Assembly: GCF_007754425.1 (NCBI RefSeq)
Contig: NZ_CP037452.1
Span: 5,493,164 to 5,557,163 of the forward strand
Origin: Gimesia fumaroli
Lineage (GTDB): Bacteria; Planctomycetota; Planctomycetia; Planctomycetales; Planctomycetaceae
Reading direction: 5' to 3'
Length of the DNA stretch: 64,000 nucleotides
Part shown: positions 1 to 64,000 of the stretch, piece after piece
Numbering within the stretch: the stretch's first letter is position 1
How the letters are laid out: the number at the start of each line of letters is the position of its first letter
The notes under the pieces: generated by a model
The model's database searches: none
Told to the model about the DNA's origin: nothing
The model's input: the letters and a program-made list of their open reading frames with translations, nothing else
Made by a program: the position numbers and the translations under genes

Positions 1-2
1 GC

Positions 3-794
3 TTGCGGGGCATTCTGGCGTGTGAAGTCATCGTCAACGGTCCCAGTCAAGACCTGCATAGCGGCGTATTTGGCGGTGCGGTAACCAACCCGGGCAATGG
101 GCTGGCGAAGATGGTGGCGGCTCTACACGATGATCAGGGACGGGTACAGATTCCCGGTTTTTATGACGGCGTGATTGAACTCACACAGGAAGAGCGGGAT
201 CAGTTTGCCGCACTGCCCTTCGATGAAGCCAAATTCATGAACGCTCTGGGCGTGAATGCGGTCGCCGGTGAAACCGGGTTTACGACACTCGAACGTCGCT
301 GGGCACGGCCGACCTGTGATGTGAACGGGATGATTTCCGGCTATACCGGAGAAGGCCCCAAGACAATTGTACCGGCACAGGCCCGCGTAAAGATCACTTG
401 CCGCCTGGTACCCGATCAGGATCCGGCTGCGTTGACGAAAGCACTCGAACAGTTTCTCCGCGAACAATTGCCGCCAGGCTTAACGATGGAATTCATCGAC
501 TATCATGGCTGCCGGGCACTGGTGTTTGATTTTCATAGTCCGTATATGAGTGCCGCCCGCACTGCCATCGAACAGGCATTCGGAGCAGCTCCGGTGATGA
601 TTCGCGAAGGGGGTTCGATTCCGGTTGTCGAAACGTTTCAATCTCTAGTTGGGGTGGAGACATTGCTGCTGGGGTGGGGACAGAACACCGACAACCTGCA
701 CAGCCCGAATGAACGCTTTTCACTCGAAGCCTTTCGACAGGGAACTCTGGCCAGTGCCCTGCTCTGGCAGGAACTGTCGGAGATTCAGGTTTAA
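3..794 (+). CDS. M20-family metallopeptidase (dipeptidase), C-terminal part
   Basis: This is the last 260 or so residues of an M20 zinc peptidase of the dipeptidase/acetylornithine deacetylase type; the reading frame is open to the window edge, so the true start lies upstream. Visible features are the dimerisation-domain stretch beginning [14 protein letters not shown], the segment [24 protein letters not shown] typical of the lid domain, and the C-terminal metal-site region with [12 protein letters not shown] and a late His in NLHSPNERF. The N-terminal metal ligands are outside the window. Family knowledge: such enzymes hydrolyse dipeptides or N-acylated amino acids in the cytoplasm. The substrate cannot be told from this fragment. 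Confidence 0.88.
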
Positions 795-835
795 TTGCTG
801 GTTGAGATCCTGCTGAATGTGAACGATTTTTGTTC

Positions 836-1504
836 TTACAGAGTCACTTCACGAATCCACTGATCACTCCGCTCGTTTCGCAGACTTCCTGGTTTGCGAT
901 CTGTTGAATCATCCATCATTTCCGGGTACTCAATAAAGATGGCCGCCAGCAATCGCTCCTGCTTGGGAATGCCCAGATAATTGAACATCTCGGGGCCTCC
1001 CAGCTTACCACCACTGGACCAGTAATTTCCCATACCGTGGGCGGTCAACATCAGTAACAAATTCTGAACCATGGAGGAAGCCGCAGCCAGGTGTTCTTCG
1101 TCACGTGCGCGTTGTGTTTCACGGTCACTTTTGGATGCGTTCTGTGCTTCCAGGTCATAAAACTCCGGTAACCAGGTCACCAGGACCAGCGCACTGCAAG
1201 CGGCTGCCAACCGGGGTCCTTTCGAGGTCACGCCTAACTCATCGCGCAGGTAAATCGCAGCTTGTTGTGCTTCTTCATGCCATAAAACATGGGCGCGCCA
1301 CGGTTCCGCTAAGCCATCGACTTTTCGCGGATAGTGAAAGGGAGCCCAACCCGCGGTCTTAATCGACTGGAGTACGATTTCTCGATTGCGTTCCGCGACA
1401 TCGGCGGGAACAGGACGATGTGCTTCAATATCACAGAGCACTTTTTCCGTCCTGCGTGCTCGAATGATGGATTCTACAGTCTCGGGTATCGATGGATCGG
1501 GCAT
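836..1504 (-). CDS. Nitroreductase-family protein
   Basis: An FMN-dependent nitroreductase-like protein of about 222 residues. The N-terminus carries the family signature (ETVESIIRARRTEK, the usual FMN-phosphate contact region) and the C-terminal half contains MVQNLLLMLTAHGMGNYW, matching the helix and following turn that nitroreductases use around the flavin. I chose the ATG at 1504 because AAGGA lies six bases before it; an in-frame GTG at 1528 would add eight residues but has no clear ribosome site. The substrate is unknown; family members reduce nitro compounds, quinones or flavins with NAD(P)H. It stands alone on the minus strand, convergent with the M20 peptidase. Confidence 0.85.
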   Translation of the reverse strand: MPDPSIPETVESIIRARRTEKVLCDIEAHRPVPADVAERNREIVLQSIKTAGWAPFHYPRKVDGLAEPWRAHVLWHEEAQQAAIYLRDELGVTSKGPRLAAACSALVLVTWLPEFYDLEAQNASKSDRETQRARDEEHLAAASSMVQNLLLMLTAHGMGNYWSSGGKLGGPEMFNYLGIPKQERLLAAIFIEYPEMMDDSTDRKPGSLRNERSDQWIREVTL

Positions 1505-1528
1505 CGTTGGTCCTTCAAGTCTCTTCAC

Positions 1529-1907
1529 CAGACAAAGCTGGCGTTTGTTTTTTCGAATAGATACTTACAGTGCTAGATGATCAATGTGCGTTGAACGTGT
1601 ATTTGACAGAAAGTTGATTGAAAAGTACAGCGTGGTGATTTCGATTCGTTGTTGAGAATCGATGCGCCGAAGGTGGGAATGTGATGTAGGAGCGGGTCTA
1701 TGTGGCCACCCGCCTGGTGAGGTTCGAAAAAGTTAACCAATCGATGGGACGAAAATTACGGTTCAAACTGTCTAACCCAAAAACACGTCGATCTCGCGGG
1801 GAGACACATGGGTCTCCCCCTACTTTTTAATGTTGATCGAACGTTTCCACACTCACAGTTGAGCAAGCCAACAGTGGCATACAACGTCTATTTAGATATC
1901 GGGTTAA
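1529..1907. other. Intergenic region, no gene
   Basis: About 380 bases without a convincing reading frame lie between the nitroreductase and the first DUF1501 gene. The only structure I see is the pair of short palindromes listed as a REPIN-like repeat. The remainder shows no codon-like composition. Confidence 0.6.
1686..1824. repeat. REPIN-like inverted pair of short palindromic units
   Basis: Two short hairpin units sit head to head. The left unit starts GTAGG, then GCGGGT (1692-1697), a loop with CTATGTG, then ACCCGC (1708-1713). The right unit, read on the minus strand, also starts GTAGG, then GGGGAGAC, a loop with CCATGTG, then GTCTCCCC (stem 1798-1805 and 1812-1819). The shared order of GTAGG, GC-rich stem, ATGTG loop and stem, in opposite orientation about 85 bases apart, is the architecture of a REPIN (paired REP sequences mobilised by a RAYT/TnpA-REP transposase). 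No transposase is present in the window. Confidence 0.5.
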
Positions 1908-3251
1908 TCAGACGAGTTCGGGCATGGCTTTGTACTGGTTATTGTCAACCAGATAACGCGGGCGTCCCTGGAGGTCGGTGACGGTGGTGGTTTCGACGTC
2001 GATGCCCAGATTGTGATACAGGGTGGCAAAGACTTCCTGGAAATGCACGGGACGGTCTTCTGCGTATTCACCCAGTCGGTTGGTGGAACCGATGACCTTA
2101 CCGGTTTTCATGCCCCCCCCTGCGAGCAATGCAGTGGAAACACGAGGCCAGTGATCGCGGCCTGAGTTCGCATTGATTTTGGGGGTTCGACCAAATTCGC
2201 CCCAGACAACGACGGTAACGTCGTCGAGCATGCCGCGATGTTCGAGGTCTTCGACGAGGGCCGTGACACCCTGATCCAGCATCGGCATGTCTTCGCGACC
2301 GCGTTTGAAGTTTCCGCCATGCCAGTCCCAGCGACTGAAGGCAAGTGTCACACAACGGGCACCGGCTTCAATCAGACGGCGGGCGGTGAGGAAATCATCG
2401 AGAAGTTTCGGTCCACCATCGGCGCGAAGCTGTTTGGTTCCCCGGCCATAACGATCGCGAAGCTGTTGATCTTCTTTGGAAAGATCGAGCGCGTCGGCGA
2501 GTTTGCTGGACGTGAGAATTCCAAACGCCTGCTGCGTAAAGGAGTCGAGGCCTTCCATCATGCCAGAAGCATCGACGTTACTACGGAACTGATCGAGCGA
2601 GCGGAGTACGTTTTTGCGGTCATCAAGCCGGTCCAGAGAAATCCCATTCAGCGTCATGTCAGCCATGCCTTCACCGTTCGGTCGAAACGGTGCGTGTGCC
2701 AGCCCCAGAAAGCCGGGGTCTCCTGCACGAGCCCATTCCATGTGCCCCATCTTGGGAGACAGGCCGAGGAACGGGGGAATCGATGGATCGACAACGCCGT
2801 ATTTCTTAGAAAGAACCGAGCCTAAGCTGGGCCATCCCCCCAGAGGCTGATTATTGAAACGCTGACCTGTCAGACATTGAAAGGCGTCGTGTCGCCCATC
2901 CGAACCGACCATGGAACGAATGAAGGCAAACTTGTCGGCCATTTGTGCCATGCGTGGAAACTGATCACCGATTTCAATGCCGGAAACGTTGGTTTGGATT
3001 GCGTTGAATTCACCACGAATTTCGCTGGGGGCATCCACTTTAATATCCCACATATCCTGGTGGGGTGGACCTCCCGGCAGGAAGATCATAATGATGCCTT
3101 TATGTTGTTTGCGTTTCGGAGCTGCTGCTTCTGCCTGCAGGATTTGAGGAAGCGACATGCCGCCTAAAGCGAGACCACCGATTGAGAGAAAGTTTCTACG
3201 AGTAATCTGATCACAAAACTTACTTTTTTGAGAACCCAGGATATTCAACAT
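1908..3251 (-). CDS. DUF1501 domain-containing protein, Tat-exported
   Basis: A 447-residue DUF1501 protein, related to the alkaline phosphatase/sulfatase superfamily fold. The N-terminus has a twin-arginine signal ([15 protein letters not shown], residues about 18-32) followed by a short hydrophobic stretch. Conserved features include [15 protein letters not shown] near residue 54, [20 protein letters not shown], and the C-terminal [23 protein letters not shown] block typical of the family. Start ATG at 3251 is preceded by GGAGA. In planctomycetes such genes often follow DUF1549/DUF1553 cytochrome-like genes, but none is next to this copy. The biochemical role of the family is not established; periplasmic location is inferred from the signal. 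Confidence 0.93.
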
Positions 3252-3388
3252 CGTGTCAGGTCTCCAAATTCAAAACGGTGGGAAGAGTGATGGTGGGCGA
3301 GACTGGCAGAATCCATCCTTCTGTGAGAATCTGAACAGCCTTATCATTAAAATATCGGCGAACCTTAATATTATAGTATAGACGTTTT

Positions 3389-4129
3389 TTATTGGAAATC
3401 CAGCGCAGATTGCAAGACATGAACGATTTGTTCAGTAAAAGAACCCGTTCCAGACAGGTCCAAACGCGGCAAAACAGGGAGTAAATCCCCATTGGGGGCC
3501 GAATACGGAGCGCCTAGCCAGGCAATCAGTGTGGGTTCTTCTGCCTGGGGAACTTTTTCGGTTAATTCCCAACAGGTAAAGACGACATCGGGATACTGCG
3601 CTTTGAGGCCGTCAATCAGTGCTGCTGCCTCGTCAGGAGGAAGACCTGCGATAGAAAAAACAAACGGCCGTTTCAGTAAACGCTGCCGGAGTTGTTTGAT
3701 CGTGATTTGTTTCTGTGGATGCAGAACATCGGCGGCGATTTCAGTTAACGGATCGAGCACGAAGCGACGGTACCAGAAGGCAGGATGGGGGATGAGCAAA
3801 CCCGCTGATTCAAGAATGAGCTGGTCGTACAGCAGCAGATCCAGATCGAGCGTACGGGCACTCCAGCGGACTTCGCGAACGCGGCCCATTTCCGTTTCGA
3901 CCGCTTGCAATTCTGCCAGCAATGCTTCCGGTGAGAGACTGGTGGAAAGATGCGCGGCCCCGTTGAGGAAGGTGGCATCGGTTTGGCTGCCGACGGGCGC
4001 GGTTTCAACCCATTGGCTTGTCTCTATCAGTGCGATTTCAGGATGCTGATTCAGACGCTCCAATGCCTGGGAGAATGTTTCCCGGACATTTCCCTGATTT
4101 CCTCCCAACGCGATATAGCAGTCTGGCAT
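3389..4129 (-). CDS. folK: 2-amino-4-hydroxy-6-hydroxymethyldihydropteridine pyrophosphokinase, C-terminally extended
   Basis: HPPK transfers pyrophosphate from ATP to 6-hydroxymethyl-dihydropterin in folate synthesis. The first 150 residues or so hold the family signature: YIALGGNQGN near the start, the substrate-loop region around WVETAPVG, and RWSARTLDLDLLLYD with its magnesium-binding Asp pair, then IPHPAFWYRRFVLDPL. I placed the start at 4129 because homologues begin just before YIALG; in-frame ATG codons up to 4177 would add 16 residues. The protein is about 246 residues against a usual 160, so roughly 90 extra C-terminal residues follow the catalytic domain. That tail contains SIAGLPPDEAAALIDGL and I do not recognise it. 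Confidence 0.92.
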   Translation of the reverse strand: MPDCYIALGGNQGNVRETFSQALERLNQHPEIALIETSQWVETAPVGSQTDATFLNGAAHLSTSLSPEALLAELQAVETEMGRVREVRWSARTLDLDLLLYDQLILESAGLLIPHPAFWYRRFVLDPLTEIAADVLHPQKQITIKQLRQRLLKRPFVFSIAGLPPDEAAALIDGLKAQYPDVVFTCWELTEKVPQAEEPTLIAWLGAPYSAPNGDLLPVLPRLDLSGTGSFTEQIVHVLQSALDFQ

Positions 4130-4296
4130 AGCCGTTCCGTGAGACTGAAGAAAAGTGTGTTTCGTACTCGATTTCATTGCGTGATTGCAGTGTAGTCAAT
4201 CAGGGGAGAAGTGCAAATCTAGCAGGCGCGATTGGGGAAGCGGGAGCTGGATGTCTGTCGCACGATAAAGAATGGGAGGGCGGACAGAAAAGAGGC

Positions 4297-4467
4297 TTAG
4301 CCGTGGTTTTGTAATTCCGTCGTCGCATTTTCGAATAAGGCGTTCGTCTTCGTTCCGACAGCGGCGATGGCAGCAAGACAGACCATCACAATGGCAGCCA
4401 GCATCACTGCGTATTCGACTGCGGTGGGACCATCTTCTTCAATGAGCAATCTTTTTAGAAATTGCAT
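4297..4467 (-). CDS. Flp/Fap-type IVb pilin
   Basis: A 56-residue pilin. The protein begins MQFLKRLLIEEDGPTAVEY and continues into a single hydrophobic helix (AVMLAAIVMVCLAAIAAVG), then a short polar tail ending NHG. The G-x4-E-Y motif (Gly13, Glu18, Tyr19) is the prepilin peptidase site of Flp pilins; cleavage after Gly13 would leave a mature peptide of about 43 residues. AAGGG stands eight bases before the ATG. Family knowledge: Flp pilins polymerise into tight-adherence (tad) pili. No tad assembly genes are nearby, so this is an orphan copy whose machinery must be elsewhere if it is used. Confidence 0.9.
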   Translation of the reverse strand: MQFLKRLLIEEDGPTAVEYAVMLAAIVMVCLAAIAAVGTKTNALFENATTELQNHG

Positions 4468-4861
4468 TTCAACAACCCTTACGACAAATGGCAGTCTGAA
4501 TTTGCCTGTCTGGAAAAGAATGAGTGGTGAATAGACGAAATCTCTTCAAGAGAGCGCACTCCGACTCCCTTTAGATAAATCTATCTCACGTTTGACAAGG
4601 AGATCCGTAAAAACTGGAAAAGTTGTCCTAAATTTGGAAATTTGCGGATCAGATACCGGTATTTTCCAAGGGAATTAGAAGGATTGACGGTTGGGAGTCT
4701 GTTCAGACTGGCATATTCGACGGTCCCCTGTCACAATAAGCAGAACAGATTTTCTCCGGCTGTCGATCCCTGTTTGGTCAGGAACAGTCAGGAGTTAGGT
4801 TTATGCGAATTGTTTCGCTTATTCCCATTTTTTGAACTTTATTGGATAGGATACCATTGTT
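4468..4861. other. Intergenic region upstream of infA and the Flp pilin
   Basis: A divergent gap of about 390 bases that should hold the promoters for the pilin (minus) and infA (plus). A TTGACA occurs near 4593 on the plus strand, but I find no well-spaced -10 partner for it. No gene or RNA fold is evident. Confidence 0.5.
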
Positions 4862-5080
4862 ATGGCCAAAGAAGAGGCCATTGAAGTCGAAGGTACAGTG
4901 ACAGAGGCACTGGCGAATACTCAATTTCGAGTAGAACTGGAAAACGGGCATCAGGTCCTGGCGCACGTTGCCGGCAAAATGCGAAAGCACTTCATTCGTA
5001 TTGTTCCTGGTGACAAAGTTGTGGTCGAAGTATCACCCTATGACCTGAACCGAGGACGAATCGTCTATCGAGAAAGATAG
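4862..5080 (+). CDS. infA: Translation initiation factor IF-1
   Basis: A 72-residue protein, exactly the usual IF-1 length. It is a single OB-fold S1-like domain: [19 protein letters not shown], then [19 protein letters not shown] and [21 protein letters not shown], all hallmark IF-1 segments. IF-1 binds the ribosomal A site of the 30S subunit during initiation. Here it is not in a ribosomal protein operon; it stands alone between the pilin and rnhA. Confidence 0.98.
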
Positions 5081-5223
5081 ACTGCGTTTTCTGATCCCGT
5101 CTCGTTTCTTGAACCCGCAGCAGGATGAATCACCCCTTGAGTAAAGTTCCCTGCGTTTGCAGTTCGACCTGAATTCACTTTAGATTCATACTCTTTTCCC
5201 GTCAGACTTGCGCCTGAAGCATT

Positions 5224-5715
5224 ATGCCCGATTCATCAGAGAAACCGGAAAGTCTTCCGTTTGTGCAAATCTTTACGGATGGCGCCTGTCGGGGAAATCC
5301 GGGGCCCGGAGGCTGGGGCGTGATTCTGCGACATCCCTCGACGGGAACGGAAAAAGAGTTTTCGGGCGGCGAAACGGTCACGACGAATAATCAAATGGAG
5401 TTGCAGGCTGTGATTTCCGGCCTGGAGCTTTTAAAACGCCGCTCGCGCGTCGAGATCGTTACGGATAGTGTCTATGTAGCGAAAGGCTCCCTGGAGTGGA
5501 TGCCTAACTGGAAGAAAAATAACTGGCGCCGACGGGAAGGCAAGAGCTGGAAGCCCGTCAAAAACGAAGAATTGTGGCGAGAACTGGATGCGCTACTGGA
5601 GCAGCATGAAGTGAAATTCACCACAATTAAAGGTCATAGCGGTCATCCCGAAAATGAGCGCTGTGATGAACTGGCTGTCGAATATGCTTTGAAACTGCAG
5701 AGTCAGTCTGATTGA
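5224..5715 (+). CDS. rnhA: Ribonuclease HI
   Basis: A 163-residue type 1 RNase H, which cleaves the RNA strand of RNA-DNA hybrids. The four acidic metal-binding residues are in place: Asp19 in IFTDGACRGNPGPGGWG, Glu59 in NNQMELQAV, Asp81 in IVTDSVYV and Asp148 in NERCDELA. The flexible-loop His is His138 in KGHSGHPENE. The basic protrusion (WKKNNWRRREGKSWKP) used for hybrid binding is also present. recG starts 23 bases downstream, so the two probably share a transcript; both act on R-loops and stalled forks. Confidence 0.97.
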   Translation: MPDSSEKPESLPFVQIFTDGACRGNPGPGGWGVILRHPSTGTEKEFSGGETVTTNNQMELQAVISGLELLKRRSRVEIVTDSVYVAKGSLEWMPNWKKNNWRRREGKSWKPVKNEELWRELDALLEQHEVKFTTIKGHSGHPENERCDELAVEYALKLQSQSD

Positions 5716-5738
5716 TCAACCCCGGGTTCTGAAATGCG

Positions 5739-7814
5739 ATGACCGAATCCCCTTTGGAAACTCCCGTTCAATTTCTTAATGGAGTGGGTCCGGAACGCGC
5801 GGAAGTACTCTCCAAAATCGGGATTCAGACCGTGGAAGATGTCCTGTGGCATCTGCCGCGCAGCGTACTTGACCTGACTGATGTCCGCCCGGTCAATGAA
5901 CTGGAAGATGACCAGCCCGCTTCGGTCTGCGGAAAAGTAGTTGATCTGGATGCCCGTACGATTTCCCGGGGTCGCACGATCACCTCCATTCTACTGGATT
6001 GCGGAACCGGTTTTCTCAAAGGAACCTGGTTCAATCAGCCTTGGGTTATCAAACGCTTCTTTCAAGGCCAGTTTCTGATGTTTTCAGGCAAGGCCAAGCG
6101 TCGCTCAGGTAAGTGGGAAATGTCGCATCCGCAGTACCAGGCACTGGAAGAAGATCTGGATGACCCGCAAGGTTTGATTCTGCCAAAGTACAGTCTGACC
6201 GAAGGCATCAAGATGTATCAGATGCGGCGGATGGTACGTGCGGCCGTCGATGAATATGCGCATCTGATTCCCGATTATCTGCCGGAAGCGTTTCGCGAAG
6301 AACACTCTCTGATACCGTTATCCCAAGCGGTAATTCAGATGCACAAGCCACAGACTATGGAAGAATATCACGCCGGCGTGCATCGTGTCATCTTTGATGA
6401 TCTACTGGAATTTCAACTGGGACTGGCGATGCGTCGGCGGATGTGGACGTGTGTGGATAATGCGCCACTGCTCAAAGTGACTGCGAAAATCGATGCTCGA
6501 ATTCGACGACTGTTTCCTTATGAGTTCACCGAAGGGCAGAATCAGGTCGTGAAAGAGATCAGTGCCGACTTGGGTTCGGGTCGTGCGATGCATCGGATGC
6601 TGCAGGCGGATGTCGGTGCCGGTAAAACAGCGATCGCGATTTATGCGATGCTGGCCACGATTGCCGGCGGTTATCAGGCAGTGCTGATGGCGCCGACCGA
6701 GTTACTGGCGGTACAGCATTGGGAGACGATCAATACGATATTGAAACACAGCCGGGTCGAGCGATGTATTCTCAGCGGTAGCCTTTCAGCCGCTGAGCGG
6801 AAAACCACGTTGGAACAGATTGCAACCGGTCAAAAGCAACTGATCATCGGAACTCAAGCGGTCGTTCAGAAGGACGTGAAATATCATGATCTGGGTCTGG
6901 TGATTATTGACGAACAGCATAAGTTTGGTGTAATGCAGAGAGCGCATTTCACCAGCGACGAAAATACGCCGCACATGCTGGTAATGACGGCCACGCCGAT
7001 TCCCCGCAGCCTGTGCCTGACTCAGTTTGGAGAGCTGGATATTTCGGTGAACTCGGAACTTCCGCCGGGACGACAGCCAGTCATGACCAGCCGTGTGAGT
7101 ACAACGCCACAGAGGAAAAAGGCGTGGGAGTTTTTGCGGGCTCAAATTGCAGCAGGGCGACAGGCCTATATTGTTTGTCCGAGAATCGATTCGGAGGATG
7201 AGCAGAACATTCGCTCCAGCGCAGAAGAAGTCTATCGCAAGCTGCAGAAAAGCGAGTTGTCTTCCGCCTTGATTGGCCTGGTGCATGGACAGATGGATCG
7301 CGAAGAACGTGCTCAGATCATGAATGCATTTCATCGCGGCAGCATTCAAGTGCTGGTCTCCACCACGGTGGTTGAAGTGGGTGTTGACGTTCCTAACGCA
7401 ACGTTAATGGTGATCCTCCAAGCCGACCGTTTTGGTTTGTCACAGCTGCATCAGTTACGGGGTCGTGTCGGACGCGGCGTGCATCGTGGTCATTGTTTTC
7501 TCTTCTCCTATACCGAAAGTGAAGACGCTTTAAAACGACTGGCGGTGATGGAGCAGACGACCGATGGCTTCGAAATTGCGGAAGCGGATTTCCAGGCACG
7601 AGGTCCAGGCGACATCTTTGGTACCCGTCAGCATGGAGAACTCCCTCTGCGGGTGGCTGACTTGAGACGTGATGAAGCAATCTTACAGGAAACACGAGAG
7701 GTGTCGCTACGCCTGGTAGAAACGGGGGCATTCGATCAACCACGGTTTGCCCCTTTAAAAATTCGGGTGCTGGATCGATTTGGTCAGCTGATGGATCTGG
7801 GACAAAGCGGTTAA
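5739..7814 (+). CDS. recG: ATP-dependent DNA helicase RecG
   Basis: A 691-residue branched-DNA translocase that remodels stalled replication forks and Holliday junctions. The N-terminal wedge/OB domain occupies residues up to about 230. The superfamily 2 helicase core follows: Walker A as GAGKT (293-297), the DEQH box (391-394), motif III in LVMTATPIPRSL, and the C-terminal helicase half with VEVGVDVPNATLMVI and the QLHQLRGRVGR motif VI. The TRG-type end region GPGDIFGTRQHGE is present. Length is normal for the family. It converges on the LptF/LptG gene with only 21 bases between the stop codons. Confidence 0.98.
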   Translation: MTESPLETPVQFLNGVGPERAEVLSKIGIQTVEDVLWHLPRSVLDLTDVRPVNELEDDQPASVCGKVVDLDARTISRGRTITSILLDCGTGFLKGTWFNQPWVIKRFFQGQFLMFSGKAKRRSGKWEMSHPQYQALEEDLDDPQGLILPKYSLTEGIKMYQMRRMVRAAVDEYAHLIPDYLPEAFREEHSLIPLSQAVIQMHKPQTMEEYHAGVHRVIFDDLLEFQLGLAMRRRMWTCVDNAPLLKVTAKIDARIRRLFPYEFTEGQNQVVKEISADLGSGRAMHRMLQADVGAGKTAIAIYAMLATIAGGYQAVLMAPTELLAVQHWETINTILKHSRVERCILSGSLSAAERKTTLEQIATGQKQLIIGTQAVVQKDVKYHDLGLVIIDEQHKFGVMQRAHFTSDENTPHMLVMTATPIPRSLCLTQFGELDISVNSELPPGRQPVMTSRVSTTPQRKKAWEFLRAQIAAGRQAYIVCPRIDSEDEQNIRSSAEEVYRKLQKSELSSALIGLVHGQMDREERAQIMNAFHRGSIQVLVSTTVVEVGVDVPNATLMVILQADRFGLSQLHQLRGRVGRGVHRGHCFLFSYTESEDALKRLAVMEQTTDGFEIAEADFQARGPGDIFGTRQHGELPLRVADLRRDEAILQETREVSLRLVETGAFDQPRFAPLKIRVLDRFGQLMDLGQSG

Positions 7815-7835
7815 GTTCATTTCCAGTATTCCCCG

Positions 7836-8954
7836 TCAGGTCCAGACACGATTGGAAAACCAGGCGGCCATTGCGCCGCAGGTGATCACCGGAAACCAGG
7901 CAGCCTGATCGGGAGTAATAATCCGGGCTGTCCCCAGATAAAAGAAGCACTGCGAAATCGCAAACAGGCTCCCCATAACGCAGGAACAGATGGCGATATT
8001 TAAGATTTGGCTACGACTCTCTTTCCGCAGCACAAACGGAATCGACATCATGACAGCAATCAGGTTCATAAAAGGTCGGGTCAAGCGGGAATGCAGGTCG
8101 AGCGTCTGCTTGCGAATTGAAAGATCACTGAAAGAGGGATTATTAATGCGAGCAATTAATTCGGGCGTCGAAATCAAAGCACTGGTATTGCGGTTACAGA
8201 GTTGATCGCAGCCGACATCTGTCACGATAAAAATATCATTGGGATTTGTGCCAGTGAGAATCATTTCTTTCGCAAACTCAGCGATTTCCAGTTCTGCATA
8301 GTTAGGTCTGGCATCTTTAAGTAACCAGCCTCCTGGACTGTCCAGAGTTCCAGGCTGATAAAAGGCTTCACTGGCTTTGACAGTCACAAAGTCATGTACT
8401 GTCGGCTTTGACAATACAAACTCGGCATTCACCATTTTTTTATCAGTGAGATAGAGTTCCTGTCCGTTAATCATAATCCGAGTGCTGAAATCATAGACGG
8501 GTTCAACAAACTGAGAACTACTTCCCAAATCGCCGCGTTCTGCCTGAACCTTATCCGCAATGTTGGGGATCAAGAGCTCCTGATTTGCGACAATAAAGCA
8601 ATTGACCACGATCGTTGCCAAAGCGAGCGGAATCGCAAGTCGATACGTTGGAATTCCCGCCGAAAGAACCGGGTTCAGCTCTCCATGCCGAACCATCAGC
8701 GAAAACACGACAACTCCAGAGAGGACCGTCAGGATCGGGCTGACCATATCAAAGAAGATGCTGGACTGAAATGTATAGTATTCCAGCATGATCATCAGCA
8801 GGCTGGTTGAAGAATCATCTTTAATGCCCGCCTGAAAGCCATCAATATTCGTAAATCCATCGAATACGACATAGAGTCCGTAGGTAGCGATGAACCCAAT
8901 GATGAACACATGAAAATAGCGTTTTAATAAATAACGGTCGAAGGTAGTAAACAC
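7836..8954 (-). CDS. LptF/LptG-family permease
   Basis: An integral membrane protein of the LptF/LptG family, which form the permease of the lipopolysaccharide export ABC transporter. The order is typical: an N-terminal DRYLLKRYFHVFIIGF helix, further hydrophobic segments to about residue 125, a periplasmic beta-jellyroll region (about 130-290), and three C-terminal helices, with the conserved motif DLHSRLTRPFMNLIAVMMSIPFVL. I prefer the GTG at 8954, since the family normally starts a few residues before DRYLL; an in-frame TTG at 8984 would add ten residues. Whether it is LptF or LptG is not decidable here, and no second subunit or LptB gene is adjacent. Confidence 0.88.
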   Translation of the reverse strand: MFTTFDRYLLKRYFHVFIIGFIATYGLYVVFDGFTNIDGFQAGIKDDSSTSLLMIMLEYYTFQSSIFFDMVSPILTVLSGVVVFSLMVRHGELNPVLSAGIPTYRLAIPLALATIVVNCFIVANQELLIPNIADKVQAERGDLGSSSQFVEPVYDFSTRIMINGQELYLTDKKMVNAEFVLSKPTVHDFVTVKASEAFYQPGTLDSPGGWLLKDARPNYAELEIAEFAKEMILTGTNPNDIFIVTDVGCDQLCNRNTSALISTPELIARINNPSFSDLSIRKQTLDLHSRLTRPFMNLIAVMMSIPFVLRKESRSQILNIAICSCVMGSLFAISQCFFYLGTARIITPDQAAWFPVITCGAMAAWFSNRVWT

Positions 8955-9390
8955 GTTTCCCAATCGCTGACTGTGGCTGATCAATCAACCCATAATGAAG
9001 ATGCGGAAAAACAGGGGCGCGTATTACATAGGAATCAAACAGATCGGTCAATATCAGGAAGCCATAAAGAAGACGACACCCCACTGAACATGCGACCCAT
9101 AAGTCGTATCAGCAAAATTTGAATTAAACGAGTGGCGTTTAGCCGAAATTGATCAGAATCGTAAATTCTGATCCCCCCATAAGTATTTAGATATTATTAA
9201 CTTGTGTAGATTTTTTGAATTTTAAAAGTTTCCAACTCTCGACATTTAATTCACGTATTGAATAATAATCACGGAGGCATTTGATTTAAAATCTAGCAAT
9301 GTTTCTAATAACTTAAGCTCATTTAAAAGCTATGTTTGATAAAAGCCCACTTTTGAATTTGCTTGCCGAAAATGATTTTTATGAGGGGAA
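8955..9390. other. AT-rich divergent intergenic region
   Basis: About 430 bases between the LptF/LptG gene and the DksA-type gene, distinctly AT-rich between 9180 and 9370. A possible plus-strand promoter is TTGATT, 17 bases, then TCTAAT near 9280-9310, but it is weak. No gene or RNA fold is apparent. Confidence 0.45.
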
Positions 9391-9849
9391 ATGAGCGTGG
9401 TCCGAAAAGACGCAATAATCCGGTTGCATCAGCAACTGTTGAATCGACGAGATGAGCTTAAAAAGCTGGTGAGCGACAGTTCAGAAGGATCTTCTGCCAG
9501 CCGCTCTACAGTAGAAGATAGTGGTGATGCCGCCTTGCGTGAAACACGTCAGGGGCTGGAATCGCACTTGGCGGAAATCGAATATAAAGAATTGATGCAG
9601 ATTCGCCGTGCGATCTCATTGATCCAGGAAGGTCGCTATGGTCATTGCGAGAACTGCAATAAAAATATTCCGATTGCGCGGCTTAAGGCGGTTCCATATA
9701 CGATGTTTTGTGTCGATTGTGCACAACAGCGCGAATCAATGGGCTTAACCAATCATGATCTTGCTAGCGATTGGGAAAACGCCTACGAGTACGAAGGACG
9801 TCTTAACGATCAAGAAGTCAGAATTCACGATTTAGATCTCGAAAAATAA
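9391..9849 (+). CDS. TraR/DksA-type zinc-finger protein
   Basis: A 152-residue DksA/TraR-family protein. Residues about 5-80 form a helical coiled coil (RLHQQLLNRRDELKKLV, then a long helix through ALRETRQGLESHLAEIEYKELMQIRRAISLIQEG). The C4 zinc finger uses Cys86, Cys89, Cys107 and Cys110 (YGHCENCNKNIPIARLKAVPYTMFCVDC). Family knowledge: DksA inserts its coiled coil into the RNA polymerase secondary channel and tunes promoters with ppGpp. The coiled-coil tip does not obviously carry the DxxDxA of DksA, so a role as a related regulator is safer. GAGGGG precedes the ATG closely; a GTG two codons later has better spacing. Confidence 0.87.
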   Translation: MSVVRKDAIIRLHQQLLNRRDELKKLVSDSSEGSSASRSTVEDSGDAALRETRQGLESHLAEIEYKELMQIRRAISLIQEGRYGHCENCNKNIPIARLKAVPYTMFCVDCAQQRESMGLTNHDLASDWENAYEYEGRLNDQEVRIHDLDLEK

Positions 9850-9985
9850 TCTCTCCCTCCGATAATAAACGACAGAGGGTCCCAGCGACTTGATTGCGTT
9901 TATTCATCTCTCCACAAACGACATTCCCTCATAGCTGATTCGATCTCTGGAGAGCCTCAGCGCAATCAATCTGGTTTCCCTGCGT

Positions 9986-10023
9986 ATTACATGAAATCAG
10001 CTTTGCAACTGACTTCATGTAAT
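9986..10023. promoter_or_regulatory. Near-perfect inverted repeat upstream of the HtrA gene
   Basis: Two 15-base arms, ATTACATGAAATCAG and CTGACTTCATGTAAT, flank an eight-base loop CTTTGCAA, with one mismatch. It lies about 100 bases before the protease start and lacks a T-run, so it is not a simple terminator. It could be an operator for a dimeric regulator or a stem in the leader. Confidence 0.4.
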
Positions 10024-10121
10024 CAAATCGTCCGGCAGTTGGCGAAGGATTGCCTTTTTAGCCGTAGCTAGAAATAGCTGGTATGCAAAAGGTTCCTGAG
10101 TCACGCTGAGAGATTTGCAAT

Positions 10122-11645
10122 ATGAAAAACCGATACTCGCTTTTGCTCGTGCTTGCACTTATTGCTTCTGCTTCTCTATGGAATACCTGCTTTGAGTCTC
10201 CTCTGAACTCAAAGCAACTGGAAGCGAAAGTTCCTTCACAGAGTAACCGACGTCAACAGCATTCTGCGATATTTGGACACTCTTCTCTACACGATGGCAG
10301 TAAGCATCTGGCCAAGATCGCAAAACTGGCCACCCCGAGTGTAGTGCATATTCAATGCGAGCGTCAGACTCCACGCGGTGCCGTGGAAGAGACCGGCTCC
10401 GGCGTAATTGTGCGTGGCGAAGGTGCTCCTGGTTTGTATATCGTGACGAACAGACACGTCGTCCGTGACTCGAATGGACGTTCGATTTCGATTCAACTGC
10501 ACGATGGTCGCGTGATTCACCCCGAGCGGAAGTGGGAAGACAAAGACACCGATTTAGCAATTTTGAAAATCAGCGTCAAAGACCTGACCCCGGCAGACTG
10601 GGGCGACAGCGACAAGCTTGATATCGGACACATGGTTTTGGCGATGGGAAGCCCGTTTGGTTTAAGCGAATCGGTGACGCTGGGAATCATCAGCGCCAAG
10701 GGACGCCGTTCGCTTCAATTAGGCAGTGGTTCGGAAGTTCTTAATCAAAACTTTTTACAGACCGATGCTGCAATCAATCCTGGTAACAGTGGTGGCCCCC
10801 TGATTGACCTGGAAGGGAAGATCATCGGGATCAATACGGCGATCGCTTCCAACAGTGGAGGCAATGATGGTATCGGTTTCAGTATTCCCAGTAAGCTGGT
10901 ACGACACGTCTTTAATCAGCTTGTCAAATACGGTCAGGTGTATCGGGCTTACCTCGGCGTTCAGCTCGACCCCGAATTCAGCGTCGCAACAGCGGGACGA
11001 TTAAAAATGGACCGTGTCAGAGGTGCTCGCGTTGTGAAAGTGATTTCAAACACGCCCGCTTCTCGTGCAAATTTGAAATATGATGATGTCATCCTGAGTT
11101 TCGGCGGAATTGATGTTCTGGATCAGAATCACTTGATCAACCTGGTCAGCCTGACTGCCATCGACAACAGAGTCAGCGTGGTTTTGCTCCGAAATGGCCG
11201 CAAAGTGAATGTGATGGTCGAACTGGCTAACAGACAAATTCTTGACGAACTGGAGCGGAAGCAAAAAGAATCTCAACAATCTTCACGACGCTTCAGAACT
11301 CCGGCGGAACCGATGAGTTTCCAGAAAGTCAAGTATTCCGAAGCGCAGGATATCCTGACAGGCCTACAACTCTACGGCATGAACGAAGATCTCGCCGACC
11401 AGTTGGGATTTGAGAAATCACAGTCGGGATTACTGGTGATGAATGTAGACCAACAGAGTTCGCTTCATGGCGTTGTTGGTTTATATGACGTCATCGAAGA
11501 AGTCGCCGGGACTCCCGTGCGAAATCTGAGTGAATTCCGTCAGGTCTTAAGCCAGAATCAAACGCGGAATAATCTGGTACTCAAGATTTCCAACGGCAAG
11601 CAGGGAAAACCGCATCATCAGCTCGTCATCTGGCAGAGGAAGTAA
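10122..11645 (+). CDS. HtrA/DegP-type serine protease with two PDZ domains
   Basis: A 507-residue S1C trypsin-like protease. An N-terminal hydrophobic segment (residues about 5-20, YSLLLVLALIASASLW) would anchor or export it. The catalytic triad is visible: His112 in VTNRHVVRD, Asp144 in KDTDLAILK and Ser223 in NPGNSGGPL. Two PDZ domains follow (about 275-365 and 390-505); the second has QSGLLVMNVDQQSSLHGVVGLYDVI. Family knowledge: HtrA proteases degrade or refold damaged envelope proteins. It is monocistronic, followed by a strong terminator, and an inverted repeat precedes it. Confidence 0.95.
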   Translation: MKNRYSLLLVLALIASASLWNTCFESPLNSKQLEAKVPSQSNRRQQHSAIFGHSSLHDGSKHLAKIAKLATPSVVHIQCERQTPRGAVEETGSGVIVRGEGAPGLYIVTNRHVVRDSNGRSISIQLHDGRVIHPERKWEDKDTDLAILKISVKDLTPADWGDSDKLDIGHMVLAMGSPFGLSESVTLGIISAKGRRSLQLGSGSEVLNQNFLQTDAAINPGNSGGPLIDLEGKIIGINTAIASNSGGNDGIGFSIPSKLVRHVFNQLVKYGQVYRAYLGVQLDPEFSVATAGRLKMDRVRGARVVKVISNTPASRANLKYDDVILSFGGIDVLDQNHLINLVSLTAIDNRVSVVLLRNGRKVNVMVELANRQILDELERKQKESQQSSRRFRTPAEPMSFQKVKYSEAQDILTGLQLYGMNEDLADQLGFEKSQSGLLVMNVDQQSSLHGVVGLYDVIEEVAGTPVRNLSEFRQVLSQNQTRNNLVLKISNGKQGKPHHQLVIWQRK

Positions 11646-11770
11646 TCCAACTTCTCTGCGGCCCCTCTGAGACGGAATCTAGTACAACAGCTGGATTCCA
11701 GAGAAATGATCAGCGTACAAACTACTTGAAACAAGGTTCGTTGTCCCAATTGGGTTCTGCTTCAACGAAA

Positions 11771-11802
11771 AAAACCAGGTCAGATTGTTCTGACCTGGTT
11801 TT
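11771..11802. terminator. Bidirectional rho-independent terminator
   Basis: A perfect stem of 14 bases (AAAACCAGGTCAGA and its complement) with loop TTGT. A T-rich run follows on the plus strand and an A-run precedes it, so it can stop both the HtrA transcript and the convergent DUF11-type gene. Confidence 0.9.
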
Positions 11803-11829
11803 GTTTTTTCTCGTCACACTCTGATTCGA

Positions 11830-13962
11830 TTAGTCTCGATAGAATCGAGTCAACTCTTCAAACAGTAGTGGATCGCGGATGGAATCGCTGGCGAGACGTG
11901 CTCGGAAACGATGGTTTCCTTCAACAGTACCCCGCACGATGACCTGGTACTGAACTGAATCTCCGGGTGCCAGATCTCCCAGCGACTTGAAGACAACCAC
12001 ACCATTTTCAGCGATGTGCTGAGTCGGGCCGGTTGCAGAGATCAATTCAACTCCTGGTGGCAATTCACAAGAGACAGAAACACTGGAAGCAGACTTACTA
12101 CCGTCGTTCTGAACGACGACTTTGTAACCAGTTTCTGTACCGATTTCAACCGGGTCGTCCAGATCGGCAATTTCGAGAACCAGTTGTGCTGTACCTTCAA
12201 TTCGAGTTTGAATCTGAGCATCTGATTTCACGTTGTGTTCTGAGATCGCTCGAACATGATGAACGTAGTTACCAATCGTTTTGGTCTTCAATTCCAGATT
12301 TACATTCGCAGACTGGCCAGGTTCCATACGTCCCAGGAACCAGCTGATGGTGGAATCTTCCGGATTAAACTGACCGCCATGATCGGCTTTGACAAATTCG
12401 AAGCCGGCTGGAATTTTGTGTAAGACACGAACATTGTTGGTTGCAGCAGCACCATCGTTCAGAGTTGTGATGACATACTGAGCACTGCGACCTTTATACC
12501 GCAGCCCCGGTCCATCAATGGCAACCTGTACCTTAGGTGCAATCACATTGACGCGAGCTTGTGTCGCCTGCTGGAGACCACCTTCTGCTTTTGCCATCAC
12601 TTTCACAACCTGCTCACCGCCCATGACGGCAGCCAATGCCAGACGAATCGTTCGCGTTTCACCTGGATTGAGTGAACCGACCTGCATCTGCAGATACTCG
12701 GCTGTCACGTGTTCCAGTCCTTTGGGAATTTCAGCTTCAAGAACAACGTTGTGCAGGGTTCCTGTCCCCGGATTGGAGATCGTCACAGACTGTGAAGCTG
12801 GTTCGCCAATCATGACGTTGGTAGGTCCTTTGACGGCGACCTGCAGCAGTGGTTCTGCAACAGTGAATGATTCGGTCAACACGTTGGTGAAGCGAACATG
12901 GGCAGAAGCCGAGATGGCACCACGCTGACTGGGGATCATGGAAATTGTGATTGATTTTGTTTCGCCGGCTTTCAACGATTCAAATTTCCATTCCAGATGA
13001 TCGCGGCTGGAACTCGGACGAGGAACAGAATTTGTCAGTCGAACAGAGACCGGAAAGAATGCTTCTACCAGAACATCTTTGGCAGACTGCTTGCCTTCAT
13101 TCTTGATCACCAGTTCAAACTCACATTCCTGGCCGACATTGATTTCGCTTTTCTTAATCCACTTGTGAGAAACCTTTCCGCTGACTTCTTCAGAAGAAAT
13201 ACCAACGGGTTTCAAAGTCGGCTCATTAGTGCGACGACTGTTTGGTGAAGCAGAAATCGTAATTCCTGTAGGCTGGGTTACTTTATTTTCCTGTTGCGTA
13301 TTTCCGAAAGTCAGATGATGTTTGTTCTCAACTGTCTTTTGATTCGGAATTCGAGGAACAACAACATTTGTGGGTTCTGGAGCAGGTCGTTTGAAGTCCG
13401 TTGGCAAACGAAATTGCTCGGTGCTTCTTCCACCCGCACTAACCTGTTGAATCTTACCTTGAGCAGATTGACGATTGCCCTCCTGAAATTCAGCATGAAC
13501 AATATCTTTTTTACCCGCTTGCTCTGAAGTGAACTCTTCGTAGCGGAATTTTTTCTGGCTGTTTTCTGATTCAGCATGTCCAACCTGCTGGAAGGGAGAC
13601 TGGCTTGCCGCTGGTGTCTTGTCTTTGTTTTCCAGACGACGATAAGGCCGCTCCTGCCCGAACAGTTCTTTATAGTAGTTCGGAACCTGTGAGAGCTTGG
13701 CTTTGCCCGTTGGTTTGTATTGCGTTGCCTGACGTGAGACAGCTGCTTTCTGTCGGGGCTGTGAAATGGTGATTCGCCCCGTGTTACTGACAGGTGAAGC
13801 ATCCGCCTTCGATTGCCCCGAGTAGAACTCACTCGTCGATTTTGATGGGGGAGCTGAATCAAAAGGGGACCTTGATTCAAACATGCGATCATCGGCGGTT
13901 GCGATACTCGCACTCATTACCATAGTTGAAAATATCGCGAGCATCTTTTTTCCGCGTCGCAT
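11830..13962 (-). CDS. Secreted DUF11/CARDB-type repeat protein
   Basis: A large exported protein of about 710 residues. The start at 13962 is chosen because AAGGAG stands eight bases before it; it gives an N-terminus MRRGKKMLAIFSTMVMSASIATA, a clear signal peptide. The first 260 residues or so are low-complexity, rich in Ser, Gln, Lys and Pro. After that come about four tandem immunoglobulin-like DUF11/CARDB domains, recognisable by recurring phrases such as VGQECEFELVIKNEGKQSAKDV, IGEPASQSVTISNPGTGTLHNV and IGTETGYKVVVQNDGSKSASSV. Such domains occur in cell-surface proteins; a structural or adhesive envelope role is inferred. No catalytic motif is seen. Confidence 0.85.
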   Translation of the reverse strand: MRRGKKMLAIFSTMVMSASIATADDRMFESRSPFDSAPPSKSTSEFYSGQSKADASPVSNTGRITISQPRQKAAVSRQATQYKPTGKAKLSQVPNYYKELFGQERPYRRLENKDKTPAASQSPFQQVGHAESENSQKKFRYEEFTSEQAGKKDIVHAEFQEGNRQSAQGKIQQVSAGGRSTEQFRLPTDFKRPAPEPTNVVVPRIPNQKTVENKHHLTFGNTQQENKVTQPTGITISASPNSRRTNEPTLKPVGISSEEVSGKVSHKWIKKSEINVGQECEFELVIKNEGKQSAKDVLVEAFFPVSVRLTNSVPRPSSSRDHLEWKFESLKAGETKSITISMIPSQRGAISASAHVRFTNVLTESFTVAEPLLQVAVKGPTNVMIGEPASQSVTISNPGTGTLHNVVLEAEIPKGLEHVTAEYLQMQVGSLNPGETRTIRLALAAVMGGEQVVKVMAKAEGGLQQATQARVNVIAPKVQVAIDGPGLRYKGRSAQYVITTLNDGAAATNNVRVLHKIPAGFEFVKADHGGQFNPEDSTISWFLGRMEPGQSANVNLELKTKTIGNYVHHVRAISEHNVKSDAQIQTRIEGTAQLVLEIADLDDPVEIGTETGYKVVVQNDGSKSASSVSVSCELPPGVELISATGPTQHIAENGVVVFKSLGDLAPGDSVQYQVIVRGTVEGNHRFRARLASDSIRDPLLFEELTRFYRD

Positions 13963-14472
13963 TGTGATTCTCCTTACCGATTGGAATTTACTGCTGGATA
14001 GGGACTGATTTGTGTTTTGGATTGACATGACGAGAATTGTGAGAGCTGGTGAGATCAAATAAATTTCAAAACGGTGTGCTATTATTATCCATCTCTCTTT
14101 ATCGGGTGTGAGGATTCCCGGAATTGAACCAGATATGCTGATTTTTTAAGATAAACCGAAATTATAAGATTTTCCGGTTATGACGATTTCCAGTCGTCCC
14201 CCCCTGACGGAACCAGCCGATTTTCTGCAAGTTGGTGTAATATAAGACATTATGCTGTTGGATTATTCAGCAGTCACCGTAAAATCCAATGATGACATCC
14301 CCTTAAAAACTTAACGGGAAGAATGTCTTTGAGTCCCCTGCCTGGTGGATCAAGGAAGACTGTCCCACTTTTTGAGTGCCTTCGATTGACTCATGCGCCC
14401 AACCGCTGAAAATAGCGGTAGACTGCGGAAAGCCCGCCTTAAATGTAAACTTGTCCCCTTCCTGACGGAACC
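13963..14472. other. Divergent intergenic region before the lipB-like gene
   Basis: About 510 bases. A short hairpin with arms CCGCT and AGCGG lies near 14403-14420, and the phrase CCTGACGGAACCA occurs twice (near 14203 and 14461). I considered a small structured RNA between 14270 and 14470 but cannot match any known family. No coding frame is convincing. Confidence 0.45.
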
Positions 14473-15219
14473 ATGAATACCAAGCAGCCCTTTATTCAAC
14501 ACGCACATCATCAAGATCGAACGATGAAAGTCTATATGCTGGGCTGTGTTGATTTTGATTCGCTGCTGACATTACAGGAACGTGCTTTACAGGAACTGCG
14601 TCGAGATCAAAGTGAGTCAGCCGTGCTTTTCGTTTGTGAACACCCACCGCTGATTACAATCGGACGTGAAGGAAGCCACGCCCAACTGGTGGATTCCCAC
14701 CAGGAGTTCAAATCGGGCCAAATCGAAACCCGCTGGGTGAACCGCGGTGGCGGCGCCATCTTCCATGCACCGGGACAACTGGCAGTATACCCCGTTCTCC
14801 CCTTAAAACAGTTGGGAATTGGACTTCAGGAGTATAAGCAGGGACTGGAACAGGCGATCATAGCGATGGCCGCCGAGCAAAGCGTAGAAGCACAGGTCCA
14901 ACCCGATTCCGAAGGAATTTCCAGTCGTTGTGGGCAGTTTGCCTGTCTGGGGGCTGCGATCAAATCCTGGATTTCTTACTATGGGTTCTATATTAATGTT
15001 TCACCAGACATGAAATTACTGCGCCTGGTTGACTCCAATCGATACGATCATCGCCTGACATCGCTGTCCGCCACGCTGACGCGCGAGGCCAGTATGAGTT
15101 CTGTTCGCGAAAGTATTGTGCGGAACCTTGTTTCGCGGTTCGGATATCGGGATACCCCTGTTTTCACACGACACCCCTTATTGAATAGAGTGAAGAAAAA
15201 AGTTTATGTCCACACTTAA
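14473..15219 (+). CDS. lipB: LipB-like protein (octanoyltransferase fold) with altered active site
   Basis: A 248-residue protein of the biotin/lipoate protein ligase fold, in the position of lipB just before lipA. It has the family blocks RGGGAIFHAPGQLAVYP (His98 conserved) and LGAAIKSWISYYGFYINV. Two features differ from characterised LipB: the catalytic Lys of the E. coli KICSLG block aligns with Gln155 (QFACLG), and the catalytic Cys of the INPCG block aligns with Asp187/Ser188 in RLVDSNRYDHRL; no Cys is nearby. It may use other residues, act on a different carrier, or only bind. ATG 14473 is taken as start; ATG 14524 is also possible. It overlaps lipA by 14 bases. Confidence 0.82.
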   Translation: MNTKQPFIQHAHHQDRTMKVYMLGCVDFDSLLTLQERALQELRRDQSESAVLFVCEHPPLITIGREGSHAQLVDSHQEFKSGQIETRWVNRGGGAIFHAPGQLAVYPVLPLKQLGIGLQEYKQGLEQAIIAMAAEQSVEAQVQPDSEGISSRCGQFACLGAAIKSWISYYGFYINVSPDMKLLRLVDSNRYDHRLTSLSATLTREASMSSVRESIVRNLVSRFGYRDTPVFTRHPLLNRVKKKVYVHT

Positions 15220-16105
15220 TATTCTGACAGACACTCAACCTGCTCCACGACAGCGGCTCCCCAAGTGGCTGAAACGGCCACTTCCCAAACCGGGAATGTC
15301 ATTTACCAGTAATGTGATCGACGATTTAAATTTGGTCACCGTTTGTGAAAGCGCCAAGTGCCCAAACCGCACGGAATGCTGGTCTCACAAAACGGCAACA
15401 TTGATGATTCTGGGCAATGTCTGCACGCGGCCTTGCGGTTTCTGCTCGATTGCGAAGGGAAAAACCGAGACCGTTCAGATTGATGAGCCGGAACGCGTCG
15501 CGGAAGCAGCGGCTCGGCTGGGGCTGGAACATGTTGTGATCACATCCGTCACACGGGATGACTTACCCGATGGCGGTGCTGAGCATTTTTATAACTGCAT
15601 CCTGGCAGTCCGAGAGCGCACCGGAGCCGACATCGAAGTTTTAACACCCGATTTCCGCGGCGATCGCGCGGCCATCCATCGAGTCACCGAAGCGCGCCCT
15701 GACGTATTCAATCACAATACCGAAACGGTCCCTCGGCTCTATCACCGGGTCCGTCGCAATGCCGTGTATCAGCGAACCCTGGATTTGCTGATTCAAGTCA
15801 AAGAAACAGATCCGTCCATCATCACCAAAAGCGGGTTGATGCTGGGACTGGGTGAGACAAGAGAAGAAGTGCTGGAAGTCTGTGCCGACCTGCGGGCCAC
15901 CGGCTGTGATATGATTACAATCGGACAATATCTGCAACCAACGCCTGAGAATTTACCGGTCGAACGATTTCTTCCGCCGGAAGAATTTGATGAAGTCGGC
16001 GATCAGGTCCGGGCAATGGGCTTTAAACTGGTTGCCAGTGGACCGTTTGTTCGCTCCAGCTACAATGCAGGCGAAATGGCGGCTGTACTGGGAAATGATT
16101 CCTGA
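15206..16105 (+). CDS. lipA: Lipoyl synthase (radical SAM)
   Basis: A 299-residue lipoyl synthase, which inserts two sulfurs into protein-bound octanoyl chains. Both iron-sulfur clusters are encoded: the auxiliary cluster motif C-x4-C-x5-C at Cys47, Cys52 and Cys58 (CESAKCPNRTEC) and the radical SAM motif C-x3-C-x2-C at Cys73, Cys77 and Cys80 (CTRPCGFC). The C-terminal RSSY motif that closes the auxiliary cluster is present (FVRSSYNAGE). All catalytic features look intact, in contrast to the upstream LipB-like protein. The start overlaps the lipB-like frame and the stop abuts the next ATG, so the three genes are probably translationally coupled. Confidence 0.97.
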   Translation: MSTLNILTDTQPAPRQRLPKWLKRPLPKPGMSFTSNVIDDLNLVTVCESAKCPNRTECWSHKTATLMILGNVCTRPCGFCSIAKGKTETVQIDEPERVAEAAARLGLEHVVITSVTRDDLPDGGAEHFYNCILAVRERTGADIEVLTPDFRGDRAAIHRVTEARPDVFNHNTETVPRLYHRVRRNAVYQRTLDLLIQVKETDPSIITKSGLMLGLGETREEVLEVCADLRATGCDMITIGQYLQPTPENLPVERFLPPEEFDEVGDQVRAMGFKLVASGPFVRSSYNAGEMAAVLGNDS

Positions 16106-16372
16106 ATGACGACCCCGATCATTGTTCCTGCATTAGGCACTGTGAACCAACGTTTGACAGTGAGTTTATGGCTCACGCGAGTAGGAGAGCAGGTTTCTGC
16201 TGGAGATCGTGTTGTCGAACTGTTGATGCCGGGAGTGACCTTTGACATTGAGTCTCCCTGTACGGGAACCGTCATCGCCTGTGAGTGTCAGCCAGGTACT
16301 GAAGTTGAGGAAGGCACGGTGTTAGGCTGGATTGATCCTGCTGTCACAGCTGAGTCTGAGCAGGAACGTTGA
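16106..16372 (+). CDS. Lipoyl/biotinyl-domain protein lacking any lysine
   Basis: An 88-residue stand-alone domain with the lipoyl/biotinyl fold: IVPALGTVNQRLTVSLWLTRVGEQVSAGDRVVEL, then IESPCTGTVIACECQPGTEVEEGTVLGWID. In lipoyl domains the hairpin tip reads D-K-A and the Lys carries lipoate. Here the equivalent is Pro-Gly-Val (in LLMPGVTFDIESP), and the whole protein has no lysine at all, so ordinary amide attachment is impossible. Three cysteines (in SPCTG and ACEC) are present. It starts directly after the lipA stop codon, so its function is presumably tied to LipA or the LipB-like protein; what it does is unknown. Confidence 0.82.
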   Translation: MTTPIIVPALGTVNQRLTVSLWLTRVGEQVSAGDRVVELLMPGVTFDIESPCTGTVIACECQPGTEVEEGTVLGWIDPAVTAESEQER

Positions 16373-16399
16373 TCTGTTTGATCAGAATGGAAACCGAGA

Positions 16400-17455
16400 A
16401 TGACAACCGATCAAATCCGAGGTCATCAACCGATACTGGAAATGCTGCAACGTGCATTATCTCGAGGCCGCCTGCCGCACGCACTCCTGTTTGCCGGAGA
16501 TGCCGGAATTGGTAAAAAACGAGTCGCCTTATCTCTGGCACAATGTTTGTTTTGTGATCAAACATCAGCAGACGAGTTGACGAGCTGCGGCGAATGTGCT
16601 TCCTGTAAGCAGATGGTGGCAGGAACTCATCCCGATTTGATTTCGGTCGAGTGCCCGCCCGATAAAGCCATTTTGCCGTTGAGCTTGATCATCGGTGGGG
16701 ATGACCACCGCGGCCGTGAAGGCGTTTGTTATGAGATGTCATTACGCCCGATGGTCGGAGATCGACGGATAGCCATCATCGATGATGCAGACAAAATGAA
16801 CGCAGAGAGTGCCAACGCGTTGCTTAAAACGCTCGAAGAACCGTCTGCCAACTATTTGATGATTTTGATCGCCAGCGAATTGGATGCGATCCTGCCGACG
16901 ATTCGATCCCGCTGCCAGCTGATGCGATTCGGACGACTGTCACAAGAGGATGTCGCTGATTTACTCATCGAACAACAATTACTTGATTCTGCAGAACAGG
17001 CAAGCCAGATTGCCCGAGTCTCGGAAGGCTCACTGAACACCGCCAGGCAGCTTCTGGACGAAAATCTGGCAGCACTGCGGGTAAATATCACCCGTATCCT
17101 CGGCAAACATCCTTTCCAGCCCCAGGTATTTTCGCAGGCCGTCATGCAAGCCATTGACGATGTCGGAGGGAATACGGCGGCACAACGGAAAACAGCGAAT
17201 TGGATCATTAAATTTTGCGCTGATTTTTATCATCAGGCATTGCAGATTGCCGCTGGCTGCAATTCGGGCTTAGAGTCTGACTCTATCAGAAAATTTGTTG
17301 CCGGGATTCCAGGAGAACCGGAAGACCAGATCGAAATAATCGGAAATCTGCTGGATCGCATGCTGCAGACGGAAGAAGAAATTGCTAGAAACGCCACGAT
17401 CGCACTCTGTATTGAAAGCTTGAGCGAAGATCTAAGAGGTATACAGATGAAATAA
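16400..17455 (+). CDS. holB: DNA polymerase III delta-prime subunit
   Basis: A 351-residue AAA+ clamp-loader subunit. The Walker A loop is GDAGIGKK (33-40), longer and better preserved than in E. coli delta-prime. A four-cysteine zinc module follows (Cys52, Cys63, Cys66, Cys69 in CGECASCK), then the Walker-B-like IAIIDDADKMNAESANALLKTLEEP and the SRC motif in TIRSRCQL. These are the features of delta-prime/DnaX-type proteins. A further insertion around residues 90-110 (PDKAILPLSLIIGGDDHRG) is unusual. The next gene is ricT, a pairing also seen in Bacillus (holB-yaaT), which supports the assignment. Confidence 0.93.
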   Translation: MTTDQIRGHQPILEMLQRALSRGRLPHALLFAGDAGIGKKRVALSLAQCLFCDQTSADELTSCGECASCKQMVAGTHPDLISVECPPDKAILPLSLIIGGDDHRGREGVCYEMSLRPMVGDRRIAIIDDADKMNAESANALLKTLEEPSANYLMILIASELDAILPTIRSRCQLMRFGRLSQEDVADLLIEQQLLDSAEQASQIARVSEGSLNTARQLLDENLAALRVNITRILGKHPFQPQVFSQAVMQAIDDVGGNTAAQRKTANWIIKFCADFYHQALQIAAGCNSGLESDSIRKFVAGIPGEPEDQIEIIGNLLDRMLQTEEEIARNATIALCIESLSEDLRGIQMK

Positions 17456-17647
17456 ACAGGGCTCAGAGGCATTGGAAGGGGACTGCAGCAGTTTTCAAAA
17501 AATTCATTTTCCCGAGAATATGTGAAGATTGCCCGCTCCGGATTCGGTATACTAAAATGATTCCGGGAGGCCTCCGATATTTCTAAGATGTTTTTCAATT
17601 CCATTCTGGTCGCCTGGCTCAATCTCAAATCAATGAAATTGTCATAA

Positions 17648-18499
17648 ATGAATACCGAAGTATCAGGTTATATTGTTCGCTACGGTTCGACGCGACTGAT
17701 TGGCGAATTTACTTTCAAAGGCCAGGCCGAACTCCCCCGCAACGCCACTGTGATTATCAAAAGTGATCGCGGCCACGAATGGGGTGAGGTCCTCTCGCCA
17801 GCGACGGAGCGAGTCCGTTCGTTTATGAAAACATCTGATCCGACAGGACGCATTATCCGCCTGGTCACAGACGATGATTATCGTACTCGCGACCAGAACC
17901 GTCATGAAGAACGAAAAGAATTCCAGGGATGCCAGGAACTGGTGAATGAACACAAACTGCAAATGCAGCTAGTGGATGTCGAACATCTTTTCGGCGGTGA
18001 ACGGGTCATTTTTTATTATCTCGCTGAAAAACGTGTCGACTTTCGCGAGCTGGTAAAAGCACTGGCCCGTAAATATCGCTCGCGGATTGAAATGCGGCAG
18101 ATTGGTGTTCGCGATGAAGCCAAGCTACTGGCCGACTATGGCGATTGTGGCAAAACCGTTTGCTGTGGTACGCACCTGACAGAAATGCCCCCGGTCTCCA
18201 TGAAAATGGCCAAGCTGCAGAAAACATCGCTGGATCCGAATAAACTATCAGGACGATGCGGGCGACTCAAATGCTGTTTGCGCTACGAGTATGATACGTA
18301 TCGAAACTATAAGAAAGAACTGCCCCCCATTGGCTCAACCGTGATCACCATACAGGGCGAAGGCAAAGTGACGAATCAGGAAATTCTTTCTGAATGTGTG
18401 CAAGTGGTCTATCCGGACTCACGAAAGACAATTGTCCATAGAAAAGAGATTCTGGAAGTCATCAAAAAGAAAAAAGGAGAAACTCCTACGAATCAATGA
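17648..18499 (+). CDS. ricT: PSP1-domain protein, RicT/YaaT-like
   Basis: A 283-residue PSP1-domain protein. The conserved core includes RGHEWGEVLSP, LVDVEHLFGGERVIFYYLAEKRVDFRELVKAL and the cysteine-rich block GDCGKTVCCGTHL with GRCGRLKCCLRYEYDTY. In Bacillus the homologue (RicT/YaaT) joins RicA and RicF in an iron-sulfur complex that supports RNase Y-dependent mRNA processing. The cluster-type cysteines are all here. It lies just downstream of holB, the same order as in Bacillus. RicA/RicF homologues are not in the window. A role in RNA maturation is inferred from the family. Confidence 0.9.
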   Translation: MNTEVSGYIVRYGSTRLIGEFTFKGQAELPRNATVIIKSDRGHEWGEVLSPATERVRSFMKTSDPTGRIIRLVTDDDYRTRDQNRHEERKEFQGCQELVNEHKLQMQLVDVEHLFGGERVIFYYLAEKRVDFRELVKALARKYRSRIEMRQIGVRDEAKLLADYGDCGKTVCCGTHLTEMPPVSMKMAKLQKTSLDPNKLSGRCGRLKCCLRYEYDTYRNYKKELPPIGSTVITIQGEGKVTNQEILSECVQVVYPDSRKTIVHRKEILEVIKKKKGETPTNQ

Positions 18500-18705
18500 A
18501 CAGATTCAACTCACACGATTTTGAATAGTAAAAAACAGGGTGAACAGGATTGTGTTTCCTGAAGTTCCCCAAGATAATTTTTCAATATCTGAAGCGTTAT
18601 CTGATAAGATAGTCTTGACCAATGTCGCTCAGATCGAAACACTAGGATAAGAGACTCCTCTCTAGACCGTAGATATAAAGTTTTCTAAAGGGTATGGGTG
18701 AAATA

Positions 18706-19122
18706 ATGACATCTGCCACAAATCTGTCCCAACCAAAATTGCAGTATCACCCCAATGCATACGACTTTGTATTTGAAGCGTTACAGCAGGCGCAAGAAAT
18801 TTATGCACGCTCAGTCACGAATGAAACTGAGCAGGAAGAATCGCATGTTTCCGGCCAGGAACTTCTGGAAGGCGTCCGGACTCTTGCTCTAAAACAGTTT
18901 GGCCTGATGACACTGACTGTCTTTAAACAGTGGGGAGTTCATGCTACAAAAGACTTCGGCAAGATGGTCTTTGAAATGATTGAGCATGGCAGAATGCGCA
19001 AAACAGAAAATGATCGACTGGAAGATTTCGTTGATCTGTATGATTTCGAACAGGCCTTCGATACTGACTATGTGATCGATACGAGCCAGGTTTTCAATCG
19101 CAGTACTGCAGAGCAGGCTTAA
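18706..19122 (+). CDS. Minf_1886-family protein
   Basis: A 138-residue protein of a family common in Planctomycetes and Verrucomicrobia. Conserved phrases are YHPNAYDFVFEALQQAQ, HVSGQELLEGVRTLALKQFGLMTLTVFKQWGV and DFGKMVFEMIEHGRMRKTENDRLEDFVDLYDFEQAF. It is predicted mostly helical, soluble and acidic, without signal peptide or known catalytic motif. ATG 18706 fits a GGGTGA ribosome site; ATG 18694 (four codons earlier) has its AAAGGG only one base away. Function unknown. Confidence 0.85.
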   Translation: MTSATNLSQPKLQYHPNAYDFVFEALQQAQEIYARSVTNETEQEESHVSGQELLEGVRTLALKQFGLMTLTVFKQWGVHATKDFGKMVFEMIEHGRMRKTENDRLEDFVDLYDFEQAFDTDYVIDTSQVFNRSTAEQA

Positions 19123-19233
19123 GTCCTCTCATCCATTTTCTCTCTCTCATTGCAGCTGACTCACTCTCTTTGCGCCTGCGTTTTGCACTGCTTTTAAGTT
19201 TTGCGTTTAGCGAACTTTGTTAAGTTACTGTTA

Positions 19234-19261
19234 TTGCAAATTGAGCGCCACGTGCTACACT
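19234..19261 (+). promoter_or_regulatory. Possible sigma70-type promoter for the pyrophosphatase gene
   Basis: TTGCAA, a 16-base spacer and TACACT, about 130 bases upstream of the pyrophosphatase start. The match is moderate and based on motif spacing alone. Confidence 0.4.
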
Positions 19262-19388
19262 CCCCGAATAGAGTTTTGCTAATGTTTTTACTTGTGACTT
19301 TTTGAGCATCTAAAATTGCGTGCTGACAGTTGCCCGGAATCAATTGAGGTTTTGAGGTTTTACAACAAGATTTACAACAGCTTTTAAA

Positions 19389-22019
19389 ATGGGGTTAACT
19401 CTAAGGATGAGGTTTCATTTCCGCGCTCGATTCTCTCCCGTTCGTTTTCTCACAACTCTCATCACCTTAACTTTTCCGGCTCTGTTCTGTTCGGCTTCAT
19501 TATTCGCCGCAGATACAACAACCAGCCCGCCACCTGAGGCAGCTTCTGAAACAGTTGTGATCAGCTGGCTCGTCGCAATTGCTGGTGCGATCTTTGCTTT
19601 ATTTACCGCCTTCCGCTTCTTCTGCTGGATGGTCAATCAAAGTGAAGGTGATCCCAAAATGAAGGCGATCGCCGAACATGTTCGTGAAGGTGCCCGCGCT
19701 TATCTGGATCGACAGTTCAAAGTCGTCACCGTCTTCTTCGCCGTCGTCTGTGCTTTACTGGCCTTTATGGCATTTGGATTGAATACACAATCACACTGGG
19801 TCCCTTTCGCATTTTTAACAGGTGGTTTCTTTTCTGCTTTAGCCGGCTGGTTCGGTATGCGAACCGCGACTCTCGCCAGTGCGCGAACCGCCCATGCCGC
19901 AAAAGATTCCTTAAACAACGGCTTGCAGGTTGCCTTTCGGAGTGGCGCTGTCATGGGGCTGGTTGTAGTCGGTTTAGGCTTACTGGATATCAGCCTGTGG
20001 TTCGGCGTGCTGCATTGGGTCGTCAAAATGGATCTGGCGGAGATCACCGTGACCATGCTCTGTTTTGGTATGGGCGCGAGCAGTCAGGCATTATTCGCAC
20101 GAGTCGGCGGTGGTATTTTCACAAAAGCCGCTGACGTCGGTGCAGACCTGGTGGGTAAAGTCGAAGCGGGAATTCCGGAAGATGATCCACGCAACCCGGC
20201 AACAATTGCAGACAATGTGGGTGATAATGTGGGTGATGTCGCCGGCATGGGAGCCGACCTGTATGAATCGTACTGCGGCTCAATCCTTGCCAGTGGTGCG
20301 CTCGGCGTCGCCGCCTATCACGGCTATCCCAAAATGCAAATGATGTGCCTGTTACTGCCGATGTGTCTGGCAGCGATCGGAATCTTTCTTTCCGTCACTG
20401 GTATCTTCATGGTGAAAACGGAAGAAGGCGCATCACAAAAAAATCTGTTAAAAGCACTCGCCAAAGGAATCGACACCAGCGCAATTGGCGTCATTATTGC
20501 TTCGTTTGCCTTGGTCTGGATCATGCTGGTAATTCCCTCTCAGTCTGCAGGCATTCCTGCCGACTCTCCCTTACTTGTAGGCACCCCGCTATTCGGCGTC
20601 TTTGGCGCCATTGTGTGCGGTCTGGTTTCAGGCTGGCTCATTGGTAAGTGGACTGAATATTCAACCAGTGATGAATTCAAGCCAACCCGGTTTATTGCAG
20701 ATCAATCTTCCACCGGTCCCGCAACAGTCATCATCGCCGGGATTGCCGAAGGCTTTTACAGCGTCTGGATTCCGATCCTGGTGATCGGCGTCGCAATTAT
20801 CTTGGCGTTTGGACTCTGTACGGGATTTGATTTTGCCAATTCACAGATTTTCGCGATGGGCCTGTATGGCGTTGCGATTGCCGCTGTCGGCATGTTGAGT
20901 ACGCTGGGTGTTACTTTAGCGACGGACGCCTATGGCCCGATTGCTGACAACGCCGGTGGTAATGCCGAGATGAGCGGACAGGAACCTTTTGTCCGCCAGC
21001 GAACAGATGCCTTGGACAGCCTGGGAAATACAACGGCTGCTACAGGCAAAGGATTTGCGATTGGCTCAGCCGCATTGACCGCCCTGGCACTGCTGGCAGC
21101 GTATGTCGAAGAAGTCCGGATTGGATTTGAACGCTGGGTCGAAAACTCAGCGATTGTAGAAACCATCTCTGATGACATGGCGAATGCTTCAGCCTTGAAG
21201 CTGAGTTCAAACTGTATTGCCTTGCGAACCGTGAATTCGGAAGGAAAAGAGCCCGAACACAACAATCAGGGGTTCTTGTTGTTCCCGGCATTGAACGTTT
21301 CTCAAGTGACTCCCGGTCGGGAAAAAATTGAGAAAGCCGAAGTCGGCGCGACGATCCGAGGCCTCGATATCACCGAGCTACTGGAACGGGGAGAATGCGT
21401 CGACGTCAAGAAAGCAACGGTGCCCGACTTTTCCCGCTTCTATAATTTCTCGCTGCTGAACCCCAAGGTACTGGTAGGTATCTTCTTTGGCGTGATGGTT
21501 GCATTCGTCTTTTGTGCAATGACCATGAAGGCGGTAGGCCGCGCGGCCGGGGCGATGGTAGACGAGGTACGTCGACAGTTCCGTGAAATAGCAGGAATCA
21601 TGGAGAATGAGGCCGAACCCGATTATGCCGCCTGTGTCGAAATCAGTACAGCTGCTGCCCAACGTGAGATGATCCTGCCTGCGATGCTGGGATTACTTTC
21701 ACCGGTTGCCGTTGGGGTCATTCTGGGAGTTCCCGGCGTAGTCGGCCTCCTGGTAGGTGCCTTGACGAGTGGGTTTGCAGTTGCCATTATGATGGCTAAT
21801 GCCGGTGGTGCCTGGGACAATGCTAAGAAATACATTGAAGCGGGTGCTCATGGCGGCAAAGGAACTGATGCGCACAAAGCCACAGTAGTTGGTGATACCG
21901 TTGGTGATCCATTCAAAGACACGAGTGGACCGAGCCTGAACATTCTGATCAAATTGATGAGTATGGTTTCTGTTGTCATAGCCGGATTTATTATTCAATA
22001 CGCATTAGAGCTATTTTAA
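19389..22019 (+). CDS. hppA: Membrane-bound ion-pumping pyrophosphatase, K+-dependent type
   Basis: An 876-residue integral membrane pyrophosphatase that couples PPi hydrolysis to H+ or Na+ transport. The catalytic segment [32 protein letters not shown] covers residues 249-280, followed by [15 protein letters not shown]. The motif [10 protein letters not shown] (547-556) has Ala/Thr where K+-independent enzymes have Lys/Ile-type residues, which points to the K+-dependent class. A further [10 protein letters not shown] block and the C-terminal [36 protein letters not shown] complete the active site. An extra N-terminal signal-like segment and an inserted stretch at about residues 576-685 explain the length beyond the usual 680-780. 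Confidence 0.95.
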
Positions 22020-22048
22020 GTATTTGAAACAGGCTAAAGGTCACGAAA

Positions 22049-22459
22049 ATCAACACTGAACCTTCTCAACAACCCGATTCTATTGAAAGTGCGTCCAGTC
22101 TGGAACGTGCCTGTCTCTGTGCCAGGATTTGTGATCAATTTAAGGGCAAAGATACCGTTGTGCTCGATGTGGCTAAGATCACGCCTTTATTTGATTACTT
22201 CATAATCACAACTGCCTCAAACATGAGACAGAGCAACGCGATCGCGGAAGAGATTCGCGTATTAATGAAGCGCGATAGTACGCACCGTCGCAATATCGAA
22301 GGCAAGGACAGTGAATGGATTCTAGGCGATTACGGAGACATCGTACTGCATATTTTCACAGAAGAAACTCGTGAATTATACGACCTGGAACGCCTTTGGG
22401 CCGATGCCACCAAGGTTGACTGGCAGTCCCATAACGCTGATAAAGCGGATTCCGTCTGA
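22049..22459 (+). CDS. rsfS: Ribosome silencing factor RsfS, no standard start codon
   Basis: RsfS binds ribosomal protein uL14 and blocks subunit joining. The conserved core is here: LERACLCARICDQFKGKDTVVLDVAKITPLFDYFIITTASNMRQSNAIAEEI, then WILGDYGDIVLHIFTEETRELYDLERLW. The frame is open from the stop at 22025 but contains no ATG, GTG or TTG before a GTG at 22160, and starting there would cut off the first helix and strand of the fold. AAAGG at about 22036 is correctly spaced for an ATC at 22049, which I use as a tentative start; CTG at 22100 is an alternative. The domain is confident, the start is not. Confidence 0.8.
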   Translation: MNTEPSQQPDSIESASSLERACLCARICDQFKGKDTVVLDVAKITPLFDYFIITTASNMRQSNAIAEEIRVLMKRDSTHRRNIEGKDSEWILGDYGDIVLHIFTEETRELYDLERLWADATKVDWQSHNADKADSV

Positions 22460-22590
22460 CATCGGACAGAAGAGACCGCTGTTTCTACCATTCTCCGCGC
22501 CCAGCGTGTATTCTGGGCGTCATCTATTGGATTGCCACATACATTTTCCATTAAAGAGAGAGATCAGGGTCTCACTACTGGAATGATCAA

Positions 22591-24555
22591 ATGAATATTC
22601 TCGCTGAACTCAGAAAACGATTTGAACCCGTTCTGGCTGAATGGACAGAAGATCCGTCTTCAGTCATTGAAATGCTCAAAGCATCTCAGGATGCCAAATT
22701 TGGCGACTACCAGGCCAACTTCGCGATGCCTTTAGCAAACCGGATCAAGGGAACCAGCCCGCGAGATCTGGCAGCCCAGATCGTGGAAAAAGTGGATCTA
22801 TCTGATCTCTGCGAGCCCCTGGAAGTTGCTGGTCCCGGGTTTATCAATATCAAACTGAAACAAGACTGCCTGGAAGCACAGACACAGCAGCTTGTCACGG
22901 ATGACCGACTGGGAGTCTCCGTTACAGAAACTCCACAAAAGGTCGTGGTCGACTTCTCGGCCCCCAACGTGGCCAAGCCGATGCATGTCGGCCACCTGAG
23001 AAGCACCGTCATCGGGGACGCCAACTACCGAATCCTGAAGTTTCTGGGCCACGATGTGGTCGGCGACAATCACATCGGCGACTGGGGCACCCAGTTCGGG
23101 ATGATCACTTTTGGATACAAGCACTTTCTGAATGAAGCCGCTTTTGAAAAAGAGCCAGTCCATGAACTGGCACGCCTGTATCGACTGGTCAACCAACTCT
23201 CTGACTACCATAGTACAAAGCAAGCTGTCCCATTAAGGCAGAACGATCTTGAACAACTGGAAGCCAAGCTGCAAACGCTGGAATCGACAGCCGACCAGAC
23301 CGATAAAAAAATCCAGAAACAAGAGAAGAAGCTGAAATCCGATATCGCAGTACGAAAATCGGAACTCACCTCGATGCAGGAAAAGCTGACCGCGCTGGAA
23401 CAGGATGAGGACCTGCACAGCAAAGCGGTCGCCTTCCCCGATATCGCTCGACAGGCCCGCGAAGAAACAGCTAACCTGCACGCCGGCGATGCCGAGAACC
23501 TCGCACTCTGGAAACAGTTTCTCCCCGCGTGCCTGGAGGCAATCCAAGTAGTTTATGATCGGCTGGACATCCATTTTGATATGTCGCTGGGGGAAAGTTT
23601 TTATCATCCCATGCTGGCTGATGTCGTGGAAGACCTCAAACAAAAAGGACTCGCCAAAGAAAGTCAGGGCGCGATCTGTGTTTTTGTCAAAGGCTTCAAA
23701 GCCCCCTTTATCGTTAAGAAGCAGGATGGTGCGTTTACTTACGCGACGACTGACCTGGCGACAATCAAATACCGAGCGGAGGAACTGAAAGCGGATCGCG
23801 TGCTGTACGTGGTTGACTCCCGACAGAGCGAGCATTTTCAACTGCTGTTTGCCACTGTGAAAGAGTGGGGCTTCCAGAATCTGGAACTGCAGCACGTGAG
23901 CTTTGGATCTGTACTGGGTAAAGATGGAAAGCCACTGAAAACCAGGGCAGGCGATAATGTCGGCCTGGAAAGCCTGCTGGATGAATCGATCCAAAGAGCC
24001 TACACAATCATTGCTGAAAATGATGAAGCCAAGCCGGATGGTCCGGAACTGAGTGAAGCAGAACGAAAGCAAATTGCCGAAATCATCGGCTTGGGTGGCA
24101 TCAAATACGCGGACCTGAAGCACAATCGAGACAGCGATTACATGTTTGACTGGGACAAGATGCTGGCGAATCGAGGCGATACCGCAACCTATATGCAGTA
24201 TGCGTATGCCCGGGTCTCAGGTATTTTCCGAAAGGGACAGATTGACCGCAAGTCCCTGAGAGCAAATCAGTCAGCCCTGCGTCTGCAGGAAGAGACGGAA
24301 CGTGCTTTAGCGCTGCAGATCAACCGTTATTCAGAAATTCTGGAGAGCGTCGGGATTGAGGCCCGACCCAATTATCTGACCAACTACCTCTTTGAACTCT
24401 CGAATCTCTTCAGCTCATTTTACAACCAGTGCCACGTGCTGAAAGCCGAAGAGGAACAGGTGAAAACCAGCCGACTGCTGCTCTGCGACTTAACGGCACG
24501 GGTGATTGAACACGGCTTGTCTCTCTTAGGAATTCGAACCTGCGAGCGAATGTAG
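22591..24555 (+). CDS. argS: Arginine--tRNA ligase with coiled-coil insertion
   Basis: A 654-residue class I synthetase. It shows the N-terminal Add1 domain, the HIGH motif as HVGH (132-135), NHIGDWGTQFG (160-170) and the KMSKS-equivalent loop in GKPLKTRAGDNVGLESL, then the anticodon-binding helices (NYLTNYLFELSNLFSSFYNQC). Residues about 205-282 form a highly charged heptad-like stretch (QNDLEQLEAKLQTLE through EKLTALEQDEDL) interrupting the catalytic domain, absent from standard ArgS of about 550-580 residues. It is followed by a strong terminator and a tRNA-Gln gene on the other strand. Confidence 0.96.
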   Translation: MNILAELRKRFEPVLAEWTEDPSSVIEMLKASQDAKFGDYQANFAMPLANRIKGTSPRDLAAQIVEKVDLSDLCEPLEVAGPGFINIKLKQDCLEAQTQQLVTDDRLGVSVTETPQKVVVDFSAPNVAKPMHVGHLRSTVIGDANYRILKFLGHDVVGDNHIGDWGTQFGMITFGYKHFLNEAAFEKEPVHELARLYRLVNQLSDYHSTKQAVPLRQNDLEQLEAKLQTLESTADQTDKKIQKQEKKLKSDIAVRKSELTSMQEKLTALEQDEDLHSKAVAFPDIARQAREETANLHAGDAENLALWKQFLPACLEAIQVVYDRLDIHFDMSLGESFYHPMLADVVEDLKQKGLAKESQGAICVFVKGFKAPFIVKKQDGAFTYATTDLATIKYRAEELKADRVLYVVDSRQSEHFQLLFATVKEWGFQNLELQHVSFGSVLGKDGKPLKTRAGDNVGLESLLDESIQRAYTIIAENDEAKPDGPELSEAERKQIAEIIGLGGIKYADLKHNRDSDYMFDWDKMLANRGDTATYMQYAYARVSGIFRKGQIDRKSLRANQSALRLQEETERALALQINRYSEILESVGIEARPNYLTNYLFELSNLFSSFYNQCHVLKAEEEQVKTSRLLLCDLTARVIEHGLSLLGIRTCERM

Positions 24556-24586
24556 TTCGCACCAGCGGTTTGTTTGAACTAGACGT

Positions 24587-24620
24587 AAAAAAACGCATTC
24601 CAGATTGGAATGCGTTTTTT
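24587..24620. terminator. Bidirectional terminator between argS and tRNA-Gln
   Basis: An 11-base stem (AAACGCATTCC and its complement) with a five-base loop, A-run on one side and T-run on the other. It can end argS from the left and the tRNA-Gln transcript from the right. Confidence 0.9.
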
Positions 24621-24628
24621 ATTGAAGA

Positions 24629-24699
24629 TTACCCGGCAAGGGCTCGAACCTTGACTAGCAGAATCAAAATCTGCTGTGCTACCATTACACTACCGGGTA
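24629..24699 (-). tRNA. tRNA-Gln (TTG anticodon)
   Basis: Read on the minus strand: acceptor arms TACCCGG and CCGGGTA pair over seven bases, the D-loop region is GTGTAATGGTAGCAC, the anticodon stem GCAGA/TCTGC encloses loop TTTTGAT with anticodon TTG, and the T arm CAAGG-TTCGAGC-CCTTG is intact. The discriminator is A and CCA is not encoded. All stems are perfect. Confidence 0.96.
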
Positions 24700-24839
24700 A
24701 TGTATTTTCTGTATCTCAGACACAGTAGCTCAGCTCGGGTTCGCCACGGTAGCAGCTTTGAACCCGGCACCGGAGTTTATTGAATCAGGAAAGATCTGGC
24801 AAGAGTTCTCTGAGAGAAATTCCGCATCTTTCGGATTCA

Positions 24840-26165
24840 CTAATCGTTACGCAGCTTGAGGTTCATTTCGCCCAGTTTTTCGCGGATTTCGTTGAGCGAG
24901 GTCACACCGAAATTACGGCTGGCCAGCAACTCATCCGGACTGCGACGCAGTAGTTCACCAATGGTGCCAATTCCAAGACGCGACATACATTTTCTTGAAC
25001 GGACAGAAAGTCCCAGATCGGAAATCGGCTTTTCTGTGACCGGGTTATCAGCCAGTTCAGGCGGCAAGGCAGCGTAACCGCCTTCTGTCCCCAGAGCCTC
25101 GTGCAGGTTCTGACCGATGTGCAAGCCGAAGGAGGAGAGCATCTCACGAATTTCGTCGAGAGAAGTCTGACCGAAGTTCTTACCGGCTAACAGATCGTTT
25201 TCACTGACCCGGGTCAGATCACCCAGCGTATGAATATCCATCGCATGCAGACAGTTGCGGCTACGAACGGAAAGTTCAAAGTCGGTCACAGGACGATCCA
25301 GCAATTGTTTCATGCGGGCTTCGTTGCGTGCGGTCTCTTCATCGTAATACATGTTGTCAGCCGCTTCGATGTCTTTGAGGTACATCGCAGCCATTTCGTT
25401 GTTCGGATCCGCTTCTAGGATCCGTCGGAAACAAAATGCGGCGGCGGGATAGTTTTCCATGTCCTCATAGAGCAGACCCAGATTCAGGATCGCACCGAGA
25501 TAAAAGGGAGGACTGGAGAGTGATTGTTCGTAAAGGCGAATCGCGTCTTCATCGTTTCCGCGTGAGGCGTTTTCTCCTGCCAGACGGAAAATCGCTCGTG
25601 AATGACGCGGGTCCATGTCGACGGCGCGTTCGAAATATTCGATGGCTCCGTACAGATCGCCTCGGTCCGAGCGGATACATCCCATCTGGAATGAATACTC
25701 TGCACGGCCGGCGGCATCTTTGGCGATGGATGAAAGAATCGCTTCTGCTTCGTCCAGTTTTCCTACCAGACGCAGTGTTTCTGCTCTTCTGAGAGAGCAT
25801 TCAATGGAATCGTAGCCCAGCTTGGCTGCTGCTTCTAACTGTTTATCGGCTTCGTCGTACTGTTTCAAAGCGATTAAAGAAACCGCCTGATAGAAACTGG
25901 CGGTTGCATTGTCTTGCACTTTCTCAAGTTGCAAAACTGCATCTTTGTGTTGTCCCAACAAATGCAAAGCGATGCCGGATCTTGCAGTCAGCCCGACAGA
26001 AGCCTGACCTTCTTCAATACTTTTGACGAGCGCCTGCACTTCATTGCGTAACTCAGAAACCTGATCAGAGCAGACAATTTCTGACAACTGTTCTACATCC
26101 GAGAATCCTACGCCTTCGGAGCTTTGTAATACACCTTTTACGTCAATTAATTCGTCGACACTCAC
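24840..26165 (-). CDS. TPR protein with two C-terminal RNA polymerase alpha-CTD modules
   Basis: A protein of about 441 residues. The first 280 are TPR-like helical repeats, e.g. AEYSFQMGCIRSDRGDLYGAIEYFERAVDMDPRHSRA. The last 150 hold two copies of the alpha-CTD/helix-hairpin-helix module: TDFELSVRSRNCLHAMDIHTLGDL ... NFGQTSLDEIREML and ISDLGLSVRSRKCMSRLGIGTIGEL ... NFGVTSLNEIREKL. In RpoA that module binds UP-element DNA and activators. The polymerase-assembly N-terminal domain of RpoA is absent. I chose the GTG at 26165, preceded by AAGGA at seven bases; a TTG at 26210 lies upstream in frame. A role as transcription adaptor is inferred. Confidence 0.88.
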   Translation of the reverse strand: MSVDELIDVKGVLQSSEGVGFSDVEQLSEIVCSDQVSELRNEVQALVKSIEEGQASVGLTARSGIALHLLGQHKDAVLQLEKVQDNATASFYQAVSLIALKQYDEADKQLEAAAKLGYDSIECSLRRAETLRLVGKLDEAEAILSSIAKDAAGRAEYSFQMGCIRSDRGDLYGAIEYFERAVDMDPRHSRAIFRLAGENASRGNDEDAIRLYEQSLSSPPFYLGAILNLGLLYEDMENYPAAAFCFRRILEADPNNEMAAMYLKDIEAADNMYYDEETARNEARMKQLLDRPVTDFELSVRSRNCLHAMDIHTLGDLTRVSENDLLAGKNFGQTSLDEIREMLSSFGLHIGQNLHEALGTEGGYAALPPELADNPVTEKPISDLGLSVRSRKCMSRLGIGTIGELLRRSPDELLASRNFGVTSLNEIREKLGEMNLKLRND

Positions 26166-26379
26166 ACTATTTTCCTTTATTGCAGCTGGCGCGCAGAGGG
26201 AAGCAGACAATAGATTTTATTCACACAAGCTATTGCCAAATTTCATAAACCCGAATCTTACAATCTGTTTAAGCAAACAGCAACCATCAAGGCCTGTTTC
26301 GCGTTTTTTCTCGCTGTGGTTATGTACCTTACCCCTCCACAACGCCAGAAACATGTACATTTAATCAGAAAAAGCACCT

Positions 26380-27810
26380 TTATTGGACAAGTCCCTGGTA
26401 ACCGCCATCACAGGGAGCACTGGGAATGTGCCGATTTTCCTGAGTGATCTTGCGTTCCGGATAATCCAAGAGAACATTCTGGAGCAGATCCTCGTTCTCT
26501 CTGGGATCGAAAGAGCAGGTCGAATACACCAACCGTCCTTCCGGCTTGAGGTGATCAAGTGCCAGATGCAGCAGGTGGCTCTGAATTCCTGTCAATTCCC
26601 TGATTGCCGCATCTTCAATCCGCCAACGTGCTTCGGGACGTTTCCCCAGTACGCCGGAATTGGAACAGGGGGCGTCAACCAAAATAGCATCAAAGGGTCC
26701 TTCAGGCAGGGTTGTCTCCTGGGGATGAATTAACTGCGTTTGAATGCTGTTCAATCCCAACCGTGATGCGTTCTGTTCAATTTTATCGAGGCGATCGTCG
26801 CTGACATCCGTAGCGACAACAGTCCCTCGATCGTACATCAACTCTGCCAGCAACGTGGTCTTGGTTCCGGGAGCCGCACACAAATCCAAAACGGTTTCAC
26901 CCGGTTGGGGATTAAGCAGGTTCCCGGCAGCGATGGCAGATTCATCTTGAACCGTAAATTTGCCGGCATCAAATCCAACCAGCGATTCCAGTGGAACGAT
27001 TTCCTCCAGCCTGATCGACTGCGGCTCTGTTCCCAGACTGGCTGGGACGCCTGCCTGTTTCAATTCTTCCAGCAAGTCATCACGGCTTATTTTCAAAACG
27101 TTGGCACGTAAATACAATTTATTCCGTTGATTAAACCATTGCGCGATCTGTAGTGTCTGCGCCCACCCAAAACGAGCCAGCCAATCTGTAATGAGTGGCT
27201 GTGGGAAACTGAATGCTTTGGAAAGATAACCAGCAGGATTGTCTTTGGGATCGTCGAATAACTCTAATTCAAAGCAACGATAGCGATCCGCACTTAAGGG
27301 AATGGTGTTAGCTTGCGGCGTTGTCGCAAGCTCCTCGTTCAGCAGTCTGTCGATGGAGCGTAAAATGGCATTGACCATTTTTTTCCAGCGTACCCGTTTC
27401 AGTTTGCCGGCTAATTCCACTGTCTCTGAAACCGCCGCGTGAACAGGAATCTGATCGAGAATCACCAATTGATACACGCCTGTTTGCAACAGCGTCCACA
27501 AGGGAGCCTCTACTTTTTCGCGGGGACGCGTCAACTGGCTTTCGATCAATGTATCCAGCGTTAATTGACGTCGAATCACACCAATGCTGATTTCCATTGC
27601 CAGCCGCCGATCTTTGGAAGAAAGATCAATCCGACGTTCCCAGCGCTGTAGCGAATCGCTGATAAATTGATTGTTCAGGCGATATTCTTCGAGCAGAAAA
27701 AAAGCGAGTTCGCGTGCCGAACGAAAAAATTGTGGCACAGGTATACTTTCAGGCTCGGTCTCAGGGGCAGTGGAAGATGTCTTTTGCTTCCAGACGTTTT
27801 TCTTTTTCAC
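26380..27810 (-). CDS. rsmB: 16S rRNA (cytosine-967 C5)-methyltransferase
   Basis: A RsmB-family methyltransferase of about 476 residues, which makes m5C967 in 16S rRNA using SAM. The N-terminal NusB-like RNA-binding domain is recognisable ([34 protein letters not shown]). The Rossmann methyltransferase part has [19 protein letters not shown], the motif IV Pro-Cys in [18 protein letters not shown] and the catalytic motif VI Cys in [13 protein letters not shown]. The GTG at 27810 overlaps the aroA stop as GTGA, suggesting translational coupling; a GTG at 27825 would add five residues. Confidence 0.94.
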
Positions 27811-29093
27811 AATGGCTGACCACACAACCGTTCCAGGTCATCAAAGAAATGAGGATAGGTCTTCACAGTACAATCGGGATCTGCAATAACAATGCCTGGC
27901 ACCTTCAAACCAACCAGTGCAAAGCTCATCGCCATCCGATGATCATCATAAGTCTCAATGGTCGCCGGTTGGATTTTCCCCGGATAAATGGTGACGGAAT
28001 CTTCCGTTTCTTCGACCTGAATACCCATGCGTTTTAATTCGGTGGCAATCGCTGCCAGCCGGTCTGTTTCTTTGTGGCGAATATGCCCCACGTTTCTGAT
28101 ACAGGTCGGTCCTTCTGCAAATAACGCGACGGCGGCTAACGTCTGGGCGGTGTCACTGATATCGTTCATATCCACGTCAATCCCCTTGAGGGGCTTACCT
28201 TGAACAGTGATATTGACGCGTCCGCGTTTGATTTCACAGCCCATGTCTTCCAGGACCCGGATAAAATTGATGTCGCCCTGCAATGCATCCTGATTCAAAC
28301 CATCTACCGTAACCGCCCCGCCAGTAATCGCAGCTGCTGCAAAGAAATAGCTGGCTGCAGAAGCATCGGGTTCGATATCGTAAGCGACCGATCGCTGGTA
28401 GGTTTGGGGCTGAATTCTCCAGACTGTCTCTTCGAGCCGATCGATGGTCACGCCGAATTGGGCCATCACACCAAGTGTAATATCCAGGTAAGGCTTAGAC
28501 ACCATTTCATCCAGTATGGTAATGGTGATCGGACTTTGCGCGGCAGGAGCCACCATCAGCAAGGCACTTAAATACTGACTGGAAACACTGCCTGAAATGG
28601 CAGTTTCTCCACCCGGCAGTCCATTCGCTTTTACGCGAACCGGCGGACAACCGGTCCCATTTTCACAGGCGACATCGACTCCCAGTCTGCTTAATGCTGC
28701 TACCAGATCTTGAATCGGGCGTTGCTGCATGCGTGCATTGCCATCTAATACATATTCTCCCTGCCCGGACGCACACAGCGCTGTTAAAAAACGAATGCTG
28801 GTGCCACTGTTTTCCAACCAGAGTGAAGCTGACGATTGCGGAATCGTTCCAGCACAGCCTTCTACCTCGATAGAACATGATTCAGGATCGTGTTTGACGC
28901 TAATTCCCAGGCGGTTCAGACTTTCGATCATCACCTGGGTGTCCTGGCTGTCGAGCACACCAGTCAGATGAGTTGTGCCTTGAGCGAGAGCCGCGACGAT
29001 TAAGGCACGGTTGGTAATGCTTTTAGACCCCGGAGGTCTGACAGTTCCCTCAACGGGACCTGAAACGGGTTTTACTTGATAAGTTTTGGACAT
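27807..29093 (-). CDS. aroA: 3-phosphoshikimate 1-carboxyvinyltransferase (EPSP synthase)
   Basis: A 428-residue EPSP synthase, the sixth shikimate-pathway enzyme, joining shikimate-3-phosphate and phosphoenolpyruvate. Key stretches: [19 protein letters not shown] at the N-terminus, [14 protein letters not shown] (PEP-site loop), [29 protein letters not shown], and the C-terminal [19 protein letters not shown] and [11 protein letters not shown]. In the PEP-site loop the family's usual L-G-N-[AS]-G-T reads LENSGTS, so the small residue usual after the Leu is Glu here. Length is normal. It overlaps rsmB by four bases. Confidence 0.96.
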
Positions 29094-29226
29094 GAGCGAA
29101 ATGAAAACGGTTTGTTGGATAGTTGGGAACGCCTCTTCAGAGAGACGTCTATGACAGCCTGATTCGTCACAGCATACACACTTGATAACTAAATCTAAAG
29201 TGAGCAGATCAATGACTTACGATGTC

Positions 29227-30141
29227 TTATGTATTTTCGATGGCCTGGGGAAGTCCTTCCTGAATTGTCGGATAAACAAGCTCGACTCCCAAAGTTTCAC
29301 GTAACCTCAGATTAGAGCAACGTTTATTCAGTCCCGCTGCACGTTCGGTACTGTGCATGCGAAGGGACTTCAAGGCGGACTGCCCTGGCGAGTCACCCGC
29401 AAATTGAGGATGCGGTGCCTTCAGCAGTCGGGCCAGTGTTTCATAGTACTCCTGTCGGGTAATCGGCTGACTGTCGCTGACCAGGTAGTGCGATTCCAGA
29501 TGGATGTCTGTATCACATTTCAGGATTGTATTTACGATGTCAGCGAGATGAACCAGATTCAGCCAGGCATCCGGTCTGCCTGTCAGCGGTTCGCCAGCCT
29601 TGATTTGCTGCATTCGGGCCAGAAGTCGCCCGGGACCATAAATACCAGCCAGTCTGAGGATCACAGCGGTTGCGGTTTCGCGTTGTGCCCCGTTCGGTGT
29701 TAAGCCGTGCTGTTCAAATAATTGCTCTGCTGCGAGACAAATTTGACCGTTTTCACGTTCCGGTTCACAAACCGATGTCTCATCGACCCATTCGCCAGTG
29801 GACTGACCGTAAACGCTGGTACTGGAGAGGTAAATCATTTTCTCAGTTCGCTGTTTGATTTCCGTCAGCACGTTGTTTAATCCCTCGACGTAGATTTCCC
29901 GTCGCGATTTCTCAGCCGAACGATCAAAGCCGACGGCGTACAGCACGGTTTCTGATTCGGGCAGTCCCTTGAGGGAATCGGGCTGGGTAATATCCCCCAT
30001 CAGAGGCGTGATCCCCCGCTGCTTAAATTCGCTGGCATGTGCTTCAGAACGTGTGAGTGCCGAAACAGAGTGCCCCTGCTCCAGCCATTTTTGCGCAACA
30101 GGCAAGCCGACATAACCACAGCCGATAATCAATTTATGCAT
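29227..30141 (-). CDS. NAD(P)-dependent epimerase/dehydratase-like SDR
   Basis: A 304-residue extended short-chain dehydrogenase-like protein. The N-terminus has the dinucleotide loop IIGCGYVGLPVA, and IYLSSTSVYGQSTGEWVDETS marks the usual strand with the catalytic Ser/Thr. The expected Tyr-x3-Lys pair is missing: the equivalent region reads GQICLAAEQLF. That makes it similar to the YeeF/ladderlectin-like subgroup that keeps the fold without clear epimerase chemistry. The substrate is unknown. It is in a minus-strand run with aroA and prs but has 133 bases before aroA. Confidence 0.8.
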   Translation of the reverse strand: MHKLIIGCGYVGLPVAQKWLEQGHSVSALTRSEAHASEFKQRGITPLMGDITQPDSLKGLPESETVLYAVGFDRSAEKSRREIYVEGLNNVLTEIKQRTEKMIYLSSTSVYGQSTGEWVDETSVCEPERENGQICLAAEQLFEQHGLTPNGAQRETATAVILRLAGIYGPGRLLARMQQIKAGEPLTGRPDAWLNLVHLADIVNTILKCDTDIHLESHYLVSDSQPITRQEYYETLARLLKAPHPQFAGDSPGQSALKSLRMHSTERAAGLNKRCSNLRLRETLGVELVYPTIQEGLPQAIENT

Positions 30142-30180
30142 CTAAACACCATTTTCAGAAGGGGGAACTGACAAACTGAC

Positions 30181-30681
30181 TTAGCGTTTACCACGAATCC
30201 GCGACGCCAGTTGATCGGAATGCTGCAGAACCAGTTGAACGTGAGCCTGAATCTGGTCGCATAATTCACGTTCCGCATTGTCTGGCAGAGTTTGGATTGT
30301 CTGAACACCAGAGTCTTCAAGAAATGTCGATTCCAGCTTTCGAAACCGCTCGGCCATTGTCTGCAATAACGATTCCACCTCTGTTATAGACAGATCGTAG
30401 CGGTTGAGAATGGTTACTTCTGAATTCCTGACCCGGGTCAACCGCGCCAGTGTGTTTCCCTGAGTGCGATACAAAGCGCCCTCGATATAAGCGCGTCTCA
30501 AGAAACCGGACTGATCAAATTGATAGACGGGATCGCTGCCAAAGTAAAACGAAAAATGACCGCTTTTCTTTAATCCCCAGAACAGAGGAAGCGTTTCATG
30601 AACCACCTGCAATTCGGCACGGGGAAATAACGCGGTCGCTTCACGCATCAAGTCTTCGCGGTCTTGTTCATTTCGTGCCAT
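30181..30681 (-). CDS. Conserved hypothetical protein
   Basis: A 166-residue soluble protein I do not recognise by name. The N-terminal part (MREATALFPRAELQVVHETLPLFWGLKKSGHFSFYFG) looks like an alpha/beta domain, followed by VYQFDQSGFLRRAYIEGALYRTQGNTLARLTRVRN and a helical C-terminal half. No signal peptide, metal motif or catalytic signature is visible. It lies between prs and the epimerase gene in the same orientation, with 39 and 55 base gaps, so it is probably co-transcribed with them. Confidence 0.75.
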   Translation of the reverse strand: MARNEQDREDLMREATALFPRAELQVVHETLPLFWGLKKSGHFSFYFGSDPVYQFDQSGFLRRAYIEGALYRTQGNTLARLTRVRNSEVTILNRYDLSITEVESLLQTMAERFRKLESTFLEDSGVQTIQTLPDNAERELCDQIQAHVQLVLQHSDQLASRIRGKR

Positions 30682-30736
30682 TGCAGTCTCTTCATTCTGA
30701 TTGCAGCTTGCCTGCGGGTTTTACCCGGGAGCGTCG

Positions 30737-31684
30737 CTAATCAAACAGATGGCTTACCGATTCGTTACGGTGAATACGTCGAATGGCCTCACCCAGCAAG
30801 GGGGCAATGGATATCGTTCTTAAATTAGAGAGTTTATCCTGATCAGGAATCGGCAGACTGTTTGTGACCACGATTTCTTTGATGGGCGCCTCGCTCAGCA
30901 GTTTAATGGCAGGGCCACAAAACACCGCATGGGATGCACTGACATAGATTTCGCGGGCTCCCTGCTCTTTGACGACATTGACTGCGCCGACGATCGAGCC
31001 AGCCGTAGAAATCATATCATCAAACAGGAGTGCCACTTTCCCGTCAATCGGGCCACCAATAATATTCGCCTGCTGTGTTTCCAGGGCATTTTTGCGGCGT
31101 TTATCAACAATCGCCAGTGTGCCCCCGATATTGTTATTATGTTGCAGCGTTCGTTTGATACTGCCCTCATCAGGGCTCACGACCACCAGATCTTTATCCG
31201 GAATGTTGAGCGATCTGAAGTAACGATCCAGAATCGGAGCGGCGTACAAGTGATCGACGGGGGTATCAAAAAAGCCTTGAATCTGCGCTGCATGCAAATC
31301 CATCGCCAGCACCCGGTCGGCCCCTGCTTCATTGATCAGATTCGCAACCAGTTTCGATGTAATCGGTACACGGCCAGAGTCTTTACGATCCTGTCTCGCA
31401 TATCCGAAATAAGGAATGACAGCAGTGATACGTTCTGCACTCGCCCGTCGACAGGCATCCATCAGAATCAGCAACTCCATCAGATTATCGTTCACAGGAG
31501 GCGAAGTTGGCTGAAGGATAAAGACGTCTCGCCCCCGGACATTCTGATTCAGTTTCAGACTGATTTCCCCATCGGGAAAATTGGACAACTCGACCGATGC
31601 CAGACGAACGCCGAGATATTCCGCGATTTCTCCAGCCAATTGGGGATGAGCTCGTCCACTAAGAAGAGTCAAATGATCATACAT
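30737..31684 (-). CDS. prs: Ribose-phosphate pyrophosphokinase
   Basis: PRPP synthetase, making phosphoribosyl pyrophosphate from ribose-5-phosphate and ATP for nucleotide, His and Trp synthesis. The ATP-site region is YFGYARQDRKDSGR, the flag and catalytic stretch is DLHAAQIQGFFDTPVDHLYAAP, and the PRPP loop is VALLFDDMISTAGSIVGA. I placed the start at ATG 31684 (315 residues), where family members begin (MYDHLTLLSGRAHPQLA); the frame is open to an ATG at 31768, giving a 28-residue hydrophobic extension that looks spurious. Confidence 0.95.
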   Translation of the reverse strand: MYDHLTLLSGRAHPQLAGEIAEYLGVRLASVELSNFPDGEISLKLNQNVRGRDVFILQPTSPPVNDNLMELLILMDACRRASAERITAVIPYFGYARQDRKDSGRVPITSKLVANLINEAGADRVLAMDLHAAQIQGFFDTPVDHLYAAPILDRYFRSLNIPDKDLVVVSPDEGSIKRTLQHNNNIGGTLAIVDKRRKNALETQQANIIGGPIDGKVALLFDDMISTAGSIVGAVNVVKEQGAREIYVSASHAVFCGPAIKLLSEAPIKEIVVTNSLPIPDQDKLSNLRTISIAPLLGEAIRRIHRNESVSHLFD

Positions 31685-31899
31685 TGAAAGCGAAGCCTGC
31701 TTTGGTGCGATACTTTGGGTTGCAAGAACAAGGGCTGTCAGCGCCGAACAGATCTGTCTGGCATACATCTCTATTCACGCTTATCGAGTGAAAGATGTCA
31801 AGCATGAGCTTTCGATTTCGTGCGAAAGTCCCTAAATGCCGCTTTTTAGACGCACTTTACAGAAATTGACGAGTAGCAAAACGAGCGAATCTCTATCGA

Positions 31900-32646
31900 T
31901 TATTCAGAGGGTGCCTGTTTGAGAATCTCAGCCACTTCAGCCAGTTGCTCCTGCGTATTCACCCCCATCGCTTCCTGGATATCGAATACTGGATCAGCCA
32001 GCACAGTCTGTCCTTCTTTAAGCAGAATCTCGGCACAGTCAGTCAGGTAATATTCCGCCTGACTGTTATCTGGTTTCACTTTTTCCAATGCATGGAATAA
32101 CTGTCGACCATCAAAGGCGAAGCAACCTGTATTGATCTCTTCAATGGCGGCTTCTTCGGGAGTGGCATCCTTTTGTTCTACAATCCGCAGGAATTGGCCG
32201 TTTGCATCGCGAACAATGCGTCCCAGACCTTCATTGGCTTTGGTCGTCGCGGTTCCGACCACACAAGCCGCCTGATTCTGCTGCTGAATCTCCAGTAATT
32301 TTGCCAGCGAAGTCCCTTTCAAGAGTGGCGTATCGCCGGCGAGGACCAGAACGGGCCCATCATGCTCAGCGAGATTCTCGGCACTCATCATCACAGCGTG
32401 CCCCGTCCCTTTCTGGTCTGCCTGCAAGGCAAATTCCACGTCGGAATGGTGGGCGAGTGCTGCTTTCACTTCGTCTGCTTTGTGACCAACGATCACGACC
32501 AGTTTCTGGCAATGCGCGGCACGAGCCGCATCCAGAACATATTCTATCATCGGACGTCCCAGAATGGGGTGCAGAACTTTGGGAAGCTCTGACTTCATCC
32601 TTGTGCTCTTACCAGCGGCAAGGATGACAGCTGCAGGAGGATTCAC
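31900..32646 (-). CDS. GlmU-type N-acetylglucosamine-1-phosphate uridylyltransferase, single-domain
   Basis: A 248-residue nucleotidyltransferase. It has the GlmU pyrophosphorylase signature LAAGKSTRMKSELPKVLHPILGRPM, the QADQKGTGHAV stretch contacting uridine, the LAGDTPLL metal loop and EINTGCFAFDGRQLF. Bifunctional GlmU is about 450 residues with a C-terminal left-handed beta-helix acetyltransferase; this protein stops after the first domain, so it cannot acetylate GlcN-1-P. The start is a GTG at 32646, with AAGGA nine bases upstream. The acetyl-transfer step must be encoded elsewhere. The product UDP-GlcNAc feeds cell-wall and LPS synthesis. Confidence 0.88.
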   Translation of the reverse strand: MNPPAAVILAAGKSTRMKSELPKVLHPILGRPMIEYVLDAARAAHCQKLVVIVGHKADEVKAALAHHSDVEFALQADQKGTGHAVMMSAENLAEHDGPVLVLAGDTPLLKGTSLAKLLEIQQQNQAACVVGTATTKANEGLGRIVRDANGQFLRIVEQKDATPEEAAIEEINTGCFAFDGRQLFHALEKVKPDNSQAEYYLTDCAEILLKEGQTVLADPVFDIQEAMGVNTQEQLAEVAEILKQAPSE

Positions 32647-32697
32647 GAATGAATTTCCTTAATCAGGGTGAGATTGGAATTGGGAAGCGAGAGCAGA

Positions 32698-33849
32698 TTA
32701 AAACTGAACCCCAAACCGGGCGATGAATCCATCTTTGATATCAAATCCGCCACCACTTCTGAAGTCAGCTTCCCGTTTTACAATTCCCCCTGCTTCGAGG
32801 AACATCGACATACATCCGTTGTCGCCGCGTAAACCGATCATCATGACGTAGTCCTTGAATTCCACCTGATCACGGCCCACAACGCCGGCCCGCTCTACCT
32901 GGAATGCTTCGATATCATATTCAAAGCTACCATAGAGCCAGACGCTCTTGTCACCCACATTTCCCAGGAAACGGCTGACGCGGGATTTCGGGAACATGGC
33001 ACGAATTTCCCAAAGGTCATTGGGAGTCCAAACTGCACCAGCATAAGGAATCACATAATCTCCCACACGATCCCAGTAAGCAGCCCCTGCGGCAAACATC
33101 CAGGTATCAGAAGGTCGGAAGAATAACACGACCCGCGCGTCAAACTGCCAGGCATTTGAGCTTAAACTTTTCGCTAAATCGGATGCCAGAGCGGGAGTAA
33201 AGCCTAATTGCACACTCCACAATCCATTGGCGGGAGTTGATAACTGCAAATCACTGCCAAACCGGAATCCCTTGCCGGGTAACGAAACAAACTGAGGACC
33301 ATCCCAGCCACGGTAGTCAAATTGCGGCGAAAATGCGAAGATCCAACCATTGCGTGTGGGAGTGGTGTAGGTCAGATCAATGTCGGTTTCAAAAACAGCA
33401 AAGTTCCCGCCGGGGGCTCCCCCTGGTTGAACATAGGTGCGTGCTTTAGGTAAAATCCCAAATTCATATCGGGAAGACCAGCCAAAACGATAGGGCTGTG
33501 GCCCGTTCAAGCCCCCCGAATAGCCGGGTACCGACATCTGCTGCCCCATATAGGGATCCACGCCGGCACCAGGTGTGAGAAAAGGATCGTAGGCTGCGGG
33601 CGGCGATCCATACAAATTACCGGCTCCCGCATTGGGATCAAAAGGCTGCCCATTCGGAGCCGCATAAGTTCCACCGTTAGGAGGCGTCGTCCCGAATGGG
33701 ACCGACTCTTCATACGTTGGCGGCGGACTCTGGCCACGAATGATGGCATCAAAGTCTTCTGAGGGTGTATAAATCGTAGTCATTTCAGCGGCATTCAATT
33801 GAAGTCCGGCTGAAAACACAATGGCAAGACAAAGAAGGGAAGCTTTCAA
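32698..33849 (-). CDS. Outer-membrane-like secreted protein
   Basis: A 383-residue protein with a signal peptide (MKASLLCLAIVFSAGLQLNA). After a Pro/Gly-rich linker (residues about 35-115, e.g. PPNGGTYAAPNGQPFDPN) the rest consists of alternating amphipathic strands rich in aromatic residues, such as NGWIFAFSPQFDYRGWDGPQF and LWSVQLGFTPAL, ending in a strand that finishes with Phe (FIARFGVQF). That pattern, including the terminal aromatic residue, suits an outer-membrane beta barrel. The start is a TTG at 33849. Function unknown. Confidence 0.72.
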   Translation of the reverse strand: MKASLLCLAIVFSAGLQLNAAEMTTIYTPSEDFDAIIRGQSPPPTYEESVPFGTTPPNGGTYAAPNGQPFDPNAGAGNLYGSPPAAYDPFLTPGAGVDPYMGQQMSVPGYSGGLNGPQPYRFGWSSRYEFGILPKARTYVQPGGAPGGNFAVFETDIDLTYTTPTRNGWIFAFSPQFDYRGWDGPQFVSLPGKGFRFGSDLQLSTPANGLWSVQLGFTPALASDLAKSLSSNAWQFDARVVLFFRPSDTWMFAAGAAYWDRVGDYVIPYAGAVWTPNDLWEIRAMFPKSRVSRFLGNVGDKSVWLYGSFEYDIEAFQVERAGVVGRDQVEFKDYVMMIGLRGDNGCMSMFLEAGGIVKREADFRSGGGFDIKDGFIARFGVQF

Positions 33850-34367
33850 TGTTCAACCTGCAAATATGGGATTAATCAGTGTATGAGCGGAAATGCTCTG
33901 TCTGAATGGGGAGTCAGCAACACAATGCGGCTTAACTCTTCGATGTTGGGGTGGTTTAGTGAGGGGATTTTCCAAATGTTGGAGATTAGGTCAACATCAA
34001 TCTGAAGCGTGGCAGCGGCAAACTTGAGGAAAAGTTAGAATTTTCTGGAAATTTGTAAGAAAAAAAGACTGCCTGCGAAGCAATTTAGCGAGTTTCTCAC
34101 CAGAAACGTGAAAAATGAAAAGAGAGGGGCCGGATCGATGTTTGATCACGGACACACGCTGAATGACTTTACGCAATCAGCGTCGCGCAATAATACGACC
34201 TTGGTATTATCTTGGGGGGCTTTTGATTCAGCGGATATATCCAGACGTCGGAAACTGAGCCGGATACAGATACCTGATGAGAAGAAGTCGCACTCTCTGC
34301 AGGAATCGCGCAGCCTGCAGGTACGTCTCCTCTTCACCTGACAACGATCAGTCGATTCTGATTCGGT
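33850..34367. other. Intergenic region, no convincing gene
   Basis: About 518 bases upstream of the outer-membrane-like gene and downstream of a small hypothetical gene. A short palindrome CTGCAGG ... CCTGCAG lies near 34300-34321. Short frames on both strands do not look protein-like. Confidence 0.5.
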
Positions 34368-34607
34368 CTATTTGTGGTAACCCAGACCGGTGACGACCGA
34401 ATGCAATTCTTCGAATGTAATGAACCGTCGGCGGTGAAGCAGTTTGTACTGGTCGATGGCCTGTGCCAGCTCATTGACGTCTTCATTCTCTGAATTGTAC
34501 GAGTTACTGAACTGGCGTCGCTCACCAATTCCTTCAGGCCGATTGTTGTCGCGGTTTTGGCGACGGTCCTCAAATGTGACAGATTCTTGCTCGGTAACCT
34601 GTTTCAT
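34368..34607 (-). CDS. Small hypothetical protein
   Basis: A 79-residue charged, hydrophilic protein. Support for a real gene is the strong ribosome site AAGGAG seven bases before its ATG. The N-terminal part is disordered-looking (VTFEDRRQNRDNNRPEG), and the C-terminal part (NELAQAIDQYKLLHRRRFITFEELHSVVTGLGY) reads as two helices, reminiscent of small DNA- or protein-binding folds. I do not recognise a family. Confidence 0.6.
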   Translation of the reverse strand: MKQVTEQESVTFEDRRQNRDNNRPEGIGERRQFSNSYNSENEDVNELAQAIDQYKLLHRRRFITFEELHSVVTGLGYHK

Positions 34608-34992
34608 AAGATTGCTCCTTGATTAAATATTTACCAAGCAAAACGTAGGTTACATTTTTTGGTAATGTGTGAAAATTTAATATCTGCAACGATTATTTCT
34701 GTCATTTGTCGCAAAACATTTCTACTGTTCTGATTATGGGAGTTGTACGAGAAAATCAGCACAAATGACCTTTGCAGGATTTGGGGGAGTCAATCTCAGC
34801 CCGGGATACTCCTGTCAGAAATACCATCGGCAGTAATTTTTGGGTTCTTTGGCTTACGCGACAATTCTCGTTATATTACAAGTATTCGGATCATGAGTAT
34901 TCTTCCTGTCATGCTGCAGCGAACGGGAGGGATCTCTATCACCGACGAATAATTAAGACGATTCAGGCTCAGAAATGAAAGATGGATGTTTT
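34608..34992. other. Divergent intergenic region before gpsA
   Basis: About 385 AT-rich bases that should hold the promoters of gpsA and of the small minus-strand gene. Short plus-strand frames between 34743 and 34978 show no conserved-looking sequence. Nothing else is evident. Confidence 0.45.
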
Positions 34993-35988
34993 ATGGATAC
35001 AAAAGTTGCAATTTTGGGTGGTGGAGGGATGGCAACTGCCTGCGCAACGTTGCTCACGGAATCTTCAGAGATTGATGTTTCCATGTGGGTTCGCAAACCT
35101 GCTGTCGCGGAAGATCTGAGAACACACCGTGAAAACAAAAGATTGCTCCCCGGCGTCACATTTTCCGAAACCATCCATGTGACGTCAGACATTGATGAAG
35201 CAGTAGCAGACGCCGATTTTCTGGTGGTGGCGATTCCCACCGAATTTCTGCGTGCCGCTTTGCACACGCTGGCGCCCCATCTCCAGAATGGAACTCCCGT
35301 CATCAGTGTGATCAAAGGAATTGAAAAAGAAACCTTTTATCGCCCCAGTGAAATTATCGCCGACGTACTGGGCCCCCGCCCTGTTGTCGCATTGGGAGGC
35401 CCTAGCCATGCGGAAGAAATCGCCCGCCGTCTGCCGGCCAGTGTTGTCGCTGCCAGCGGTGACATTCAGCTTGCCAAACAAACCCAGAAACTGTTCAGCA
35501 CAGAACGATTTCGTGTTTACACGAACGTCGATATTGTCGGAGTCGAATTAGCTGGCGCATTAAAGAATGTGATTGCGATCGCTGCCGGCATCTGCGACGG
35601 AGGCAAATACGGTGATAATGCCAAGTCGGCGATCATGACCCGTGGTCTGGTGGAAATGAACCGCTTCGGTTCGGCACTGGGTGCGGAACCGGCTACCTTC
35701 TCCGGACTGGCTGGCGTTGGCGACCTGATCACCACCTGTATGAGTCCGTTTGGCCGCAATCGAAGCTTGGGAGAACGACTGGGACAGGGAGAAACCCTGG
35801 ACCAGATTATCTCCAGCATGGATGCGGTCGCAGAAGGGGTCAATACCACGCGAAGCGTATACGACCTCGCCGATGCGAAAGGACTCGATATGCCGATCAC
35901 CACGGAAATCTACCGTGTTCTGTTTGAAGGCAAATCGCCGGACGATGCAACGCAAACATTAATGACACGCCCCCAACGCGAAGAATAA
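34993..35988 (+). CDS. gpsA: Glycerol-3-phosphate dehydrogenase [NAD(P)+]
   Basis: A protein of about 331 residues that reduces dihydroxyacetone phosphate to sn-glycerol-3-phosphate, the backbone of phospholipids. The nucleotide loop ILGGGGMATACA is at the N-terminus; VSVIKGIEKETFYRPSEII, VVALGGPSHAEEIARRLPASVV and the catalytic-lysine region VELAGALKNVIAIAAGICDG follow, then GLAGVGDLITTCMSPFGRNRSLG. Length is typical. ATG 34993 begins right before the Rossmann strand; ATG 34975 would add six residues. Confidence 0.96.
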   Translation: MDTKVAILGGGGMATACATLLTESSEIDVSMWVRKPAVAEDLRTHRENKRLLPGVTFSETIHVTSDIDEAVADADFLVVAIPTEFLRAALHTLAPHLQNGTPVISVIKGIEKETFYRPSEIIADVLGPRPVVALGGPSHAEEIARRLPASVVAASGDIQLAKQTQKLFSTERFRVYTNVDIVGVELAGALKNVIAIAAGICDGGKYGDNAKSAIMTRGLVEMNRFGSALGAEPATFSGLAGVGDLITTCMSPFGRNRSLGERLGQGETLDQIISSMDAVAEGVNTTRSVYDLADAKGLDMPITTEIYRVLFEGKSPDDATQTLMTRPQREE

Positions 35989-36097
35989 TTTTCCCGGCAA
36001 TGTGTGAGATACATTACATCGCGTTAGGAGCGTCTTAGATACCTTACACCTTTGAAGCTCTCGAAATTGTCATTCACACCAACTCAGGAGTCTTTCC

Positions 36098-37387
36098 ATG
36101 CGATTCTCTGGACTGCTTATTACTTCCCTCATGGTTTCCCTGTCATTTTCTTCTCTCGCTCAGGCAGAAACCTGGCCGCAATTTCGCGGTACAAACGGCA
36201 GTGGAATTTCCACTGAGAAAAATCTGCCCGCGAAATGGTCTGAGCAAGAAGGAATCCTCTGGTCTGCCTCATTACCTGGACGTGCCAATTCCTCTCCCGC
36301 AGTGACCGCCAATCGGATTGATGTCACCACGAAAACCGATGATAACGGACTGTGGATTCTTTCATTTGATCGCAAAAGTGGTCAGGAAATTCGCAAAGTC
36401 AAGGTCGGCTCCGGATCGTTGTCAGCTCCGGGACCACGTAATCTGTGGGCCGACCGTCATAACTCAGCCACCCCGTCTCCCATTTCTGATGAGCAGAATA
36501 TCTGGGCTTTTTTCGGTACGGGATTGCTGGTCTGCCTGGATGCGGAGTCGGGAGAAATTGTCTGGAAACGAGATCTGGTCAAAGACTATGGACCTTACAA
36601 TATCACCTTCGGCATGGGGTCAACACCGCGGTTGTGGGGAGACCTGTTAATTGTCACCTGCATGACCAAAGGCCCCTCTTATGTCGTCGCTTTTGATAAA
36701 CAAACCGGAAAAGAAGTCTGGAAAGCCAATCGGAAATTGCCCGCTCAAAAAGATGGTGCCGACGCCTACACAACGCCCACCATTTTTCAGAACGACGACA
36801 AAACCGAACTGCTGGTTTCCGGTTCCGATCATGTGAATGCCTACGACCCTCAAACGGGAAAACAGCTCTGGATTGCCGGCGGTCTGGATATTCCCAGCCC
36901 GTTTGGCCGGATCATCGCGGCCCCTGTAGCGAATGCAAATCTTGTGATTGCCACATCGGGGAACCCGGGTGGCGGCGGACTGGGATACATCAAAGCATTC
37001 AAACAAGGTGCGACAGGTAATATCACCCAATCCGGCCTGTTGTGGAAGTATGATGTTTCCACTCCCGATTCTTCGACTCCCCTGATTCTGAACGGCAAAC
37101 TTTATATGGTGAGCCAGAATGGAGTCGCGACCTGCCTGAATTTGCAAGATGGCAAATCGCTCTGGAAAAAGCGGATGAAGGGACAATACTTTTCTTCATT
37201 GGTCGCCGGTGATGGAAAAGTCTATTTCCTCAGTACCGATGGACTTTGTACGGTGATTGATGCTGACAGCGGAGAGGTCATCGCTGAAAATCAATTACCG
37301 GGTACGTTCTATTCCACTCCTGCAATTAGTGAAGGAGTCATCTACCTGCGTTCCTTTGATCGACTTTACGCCATCAAAGGCAAATAA
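36098..37387 (+). CDS. PQQ-like beta-propeller repeat protein, secreted
   Basis: A 429-residue protein with a signal peptide (MRFSGLLITSLMVSLSFSSLAQA) and repeated beta-propeller blades of the PQQ/YrrP type. Blade endings repeat the pattern of Asp/Gly-rich turn then W-K or W: LDAESGEIVWKRDL, FDKQTGKEVWKANR, YDPQTGKQLWIAGG, LQDGKSLWKKRMKG and IDADSGEVIAENQLPG. The first residues after the signal, WPQFRGTNGSGISTEKNLPAKWS, match the start of many planctomycete outer-membrane-biogenesis BamB-like proteins. No PQQ-binding catalytic residues are identified, so a structural or binding role is likelier. AGGAG precedes the ATG. Confidence 0.9.
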   Translation: MRFSGLLITSLMVSLSFSSLAQAETWPQFRGTNGSGISTEKNLPAKWSEQEGILWSASLPGRANSSPAVTANRIDVTTKTDDNGLWILSFDRKSGQEIRKVKVGSGSLSAPGPRNLWADRHNSATPSPISDEQNIWAFFGTGLLVCLDAESGEIVWKRDLVKDYGPYNITFGMGSTPRLWGDLLIVTCMTKGPSYVVAFDKQTGKEVWKANRKLPAQKDGADAYTTPTIFQNDDKTELLVSGSDHVNAYDPQTGKQLWIAGGLDIPSPFGRIIAAPVANANLVIATSGNPGGGGLGYIKAFKQGATGNITQSGLLWKYDVSTPDSSTPLILNGKLYMVSQNGVATCLNLQDGKSLWKKRMKGQYFSSLVAGDGKVYFLSTDGLCTVIDADSGEVIAENQLPGTFYSTPAISEGVIYLRSFDRLYAIKGK

Positions 37388-37397
37388 GAAAACAGAG

Positions 37398-37435
37398 GCC
37401 CCTTCTGGAACGAATTCAGAAGGGGCTTTTTCTTT
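37398..37435 (+). terminator. Rho-independent terminator
   Basis: A perfect ten-base GC-rich stem (GCCCCTTCTG and its complement) with a nine-base loop, followed by a T-rich run, just after the propeller gene. Confidence 0.92.
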
Positions 37436-37471
37436 TCTACGCGATTTAATTCTTAGCAGATCGCAGCCTCG

Positions 37472-38917
37472 TCAGGCACGACCGGCAAGTTCTGAAATCG
37501 CATGCCCTTGTGCCACTATCGGCGTAGGACGTCCTGTAAAATCCGGCAGGAAGGTGTTAGCATAATCGATGCCCAGATGAGCATAGATTGTCGCCAGAAA
37601 ATCTTGTGGGGTCACGGCCCGTTCGACAGGCCCCTCTCCTTTTGGATCGGTGGCTCCAATCACCTGTCCGGTGCGAATGCCTCCACCGGCAAACAGCATC
37701 GAAGCGGCTCGCGGCCAATGATCGCGACCGGGCTGCCTGGTTCCCGCGCTCCCACTGGCTATCCCTGCCCCGGTGCTCTTCGCGTAAGAAATCTTGGGCG
37801 TACGACCGAATTCTCCCGCGACAACAACGAGCACGCGCTCATTGAGACCACGATCATAGATATCTTCAATCAAAGCTGTCACTGCCTGATCAAAATAGGG
37901 AGCGCGATATTTAAGGGCGTCAAAGACATGATGATTTACAGCGTGATCATCCCAGTTTCCCACTCGACCGCATAACGGGCCGGACAATTCCGTGGTGATA
38001 ATCTCCACGCCCGCTTCGACAAGCCGCCGCGCCATGAGACATTGCTGCCCCCATTGATGCATTCCATAACGATCTCGTACGTTTTGTGGCTCGCGGGTTA
38101 AATCGAAGGCTTCGGCCGACTGTTTACTGGTCAACAGACTGCTTGCCTGCGACTCAAACTCATCCATCGCCCGCATTTCCCCTTCCAGGTCCAGGTCGCG
38201 GCGTAAGTGATCTAATTTTTGACGTAAGGAAATTCGTCTGGTAATCTGCCGCGTTTCCTGAATATCGGAGAGCCCGATGTTAGGAACCTTAAAGTCCGGT
38301 TTGCTCGGATCCCCCTGAATCTGGAACGGTCCTGCGCCCGGCCCCAGATAAGTCGGGCCGGCGATCTGAAAACTATCGTAGTTTGTAATCGCATTCACGC
38401 CGATGTAGTTCGGCAGCACGCTTTCTTTTTCACGCCTCAGATAATTGGCGACCGACATGAAATCGGGCAGCTTCGGCTTCTGTTTATCGATCCGATCTTT
38501 GTCGCCTCCAAGCACTTGCAATGAGCCGGCAGGATGTCCGCCACCAGTATGCGTGATCGAACGCAAAATCGAAAACTTATCGGAAATTTGAGCATGACGC
38601 GGCAACAACTCGCCCAGGAACATGCCCTCGGATTTGGTCGCAATCGGAGAAAAAGGGCCCTTATATTCCGCAGCCGCTTCCGGTTTGGGATCATAGGTCT
38701 CCAGGTGACTGATTCCGCCACGACACCAGACCAGAATCACCGCAGTACGTTCTTTGGCTTTCTTTGTCGCATTAGCCGCCTGTAATTGATACAGCCCCGG
38801 CAAGGAAAGGCTTCCGAACCCACCCAGGCCGAACTTCAAAAATTGACGCCGTGCAGCTGCATGCTTCTGCAACTTTGAGCTCTGCTCTGATGACTGATTC
38901 TGCATATCGTCAACCAT
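37472..38917 (-). CDS. DUF1501 domain-containing protein, Tat-exported
   Basis: A 481-residue DUF1501 protein, distinct from the copy near 2-3 kb. A Tat signal is visible around residues 22-48 (ARRQFLKFGLGGFGSLSLPG). Family blocks: AVILVWCRGGISHLETYDPKPEA, SILRSITHTGGGHPAGSLQVLGGD, and the C-terminal [15 protein letters not shown] and GRDHWPRAASMLFAGGG. Here the family is longer in the middle (LRQKLDHLRRDLDLEGEM). It converges on the PQQ propeller gene. Function is unknown; a periplasmic hydrolase-like role is speculative. Confidence 0.92.
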   Translation of the reverse strand: MVDDMQNQSSEQSSKLQKHAAARRQFLKFGLGGFGSLSLPGLYQLQAANATKKAKERTAVILVWCRGGISHLETYDPKPEAAAEYKGPFSPIATKSEGMFLGELLPRHAQISDKFSILRSITHTGGGHPAGSLQVLGGDKDRIDKQKPKLPDFMSVANYLRREKESVLPNYIGVNAITNYDSFQIAGPTYLGPGAGPFQIQGDPSKPDFKVPNIGLSDIQETRQITRRISLRQKLDHLRRDLDLEGEMRAMDEFESQASSLLTSKQSAEAFDLTREPQNVRDRYGMHQWGQQCLMARRLVEAGVEIITTELSGPLCGRVGNWDDHAVNHHVFDALKYRAPYFDQAVTALIEDIYDRGLNERVLVVVAGEFGRTPKISYAKSTGAGIASGSAGTRQPGRDHWPRAASMLFAGGGIRTGQVIGATDPKGEGPVERAVTPQDFLATIYAHLGIDYANTFLPDFTGRPTPIVAQGHAISELAGRA

Positions 38918-39572
38918 GATTCCTAACGAATATTCTTTAGCAGCGAGATGAGCCGCCCCTGCTGATTACATCGGAATTATAACATATGTCACCAGACCGT
39001 GTCTAACACGCAATAGAAGGATTCTGGCCGGATTGCGTTTTCCAATCATTGAGATCACCTGAATCGTTTCATTTTATCACGATCCATATTCCATCCAGCT
39101 CAATTAATAAGTTCCCTGGAACGGAGCATCACCCCTGCAGCTGAAAAGTGCTTTCTAAGGATTTCAAACAATATCGATTGATTCAGACAATCTCTCAAAG
39201 TGCTTCCCGTCCGGTCAGGATCGACAGTCCCCCATCCTGCTAGGGATTGAATAAAAAAAGCCTCAATCCAAAAAAAATGAAACGGCACGAACTGGAATGC
39301 TGAAAGAATCAAACTCTCTGATACATAACAGATTAGATTATTCAGATCTGCGACTCAGCTGCATTACCGATATGCCGACAGTAAGGAAAATTGGACCTCG
39401 TTATAATTTTTTAATTGACTGATCGTTTTGGACAGGTAATATGAACCGACAAGCACCATGTCGTTCACTAACAACATCTGAATGTTTTGCGGCTAGAACA
39501 CACTTAAACCATATCACATGTGTATCTATCGCCATCACAGACACTCGTTGGACGCAGGTAAGGAGATTTCAC
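38918..39572. other. Regulatory gap before the radical SAM cluster
   Basis: About 650 bases between the DUF1501 gene and the first gene of the radical SAM cluster. It contains the promoter at 39415-39442 and a leader of about 120 bases. A 70-residue minus-strand frame at 39100-39312 has no convincing features. Confidence 0.55.
39415..39442 (+). promoter_or_regulatory. Predicted sigma70-type promoter of the radical SAM cluster
   Basis: TTGACT, a 16-base spacer and TAATAT, placed about 130 bases before the first start codon of the cluster. The -35 matches the consensus at five of six positions. No other comparable promoter was noticed before the downstream three genes. Confidence 0.6.
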
Positions 39573-40598
39573 ATGGCTCTTTTCTCTCATCGCTTCTCGC
39601 ATCATTTATGGATTCTCTGTCTTACGAATGCGTTTGCCTTCTTTTTTATCGCCGATGTTATGCCCGCCGCAGATAGCTTAGAGATGAGCCAGGAGGAGCG
39701 CAAAGAATGGAAAAGCTCTCCCAAAACAAAGGAGGAGCTTGATCCGCAGACGCGAGAACAATACGAAAAACTCAGAGCAAAGCTCTCTGAGGCCGAAAAG
39801 GAATACGACCAGCTCAAACAAAAGACTGCTGCCGAAAATGAGTTGCTCGAAACCGCATACCGTTTACGACAGGAAGCCAGTGCCACCGAACAACAGCTTA
39901 AACCGGCAGCAAAACAGGTGAAAAATTATTTCAAGCGTTTTAGTGGCGGATCGCTACAAAACCAGAATCAATTACGAAACGCATTCACCAAGCTTAAAGA
40001 ATATGAATTCTTCACCGAGATGGAAAACAACCCCGTCTTCCGTCCCTATGTTCTATTCTTTGCCAGGCAAATGATTTTAGAACTTCAAAATTCTTCGCAG
40101 TCTGGAAACAAACGATCCGATTTCGTACAAGATCTGCTCCCGCAGCCGGATGCAAAAATCACAGAATCGCAAGCGCTAGAAATTTATCTCAAGATTTTGG
40201 AACGTTATAAGGACCAGGCACTAGCCAAGGTTGGCAACACATCCAATTTTGATCAACTTCTTCCCTTCGTTCAGGAATACATCGAAGCGAAAGTCAAGAA
40301 CGACTTCCAGTTTCTCATCTGCGACACTTACTATCGCTTGAATAAACCGGTTTCTGAATCGGTAGCCAAGCAGAACATTTCTGAATTACATCAGCAACTC
40401 TCAGAGGTCTGGCCTCGCTGGCGATGGGCCGAAGCTCCCGAAGAAATTCGGAATCCCCCAAATCAGCGCGGAAACCTGAATGCCATGAACGGCGATTATC
40501 GCTGGTGGCTGCTGATCGTAAATATTGCTGTCATCGTGTTGCTGATCGGCGTGTTGATAATCCGTCGTCATCTGCGCGAACGTGGCAGTCATGTGTGA
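39573..40598 (+). CDS. Membrane-anchored coiled-coil protein of the radical SAM cluster
   Basis: A 341-residue protein starting at ATG 39573, preceded by AAGGAG; the frame extends upstream to 39441 but without a ribosome site. A signal-like segment (HLWILCLTNAFAFFFIADVMPAA) opens it. Residues about 35-125 are a charged coiled coil (YEKLRAKLSEAEKEYDQLKQKTAAENELLE), the middle is helical (NPVFRPYVLFFARQMILEL), and a C-terminal transmembrane helix WWLLIVNIAVIVLLIGVLII is followed by basic residues. Most of the protein is therefore predicted periplasmic. It is the first of four co-oriented genes, 38 bases before the next. I do not recognise a family; it may anchor or receive the exported product. 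Confidence 0.78.
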   Translation: MALFSHRFSHHLWILCLTNAFAFFFIADVMPAADSLEMSQEERKEWKSSPKTKEELDPQTREQYEKLRAKLSEAEKEYDQLKQKTAAENELLETAYRLRQEASATEQQLKPAAKQVKNYFKRFSGGSLQNQNQLRNAFTKLKEYEFFTEMENNPVFRPYVLFFARQMILELQNSSQSGNKRSDFVQDLLPQPDAKITESQALEIYLKILERYKDQALAKVGNTSNFDQLLPFVQEYIEAKVKNDFQFLICDTYYRLNKPVSESVAKQNISELHQQLSEVWPRWRWAEAPEEIRNPPNQRGNLNAMNGDYRWWLLIVNIAVIVLLIGVLIIRRHLRERGSHV

Positions 40599-40636
40599 TC
40601 TTAAGCTCTCTGCCTTTTTGATGAATGGAGGATGTG

Positions 40637-41596
40637 ATGGCTGCATTAGAAAATACGGACGTCAGTAATTCAGATGATGATACACTGTCACGTCGCCGTT
40701 TTATCCGGAAAGTTGGTGGGGCAACTTTTGCCATCACACTATTTGACATTGCGGATTTCTCAATGAATGTCGCTGCCGCAGCGGGCTGTGGCAGTGGCAC
40801 CAGCGATGCCGCCTGCAATACGGGAAGTCCGGCGACCCCCGATTCCAATTGCGGACAAACTGCCAGTCCTGGATTCAATACGAGTGGCCCGAATGGAATG
40901 GATCATGATGAAGCATGTTCGGCAACGGACAATGATGGCAACTGCCAGATGTCGCAACTCCCCAACGCCGGCAATGAAGTTGATGAAAACTGCAGTGCCA
41001 CCAGTATCGACGCCGATCAGAACTGCGGTGACTGTGACGACCATCACCAGACTGACGAGCATTGTTCAAAGGGGCTGGCCACAGGTGGGACAGATCCGGA
41101 CGAAATGTGCGGTCATCAGCACAATATCGGACTAGCTGAGGATCAAAACTGTAGTGCAACGGTTACCGACGTTGGTTGCGGGGTACATACAACCTCATAC
41201 GGAGGCACAGATCGTGATACTGACCAGCATTGTGTCGGAGGCAATGCTGATATGAATTGTGCCTCATCAGCCGGGGTAGATTCAAACTGTAATGCGTCGA
41301 CATTTCCTTCCAATACTTCGCCGGACGAACGCTGTGGGACCGTGGCAGGTGCCACGACGGATTACGACGCCGCCTGTAGTCATTACGACGCTGATGAATC
41401 CTGCTCTTCAACCTCGACTGATGAATCGTGTGGTACTTTTCCAGGACCATTTAACGACAACACGGACGAGCACTGTCCTTCACCAAGCCAGGATCAATCC
41501 GATGTGCCGAACGAAGGCCCGCTCAACCCCTGGTGTCCCAATACCGGTGATGCTGATTACTGGGATCCACCACCACCACCGCCACCTGGTGGTTAA
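40637..41596 (+). CDS. Tat-targeted Cys/Asp-repeat protein, candidate RiPP-like substrate
   Basis: A 319-residue protein starting at ATG 40637 (GGAGG five bases upstream). It begins with an acidic stretch and a twin-arginine signal: SRRRFIRK at residues 18-25, then GGATFAITLF. From residue 50 to 300 it has 21 cysteines, 18 of them in D-x-x-C, spaced about 8-20 residues apart (DAAC, DSNC, DEAC, DENC, DQNC, DEHC, DERC, DESC and so on), often followed by Ser or Gly. The rest is Asp, Asn, Ser, Thr and Gly with almost no Lys or aromatics. It ends in seven prolines and GG. It lies 73 bases before a radical SAM/SPASM gene. I infer a precursor whose Cys/Asp residues are modified; metal binding is the alternative. 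Confidence 0.82.
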   Translation: MAALENTDVSNSDDDTLSRRRFIRKVGGATFAITLFDIADFSMNVAAAAGCGSGTSDAACNTGSPATPDSNCGQTASPGFNTSGPNGMDHDEACSATDNDGNCQMSQLPNAGNEVDENCSATSIDADQNCGDCDDHHQTDEHCSKGLATGGTDPDEMCGHQHNIGLAEDQNCSATVTDVGCGVHTTSYGGTDRDTDQHCVGGNADMNCASSAGVDSNCNASTFPSNTSPDERCGTVAGATTDYDAACSHYDADESCSSTSTDESCGTFPGPFNDNTDEHCPSPSQDQSDVPNEGPLNPWCPNTGDADYWDPPPPPPPGG

Positions 41597-41669
41597 ACCA
41601 CCATTGTTTAGATCGTGTTTCAGTTTGCTTTGTATCCGAATTTAAATACCAGCGCCGGCGAGGGAACTT

Positions 41670-43430
41670 ATGCAACACCAAATCGATTGTACGTCAGAAC
41701 CCACTGGTTCTTTTTCCAGTTTAGAAGCGCTCGAGATTGACCCTCGTTCGTTTCATGTCTTCGAATATCAGGGAGACCGGCTATTATTTGATCGAGCCAC
41801 AGGTACTACATCGGGCCTGAACGATCTTGCGTTTACGGTCCTGCAACAGATCCAGGAAGGCACCCCCCTTCCGAAAACGATGGATGCGATCTCAGCGAAT
41901 TATCCAGATTTGGATGCAGCTGGTGTGTTACTGGCTTTGCACGATTTGAAGCAACGGGGGTTCTTTCGTTTTGAAGAAGCGCATCACGCGACAGAACAAG
42001 ACTTGGAATATCTCTGGAATCATAAGCCCCGTCGGATTCAAATGCTGATGGCCGAAGGGTGCAATCTTGGCTGCCGCTACTGTTATCAATGGAGGAACGG
42101 CACGAATCAGAAGCACACACTGATGCCATGGCCCGTTGCGAAACAGTCCGTCGATTATTTAGTCTGGCGATCTGGAAATCGCAACGATCTGCAAGTGACC
42201 TTCTTTGGTGGGGAACCGCTACTCAACTACCCCATGATCAAACGCGTGGTGAATTACTGTAAAACGATTGAGAAAACGTCGAACAAACAGTTCACATTTG
42301 AATTGATTACCAATGGGACGCTCCTCTCAGAAGATGTCGTTGATTTCATCGTCGAACATCGATTCCTCCTGTTTATCAGTCTCGATGGTTGGCGCGAAAT
42401 GCACGAATACAACCGACCGGCGATGGACGGACAAGGTTCATACGATACGATCGTCCGCAATGCTGTTTACGCAAATAAACAATACGAAAAACACAAACTA
42501 CCACTCATCAAGATCCGAGCCAACTTGACAAATCGATACCATGACAAGAAAAAAGTATCGCAATTCTTTGAAGAGTTGGGCTTCAAACTGATTGGCATCG
42601 GGCCGATTGAACCATTACCGCACGGCGATCCCTCTCCCGCCGCCCTGACCGAAGAACAGATGGACGCGCTGGCTGAAAAATCAGAACAGGATCTGCTGGA
42701 CGTTGTGGAAACCCTGAAAAGACGCGAACACGTCGGCCCCTTCGAAATGAGAAAACTTCATCAAGCCAGACGACCGCTTAAGAAAAATGGAACCCTGGGG
42801 GTCACTTGTGGAGTCTGCCGTAATACCACAGTCGTTGATAACAGGGGGAATATGTATCCCTGCCACCGTTATGGTGAAATGCAGGAATATGTCATCGGAC
42901 ATATTTCCTCCGGGCTCGATCGGGCTCTGGTCATGAAGTACTATCAGAAAATCAATGCGCATACCACGAAGGACTGTCACGACTGTTGGATTCGCGATTA
43001 CTGCTCCGGAGGATGTGCCTGGCTTCTTTCAGATAAAGAAGGCAACATTCACCACCCGACCAAAGCGGAGTGCACCCGACGCCGTAAGTCGATGGAACAA
43101 CGCCTCTGGCTGCGAAAAGATTTACGGGAAAATTTCCCAGGATGGATGGAACGCGACGAGGAAACTTCCATCGATAGTTGGGACTGGAATGAAAAATTCG
43201 CAGTGCCGGAAAAGTTCAGCAACTGCACTGAGGAAGAAGATTTAGCGGGAGTGCAGTTTGTACAACTAAGTTCTGGATTAAATCAACAGAACAACACAGC
43301 ATCTCCAGGCTGTTCTTCCTGCAGTGAGGCATCCTCTGGCAGCTGTGGTTGCAGCACTTCGTCTGAGGAAGGACAATTCGCCACACTGGTGCCACTCACT
43401 GATCCCAGCCTGAAAAACAAAAAGGAATAA
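41670..43430 (+). CDS. Radical SAM/SPASM peptide-modifying enzyme
   Basis: A 586-residue enzyme. Residues about 25-95 resemble the PqqD-like recognition element (FHVFEYQGDRLLFDRATGTTSGLNDLAF, then a helix-rich part). The radical SAM cluster is C-x3-C-x2-C at Cys131, Cys135 and Cys138; FFGGEPLLN (178-186) is the SAM-binding GGE region. SPASM cysteines for auxiliary clusters are Cys380, Cys383, Cys398, Cys436, Cys439, Cys445, Cys449 and Cys468 (CHDCWIRDYCSGGC). A tail from 540 has four more cysteines (Cys548, Cys551, Cys559, Cys561). GAGGG precedes the ATG. Family knowledge: such enzymes form thioether or C-C links in peptides. The partner is most likely the D-x-x-C protein upstream. Confidence 0.93.
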   Translation: MQHQIDCTSEPTGSFSSLEALEIDPRSFHVFEYQGDRLLFDRATGTTSGLNDLAFTVLQQIQEGTPLPKTMDAISANYPDLDAAGVLLALHDLKQRGFFRFEEAHHATEQDLEYLWNHKPRRIQMLMAEGCNLGCRYCYQWRNGTNQKHTLMPWPVAKQSVDYLVWRSGNRNDLQVTFFGGEPLLNYPMIKRVVNYCKTIEKTSNKQFTFELITNGTLLSEDVVDFIVEHRFLLFISLDGWREMHEYNRPAMDGQGSYDTIVRNAVYANKQYEKHKLPLIKIRANLTNRYHDKKKVSQFFEELGFKLIGIGPIEPLPHGDPSPAALTEEQMDALAEKSEQDLLDVVETLKRREHVGPFEMRKLHQARRPLKKNGTLGVTCGVCRNTTVVDNRGNMYPCHRYGEMQEYVIGHISSGLDRALVMKYYQKINAHTTKDCHDCWIRDYCSGGCAWLLSDKEGNIHHPTKAECTRRRKSMEQRLWLRKDLRENFPGWMERDEETSIDSWDWNEKFAVPEKFSNCTEEEDLAGVQFVQLSSGLNQQNNTASPGCSSCSEASSGSCGCSTSSEEGQFATLVPLTDPSLKNKKE

Positions 43431-43509
43431 TCTTCCCGTATCATTATTCTCCATACCACCCGGTATCGAGTACGTCTGATAGCATGATAGTAATATTGCT
43501 AGTGAAAAA

Positions 43510-44466
43510 ATGCAGAAGAATCGATCTGGTTTTCAGGTGTTCAAGACGTTCTACAGCTCTCGAAATCCCTGTGAACGATATTGTCATCTGTCACAAATTG
43601 CAGAAGGGGGGCTGGCATATATTTACCGGGCTTACGATCCGGAATCTGATTCCTGGGTAGCACTGAAAATACTGAAAAGCAAATGCGCCCGTTCGCGACG
43701 ATGCACACAGGCTTTTTGCCGGGAAATGTATCTGCTTTCTCTGTTCAAGCATGAAAACATTGTACCTTTCTTCGCAGGTGGTTTAACTGAAAACCACCTG
43801 CCCTTCTTAGCACTGGAATTGCTCGAGGGAGATACACTGAGAGAAGCGATTCGCGAGAAAACGTTTTCGGTTTCAGATGCACTCCCCATCATTCTTGATC
43901 TACTAAAGGCACTGACAGAGATTCATAAACACGAAGTCGTCCACCTGGATCTCAAACCCCAAAATATTTTCCTGACGATGAATACCAATGCGCCCTGCCG
44001 ACAATCTACGAAATTACTGGACTTCGGATCGTGTCAGGCAGCGACCAATTTACACTCGTGCCAACTTGACCCAACCTGGCTGCATCCCACTTATCCCGGA
44101 GCAACACCAGGTTATGCCTCGCCGGAGCAAATGGCACTCTATCTCTCTGGTAAGACTTCGCCCCTTGATCCTCGTTCCGACCTGTATTCGCTCGGTGTTG
44201 TCGCATTCGAAATGCTGACGGGAACATTGCCTTATCATCTGCCTCGGCGCAGAGACGATTGGCTCGATTCCCTAGAATATTTTGCCAGTAAAGATCACAA
44301 ACGTGTTGTGAGCAGTCTCCCAGTTCCCTTAAACCGCTTCATCGAAAAATGCTTCACTTCTGACCCTGAGCAAAGATGGTTCAACGCACATGAAGCAATT
44401 GATTTTTTAGAAAGATACCAGCAGACAACCTGCCAGCCAGATGCTTCGGACTATTCTCTTGGATAA
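43510..44466 (+). CDS. Serine/threonine protein kinase (Hanks type)
   Basis: A 318-residue eukaryotic-type kinase with no transmembrane helix. Glycine-rich loop IAEGGLAYIYRA (30-41), ATP lysine in VALK (Lys53), catalytic loop HLDLKPQN (145-152, Asp147), DFG (171-173), an activation segment leading to GYASPEQMALYLSG, and the APE-helix Arg near DLYSLGVVAFEML. It has no PASTA or sensor domain and stops soon after the kinase fold. It lies 79 bases after the radical SAM gene in the same orientation and before a convergent terminator, so it is the likely last gene of the cluster. Its target is unknown; Ser/Thr-rich cluster proteins are candidates. Confidence 0.93.
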   Translation: MQKNRSGFQVFKTFYSSRNPCERYCHLSQIAEGGLAYIYRAYDPESDSWVALKILKSKCARSRRCTQAFCREMYLLSLFKHENIVPFFAGGLTENHLPFLALELLEGDTLREAIREKTFSVSDALPIILDLLKALTEIHKHEVVHLDLKPQNIFLTMNTNAPCRQSTKLLDFGSCQAATNLHSCQLDPTWLHPTYPGATPGYASPEQMALYLSGKTSPLDPRSDLYSLGVVAFEMLTGTLPYHLPRRRDDWLDSLEYFASKDHKRVVSSLPVPLNRFIEKCFTSDPEQRWFNAHEAIDFLERYQQTTCQPDASDYSLG

Positions 44467-44486
44467 AAACGGGGTATCAAAAACAA

Positions 44487-44515
44487 AAGCCCCTGATCGA
44501 AGAAATCAAGGGCTT
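44487..44515 (-). terminator. Terminator for the small lipoprotein gene
   Basis: Arms AAGCCC(C)TGAT and ATCA(A)GGGCTT with a seven-base loop. On the minus strand the stem is followed by a T-rich run, so it serves the lipoprotein gene at 44537; it lies between two convergent transcripts. Confidence 0.75.
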
Positions 44516-44536
44516 AGATCAAAATAATGACTTGAA

Positions 44537-44857
44537 TTAAAGCTGTCCTGCCATCTGCTTCGCGATTTTCTTGGTTTGGGCCGGTGAAGAGGCGGCTTCC
44601 AGTTTTTCCAGATCGGAAAGCAGCTTGTCGGCTTTCGCAGCATCCGATTGCTTCAGACCTTCCAGTGTTTCACGAAAGCCCATCGCGGCACTTCCCATTT
44701 CGCCTGTTTGTGCAATCGATTCCAAAGCAGTTTTCATATCGGCTGTTGAAGTAATATTGTTCGTTTCAGCAGCGGCATCTTCACTACCGGCATCACCGCC
44801 TCCACAGCCCACGCAAGTCATGACAAACAGCATTAGAATGGTCGGAATTGCTTTCAT
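44537..44857 (-). CDS. Small lipoprotein
   Basis: A 106-residue protein starting at ATG 44857 (AAAGGAC upstream). The N-terminus MKAIPTILMLFVMTCVGCGGG is a lipoprotein signal, the lipobox Cys being the one before GGG. The rest is Ala/Glu/Lys-rich and helical (MKTALESIAQTGEMGSAAMGFRETLEGLKQSDAAKADKLLSDLEKL). No motif is recognised. An upstream in-frame extension to 44911 has no ribosome site. Confidence 0.8.
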   Translation of the reverse strand: MKAIPTILMLFVMTCVGCGGGDAGSEDAAAETNNITSTADMKTALESIAQTGEMGSAAMGFRETLEGLKQSDAAKADKLLSDLEKLEAASSPAQTKKIAKQMAGQL

Positions 44858-44963
44858 CGTTCTGGTCCTTTTTCGATCGGAAGTTAGTTGATTGATAACA
44901 TATGAGTTCACTCAGGCCCACTTATCTCTGTGAACAGTCTGTGGAACCAGCAGAAATGGGATT

Positions 44964-45003
44964 AAAAAAAGAGCGAAACTCATTATAACGAGAATCGCTC
45001 TCT
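44964..45003 (-). terminator. Terminator of the first DUF1559 gene
   Basis: Arms AGAGCGA and TCGCTCT flank a larger loop, followed on the minus strand by a T-run. A near-identical element ends the second DUF1559 gene, consistent with duplication of the gene with its terminator. Confidence 0.8.
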
Positions 45004-45033
45004 TAAAAAACTTAATCGTTCAAATTATTCGGC

Positions 45034-46029
45034 TTACCATTCGCCAACGGTTTCTTCGCCTGAAGTTGAACCGAGAGCCTGCCAGAGGGTTGTGTCAATA
45101 TTATCGCTGGCAAAACGGACAGAACCGTCGCCCATCAACACATGCGCGCCGCCAGTATGACGACTGCGGGCAGCCCAGACTCCAGCCGAATCGTACCAGC
45201 CACAGCCGGTACAAGGATGACAGTCCGGGTTGGGTGTGTTGGGTACGTTCAATGTATTGAAGACAGTTTGGCCACCGATACCATTCATCCATTCGCGTCT
45301 CACGTGACTGTGAGTATTGGATGTCCCTGTCAGACACTGAGTCCCATAGGCATCCAGATTTGCCTTAGACACAAAGCTTCGTTCAGAGAACGGGAAAGAC
45401 TGAGCACGGACTAAATCGGTCTTTACATTAAACTTGCTACCGGTATTGTCACCCACGGTACTTTCACTGGCAGCAATCGTATTCGATGTACCATCCAATA
45501 CGTCTCGGATGCGTGTTGGCTTGCTGAAGTTAAACATACCAACCTGGTCACCCTGACCGACACGCCAATACATAGAGGGACCAGCACTCACCACATAGTT
45601 ATTGCCAGTGTCTCCGCCGGGCCATTTGAGATCTGAGGGACACAGGAACGCTGGAATCACTTCATTGTTCAACGCGTTGTTTGGTGCCTGATCATACCGC
45701 AAATTCCAATCGATCTGATTGTAGATATTTGCCTGATCCATATAAGGCAGCATCAAAGCATGGGCACTCATACCCCGCCATGCGCAAGTTCCGGTACATG
45801 AGTCATGGATAGACGGAGCATCGGAAATCGGAAACATGCGATGCGCGTCATGATAGTTGTGCATCGCCAGACCAAGCTGCTTCAGATTGTTCTTGCAGGT
45901 GGAACGGCGGGCCGCTTCACGAGCCTGTTGTACGGCGGGAAGTAATAACGCAATCAGAATTGCAATGATGGCAATCACCACCAGCAATTCGATCAACGTA
46001 AACCCCCGTTGTCGAACCAGTCGCTTCAT
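45034..46029 (-). CDS. DUF1559 pseudopilin-like protein, copy A
   Basis: A 331-residue DUF1559 protein. The N-terminus [35 protein letters not shown] is a type IV prepilin/pseudopilin signal with prepilin peptidase site after Gly9. The extracytoplasmic domain has conserved [11 protein letters not shown] and [13 protein letters not shown], and the C-terminal H-X9-DG motif appears in [21 protein letters not shown] Cys-rich turn ([10 protein letters not shown]) is present. GGAGAG precedes the ATG. Planctomycetes carry many such proteins; their assembly role and export path are not settled. Confidence 0.95.
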
Positions 46030-46536
46030 AATACTCTCCTATAAAATTAGTAAAAAAATAATAAATTAGTCCGAACGGACACCTTATTTAATCCTCGGAT
46101 CGGTATCCCTGACTACTTTATAGAATATATCATCAATACGATATTAGCCCATAACAGGCATTTTTAGCAACTTATGATTGCTCTAAATAACTGGTTCAGA
46201 AGCATCTTGAATTAGTTAACAAAACATAAAATTGAATTTCAGCCAATTCGAATCAACGCAGGTACACTGAACAGCTTCCTCAAAGCGCTCTGCCCTCATT
46301 CGTTCATCACATGCATTTTGAATCTGATTTCTGAAAAGTTGGCTTTCAGAGCTCCGCAAGAAGTGCGATCATCAATGTGAGCGTTGATGAAGTCGAATCA
46401 CTAAAGAACTCATGCCAGATCGCATCATGTCCTTCCTTGAGACTCGTTCCAGAGAATGAAGAAGCGCAAAAAAAGAGCGAGACTCATGCAACTGAGAATC
46501 GCTCTTCTGAAAAACGTAAGGTTCAATTCAGCTGGT
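46030..46536. other. Gap between the two DUF1559 genes
   Basis: About 507 bases, AT-rich near 46030-46240. It holds the terminator of copy B (46468-46506) and should hold the promoter of copy A. No gene is apparent. Confidence 0.5.
46468..46506 (-). terminator. Terminator of the second DUF1559 gene
   Basis: Stem with outer arms AGAGCGA and TCGCTCT and inner arms ACTCA and TGAG around a short loop, then a seven-base T-run on the minus strand. Confidence 0.88.
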
Positions 46537-47535
46537 TTACCATTCGCCAACCGTTTCTTCTCCGGCAGCAGAACCAAGAGACTGCCAGATCGTGAAATCG
46601 ATATTATCGCTGGCAAAACGGACAGCGCCGTCTCCCATCAAAACATGCACGCCGCCGGTATGCCGACTGCGGGCAGTCCAGACACCGATCGAATCATACC
46701 AGCCACAACCAGAACAGGGATGGCAATCCGGGTTCGGTGAGTTGGGTACGTTTAAAGTGTTGAAAATGGTCTGGCCACCGATGCCGTTCATCCATTCCCG
46801 ATTCACATGACTGTGCGTATTGGTGGTTCCCGTCAAACATTGTGTCCCATAGGCATCCAGATTTGCTTTGGAAACAAAACTTCGTTCTGAAAAGGGAACA
46901 GCCTGAGCACGAACCAGATCAGTTTTGACATTGAATTTACTTCCGTTGTTATCACCAACGGTACTCTCGCTCGCCGCGATCGTGTTGGATGTTCCATCTA
47001 GCACATCGCTCACACGAACAGGCTTGCGGTCATTAAACATTCCGACCTGATCTCCAAAGCCAACCTTCCAGTACATGGATGGACCGGCACTGACGACATA
47101 GTTATTTCCCGGATTCCCGTCTGGGTACTTTAAATCGGAAGGACACAAAAATGCAGGAATTACTGTATTATCCAGCGTATTATTCGGTGCCATATCATAG
47201 CGAACATTCCAGTCGATCTGATTGTAGACGCTCGCCTGATCCATATAAGGCAGCATCAAAGCATGGGCACTCATGCCGCGCCAAGACCAGCTTCCTCCGG
47301 TACCTGAATCATGTACCGACGGTGTATTTGAAATCGGAAACATTCCATGTGCGTCATGGTAGTTGTGCATCGCCAGCCCCATCTGCTTCAGATTATTCTT
47401 ACAGGTAGAACGGCGGGCGGCTTCACGGGCCTGTTGAACGGCGGGAAGTAATAATGCAATCAAAATTGCAATGATGGCAATCACCACCAGCAATTCGATT
47501 AACGTAAAACCACGTGGTCGCATGAGGCGCTTCAT
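46537..47535 (-). CDS. DUF1559 pseudopilin-like protein, copy B
   Basis: A 332-residue paralogue of the neighbouring DUF1559 gene, roughly 85-90 percent identical by eye, including the prepilin N-terminus, the [11 protein letters not shown] and [13 protein letters not shown] blocks and the H-X9-DG tail. Differences cluster at residues 65-95 ([23 protein letters not shown]) and around 130-165. The tandem arrangement with matching terminators indicates a recent local duplication. Confidence 0.95.
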
Positions 47536-47720
47536 AGAACTCTCCCTTCAATAAATAGAAATAATTACTAGGCCATAGATAGACTGGGATCCTTACTAAC
47601 CTTTGATGTAGTATCTTTACGAATTCACTAAAAATTAATACCTAGCATATCATAACTTAAAGAATCTCTGACTCAACATTCTTTCACCAGATTCAGCCAA
47701 ATCGCATGAGATCAGGAAAA

Positions 47721-49385
47721 TCACTCAAAGAAGGTCAGCCGTTGATTGAGGGGCACTTTTGATTCCGTCTGAGTCTTCCCGGATGGCCAGCGGACCGTGA
47801 TCCCCTGCACTTCCACATCGGAAGGAATACCAAAGTGTGAAACATAAGTTCCTTGTGACAAATAACTTCCACCACCGGTAACAAATCGCGTTAGGTCCCC
47901 GTTACTGGTATGAACTGTCAGACGGGCACCAATGCCATCGCGATTCGAGTCAGTACCCACCAGCCGGATTTGAACCCACCCGGAGTCCGTCTTCGTCTGG
48001 TTCTCAAGAACTGCTGCCCGTTCATTGCAATTGGCAAACACAAGATCTAAATCTCCATCCTGATCAAGATCATCGGCGACAACGCCGCGACCGTAATGCA
48101 ACTGGCCCAGGTAGTCTGCTTTGTCAAACTTCAGTGTCTGAAATTGCCCCGCTTCATTTTCCAGAACCAGCGGCAGCTGCTTCACTGTTGTATGACGGGG
48201 TGAGTGAATCACGTGCCCGTTTGTGACAACAATGTCTTCATCGCCGTCCGAATCAAAATCACCAAACTGCGTTCCAAAACCGACAAACAGATCTCCGATG
48301 GCGCTGACGCCTGTCTCTCTGCTGGCATAGAGAAACTGCCCTTTCCCGATATTTTTATAAAGGGCAAATGCTTCCGATTCATAATTGGCAACCCATAGAT
48401 CCGGCAGCCCATCCGTATTGAAGTCACTGAGATCCACTCCCATGCTGCCGTTCGCCACCGCCTGATCATCAACGGCGACGCCTCGTGCCAGACCGGCTTC
48501 CTGCAGTTTGCCATCCCCTTCATTCAGATAAAGCACATTATTCGTCGTATCGTTGGCCACATAGATATCGAGATCCAGGTCGCCGTCAACGTCCCCCAGA
48601 ATAACGCCCAGACCTTTTCCCTTTTCTACGAGGCCTGCTTCTTGCGAGGCATCGCGAAACGTTCCATCTGCATTGCTGTAAAAGACCCGGTCATCCAGAC
48701 CAGTAAATTGTCGTGGAGGGCAGACATCTCTCGTTCCGGAAGGATCGCCGCACACGGGATCGTTCTCGAATGACCAGTCCACATAGTGCGCCAGATAGAG
48801 ATCCAGTGCCCCGTCGCCATTTAAATCTCCCCATCCGGCAGAGGTGCTCCAGCTGGGATCGATCAACCCGGACCATTGTGCGACTTCCTCAAACGTGCCA
48901 TCGCCGAGATTATGCCAGCAGAGAATCCCCCCGTAGCCTGTGAGGACAAGATCCGGGAATCCATCGTTGTCATAATCGGCGACCGCGCAGCCATGCGAAT
49001 AATAGGGACTTGGTGCGATTCCGGAATTCAAACTCTGATTCACGTACTGGCCCGCTGAGACCTGACTGAACAATACCGAGGGAAGTCCAGTAAGTTGCTT
49101 CCCGCCATTAAATGAACCGCCGCCCGGAAAAAACAGATCGGCGTGACCATTGAGATCATAGTCCCAAACAGCGACTCCACCGCCGATGGATTCCAGAATG
49201 GCATACGTGTCTGCCTGCTCGTCGTTATGATATTCAAACTCAATCCCCAGCGAATCGGTGATATCAGCAAAATTGATGGGAGACGGAGTGGGCGTGGCGG
49301 CTTCCGCTTCTTTTTTATCAGCAGGAGAACTGACCGGCGTTTCGGAACGACACCCCACCAGAACCGCGAGCAACATGCTGCACAC
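47721..49385 (-). CDS. CRTAC1/ASPIC-UnbV FG-GAP repeat lipoprotein
   Basis: A protein of about 554 residues. At least seven FG-GAP-like calcium loops recur: VWDYDLNGHADLFF, VADYDNDGFPDLVLT, WGDLNGDGALDLYLAH, LGDVDGDLDLDIYVAND, LSDFNTDGLPDLWVAN, FGDFDSDGDEDIVVTN and ADDLDQDGDLDLVFAN, forming a beta propeller. The C-terminus is the ASPIC/UnbV domain (IGARLTVHTSNGDLTRFVTGG, VRWPSGKTQ). The N-terminus ends in a lipobox (LAVLVGCRS), so it is lipid-anchored. The listed start is a GTG; an ATT at 49400 would give a better signal peptide with basic n-region. The TPR gene is 63 bases upstream, so they probably form an operon. Confidence 0.9.
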   Translation of the reverse strand: MCSMLLAVLVGCRSETPVSSPADKKEAEAATPTPSPINFADITDSLGIEFEYHNDEQADTYAILESIGGGVAVWDYDLNGHADLFFPGGGSFNGGKQLTGLPSVLFSQVSAGQYVNQSLNSGIAPSPYYSHGCAVADYDNDGFPDLVLTGYGGILCWHNLGDGTFEEVAQWSGLIDPSWSTSAGWGDLNGDGALDLYLAHYVDWSFENDPVCGDPSGTRDVCPPRQFTGLDDRVFYSNADGTFRDASQEAGLVEKGKGLGVILGDVDGDLDLDIYVANDTTNNVLYLNEGDGKLQEAGLARGVAVDDQAVANGSMGVDLSDFNTDGLPDLWVANYESEAFALYKNIGKGQFLYASRETGVSAIGDLFVGFGTQFGDFDSDGDEDIVVTNGHVIHSPRHTTVKQLPLVLENEAGQFQTLKFDKADYLGQLHYGRGVVADDLDQDGDLDLVFANCNERAAVLENQTKTDSGWVQIRLVGTDSNRDGIGARLTVHTSNGDLTRFVTGGGSYLSQGTYVSHFGIPSDVEVQGITVRWPSGKTQTESKVPLNQRLTFFE

Positions 49386-49448
49386 AATAAATCGTTGAAT
49401 GAGAACACCTCAGTAAGAAATCTTGGCCTAATAAAATGATTGAAAATA

Positions 49449-50756
49449 TCAGTTATGAGATGAGGAACGTTGTTTTGCGTAATACTCCTCTAATGCCTGC
49501 CTGGCCCGTTGATGCCGGGGATCGTAATACAGTGCGTTTTTGAGCCAGACGACTCCCTGATTTTCTGAGATATGCTCCAGAAAGATTTGTCCGATCTCAG
49601 CCCGCAGGTCGGCGTTTTCCAGATCTTTTTGAAGCAGATCGAAACACTCATCCAGACGCTTGATCGCCTGCTGTGTTTTCTGCACGATTTGAATCTGCTG
49701 CTCTGCTTTCTCAAGTTCTCCTGATCCTCGATAGGCGTCGGCTAAAGCCAGTCGTGCCTTTCGATCTTTGGGATTCTGCTCGATCGCGTCTTCTAAATAA
49801 GCGACCGCTGCTTTGTAGTTTCCTGAAGTAAGTTCTAATTGTCCCAATTCCAACAGGATTGCATTCCTGGCCACATAAGCGGGGTCACCAACAGCACGAA
49901 AATCTTTCAGTCGTTGCGACTCGGGAACTTGCTGCGCCGTTTTCAACGTTGCTCTGGCGGCTTGAGAATCTTGTTTCATTCGCAAACAGCGTGCGATGCC
50001 GACGAGTGCGGCTGCATGTTCCTTTTGATATTTTGTGCACAGCCGATAGTTGTCCAATGCGGCATCCACCTGATTATGCGATAAATTGACTCGTGCCAGA
50101 TTATAGGCTGAAGGAATATGCCCGGGAGACACTTCCAATGCAGTGCTGAATTCTCTGGCAGCTTTCTCCCAGTCTCCCTGGTGTTCGAGAATACGACCGA
50201 GGTAATAATGAGGAAGCGGGTCATTCGGAAAGTCTGCCTGCCAGACTTCGATAATTCGCATTGCATCATGGAAACGGTAATTTAAAACACAACTGTTCAC
50301 AAACGTCTCACAGATATCCTGTGCATTGCCCTTCGGGTCAATCAACATATCGGCCAGATGTTTTTCCAGGTTGGAAACATCTCCCACCTGCGCTTCGACG
50401 AGCCACTGCTCACGATGCAATTCTTCTGAAGGCCCTGCGACCTTAAACAACTGCTTCAGAGTTTTAATGGCCGGTTCCACTTCGTGTGCACGACGATAGG
50501 CACGCGCCAAAATCAACAGGGTCTCAGGATTCTGCGTGTCTGCCTGATAGGCTTGAGAAATCCAGCTCAATGCCTGCTCAGCATCACGCGACTGCAGATT
50601 CCGTTCAGCCTGCCACTGACAGAAATTGATCCATGCCGTTTTTCTCCAGAGCAAGCCGGCAACAACAATCCCGATACACAGGCCCGCCACGATGATTCTG
50701 GAAGGGCGTCTGGTTTTCTGATCGCTGCTCTGAGATTCTTTGACTTGTGATGTCAT
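49449..50756 (-). CDS. Tetratricopeptide repeat protein, membrane-anchored
   Basis: A protein of about 435 residues. A basic N-terminus and a transmembrane helix (IIVAGLCIGIVVAGLLW, residues about 23-39) are followed by TPR repeats over most of the length, e.g. DPLPHYYLGRILEHQGDWEKAAREFSTALEVSPGHI and NPKDRKARLALADAYRGSGELEKAEQQIQ. The soluble part is predicted periplasmic. Pairing of a TPR protein with a CRTAC1-like lipoprotein is common in planctomycetes. I chose ATG 50756; a TTG at 50768 would add four residues. Confidence 0.88.
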   Translation of the reverse strand: MTSQVKESQSSDQKTRRPSRIIVAGLCIGIVVAGLLWRKTAWINFCQWQAERNLQSRDAEQALSWISQAYQADTQNPETLLILARAYRRAHEVEPAIKTLKQLFKVAGPSEELHREQWLVEAQVGDVSNLEKHLADMLIDPKGNAQDICETFVNSCVLNYRFHDAMRIIEVWQADFPNDPLPHYYLGRILEHQGDWEKAAREFSTALEVSPGHIPSAYNLARVNLSHNQVDAALDNYRLCTKYQKEHAAALVGIARCLRMKQDSQAARATLKTAQQVPESQRLKDFRAVGDPAYVARNAILLELGQLELTSGNYKAAVAYLEDAIEQNPKDRKARLALADAYRGSGELEKAEQQIQIVQKTQQAIKRLDECFDLLQKDLENADLRAEIGQIFLEHISENQGVVWLKNALYYDPRHQRARQALEEYYAKQRSSSHN

Positions 50757-50950
50757 AAACACACACAACTAACCGGAGATGATCTAATGTCGCCTGACAT
50801 CTACTACGCATTAGCCAGTTCACTGCGATCATTAATAATAGGCAATCTTACTCATTTCCATGAATAAATACACCTGCTTACTGCGTAATCCATCTATTAT
50901 AACACGCCTTGCAGACTTGTGACAACAGGCTTCATACACAGCCGAGAAAG

Positions 50951-52972
50951 TCAACGTTGACGCCGATTCGTATTGCCCGAGGGTCGACCTGGTTTAACAG
51001 TTGCCCGTCTGAGTTTCTGGCGAACACTGTTGATAGCTGCAGGAGTGGGCGCACCAGCGTCATATTCCGCTAATCTCTGGCGCGTGAGTTGTCGCAGAAA
51101 GTGAATGGAGCATTGTCGAACAAAGAGTGGCTGCTTCGCTCCCAGACCTAAGGACAGTTCTTTAAGAAGCTGCTGATTTGCGGGCACTTTCCGCTGTGCC
51201 ATTTGAAACCAGGTTTGGATGGAAATAGCGGAAGTCGTCGAATTCTCCATCACTTTAATCCGGTTCCAGACAGCACGCGTGGTCGGATCGTCTTTCGCCG
51301 CCAGTAGCCATTCAATGGCGGCGGTCCGTTGTAGTTCTGACAGTGACGAAGTCGCACGTGGCACAGCAAACGTGGGATCGAGTGTGAATCCGAGATTCGT
51401 ACTGGCGAGTACCTCGAGACCGGATTGCCCCGCAGGCACCGTCATCAGGGAAGCGAGTAAGTTTTTGCTCTGATTCATGCGATCAATTAATGCTGGTTTT
51501 AACTTCAACGTTCCCGCTGGTTTGGAACGCCAGTTTTGATTCCCCGCCAGCTTCAAAGGCAGACTGACAGACTGATCTTTCATCACCAGCATTTGATCTG
51601 TCTTTAATGAAATTGGCTGTTCTGAAAATGGCGCGGTAACGAGCAATTCTCCTGCAAATGCGATGAGTTCCTGTTTATTTCCCTCCAGCTGATGGAAACC
51701 GAGGGATGTCTCATCCTGTTTCACCTCAACCAGCCACTCCTGCCGTTGGTGTTGTAGTCGCAGAACGTCACCTGTATTCAGATGAGTGAAAGCGACTTTG
51801 CCAGAGTGTAACTGCAGATCAATGTTTGTCTGATTCTCTTTCTGTGGAACACCTTGAACCGATAGCGAAGCCTCCGAATTGGCGTCCATGACTAGCTTCA
51901 GACCAGACCCCAGTGTTCCCTGCAACCAACTGAACGGCAACGTGCGTAATTCCAGATGCATCACCTGATCTACCTTCAACGTGGCACCCTCAGCAAGGAT
52001 GCCTTTCCAAGGGGAAGTACGATCTGTTTTCAAACCGACGATGCCTGCCACTTTCGTCCAGTCCAGAGAAAGTTGAACAGGTGCTGCGGGGTTATCCAGC
52101 ATTGGTTTCTGTGCAACAAGCGGTTTCGCGTTGAGTTCGTTTTCTCTGTCGGGCGTCTCGGGTTGATGAGCCTTGGGTATTGATTCAGGAACCACGGCTA
52201 TTTCGGGAGCTATTTCAACATCTAATGGCTTGTTCGAGTTTGAATTGGAATGATCCGGTACTAAAGGAATCGGCCCAGGCGATGTTTTTTTTGTGATCGA
52301 ATTTTTCGCGGGGTTGTGAACAAACACAAAATAAGTGGGAATGACGACAATCAGAACCGCAGCGACTGCGACCGAGAACCAGAGCGCCCCGTTGCGTTTC
52401 TTAGACCGTTCCCGCAAAGGACTTTGTGAACGCGTTTTGTGGGAGTGCGTTTTAACCGGTGTTTTTTCTAATTTGGTAGAAGCGGCTGAAGCCGACTCCA
52501 AAACTGTTTTCTGCTCGTCTTCGATGGGTGCCAGGTAATCTGCCTCTGTTAACGAAGCATCCGCTGGTCGAGTCTGTTCTGAAAGAATATCGCGCATCCG
52601 CCGGGATGTTTGTTGTGCATATTCTTCGGGAATGCTGCTGACTAAAAAATCGAAATGCGCTGCCTGATAGGCGGCGATGACTTCGCGCAGCAACTCTGTC
52701 TGATCCCAGCACGCCGCTTCGAAAGCCTCGCTCTGCTCCGGGCTCATCTCCTCTTCGACAAATGCAGCAACCGATTCTGCGTCGATGTCTGAGTGCTGCG
52801 GAACCTTAATGGGTTTGTTCGGTTGCTGGTATAACTGACTCAACGTTTTCCAGTGCTGTAACAGAAGCGAATCCGAGGCCAACTGCTCGCGCACCGACAA
52901 ACCTTCTGCGTCGGAAAGATGACCTTCCCGCAGTTTGATCAATATCAGGAGTGGTGCGTGATTTGGTTTCAT
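50951..52972 (-). CDS. FecR-domain anti-sigma-like protein
   Basis: A 673-residue protein. The N-terminal cytoplasmic part (residues about 60-95, SVAAFVEEEMSPEQSEAFEAACW) resembles the zinc-less anti-sigma/FecR N-terminus. A transmembrane helix follows a long basic linker (ALWFSVAVAAVLIVVIPTYFVFV). The periplasmic part contains a FecR-like beta domain around residues 320-460 (GATLKVDQVMHLELRTLPFSWLQGTLGSGLKLVMDANSEASL). The final 200 residues are helical and end in a basic tail. Its ATG overlaps the sigma-gene stop as ATGA, so the two are translationally coupled, consistent with a sigma/anti-sigma pair. Confidence 0.88.
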   Translation of the reverse strand: MKPNHAPLLILIKLREGHLSDAEGLSVREQLASDSLLLQHWKTLSQLYQQPNKPIKVPQHSDIDAESVAAFVEEEMSPEQSEAFEAACWDQTELLREVIAAYQAAHFDFLVSSIPEEYAQQTSRRMRDILSEQTRPADASLTEADYLAPIEDEQKTVLESASAASTKLEKTPVKTHSHKTRSQSPLRERSKKRNGALWFSVAVAAVLIVVIPTYFVFVHNPAKNSITKKTSPGPIPLVPDHSNSNSNKPLDVEIAPEIAVVPESIPKAHQPETPDRENELNAKPLVAQKPMLDNPAAPVQLSLDWTKVAGIVGLKTDRTSPWKGILAEGATLKVDQVMHLELRTLPFSWLQGTLGSGLKLVMDANSEASLSVQGVPQKENQTNIDLQLHSGKVAFTHLNTGDVLRLQHQRQEWLVEVKQDETSLGFHQLEGNKQELIAFAGELLVTAPFSEQPISLKTDQMLVMKDQSVSLPLKLAGNQNWRSKPAGTLKLKPALIDRMNQSKNLLASLMTVPAGQSGLEVLASTNLGFTLDPTFAVPRATSSLSELQRTAAIEWLLAAKDDPTTRAVWNRIKVMENSTTSAISIQTWFQMAQRKVPANQQLLKELSLGLGAKQPLFVRQCSIHFLRQLTRQRLAEYDAGAPTPAAINSVRQKLRRATVKPGRPSGNTNRRQR

Positions 52973-53670
52973 GTCTGTCTACTACTGGCTTTCATTAGTT
53001 TTTTCAATCGTTTTTGGGCACGATGTAATTTCGGCCCGACTGCGTTTTCTGTAATTCCCAAAGCACGTCCGATTTCGGCATAGCTCTTCTTCTGATCAAA
53101 GTACATCACCAGTGCCTGACGATCCGTTTGCTTCAACCGGGTCATACACGCCTGAAGTTGAGAGCGATCTTCGGCAGACTGTTCGTTCTTTTCTTGAGGA
53201 AATGAATCGGGAACCGTGGCGATATCGAACTGGCTATCGTTGGGGCGAATTTTCTCGTTGTCCCGCTTTTGCCGCCGCAACACGTTTAAGGTGATCCGCC
53301 GCACAATCACTGCCAGCCAGGTTGAGAGTTTACTGCGTCCCTGAAACTGGCGCAGTCCCTGCATCTCGTTCTGAAACAAAGCCGCCATCACTTCTGCTGC
53401 GCAATCATCCACGAGATCCGGCCGGGGAGACAACCCGCATTCACGACAGGTGGAAAGAATACGACTGACGATCAACCGTTCGTATCGCTCCACAAATTCA
53501 TTCCAACTCTGTGAATCGCGTTTGAGTAACAACAAAATGAATTGTCGCTCTTCGTGGTTCTTTGCTGTTGGCTGATTTTCTTTTCCTGGCTGATGACGTT
53601 CCTTCGACGAACACCTGGTCGGCGCATCGCTGGGTGGATCATCGATCGCGGGAAAATCAGTGGGTGTCAT
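52969..53670 (-). CDS. ECF-type RNA polymerase sigma factor
   Basis: A 233-residue sigma-70-family protein. A 40-residue Pro/charged N-terminal extension precedes region 2 (FVERYERLIVSRILSTCRE ... KLSTWLAVIVRRITLNVLRRQK) and region 4 (RLKQTDRQALVMYFDQKKSYAEIGRALGITENAVGPKLHRAQKRLKKLM). In the region-4 recognition helix the usual S-x-x-T/S-V is ENAVGPKLHRA. It is coupled to the FecR-like protein, implying control by that protein in response to an envelope signal. The target regulon is unknown. Confidence 0.93.
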   Translation of the reverse strand: MTPTDFPAIDDPPSDAPTRCSSKERHQPGKENQPTAKNHEERQFILLLLKRDSQSWNEFVERYERLIVSRILSTCRECGLSPRPDLVDDCAAEVMAALFQNEMQGLRQFQGRSKLSTWLAVIVRRITLNVLRRQKRDNEKIRPNDSQFDIATVPDSFPQEKNEQSAEDRSQLQACMTRLKQTDRQALVMYFDQKKSYAEIGRALGITENAVGPKLHRAQKRLKKLMKASSRQT

Positions 53671-53738
53671 TGAGATGACTTAATCAAATGTGTTTAAAGT
53701 GTTCGCCAGCTGCGAACGACCTCAGGCTAAGAATAAAG

Positions 53739-53774
53739 CCGTCAACCGCACAAATTATCTTATGCGGTTGACGG
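53739..53774 (-). terminator. Terminator-like hairpin below the Cys-rich secreted protein gene
   Basis: A perfect 12-base stem (CCGTCAACCGCA and its complement) with a 12-base loop. On the minus strand it is followed by a short T-rich tract. It lies between the sigma gene start and the end of the small secreted gene. Confidence 0.7.
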
Positions 53775-53803
53775 ACTGGACACAAGAAATTGTTTTTCGT
53801 GGT

Positions 53804-54238
53804 TTATCCTCCGAATGCACTGCGAATGGCGTTTTTCTGGCGTTGCAGAGTAGACCGCAAATCAGAAATTGCATCCTCACACGCACTATTCACGCGGCGT
53901 GCCAGTTGTGGTGCTCCCAGACTGACCAGTTGATCAACGCATTCGTCACAAATTCGATTGATGCGTTTGGCACAGTTTTCGGTCCGTTCTGTGGCCGATT
54001 CAATGCAGTCCGCAGCCACGCGTCGTGCAGCCCGTTCCCGTCCTTCCGCTAACAAGCGGCGGATTTTCTGGAGACACTCCTGCGTCTCATCGGCGGCTGC
54101 ATTCTGGCAGCGATCCACGATTCCGTTAACAGCGCCCACACAGCGGGCCGCCAGATCTTCGGGTGAAGTATGGGCCGAAGCGGTGCTCGTTACCATCAAC
54201 AGCCCCAGTGTCGCGCAGAAAGCCAATAAAGTTTTCAT
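53804..54238 (-). CDS. Small Cys-rich helical secreted protein
   Basis: A 144-residue protein with signal peptide MKTLLAFCATLGLLMVTSTASA starting at ATG 54238 (GAGGGAG upstream). The mature part is strongly helical and carries eight cysteines, each in a helix context such as LAARCVGAVNG, IVDRCQNAA, TQECLQKI, AADCIESATERTENCAKRI, NRICDECVDQL and NSACEDAI. The even number and regular spacing suggest paired disulfides or metal binding. I do not recognise a family. An upstream in-frame ATG at 54262 lacks a ribosome site. Confidence 0.75.
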   Translation of the reverse strand: MKTLLAFCATLGLLMVTSTASAHTSPEDLAARCVGAVNGIVDRCQNAAADETQECLQKIRRLLAEGRERAARRVAADCIESATERTENCAKRINRICDECVDQLVSLGAPQLARRVNSACEDAISDLRSTLQRQKNAIRSAFGG

Positions 54239-54453
54239 CAGTTTGTTCTCCCTCAGGTTCAAAACTCTGCTTCCGGCCTTTCAACCGGTCCGCAGATTGA
54301 TTAATCGTTTGATCAGAATTGATCTAAAAGAAATTGATAGATTCACATCGGTAAAGGAACAGGCCTGATTGTTTCTACCGTCTAATCTATTGGTGTCACG
54401 AGTCAGGAAATCCGTGCAGGAAAACCGGAAGAATTCTGATATTTTCTGAAAAC

Positions 54454-54514
54454 ACTGTTTTTACGCGGACCATGCGAGAAATATTCGCAACCGGAGCATG
54501 TCTGTAAAAACAGT
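54454..54514. other. Nested inverted repeat, candidate structured RNA
   Basis: Outer arms ACTGTTTTTAC and GTAAAAACAGT (11 bases each, perfect) enclose inner arms CATGC/GCATG and GCGA/TCGC. The nested layout could fold as a branched RNA on either strand. It lies just past the terminator of the efflux operon. Confidence 0.4.
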
Positions 54515-54522
54515 ACCATCGT

Positions 54523-54558
54523 AAAAAAACGCCGTTCCCCGAAAAGGAGACGGCGTTT
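54523..54558 (-). terminator. Terminator of the metal-efflux operon
   Basis: Arms AACGCCGT and ACGGCGTT with a 14-base loop; a run of seven Ts follows on the minus strand, about 30 bases past the last gene. Confidence 0.85.
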
Positions 54559-54587
54559 CTAAACATCAAATTGAAGTCGTTTATCAA

Positions 54588-55145
54588 TTAGTGGGCATGT
54601 TTTTCGTCATGGCCGTGATCGTGATCATGATCGTGGGCATCAATTTCTCCTGTGAAGGATTTCCCATCAATATCCAGCACGAGCCGCGCTGTCGTATCAC
54701 CTTCGTGCAGCAGTTCTCCCAATGTTTTGTCTTCAGTCATGAATTTTGAAGACTTGCCATCGGGATCGCCTTTCTCGGGAGAAGCAGCCAGCGTGAACTG
54801 CTGCCCTTTTCCATCATGTTTGACATTGATCAACACCGATTCTGCTTTGATGGGAACGGCTGCTTTCGCGGCACCATCCAGAATATAGACGGTGATCGCG
54901 CCACTTTTTTCATCATGCACCAGCTCACCGTGATAGGCCTCTTTACCCAGTTCGATTAGCGAACCATGGTGCGGTCCCTCGCTGGGATGATCGTGCCCAT
55001 GATCGTGTTCGTCCATCGTCACGTCTTCGGGTGCCGCTTCATCAAAGGTTTTTCCCTGATCTGCTTCGTTTTTACAACCGGCGAAAGTCAGACTCACGAT
55101 GCAGAAAGCCAATGCGAGATAATTTGTGAAAGTACGTTTCATCAT
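54588..55145 (-). CDS. His-rich lipoprotein of the metal-efflux operon
   Basis: A 185-residue lipoprotein: MMKRTFTNYLALAFCIVSLTFAGC gives the signal and lipobox Cys. Histidine clusters flank the body: DEHDHGHDHPSEGPHHG near residues 46-62 and HDHDHDHGHDEKHAH at the C-terminus, typical of periplasmic metal chaperones. The middle (YHGELVHDEKSGAITVYILDGAAKAAVPI ... LVLDIDGKSFTGEIDAH) is beta-rich and repeats a His/Asp-poor strand pattern. It is the last gene of the operon, 67 bases after the RND permease. Confidence 0.88.
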   Translation of the reverse strand: MMKRTFTNYLALAFCIVSLTFAGCKNEADQGKTFDEAAPEDVTMDEHDHGHDHPSEGPHHGSLIELGKEAYHGELVHDEKSGAITVYILDGAAKAAVPIKAESVLINVKHDGKGQQFTLAASPEKGDPDGKSSKFMTEDKTLGELLHEGDTTARLVLDIDGKSFTGEIDAHDHDHDHGHDEKHAH

Positions 55146-55212
55146 TCAAATCCTTTTTGGAAAATTTTCATTATAGTTTTCTTAACAAATAACATTACAA
55201 GATCTAATGGTT

Positions 55213-58200
55213 TCATTCATGCCCTGCGGTAACAGGCTCAGGAATTTCTTCGCGTTCTTCAATCAGTTCAATCTCAACTCCACTTTGTTCCACAATCCGG
55301 GCGCCTGCTTTACGACCGAAGCTCCAGAAGAGTGCCGGCCGGATGAAGAACTCCAGAATCGTACTACTTAATAAGCCGCCGATAATCACTGTCGCCACCG
55401 GATACAGAATTTCTTTTCCGGCTTCTCCCTGCGATAACGCCAGCGGAACCAGACCGATGCCTGAAGTGAGTGCCGTCATCAATACGGGGGCCAGCCGTTC
55501 CTGCCCTGCTCTGACAATCATTTCGCGGGTCCAGTCTTCCCCTTCGTACTTCACCAGATGTAGATAATGATTGAGCAGCAGAATCCCATTCCGCGACGCG
55601 ATCCCGCCGAGTGAGATAAAACCGACCATTGCCGCAATTGTCAATGTCTGCCCTGTCACTACGAGCGCGATCACTGAGCCGATAAAGGCCATTGGCAGTG
55701 CCGCCATCACCTGCAGGGAGAAGTTCGCGGAATGAAACATCGTATACAGGACCAGGAAGACTCCCAGCATGGAGACCACAAACAGTGCCGAGATCATGCG
55801 CGAGGCAGCCTGTTGATTCTCGAACTGGCCGCTGTATTCCACAAAATAACCGGCGGGGAGCGCTTTAATTATTGGTTCCTGCTTCGCCTGGATATCTTTG
55901 ACAACATCAACAAGGCCCCGTCCTGACACATTACATTGCACAATAATGCGTTTCTGAACTTTCTCGCGATTGATCGTATTGGGTCCTGAAGAGGCGGAAA
56001 TATCGGCGACCGACGAGAGTGGCGTTGTGCCTCCATTGGGAAGTTCGATCGACAGTCGTTTTAATGCCTGCAGATCTTCCCGGTATTTCTCATCCATGCG
56101 AATCAACAGGTCAAACGTGCGTTGGCCTTGCAGGACCTGCGAGACAACCAGACCATTCATTGCGGTTTCGATATATTCATTCACATAAGCCGGGGTTAAG
56201 CCATACAAACGCAGTTTGTCTCGATTGAGTTTAATCTGCAGCTGAGGGATTTCGACCTGCGGTTCAACCAGAACATCCGTGACCCCCGGCACACTTTTCA
56301 TCACCCCTTCCATTTTTTTAGCCGTATTGCGCAGAACCGTTAAATCTTCGCCATAGATTTTAATACCAACCTGGGCTTTCACTCCGGAAACCATATGCGA
56401 TATTAAATGCGCCAATGGTTGTTCGACCGAGATCACAATTCCCGGAATGTCTTCCATGGAAGAGCGAATGTCGTCGAGCACTGCCTCGCGACTGCGGCCC
56501 GACTCCGGATCAAAGGTGATAATGAATTCGGAGATATTCACGCCCTCGGCATGTTCGTCGAGTTCGGCACGACCCGTTCTTCGAGAAAACGCGGAGACGC
56601 CTTTGATCTTCTTCAGCCGATCCATCACGGTCTCAGATATTTCGTTGGATTTTTTCAGCGAGGTCCCCGGCGGCAAGACTACGTTCAACTGCGCCACCCC
56701 TTCATTAAAGGGGGGCAGAAAATCGCGTTCCAGTTGCATCAACATTAGCGACGCAAAAAACACACCGGCGACGCCCGCGATTAACATGGGCTTGGAGAGA
56801 CGAATACTGAAACTGATGACATAACCGGCAATCCATTTCAAGAACCGCAGCAGAGGTCCGTCCTGATGTGCCTTGTGCTCGGATGGATCATCAGAGCTGA
56901 CAGGTGACCCGAATTTCTTTCCGAGCAGCCAGTAAGACAGCACGGGGGTTAATGTAAGGGAAACCAGCAGCGACGACAGAATCGAAACGATATAGGCAAC
57001 TCCCAGCGGAGCAAACAGGCGGCCTTCCATACCCGACAGTGCGAATAACGGCATAAAGACCAACACTACAATGATAGTTCCGAAAACAATGGAATTTCGA
57101 ATTTCACAACTTGCCTGAAATACAACAAGCAGGGTTGGCTTGGGATTTTTCTGGTATCGATTTTCCTGCAGCCTGCGGAAAATGTTCTCCACATCAACGA
57201 TGGCATCGTCAACGAGTTCTCCAATCGCGACCGCCAGCCCTCCCAGCGTCATGGTGTTAATCGAGAGGCCGAAAACAGCAAAAATGATCGCAGTGATAGC
57301 AATAGAAAGGGGGATCGCCGTTAAGGTAATGAAGGTAGTCCGAAAATTCATCAGGAACAGAAACAGAATAATCACCACGAGTATCCCGCCATCGACGAGC
57401 GCGTCAATTACGTTCTCTATAGAACGATCAATGAACGATTTCTGGGAGTAGAGCTCGGGTTGAATGCGGATATCTGCTGGTAGCGAAGGTTTTAATTCTT
57501 TTAAAGCCTGAATCACATCCTGGGCGACGCGTCGTGTATCAGCATCGGGCTGCTTATTAACGGTCAACACCACAGCGTTACCGCCGGCAAACGTGCCGTC
57601 TTCCTGTTTCACAAACGCGGAACTGTCTCCTCGTTTGACCTGGGCTCCTTCGACGACTTTGGCGACCTGAGAAAGCACGATGGGGCGTCCTTTTTTGGTA
57701 GTGACCACCACCTTTTCCAGATCTTCCAGTGTTTGAATGCGGCCCAATGCGCGAACCAGAAATTCATTCGGCCCCTGCTCATCCAGATATCCGCCAGTCG
57801 CATTGACGTTACTCTCTTCACAGGCCTGCCTGACATCGTGCAGCGTGATTCCATATTTGACGAGTGCCTCGGGATTGACGAGGACCTGAAACTGCTTGCG
57901 CCCGCCCCCCATCGTAAAAACCTGTGAGACACCGGGAATCGTGAGCAGCCGTTGTCGGACCACCCAGTCTGCCAGCGTGCGGACTTCGAGTGGCGACGTT
58001 TTGTCATCTTCGCTCCACATACCGAGCATCATGATCTGTCCCATGATGGAGGAGATCGGTGCCAACTGTGGCTTGACGCCGTCCGGCAATTGTTCGGTCA
58101 CCAGCTGCAGCCGTTCATTGACCACCTGCCGGTCATTGTAGATATCGGTTCCCCATTCGAATTCGACGTAGATGATTGAGATCCCCACGCCGGACGAACT

Positions 58201-58449
58201 GCGCACGGCCTGCACGCCGGTTGCTCCGTTTAATGTGGTTTCCAAGGGAAAAGTGATCAACGATTCCACTTCTTCGGGCGCCATACCCGGCGCTTCGGTC
58301 ATCACAACCACACGCGGGCGATTCAGATTCGGGAAGACATCAATTCCCATGCTGAACGCCTGCCAGATTCCAAAGCCAATCAGAAACAGCGAGAACGCCA
58401 GCGTCAAATGTCGCTGTTTCAGAGAAAATCGAATGATGGCATTCAACAT
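55213..58449 (-). CDS. CzcA/CusA-type heavy-metal RND efflux permease
   Basis: A 1078-residue inner-membrane RND pump of the heavy-metal efflux class. The N-terminus MLNAIIRFSLKQRHLTLAFSLFLIGFGIWQAFSM is helix 1; DVFPNLNRPRVVVMTEAPGMAPEEVESLITFPLE is the porter-domain signature. The intramembrane acidic motif GELVDDAIVDVENIFRRLQ in helix 4 is that of the proton-relay class. The C-terminal half has the second porter pair and the VGFISLGGIASRNGILLLNH helix. It should pair with the adaptor protein encoded 74 bases upstream. The ion cannot be told from the sequence. No outer-membrane channel gene is in the operon. Confidence 0.95.
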   Translation of the reverse strand: MLNAIIRFSLKQRHLTLAFSLFLIGFGIWQAFSMGIDVFPNLNRPRVVVMTEAPGMAPEEVESLITFPLETTLNGATGVQAVRSSSGVGISIIYVEFEWGTDIYNDRQVVNERLQLVTEQLPDGVKPQLAPISSIMGQIMMLGMWSEDDKTSPLEVRTLADWVVRQRLLTIPGVSQVFTMGGGRKQFQVLVNPEALVKYGITLHDVRQACEESNVNATGGYLDEQGPNEFLVRALGRIQTLEDLEKVVVTTKKGRPIVLSQVAKVVEGAQVKRGDSSAFVKQEDGTFAGGNAVVLTVNKQPDADTRRVAQDVIQALKELKPSLPADIRIQPELYSQKSFIDRSIENVIDALVDGGILVVIILFLFLMNFRTTFITLTAIPLSIAITAIIFAVFGLSINTMTLGGLAVAIGELVDDAIVDVENIFRRLQENRYQKNPKPTLLVVFQASCEIRNSIVFGTIIVVLVFMPLFALSGMEGRLFAPLGVAYIVSILSSLLVSLTLTPVLSYWLLGKKFGSPVSSDDPSEHKAHQDGPLLRFLKWIAGYVISFSIRLSKPMLIAGVAGVFFASLMLMQLERDFLPPFNEGVAQLNVVLPPGTSLKKSNEISETVMDRLKKIKGVSAFSRRTGRAELDEHAEGVNISEFIITFDPESGRSREAVLDDIRSSMEDIPGIVISVEQPLAHLISHMVSGVKAQVGIKIYGEDLTVLRNTAKKMEGVMKSVPGVTDVLVEPQVEIPQLQIKLNRDKLRLYGLTPAYVNEYIETAMNGLVVSQVLQGQRTFDLLIRMDEKYREDLQALKRLSIELPNGGTTPLSSVADISASSGPNTINREKVQKRIIVQCNVSGRGLVDVVKDIQAKQEPIIKALPAGYFVEYSGQFENQQAASRMISALFVVSMLGVFLVLYTMFHSANFSLQVMAALPMAFIGSVIALVVTGQTLTIAAMVGFISLGGIASRNGILLLNHYLHLVKYEGEDWTREMIVRAGQERLAPVLMTALTSGIGLVPLALSQGEAGKEILYPVATVIIGGLLSSTILEFFIRPALFWSFGRKAGARIVEQSGVEIELIEEREEIPEPVTAGHE

Positions 58450-58523
58450 GATGATGATCCAGATCTCTAACGTGTATTATAAAAAGTAGGCGATGTTTAC
58501 ATTGGTTTCTCGTCGTCAGAACG

Positions 58524-60029
58524 CTAATGCGAGTGTCCTGCATGCGGATCGACTCCACCGCCGGCCTTATTTTTCAATGCCATCTGTAACTGATGTGCCC
58601 CGGCGAGCGCAATTTTGTCACCCGGAAATATCGAGCCATCATTTTCGATTACCGCTGATATCTGGTCCTGATAAAGGATATGAACCGGACGCCGATCAAA
58701 ATGGTCGCCGTTTTCCTGGAATACAAAATGTTCGGCTCCTTCCGTAGCGATCGCTTCGACAGGAAGTACGATTTGTTTCTGCCAGATCTCAACAGGAACC
58801 CGCAACTGCATCCGCTGTCCCGGCTTGTATTCCCAGGTCACAAAGTGTTTTCCATTTTGGCGAACGGTGTCATACTGAACCCGATTGGGGAGGTCTACAA
58901 AAACGGAAAATGTTCTGGAATCGGTTTCAATCTGGTTATCCAGATAATCAATCTTGAGATTGTTGATCAGTTTTTTCTCTTTATTATTCACTTCCTGAAT
59001 CGCCTGAACGGGCCATTGTTTTTCCATACAGCGTGTGAGTTCATCTGCTTCCTGCTCGAATGCCTGACCTTTGAGATACAGGTCACTGTAGTCTGCTAAC
59101 ACGCACAGCGTAGCTCCTGCCTCAACGAAGTCGCCTTTGCTGACATTCATGGACTGGACAATAAACATCGACTGGGGTGGGAGTGTTCTGGGCTTCTGTA
59201 AGGTATCCTCCGTTGCCGAAATCCGCCGTATTTTCATATTTGGCAACTGTACTTCACCAGATTGATCGTTAAGTATAGGCACATAAACCTGATGCTCTTT
59301 AATCAAGCGGCGTGTTTGATCGATTCGATCAACCTGGGCATCACTGAATCCGTGTAATAAGAGTGCTTCACGTTGTGATTTCAGAATCGCTTCCAGTTTT
59401 TCCTTTTCGTACTCTCGTTCCAGTAAGACCTTACCGGCAATCACTCCACGATTCGTGATGTCTGTAAGCCGTTCGATCTCTTTCTTTTCGACATCGAGTT
59501 CGCCCAGTGTTTTCAGGTAGGCCGTCTGTGCCTGGACGAGATCTTCGTGAGTGAGCCGAAGCTTGAATAACTCACGATCTGGCTTGACTGCTTCTCCTGC
59601 AAGCACATTCACATTCGTGATAATGCCCGTCATGGGTGCGACGATGGTAACCCTGGTTTTCCCCGGCCGTTCGACCACGATTGCAGGAATCGTAATCGTG
59701 CGTGTGAATGATTGCAGCTTGACCGGAATCACCTTATCTGCGGTCAGACCCACATTTTTTCGCGCCTGGGGAGAGAGTTCCAGCGAGCTGGCTTCGTCAT
59801 GCCCGGCATGCCCGGCATGGTCGTGATCGTGGTGCGACTCGTCATCGTGCGCGGCTGCAGATTCGTTGCTCTTGGCCTGCTTCTCTGCGGTCTGCTTACT
59901 TTGGGTCCACCCTTGAACCGCTGGTAGCCATTGTTCCTGGGAGCTCCAGGCCAGCAACCCGGCCGGTATCAGGATGACCAGAGTTAAAATCCATTTCCAG
60001 TTTTGTTTCAGCATTGATTGATTCATCAT
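58524..60029 (-). CDS. RND periplasmic adaptor (CusB/CzcB-type), His-rich
   Basis: A 501-residue membrane fusion protein. An N-terminal transmembrane segment (WKWILTLVILIPAGLLAWS) is followed by a His/Asp tract (HDDESHHDHDHAGHAGHDE, residues about 60-78), which could bind metal. The barrel-sandwich hybrid, alpha-hairpin (AQTAYLKTLGELDVEKKEIERLT and YEKEKLEAILKSQREALLLHGF) and beta-barrel domains occur in the expected order. The C-terminus ends DPHAGHSH. Start ATG 60029. It lies directly upstream of the RND permease in the operon. Confidence 0.93.
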   Translation of the reverse strand: MMNQSMLKQNWKWILTLVILIPAGLLAWSSQEQWLPAVQGWTQSKQTAEKQAKSNESAAAHDDESHHDHDHAGHAGHDEASSLELSPQARKNVGLTADKVIPVKLQSFTRTITIPAIVVERPGKTRVTIVAPMTGIITNVNVLAGEAVKPDRELFKLRLTHEDLVQAQTAYLKTLGELDVEKKEIERLTDITNRGVIAGKVLLEREYEKEKLEAILKSQREALLLHGFSDAQVDRIDQTRRLIKEHQVYVPILNDQSGEVQLPNMKIRRISATEDTLQKPRTLPPQSMFIVQSMNVSKGDFVEAGATLCVLADYSDLYLKGQAFEQEADELTRCMEKQWPVQAIQEVNNKEKKLINNLKIDYLDNQIETDSRTFSVFVDLPNRVQYDTVRQNGKHFVTWEYKPGQRMQLRVPVEIWQKQIVLPVEAIATEGAEHFVFQENGDHFDRRPVHILYQDQISAVIENDGSIFPGDKIALAGAHQLQMALKNKAGGGVDPHAGHSH

Positions 60030-60175
60030 GAGCCTCGATTCAGGCAGTACATGTGCTTATAAAATGTGCGCAACGGGTATCGTGATTGAGCGATTTGCGG
60101 GGTTGGAATCGATGCGTTTTTCAGCGCAGATTCATCCCAAAGCAATATCGAAAGACGATTAGAGAAAAGCGGTGC

Positions 60176-60622
60176 CTATAGCAACCAGACGGTGGTTTGC
60201 GCCTGTGCGCGCACTCCGGGCGCTGCAATCGAAGACAGCGAGGCGAGTTGGAACATGTGCTCCACGTACTGTTTTTCCTGAGCAGAATAGAGCAGATCCC
60301 AGGCAGGCAACAGGTCGACAAACTGGGGCGTTTCTTCCAGGACTTTCACAGATGCAGAAGCCAGATACGAACAGCGGCCTTCCTGACAAGGATCCGATTC
60401 CGGAGCGGCTGGCTGTTCTTCAGACGCTGGTTCCGCATGTTGATGGTGGGCGTGTTCATGATCGTGATGCGTGTCTTCTGCCTGATGTTCACACAAGGCA
60501 ACCGTCTGGCAGGAATTGCTTTGCCCTGCATGACAGTCATGCGCGTGATGCCAGCCACAACCCAGCAAGGTGTGGGACAGCATCGAAAGCAGCATCAGAA
60601 TGGCAATCAACGATTGATACAT
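60176..60622 (-). CDS. His-rich lipoprotein, first gene of the metal-efflux operon
   Basis: A 148-residue protein starting at ATG 60622 (AAGGG upstream). MYQSLIAILMLLSMLSHTLLGCGWHH is a lipoprotein signal with Cys22. A His-rich segment follows (HHAHDCHAGQ, then HHDHEHAHHQH), with four further cysteines nearby. The C-terminal half is mixed helical (PQFVDLLPAWDLLYSAQEKQYVEHMFQLAS). The upstream frame to 60799 is not supported by a ribosome site. It is the first gene downstream of the promoter at 60656-60684; a periplasmic metal sensor or chaperone role is inferred. Confidence 0.8.
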   Translation of the reverse strand: MYQSLIAILMLLSMLSHTLLGCGWHHAHDCHAGQSNSCQTVALCEHQAEDTHHDHEHAHHQHAEPASEEQPAAPESDPCQEGRCSYLASASVKVLEETPQFVDLLPAWDLLYSAQEKQYVEHMFQLASLSSIAAPGVRAQAQTTVWLL

Positions 60623-60974
60623 AAAAACCCTTAGAATGATTGACTCTTCACTTGAATCATGGCACCAAAACAGAATTGTGTCAAGATATCTCTTTTTAAC
60701 GCAAAATTGAGGCCACAAAACACGTTTCATTGAATCGAGTTCGCAAGTCGTTCCTGCATCTAATTTTAGCGGATCTATTTTAAAAACGCATTGAACCACA
60801 TTCTAACTGGTACCGTCGTAGAAATGAATGCACTGTCATCAACCTGACTCTATGGATCCGGTAATCAAGGCTGCTTTATATTTTCAGGAGGGATAGACTT
60901 GTAAACCAGTGCAAAAACCGCGATCCTGAGAGCATCTAGCGCTGCAACATTTTCACAATGAAAGGGAGTGATTT
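60623..60974. other. Divergent gap with the metal-operon promoter
   Basis: About 350 bases between the His-rich lipoprotein gene and the 2-hydroxyacid dehydrogenase gene. It contains the strong minus-strand promoter listed separately. No additional gene is apparent. Confidence 0.55.
60656..60684 (-). promoter_or_regulatory. Predicted sigma70-type promoter of the metal-efflux operon
   Basis: On the minus strand: TTGACA, a 17-base spacer and CATGAT, with the first start codon 34 bases downstream of the -10. The -35 is a perfect consensus and the spacer is ideal. No obvious MerR-type spacer of 19-20 bases is present. Confidence 0.7.
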
Positions 60975-61943
60975 GTGTCTGCGAAATTTCGTGTTTTAAT
61001 TACCGATCGTGCCTGGCCTGACTGCGAGGTGGAACGCAAAGAATTAGCGCTCGTTGATGCCGAAGTCATCGAAGCCCCGCCCGGTGCTGATGAACAGACA
61101 CTTATTGAAAAAGCAACGGGCGTCGATGCGATTGCCACCTGCTGGGCTCAGGTTACCGAAGCCGTAATCGCCGCTGCCCCTGACTGCAAAACCATCGCCC
61201 GTCTGGGAATTGGCCTGGATAATATCGACGTCAAATATGCAACCTCGCGCAAGATTCCAGTGACCAACGTTCCCGATTACTGCATCCCGGAAGTCGCCGA
61301 CCATGCGATGGCGTTGATGCTGGCGAGTCTGCGCAATGTCGCCTTTTTTCACCACCAGACAAAACAGGGAATCTATGATCTGTCGGCGGCTCCCCTGCCT
61401 CGGAGAGTCAGTTCGCTGACAATGGGTTTGTTCGGTTTCGGACTGACGGGTCAGGCCGTGGCAGAGCGGGCGCGGGCCTTTGGTATGGATGTGCTTGCCA
61501 CGAATTCGTCCGGCAATGATTATGGCACCGGGACGACCATGGTGCCGTTCGAGGAGCTCATTCAGAAAAGTGACGTCATTTCCATCCATGCGCCCCTTAC
61601 GGAAGCGACACAACATCAGTTCGATCAAAGTGCGTTTGCACAGATGAAGTCAACTGCTTTGATTATCAATACTTCCCGCGGCGGACTGATTGATTTTGCC
61701 GCATTGAAATCCGCCATTGAAAACCAGGACATCGCCGGAGCCGCTCTGGACGTGTTCGATCCGGAACCACCGGATTTATCGGACCCGTTTTTTCAAGACG
61801 AACGGGTCATTGCGACCCCTCACGCGGCCTTTATTTCACAGGAATCACTGGACGAACTTCGACAACAGGCGGCCCGACAGGTGGCAGATGTCCTCGTAGG
61901 GAGGGAAACCACTAATGTGGTAAACCCGTCAGTATTTGAATAA
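60975..61943 (+). CDS. D-isomer-specific 2-hydroxyacid dehydrogenase
   Basis: A 322-residue NAD-dependent dehydrogenase of the phosphoglycerate dehydrogenase/CtBP-like group. The nucleotide loop is GLFGFGLTGQAVAERARAFG. Catalytic residues are in the usual places: Arg in NTSRGGLIDFAAL, Glu in DVFDPEPPDLS, and His in ATPHAAFISQES. The substrate region LGIGLDNIDVKYATSRKIPVTNVPDYCIPEVADHA is typical. It starts at GTG 60975 with GGGAG upstream. The exact substrate is unknown. Confidence 0.92.
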   Translation: MSAKFRVLITDRAWPDCEVERKELALVDAEVIEAPPGADEQTLIEKATGVDAIATCWAQVTEAVIAAAPDCKTIARLGIGLDNIDVKYATSRKIPVTNVPDYCIPEVADHAMALMLASLRNVAFFHHQTKQGIYDLSAAPLPRRVSSLTMGLFGFGLTGQAVAERARAFGMDVLATNSSGNDYGTGTTMVPFEELIQKSDVISIHAPLTEATQHQFDQSAFAQMKSTALIINTSRGGLIDFAALKSAIENQDIAGAALDVFDPEPPDLSDPFFQDERVIATPHAAFISQESLDELRQQAARQVADVLVGRETTNVVNPSVFE

Positions 61944-62095
61944 CTGATACCATCCGCAAATAGATGTAGAAAAATCGCATCACTGAATCAGCGAAACCCA
62001 TTAAGACTGCGTGAAAATGAACTAGGCTAAGAGTAGGCATTCTTTATTTTTAGCTTAAAAACAGTCTGAAAGGTAATAGATTCAGGTAAGAATGG

Positions 62096-63631
62096 ATGGA
62101 CCCCAATAGTCACTCCCCCCCATCTGAGATCAAAGAGCAGATGATTGAATCGACGTCGCCACCTGGTGATTCTGATTCGATTCAGCGGGAAGAGCGTACG
62201 CCCACACCACCAGTAAAGCCTGAAACACCGCCTGTCTCTGAAACACCATCAGCGCCTGGAGCTTCTACTCCTGAGAAAGCCTCTGATCCCTCTACCGGCG
62301 ATCACTTGCGCGTTGAAGCACTTCGATCAGAACTGCAGGAAAAAGAACAGCTGGTGACAACCCTCACCGCACAACTGGAACAGGTTGTCGAAAGACTGGA
62401 TCACGACCAGCATTCCCTGCACGGTGCCGCTGTGGACCATCAGCGTGTGAAAGAGCTGGAAGCCGAGTTGCATGAAAAAGAGCAGCTGGTCGCGACCCTG
62501 AAAGAACGGCTGAGTGAAGTTGTCGAACAACTGAAACAGAGCCAGCGTGCGAACGAAGAACTCTCGGCTGCAGAAAACCAACGCGTTAAAGAGCTCGAAG
62601 CGGAACTGCAGGAAAAAGAACAGTTGGTGGTGATCCTGACAGAACGTCTGGAACAGGTCGCCGAACAGCTCGATCGCAGACATCGCACGGGCGCTGACCG
62701 AGGCATGACCATCTCCGGCGGTGGTATCCCTCAAGAAGTCATTGAAGAGCAGCAAAAACTTTCGCAGGACCTGCAATCAGTTCTTGAGCAATGGCAGGGA
62801 ATGAATACGGAATCGTCCCTGGCCCGAATTGAACTGCAGATCTCCGAATTGAAAAAAATGGTTGAAGACGGGCTGGAAAAGGGACCTGTGGCTCCCAAGC
62901 CATCCAGTCTGGTCGAATATCTCGCTTCTCCTGACCGGGAAACCCAGGTAGAAGAAGAGCCAGTCACCGCCGAGCAGGAACAAACGCCTGAGGAACCGGA
63001 GACAAGTCCCCCCGCTGACGATTCAACGGCAAGCGGCTGGGAGGCCATGAAAGAAAAACTGCTTTCTGGTCAGGGAGTCGATGTCAACGCAGATCTCGCC
63101 AGGAAACAGGCACCTCCGCCCGCCCCTGCTCCACCTCAGGTACCACAGCCAGCAGTCGGGAATGAAGGAACAGAACAATCGGGACGCACACTGGCCAGCT
63201 ATAAGCCCCCCTTGCCGGAAGCGCCTGCTGAAATCAATTATGATCAGGCATCACAGGCAGAATTGATCGAAGCCGTCACAGAGCGCGATCAATATATCAG
63301 TCTGTTAATCAAACGAGTTCGTGAAGCAGAAACGGCCCTCGTTCCGGTCAATTGGGAACAATTGAATAATGCGCCTGAAGACTTGCTGGAACAGTTACAG
63401 ACGCTGCATCACGATCTGGAACATAATCTGGGCTTAGCCGAGGTCGAAATTTCGATTGAACGCGCCCGACTCTCACGAACGGAATCTATGCTCCAGGGAC
63501 GCGAAGAAGAAATTCGCAAGAAAGAAAAGAAGCTGGGTCTGAATCTGGAACGCAGCGAAGAGGAAGAAGTGCCTGACGAAAGCCAGTTAAACGAAGATCA
63601 GAAAAAACGCTGGCTCGGTTTTCTTAACTAA
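62096..63631 (+). CDS. Coiled-coil protein with tandem helical repeats
   Basis: A 511-residue protein without signal peptide. Residues 1-70 are Pro/Ser/Thr-rich and probably disordered. Residues about 75-200 contain three related repeats of 40-45 residues, each with the core RV(K/E)xLEAEL-x-EKEQLV-x(2)-L-x-E/A-x-L-x-x-V (EALRSELQEKEQLVTTL; RVKELEAELHEKEQLVATL; RVKELEAELQEKEQLVVIL). More charged helices and a Pro-rich part (APPPAPAPPQVPQPAVG) follow, then a C-terminal coiled coil (AEVEISIERARLSRTESMLQGREEEIRKKEKKLG). No enzyme motif; a cytoskeletal or scaffolding role is possible but unproven. Confidence 0.8.
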   Translation: MDPNSHSPPSEIKEQMIESTSPPGDSDSIQREERTPTPPVKPETPPVSETPSAPGASTPEKASDPSTGDHLRVEALRSELQEKEQLVTTLTAQLEQVVERLDHDQHSLHGAAVDHQRVKELEAELHEKEQLVATLKERLSEVVEQLKQSQRANEELSAAENQRVKELEAELQEKEQLVVILTERLEQVAEQLDRRHRTGADRGMTISGGGIPQEVIEEQQKLSQDLQSVLEQWQGMNTESSLARIELQISELKKMVEDGLEKGPVAPKPSSLVEYLASPDRETQVEEEPVTAEQEQTPEEPETSPPADDSTASGWEAMKEKLLSGQGVDVNADLARKQAPPPAPAPPQVPQPAVGNEGTEQSGRTLASYKPPLPEAPAEINYDQASQAELIEAVTERDQYISLLIKRVREAETALVPVNWEQLNNAPEDLLEQLQTLHHDLEHNLGLAEVEISIERARLSRTESMLQGREEEIRKKEKKLGLNLERSEEEEVPDESQLNEDQKKRWLGFLN

Positions 63632-63670
63632 TCGCGGTGCGAGCGATATTGGTCGTTCGCTGCATTCATC

Positions 63671-64000
63671 TTAAGGAATCTGCTTCCCACGCTGATGCTT
63701 CTGGTTTGCAAGACCTGTTTTTTCAGACCAACTCTGCCAGGCCGCTTTCATTTTTGCGACGCGCTCGGGATATTGAGCCGCCAGGTTGTTGGTTTCAGTC
63801 CGATCCTGCTCTAGATCATACAGTTCCCAACGGTTGATAGTACGATCAGCGACGAGTTTCCATTTGCCCTGCCTGATTGCCTGATTATTTCGAAGCTCCC
63901 AGAACAGGGACTCATGCGGCGTGCGTGTTTCTCCCTTTAAAATCGGCAGAATACTTTTCCCCTCGACTGGAATGATCTTGCGAGACTGAAACGTTTCCGG
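63671..64000 (-). CDS. Sulfatase, C-terminal part
   Basis: The last 109 residues of an arylsulfatase-type protein; the start lies beyond the window. Signature of the C-terminal region: SLFWELRNNQAIRQGKWKLVAD, then RWELYDLEQDRTETNNLAAQYPERVAKMKAAWQSW, the hallmark of planctomycete sulfatases. The active-site Cys/Ser region is not included. The substrate is probably a sulfated polysaccharide, as for most planctomycete sulfatases; this is family inference. Confidence 0.9.
   Translation of the reverse strand, partial: PETFQSRKIIPVEGKSILPILKGETRTPHESLFWELRNNQAIRQGKWKLVADRTINRWELYDLEQDRTETNNLAAQYPERVAKMKAAWQSWSEKTGLANQKHQRGKQIP

Follow-up and report, generated by a model that had tools for sequence, protein, structure and literature searches.

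The locus described here lies in a 64,000-nucleotide stretch of the Gimesia fumaroli genome (GCF_007754425.1, contig NZ_CP037452.1, forward strand 5,493,164-5,557,163), which is called the window and in whose own numbering all coordinates below are given. Four genes on the plus strand encode, in this order, a coiled-coil-like protein, a D-x-x-C repeat protein, a radical SAM/SPASM enzyme and a protein kinase, and the open reading frames confirm the gaps of 38, 73 and 79 bases that an earlier note on this DNA had reported between them. All four are contained in a block (39009..44484, +) whose limits follow from flank alignment to the nearest congener (G014, 85% identical), where window positions 35002-39008 and 44485-46240 align 45 bases apart and the entire 5.5-kb block is missing. 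A further genome (G008) likewise has both flanks and no block, the alignment being of lower identity, and in another (G015) the right flank failed to align there. Because the block is missing as a whole in a near relative, its four genes count together as a single accessory unit. No terminal repeats, shared 9-base words or mobile-element signature were found at the block ends and its composition is ordinary (GC 47.8% against 48.5-50.6% in the flanks, with similar GC3), so that gain by transfer is unsupported and loss in the relatives is possible.

The first gene (39573..40598, +) encodes a protein of 341 amino acids which reads as secreted or membrane-bound and coiled-coil-like, with signal-like N-terminal and transmembrane-like C-terminal segments. 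Its listed start is the ATG at 39441, and the ATG at 39573 is likelier given the AAGGAG upstream and the signal-like N-terminus that follows. The promoter which the earlier note had predicted at 39415 is not above chance, as five such sites occur in the region on both strands where 6.8 are expected. The protein matches no NCBIfam or Pfam family above cut-off, and BLASTP across 12 compared loci found no relative of it. The last gene (43510..44466, +) encodes a serine/threonine protein kinase of 318 amino acids (Pfam Pkinase, 139.1 bits); kinase-like reading frames occur at only two of the same 12 loci (L030 and L144), neither placed as in the window. Having no likewise-placed relatives at the 12 loci, the coiled-coil protein and the kinase do not seem to be regular companions of the pair, and they are assigned to the unit by their position within the block. 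Helical-looking proteins are encoded in nearby places at L138 and L039, with no detected similarity.

The D-x-x-C repeat protein

The second gene (40637..41596, +) encodes a putatively exported protein of 319 amino acids which is the probable substrate of the enzyme. The longest reading frame opens at 40625, and the ATG at 40637, with GGAGG before it, is the likely start. The N-terminus (40637..40786, +) consists of SRRRFIRK, a hydrophobic stretch and AAAAG, and is of the twin-arginine type, in which the consensus S/T-R-R-x-F-L-K is joined to a moderately hydrophobic stretch; it may also serve as the leader for the enzyme. TatC is encoded in the source genome, and NCBIfam and Pfam scans returned no Tat profile match for the protein. 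Beyond the signal, the stretch from 40805 to 41476 (+) bears 18 D-x-x-C motifs by direct count, the number given in the earlier note, and these take up 18 of the 21 cysteines. Shuffling the letters past residue 45 gave a mean of 2.66 such motifs and never reached 18 in 5000 trials. Direct DNA repeats of at least 14 bases are absent from the motif region, so the copies have diverged while the motif was kept at the protein level.

Homologues were compared with gapped positions set aside. The homologue from a Verrucomicrobia metagenome-assembled genome (MAG; L039) is 43% identical overall and shares 15/15 motif Asp and 14/15 motif Cys, against 10/33 of the x positions, 11/17 of the other Asp and 49/153 of the remaining residues. 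The corresponding counts are 16/18, 16/18, 15/39, 12/22 and 48/198 for the L030 protein and 10/12, 8/11, 6/25, 5/16 and 22/118 for that of L138, which aligns poorly. Around the cysteines of the window protein Asp is dominant at -3 (18/21) and is also frequent at +6 (8/21) and -5 (7/21), while +4 falls outside the four most frequent offsets. The protein is strongly acidic, with a net charge of -44 past the hydrophobic stretch, and searches of NCBIfam and Pfam (E up to 1) and of the PDB gave no match to it. Ten substrates scanned against each of NCBIfam and Pfam likewise gave nothing above a cut-off, and no metal- or calcium-repeat family was matched. The unmodified window protein is without a predicted fold (mean pLDDT 38.5, from an alignment of only six rows).

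The radical SAM/SPASM enzyme and its partner

The third gene (41670..43430, +) encodes an enzyme of 586 amino acids, identified by profiles, PDB search, structural model and Foldseek. It matches Pfam Radical_SAM at 66 bits (cut-off 29.5), while SPASM (19.4, cut-off 21.5) and PqqD (12.5, cut-off 23.4) stay below their cut-offs. The PqqD-like domain recognised in the earlier note is borne out by the AlphaFold2 model (27-row alignment, mean pLDDT 77.9), in which residues 28-95 (41751..41954, +) form an N-terminal winged-helix domain of three strands and three helices as expected of an RRE. The radical SAM motif CNLGCRYC (Cx3Cx2C, residues 131-138; 42060..42083, +) and seven SPASM cysteines (C380, C398, C436, C439, C445, C449 and C468; 42807..43073, +) are invariant across 27 sequences. 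The model is of low confidence past residue 497, and the C-terminal tail (43158..43427, +) contains CxxC clusters and is of a kind common to the enzymes nearest to this one, those of L039, L138 and L030. The nearest solved structure is the SCIFF maturase CteB both by sequence (5wgg, E 1.7e-55, enzyme residues 28-482, thus including the RRE) and by fold (top Foldseek match, E 2.9e-27, TM 0.80 by target length), and an anaerobic sulfatase-maturating enzyme is the second PDB match.

The enzyme falls below the cut-off of each maturase family listed in NCBIfam. The best-scoring model is PapB (NF047865, 253.6 bits, cut-off 340), which the Paenibacillus enzyme of L052, used as a positive control, matches at 465.7 bits; it is followed by the SCIFF maturase (TIGR03974, 252.4, cut-off 425), the Nif11 peptide maturase (237.1, cut-off 518.7) and QhpD (TIGR03906, 231.4, cut-off 453), and the sactipeptide enzyme RumMC scores 146 bits. 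In the broad sense it is an RRE-dependent RiPP maturase, having an N-terminal RRE, the Cx3Cx2C motif, the SPASM cysteines and an adjacent candidate substrate gene. It lies outside the PapB family both by score and by its partner, which lacks the repeated C-x3-D/E of PapB substrates, and outside the SCIFF maturases, where the neighbour would be a short six-Cys peptide in place of a 319-residue repeat protein. Among the four nearest families, PapB, the SCIFF maturase and QhpD make thioethers, two of these three between Cys and Asp or Glu, and this kinship was counted in favour of a modification at Cys and Asp. That the enzyme is QhpD itself, acting in a gene cluster for quinohemoprotein amine dehydrogenase, would account for the 231.4 bits and can practically be dismissed: the score is far below the cut-off, the enzyme sits in a separate supported clade, and no QhpC-like sequence occurs in the 19-kb window region (L155), whereas one is found at 15 of 15 loci labelled QhpC. 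As a family assignment it is refuted.

From a scan of named genomes (590 stretches matched) the best 80 of 538 relatives were kept, and gene neighbourhoods were scanned. The 92 enzymes extracted make 93 with L039, of which 47 entered the main tree after most QhpD-like rows and a broken copy (L141) had been thinned out; a quick 104-row FastTree restored the thinned rows and added 11 distant matches, with L118 giving no reading frame. In the main tree ten enzymes, that of the window included, form a supported clade (99/97); they come from eight genomes of Planctomycetota and Verrucomicrobiota, and all ten have a D-x-x-C partner gene within about 0.8 kb. The other nine are three copies in one genome (L030, L031 and L032), L033 (= L041), L044 (= L143), L045 (= L144), L034 (= L042) from Planctomycetes bacterium Pla86, where the D-x-x-C protein is present in two copies, the Verrucomicrobia MAG L039, and L138, whose genome (G687) was sampled from the phylum to which the Akkermansia genome belongs. 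The repeat gene precedes the enzyme at four loci and follows it at six. The larger tree returns the same ten, with no partner-less enzyme among them.

Ten proteins from nine loci of this clade have Asp at -3 for 123 of 139 cysteines and Glu there for none, and two D-x-x-C proteins found later do so for 10/10 and 13/14. This bears on a rather unlikely alternative in which the repeat protein sits at the surface as an acidic protein that binds metal or is rich in disulfides, and the enzyme acts on it otherwise, for instance by Cys oxidation or epimerisation. The charge of -44 and the sulfatase-maturating enzyme in second place among the PDB matches would suit such a role; a mere carboxylate ligand, however, would probably permit Glu at -3, and no metal- or calcium-repeat family was matched. 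The target motif of sulfatases is CxPxR, which was not seen when reading the window protein.

The pairing was also approached from the substrate side. A profile of nine D-x-x-C proteins found eight genes in 5 of 392 genomes of the phylum (the source genome included), of which seven adjoin this enzyme, so that in this one phylum sample the repeat protein is not widespread without it and the refutation that the earlier note had offered does not apply. The eighth (in G207, 76% complete) has D-x-x-C at 13/14 Cys. At a distance of some 2.4 kb there is an enzyme-like gene which retains the C-terminal part (query 325-513) and in which no Cx3Cx2C motif was seen; gene damage, faulty assembly or a genuine exception may account for this. 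A merely accidental neighbourhood, with the protein target of the enzyme encoded elsewhere, is very improbable. None of the 16 congeners searched has the enzyme, so that its partner may be another gene particular to this genome, but the ten-out-of-ten pairing in two phyla and both gene orders, together with the seven of eight in the reverse search, argues against it. That the enzyme and the D-x-x-C protein form a pair is well supported.

Low tallies mark the system as patchy. The source genome being counted each time, the enzyme occurs in 2 of 59 near genomes at E 1e-30, matches in 18 of 392 genomes of the phylum at 1e-40 are mostly distant, and its profile is found in 2 of 297 genomes of the class at 1e-60; in the order of G158 it is found in 2 of 14 genomes at 1e-90. 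One further class match (G945, L139) falls outside the clade. No enzyme homologue was confirmed on IMG/VR viral contigs. Plasmids gave 40 records matching the enzyme, each with less than 60% identity and with coverage of the query short of 80% (among the matches listed, 12 of 20 are annotated peaB), and no match to the D-x-x-C protein.

Proposed modification and comparison with known systems

The gene set probably yields a large exported protein in which an iron-sulfur radical enzyme closes many rings, and the evidence leans fairly clearly towards the fuller proposal that the cluster makes and exports a polycyclic protein through RRE recognition, Asp-Cys thioether rings and Tat export. The gene layout, the recurrent pairing, the conservation of Asp and Cys, the predicted enzyme fold, TatC in the genome and the presence or absence of the block as a unit are observed; from these we infer which bond forms, in which direction and at which carbon, whether the signal acts as leader, how the product is exported and where it ends up. 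The RRE domain would bind the N-terminal region of the D-x-x-C protein with its twin-arginine-type signal, and the enzyme, using SAM and its SPASM clusters, would take a beta-hydrogen from each Asp, whose beta-carbon would then be joined to the sulfur of the Cys three residues on. The simplest reading is thus that the sulfur of each Cys is linked to the beta-carbon of the Asp at -3, which could close as many as 18 small thioether rings. Once crosslinked, the strongly acidic protein would leave by Tat and stay in the periplasm or at the cell surface, with the coiled-coil membrane protein and the kinase as putative accessories.

It is unlikely, if less so than the other alternatives, that the pair is right and the bond a different one, either from Cys to an alpha-carbon as in sactionines or from Cys to the Asp of a neighbouring repeat. 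RumMC is among the SPASM maturases near by profile, and Asp is frequent at +6 and -5 in the window protein; against this the -3 offset dominates, the +6 offset can arise from repeats nine residues apart, and PapB and QhpD form beta- or gamma-carbon links to acidic residues.

One of the closest known systems is that of freyrasin, a ranthipeptide from Paenibacillus, where PapB is likewise an RRE-radical SAM-SPASM enzyme and PapA contains several Cys-Asp pairs at fixed spacing. The PapA-type peptide of L052 has 52 amino acids, C-x3-D at 6 of 6 cysteines and no export signal that could be seen, in contrast to the 319 residues, D-x-x-C motifs and twin-arginine-type signal of the window protein. A second parallel is quinohemoprotein amine dehydrogenase, where QhpD, a related enzyme, forms Cys-to-Asp/Glu thioethers in a protein subunit, as is proposed here; that subunit works in the periplasm. 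QhpC differs in having 108 amino acids and three links. Freyrasin has six links in C-x3-D motifs, from Cys sulfur to Asp beta-carbon, and PapB takes Cys-Xn-Asp with n from 0 to 6 (PMC9413430, partial text). The QhpC links (Cys7-Glu16, Cys27-Asp33 and Cys41-Asp49) are unequally spaced with the acid after the Cys, and SCIFF is a short six-Cys peptide (PMC8172795, partial text) in which the maturase forms a Cys-Thr link (PMC8326336, partial text).

In both freyrasin and QhpC the Cys is bonded to a later acidic residue (PMC9413430 and PMC8172795, both in part), whereas in the window protein Asp precedes Cys. A term search of the text of PMC9413430 gave nothing on a reversed order. The earlier reading of modification at Cys and Asp thus gains from the recurring pair, and is not matched in chain order by the precedents that it had cited. 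A closer precedent for the order is offered by NxxcA/NxxcB of Streptococcus orisratti, where a Cys23-Asn20 beta-carbon thioether places the acceptor three residues before Cys, so that an acceptor at -3 is possible (PMC8326336, partial text). NxxcA is a RiPP peptide with an Asn acceptor and a single link, and the likeness is one of link geometry, the enzymes being left aside.

Asp-Cys registers in related lineages

The partner proteins of related enzymes mostly have twin-arginine-type starts as well, with Asp at another fixed offset from Cys. An offset of -2 is found at L035 (12/12 Cys, cut by the contig end), at L040 (16/17) and L043 (19/19) from Chloroflexi, in two proteins at L049 from Kiritimatiellae (28/30 and 26/30), at L051 from Akkermansia muciniphila CSUN-56 (29/32) and, weakly, at L048 (4/7). 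The offset is +3 at two Hydrogenedentota loci (L050, 47/53; L053, 37/47, cut by the contig end) and +4 at L052, whose enzyme is above the PapB cut-off. The -2 enzymes fall within one supported clade of 12 (100/99), in which six rows are labelled -2; of the other six, four have small peptides lacking a dominant offset, L136 has a Cys-rich partner peptide with no fixed Asp, and for L137 no partner was found in 14 kb. In the 104-row tree the six -2 rows group with seven unlabelled ones.

Labels were taken from the dominant offset and not fixed beforehand. Left unlabelled in the main tree were L036 and L057, for which a clear partner was not found, L037, L038 and L142 (QhpC-like sequence present, at L038 only in part), L046 with a tie between four offsets, L061, L067, L068 and L102, whose small peptides show no dominant offset, and L136, L137 and L139, the last of which is joined to L078 as a pair of long branches of unsure placement. 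The five register classes require four changes on the tree, the minimum, against 13-19 in 300 label shuffles, and three against 5-9 when the QhpC class is removed; as the shuffles ignore relatedness, these figures measure congruence and give no probability.

Related lineages in other phyla probably follow the same plan with a different, lineage-specific spacing of the residues joined. The chances are about even that these proteins form an undescribed class of large, exported products of radical SAM enzymes, scattered across four phyla (Planctomycetota, Verrucomicrobiota, Chloroflexota and Hydrogenedentota), with lineage-fixed DxxC, DxC or CxxD thioether rings and a Tat signal that doubles as leader. 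No description of such a DxxC/radical SAM/Tat system was found in the open-access literature searched, and subscription papers or bioRxiv may hold one. If the class is real, each enzyme lineage would fix its own register, which would amount to a readable code for the Asp and Cys joined, in both chain directions. Of the known enzymes for Cys-Asp thioethers used in the comparison, the substrates are short peptides or one small enzyme subunit; in the proposed class, chains of rings would make up exported proteins 175 to at least 476 residues long, with 7-47 motifs each in clear cases, from several phyla that have been little studied and from a single strain of a bacterium of the human gut. As the spacing differs between lineages, exchanging enzymes and motifs makes regioselectivity directly testable, and would provide tools that form rings of defined size and direction.

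In the related -2 lineage the RR pair is replaced by RG in the Akkermansia protein and by RK at L048, which counts against the Tat reading, as does the lack of a Tat profile match for the window protein. By eye, the PapA-type peptide of L052 (LKQINVIAG) and the QhpC starts (such as LKPINQKAG in L070) follow a common pattern, and the Hydrogenedentota proteins have LRRVNMLAG or LRRVNFVAA past the signal. An SHFxLL-like stretch, also noticed by eye, closes the hydrophobic part in the -2 proteins, in several -3 proteins and at L136. These sequence likenesses suggest, and do no more than suggest, that the RRE domain may read part of the export signal.

A CxxC stretch in the repeat protein and an interrupted enzyme gene

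The D-x-x-C repeat protein of the window (40625-41596) contains a CGDCDDxH stretch at residues 134-147 of its longest reading frame, which on sequence comparison is kept in this protein and in its counterparts at the loci L039 and L030. Being a CxxC, it is an exception to the D-x-x-C rule and is perhaps a site separate from those motifs. The enzyme gene most similar to that of the window (L039, about 2200-3825, genome G432) stems from a MAG, and its reading frame is broken by one frameshift and two in-frame TAG codons, an interruption which may be due to decay, assembly error or recoding. At L153 (9749-10852, genome G207), the enzyme-like gene close to a D-x-x-C protein yielded no radical SAM motif.

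Partner proteins with other cysteine patterns

Akkermansia muciniphila CSUN-56 (G431) is the only one of 40 Akkermansia genomes in a genus-wide search to encode the enzyme, which is paired with an exported-type protein (the two together at L140, 7572-10098) and surrounded by other secreted-looking proteins. This 348-residue protein has D-x-C at 29 of its 32 cysteines, and its signal has RG instead of RR. In Hydrogenedentota, a related enzyme adjoins each of two genes for twin-arginine-type proteins, of 414 residues with 53 cysteines (L050, 7164-8408) and of at least 476 residues with 47 cysteines (L053, 7177-8604), along which CxxD is repeated (e.g. CTSDKSGSC).

Twin-arginine-type peptides of 88-90 residues adjoin a related enzyme at L061, L067, L068 and L102, from Verrucomicrobia, Lentisphaerae and one further bacterium; they have four cysteines and GKADQC, and a dominant Asp offset is absent from them. 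A 75-residue cysteine-rich peptide 1.7 kb from a related enzyme (L136, 4437-4664) carries CHTCQ repeats without a fixed Asp and retains the SHFxLLG stretch.

Prepilin-type genes beyond the block

Two neighbouring genes beyond the four-gene block (45034-46029 and 46537-47535) encode similar prepilin-type proteins, 85.8% identical to each other, which we take to belong to family DUF1559. Both copies align in the nearest congener (G014) and only one in G008.
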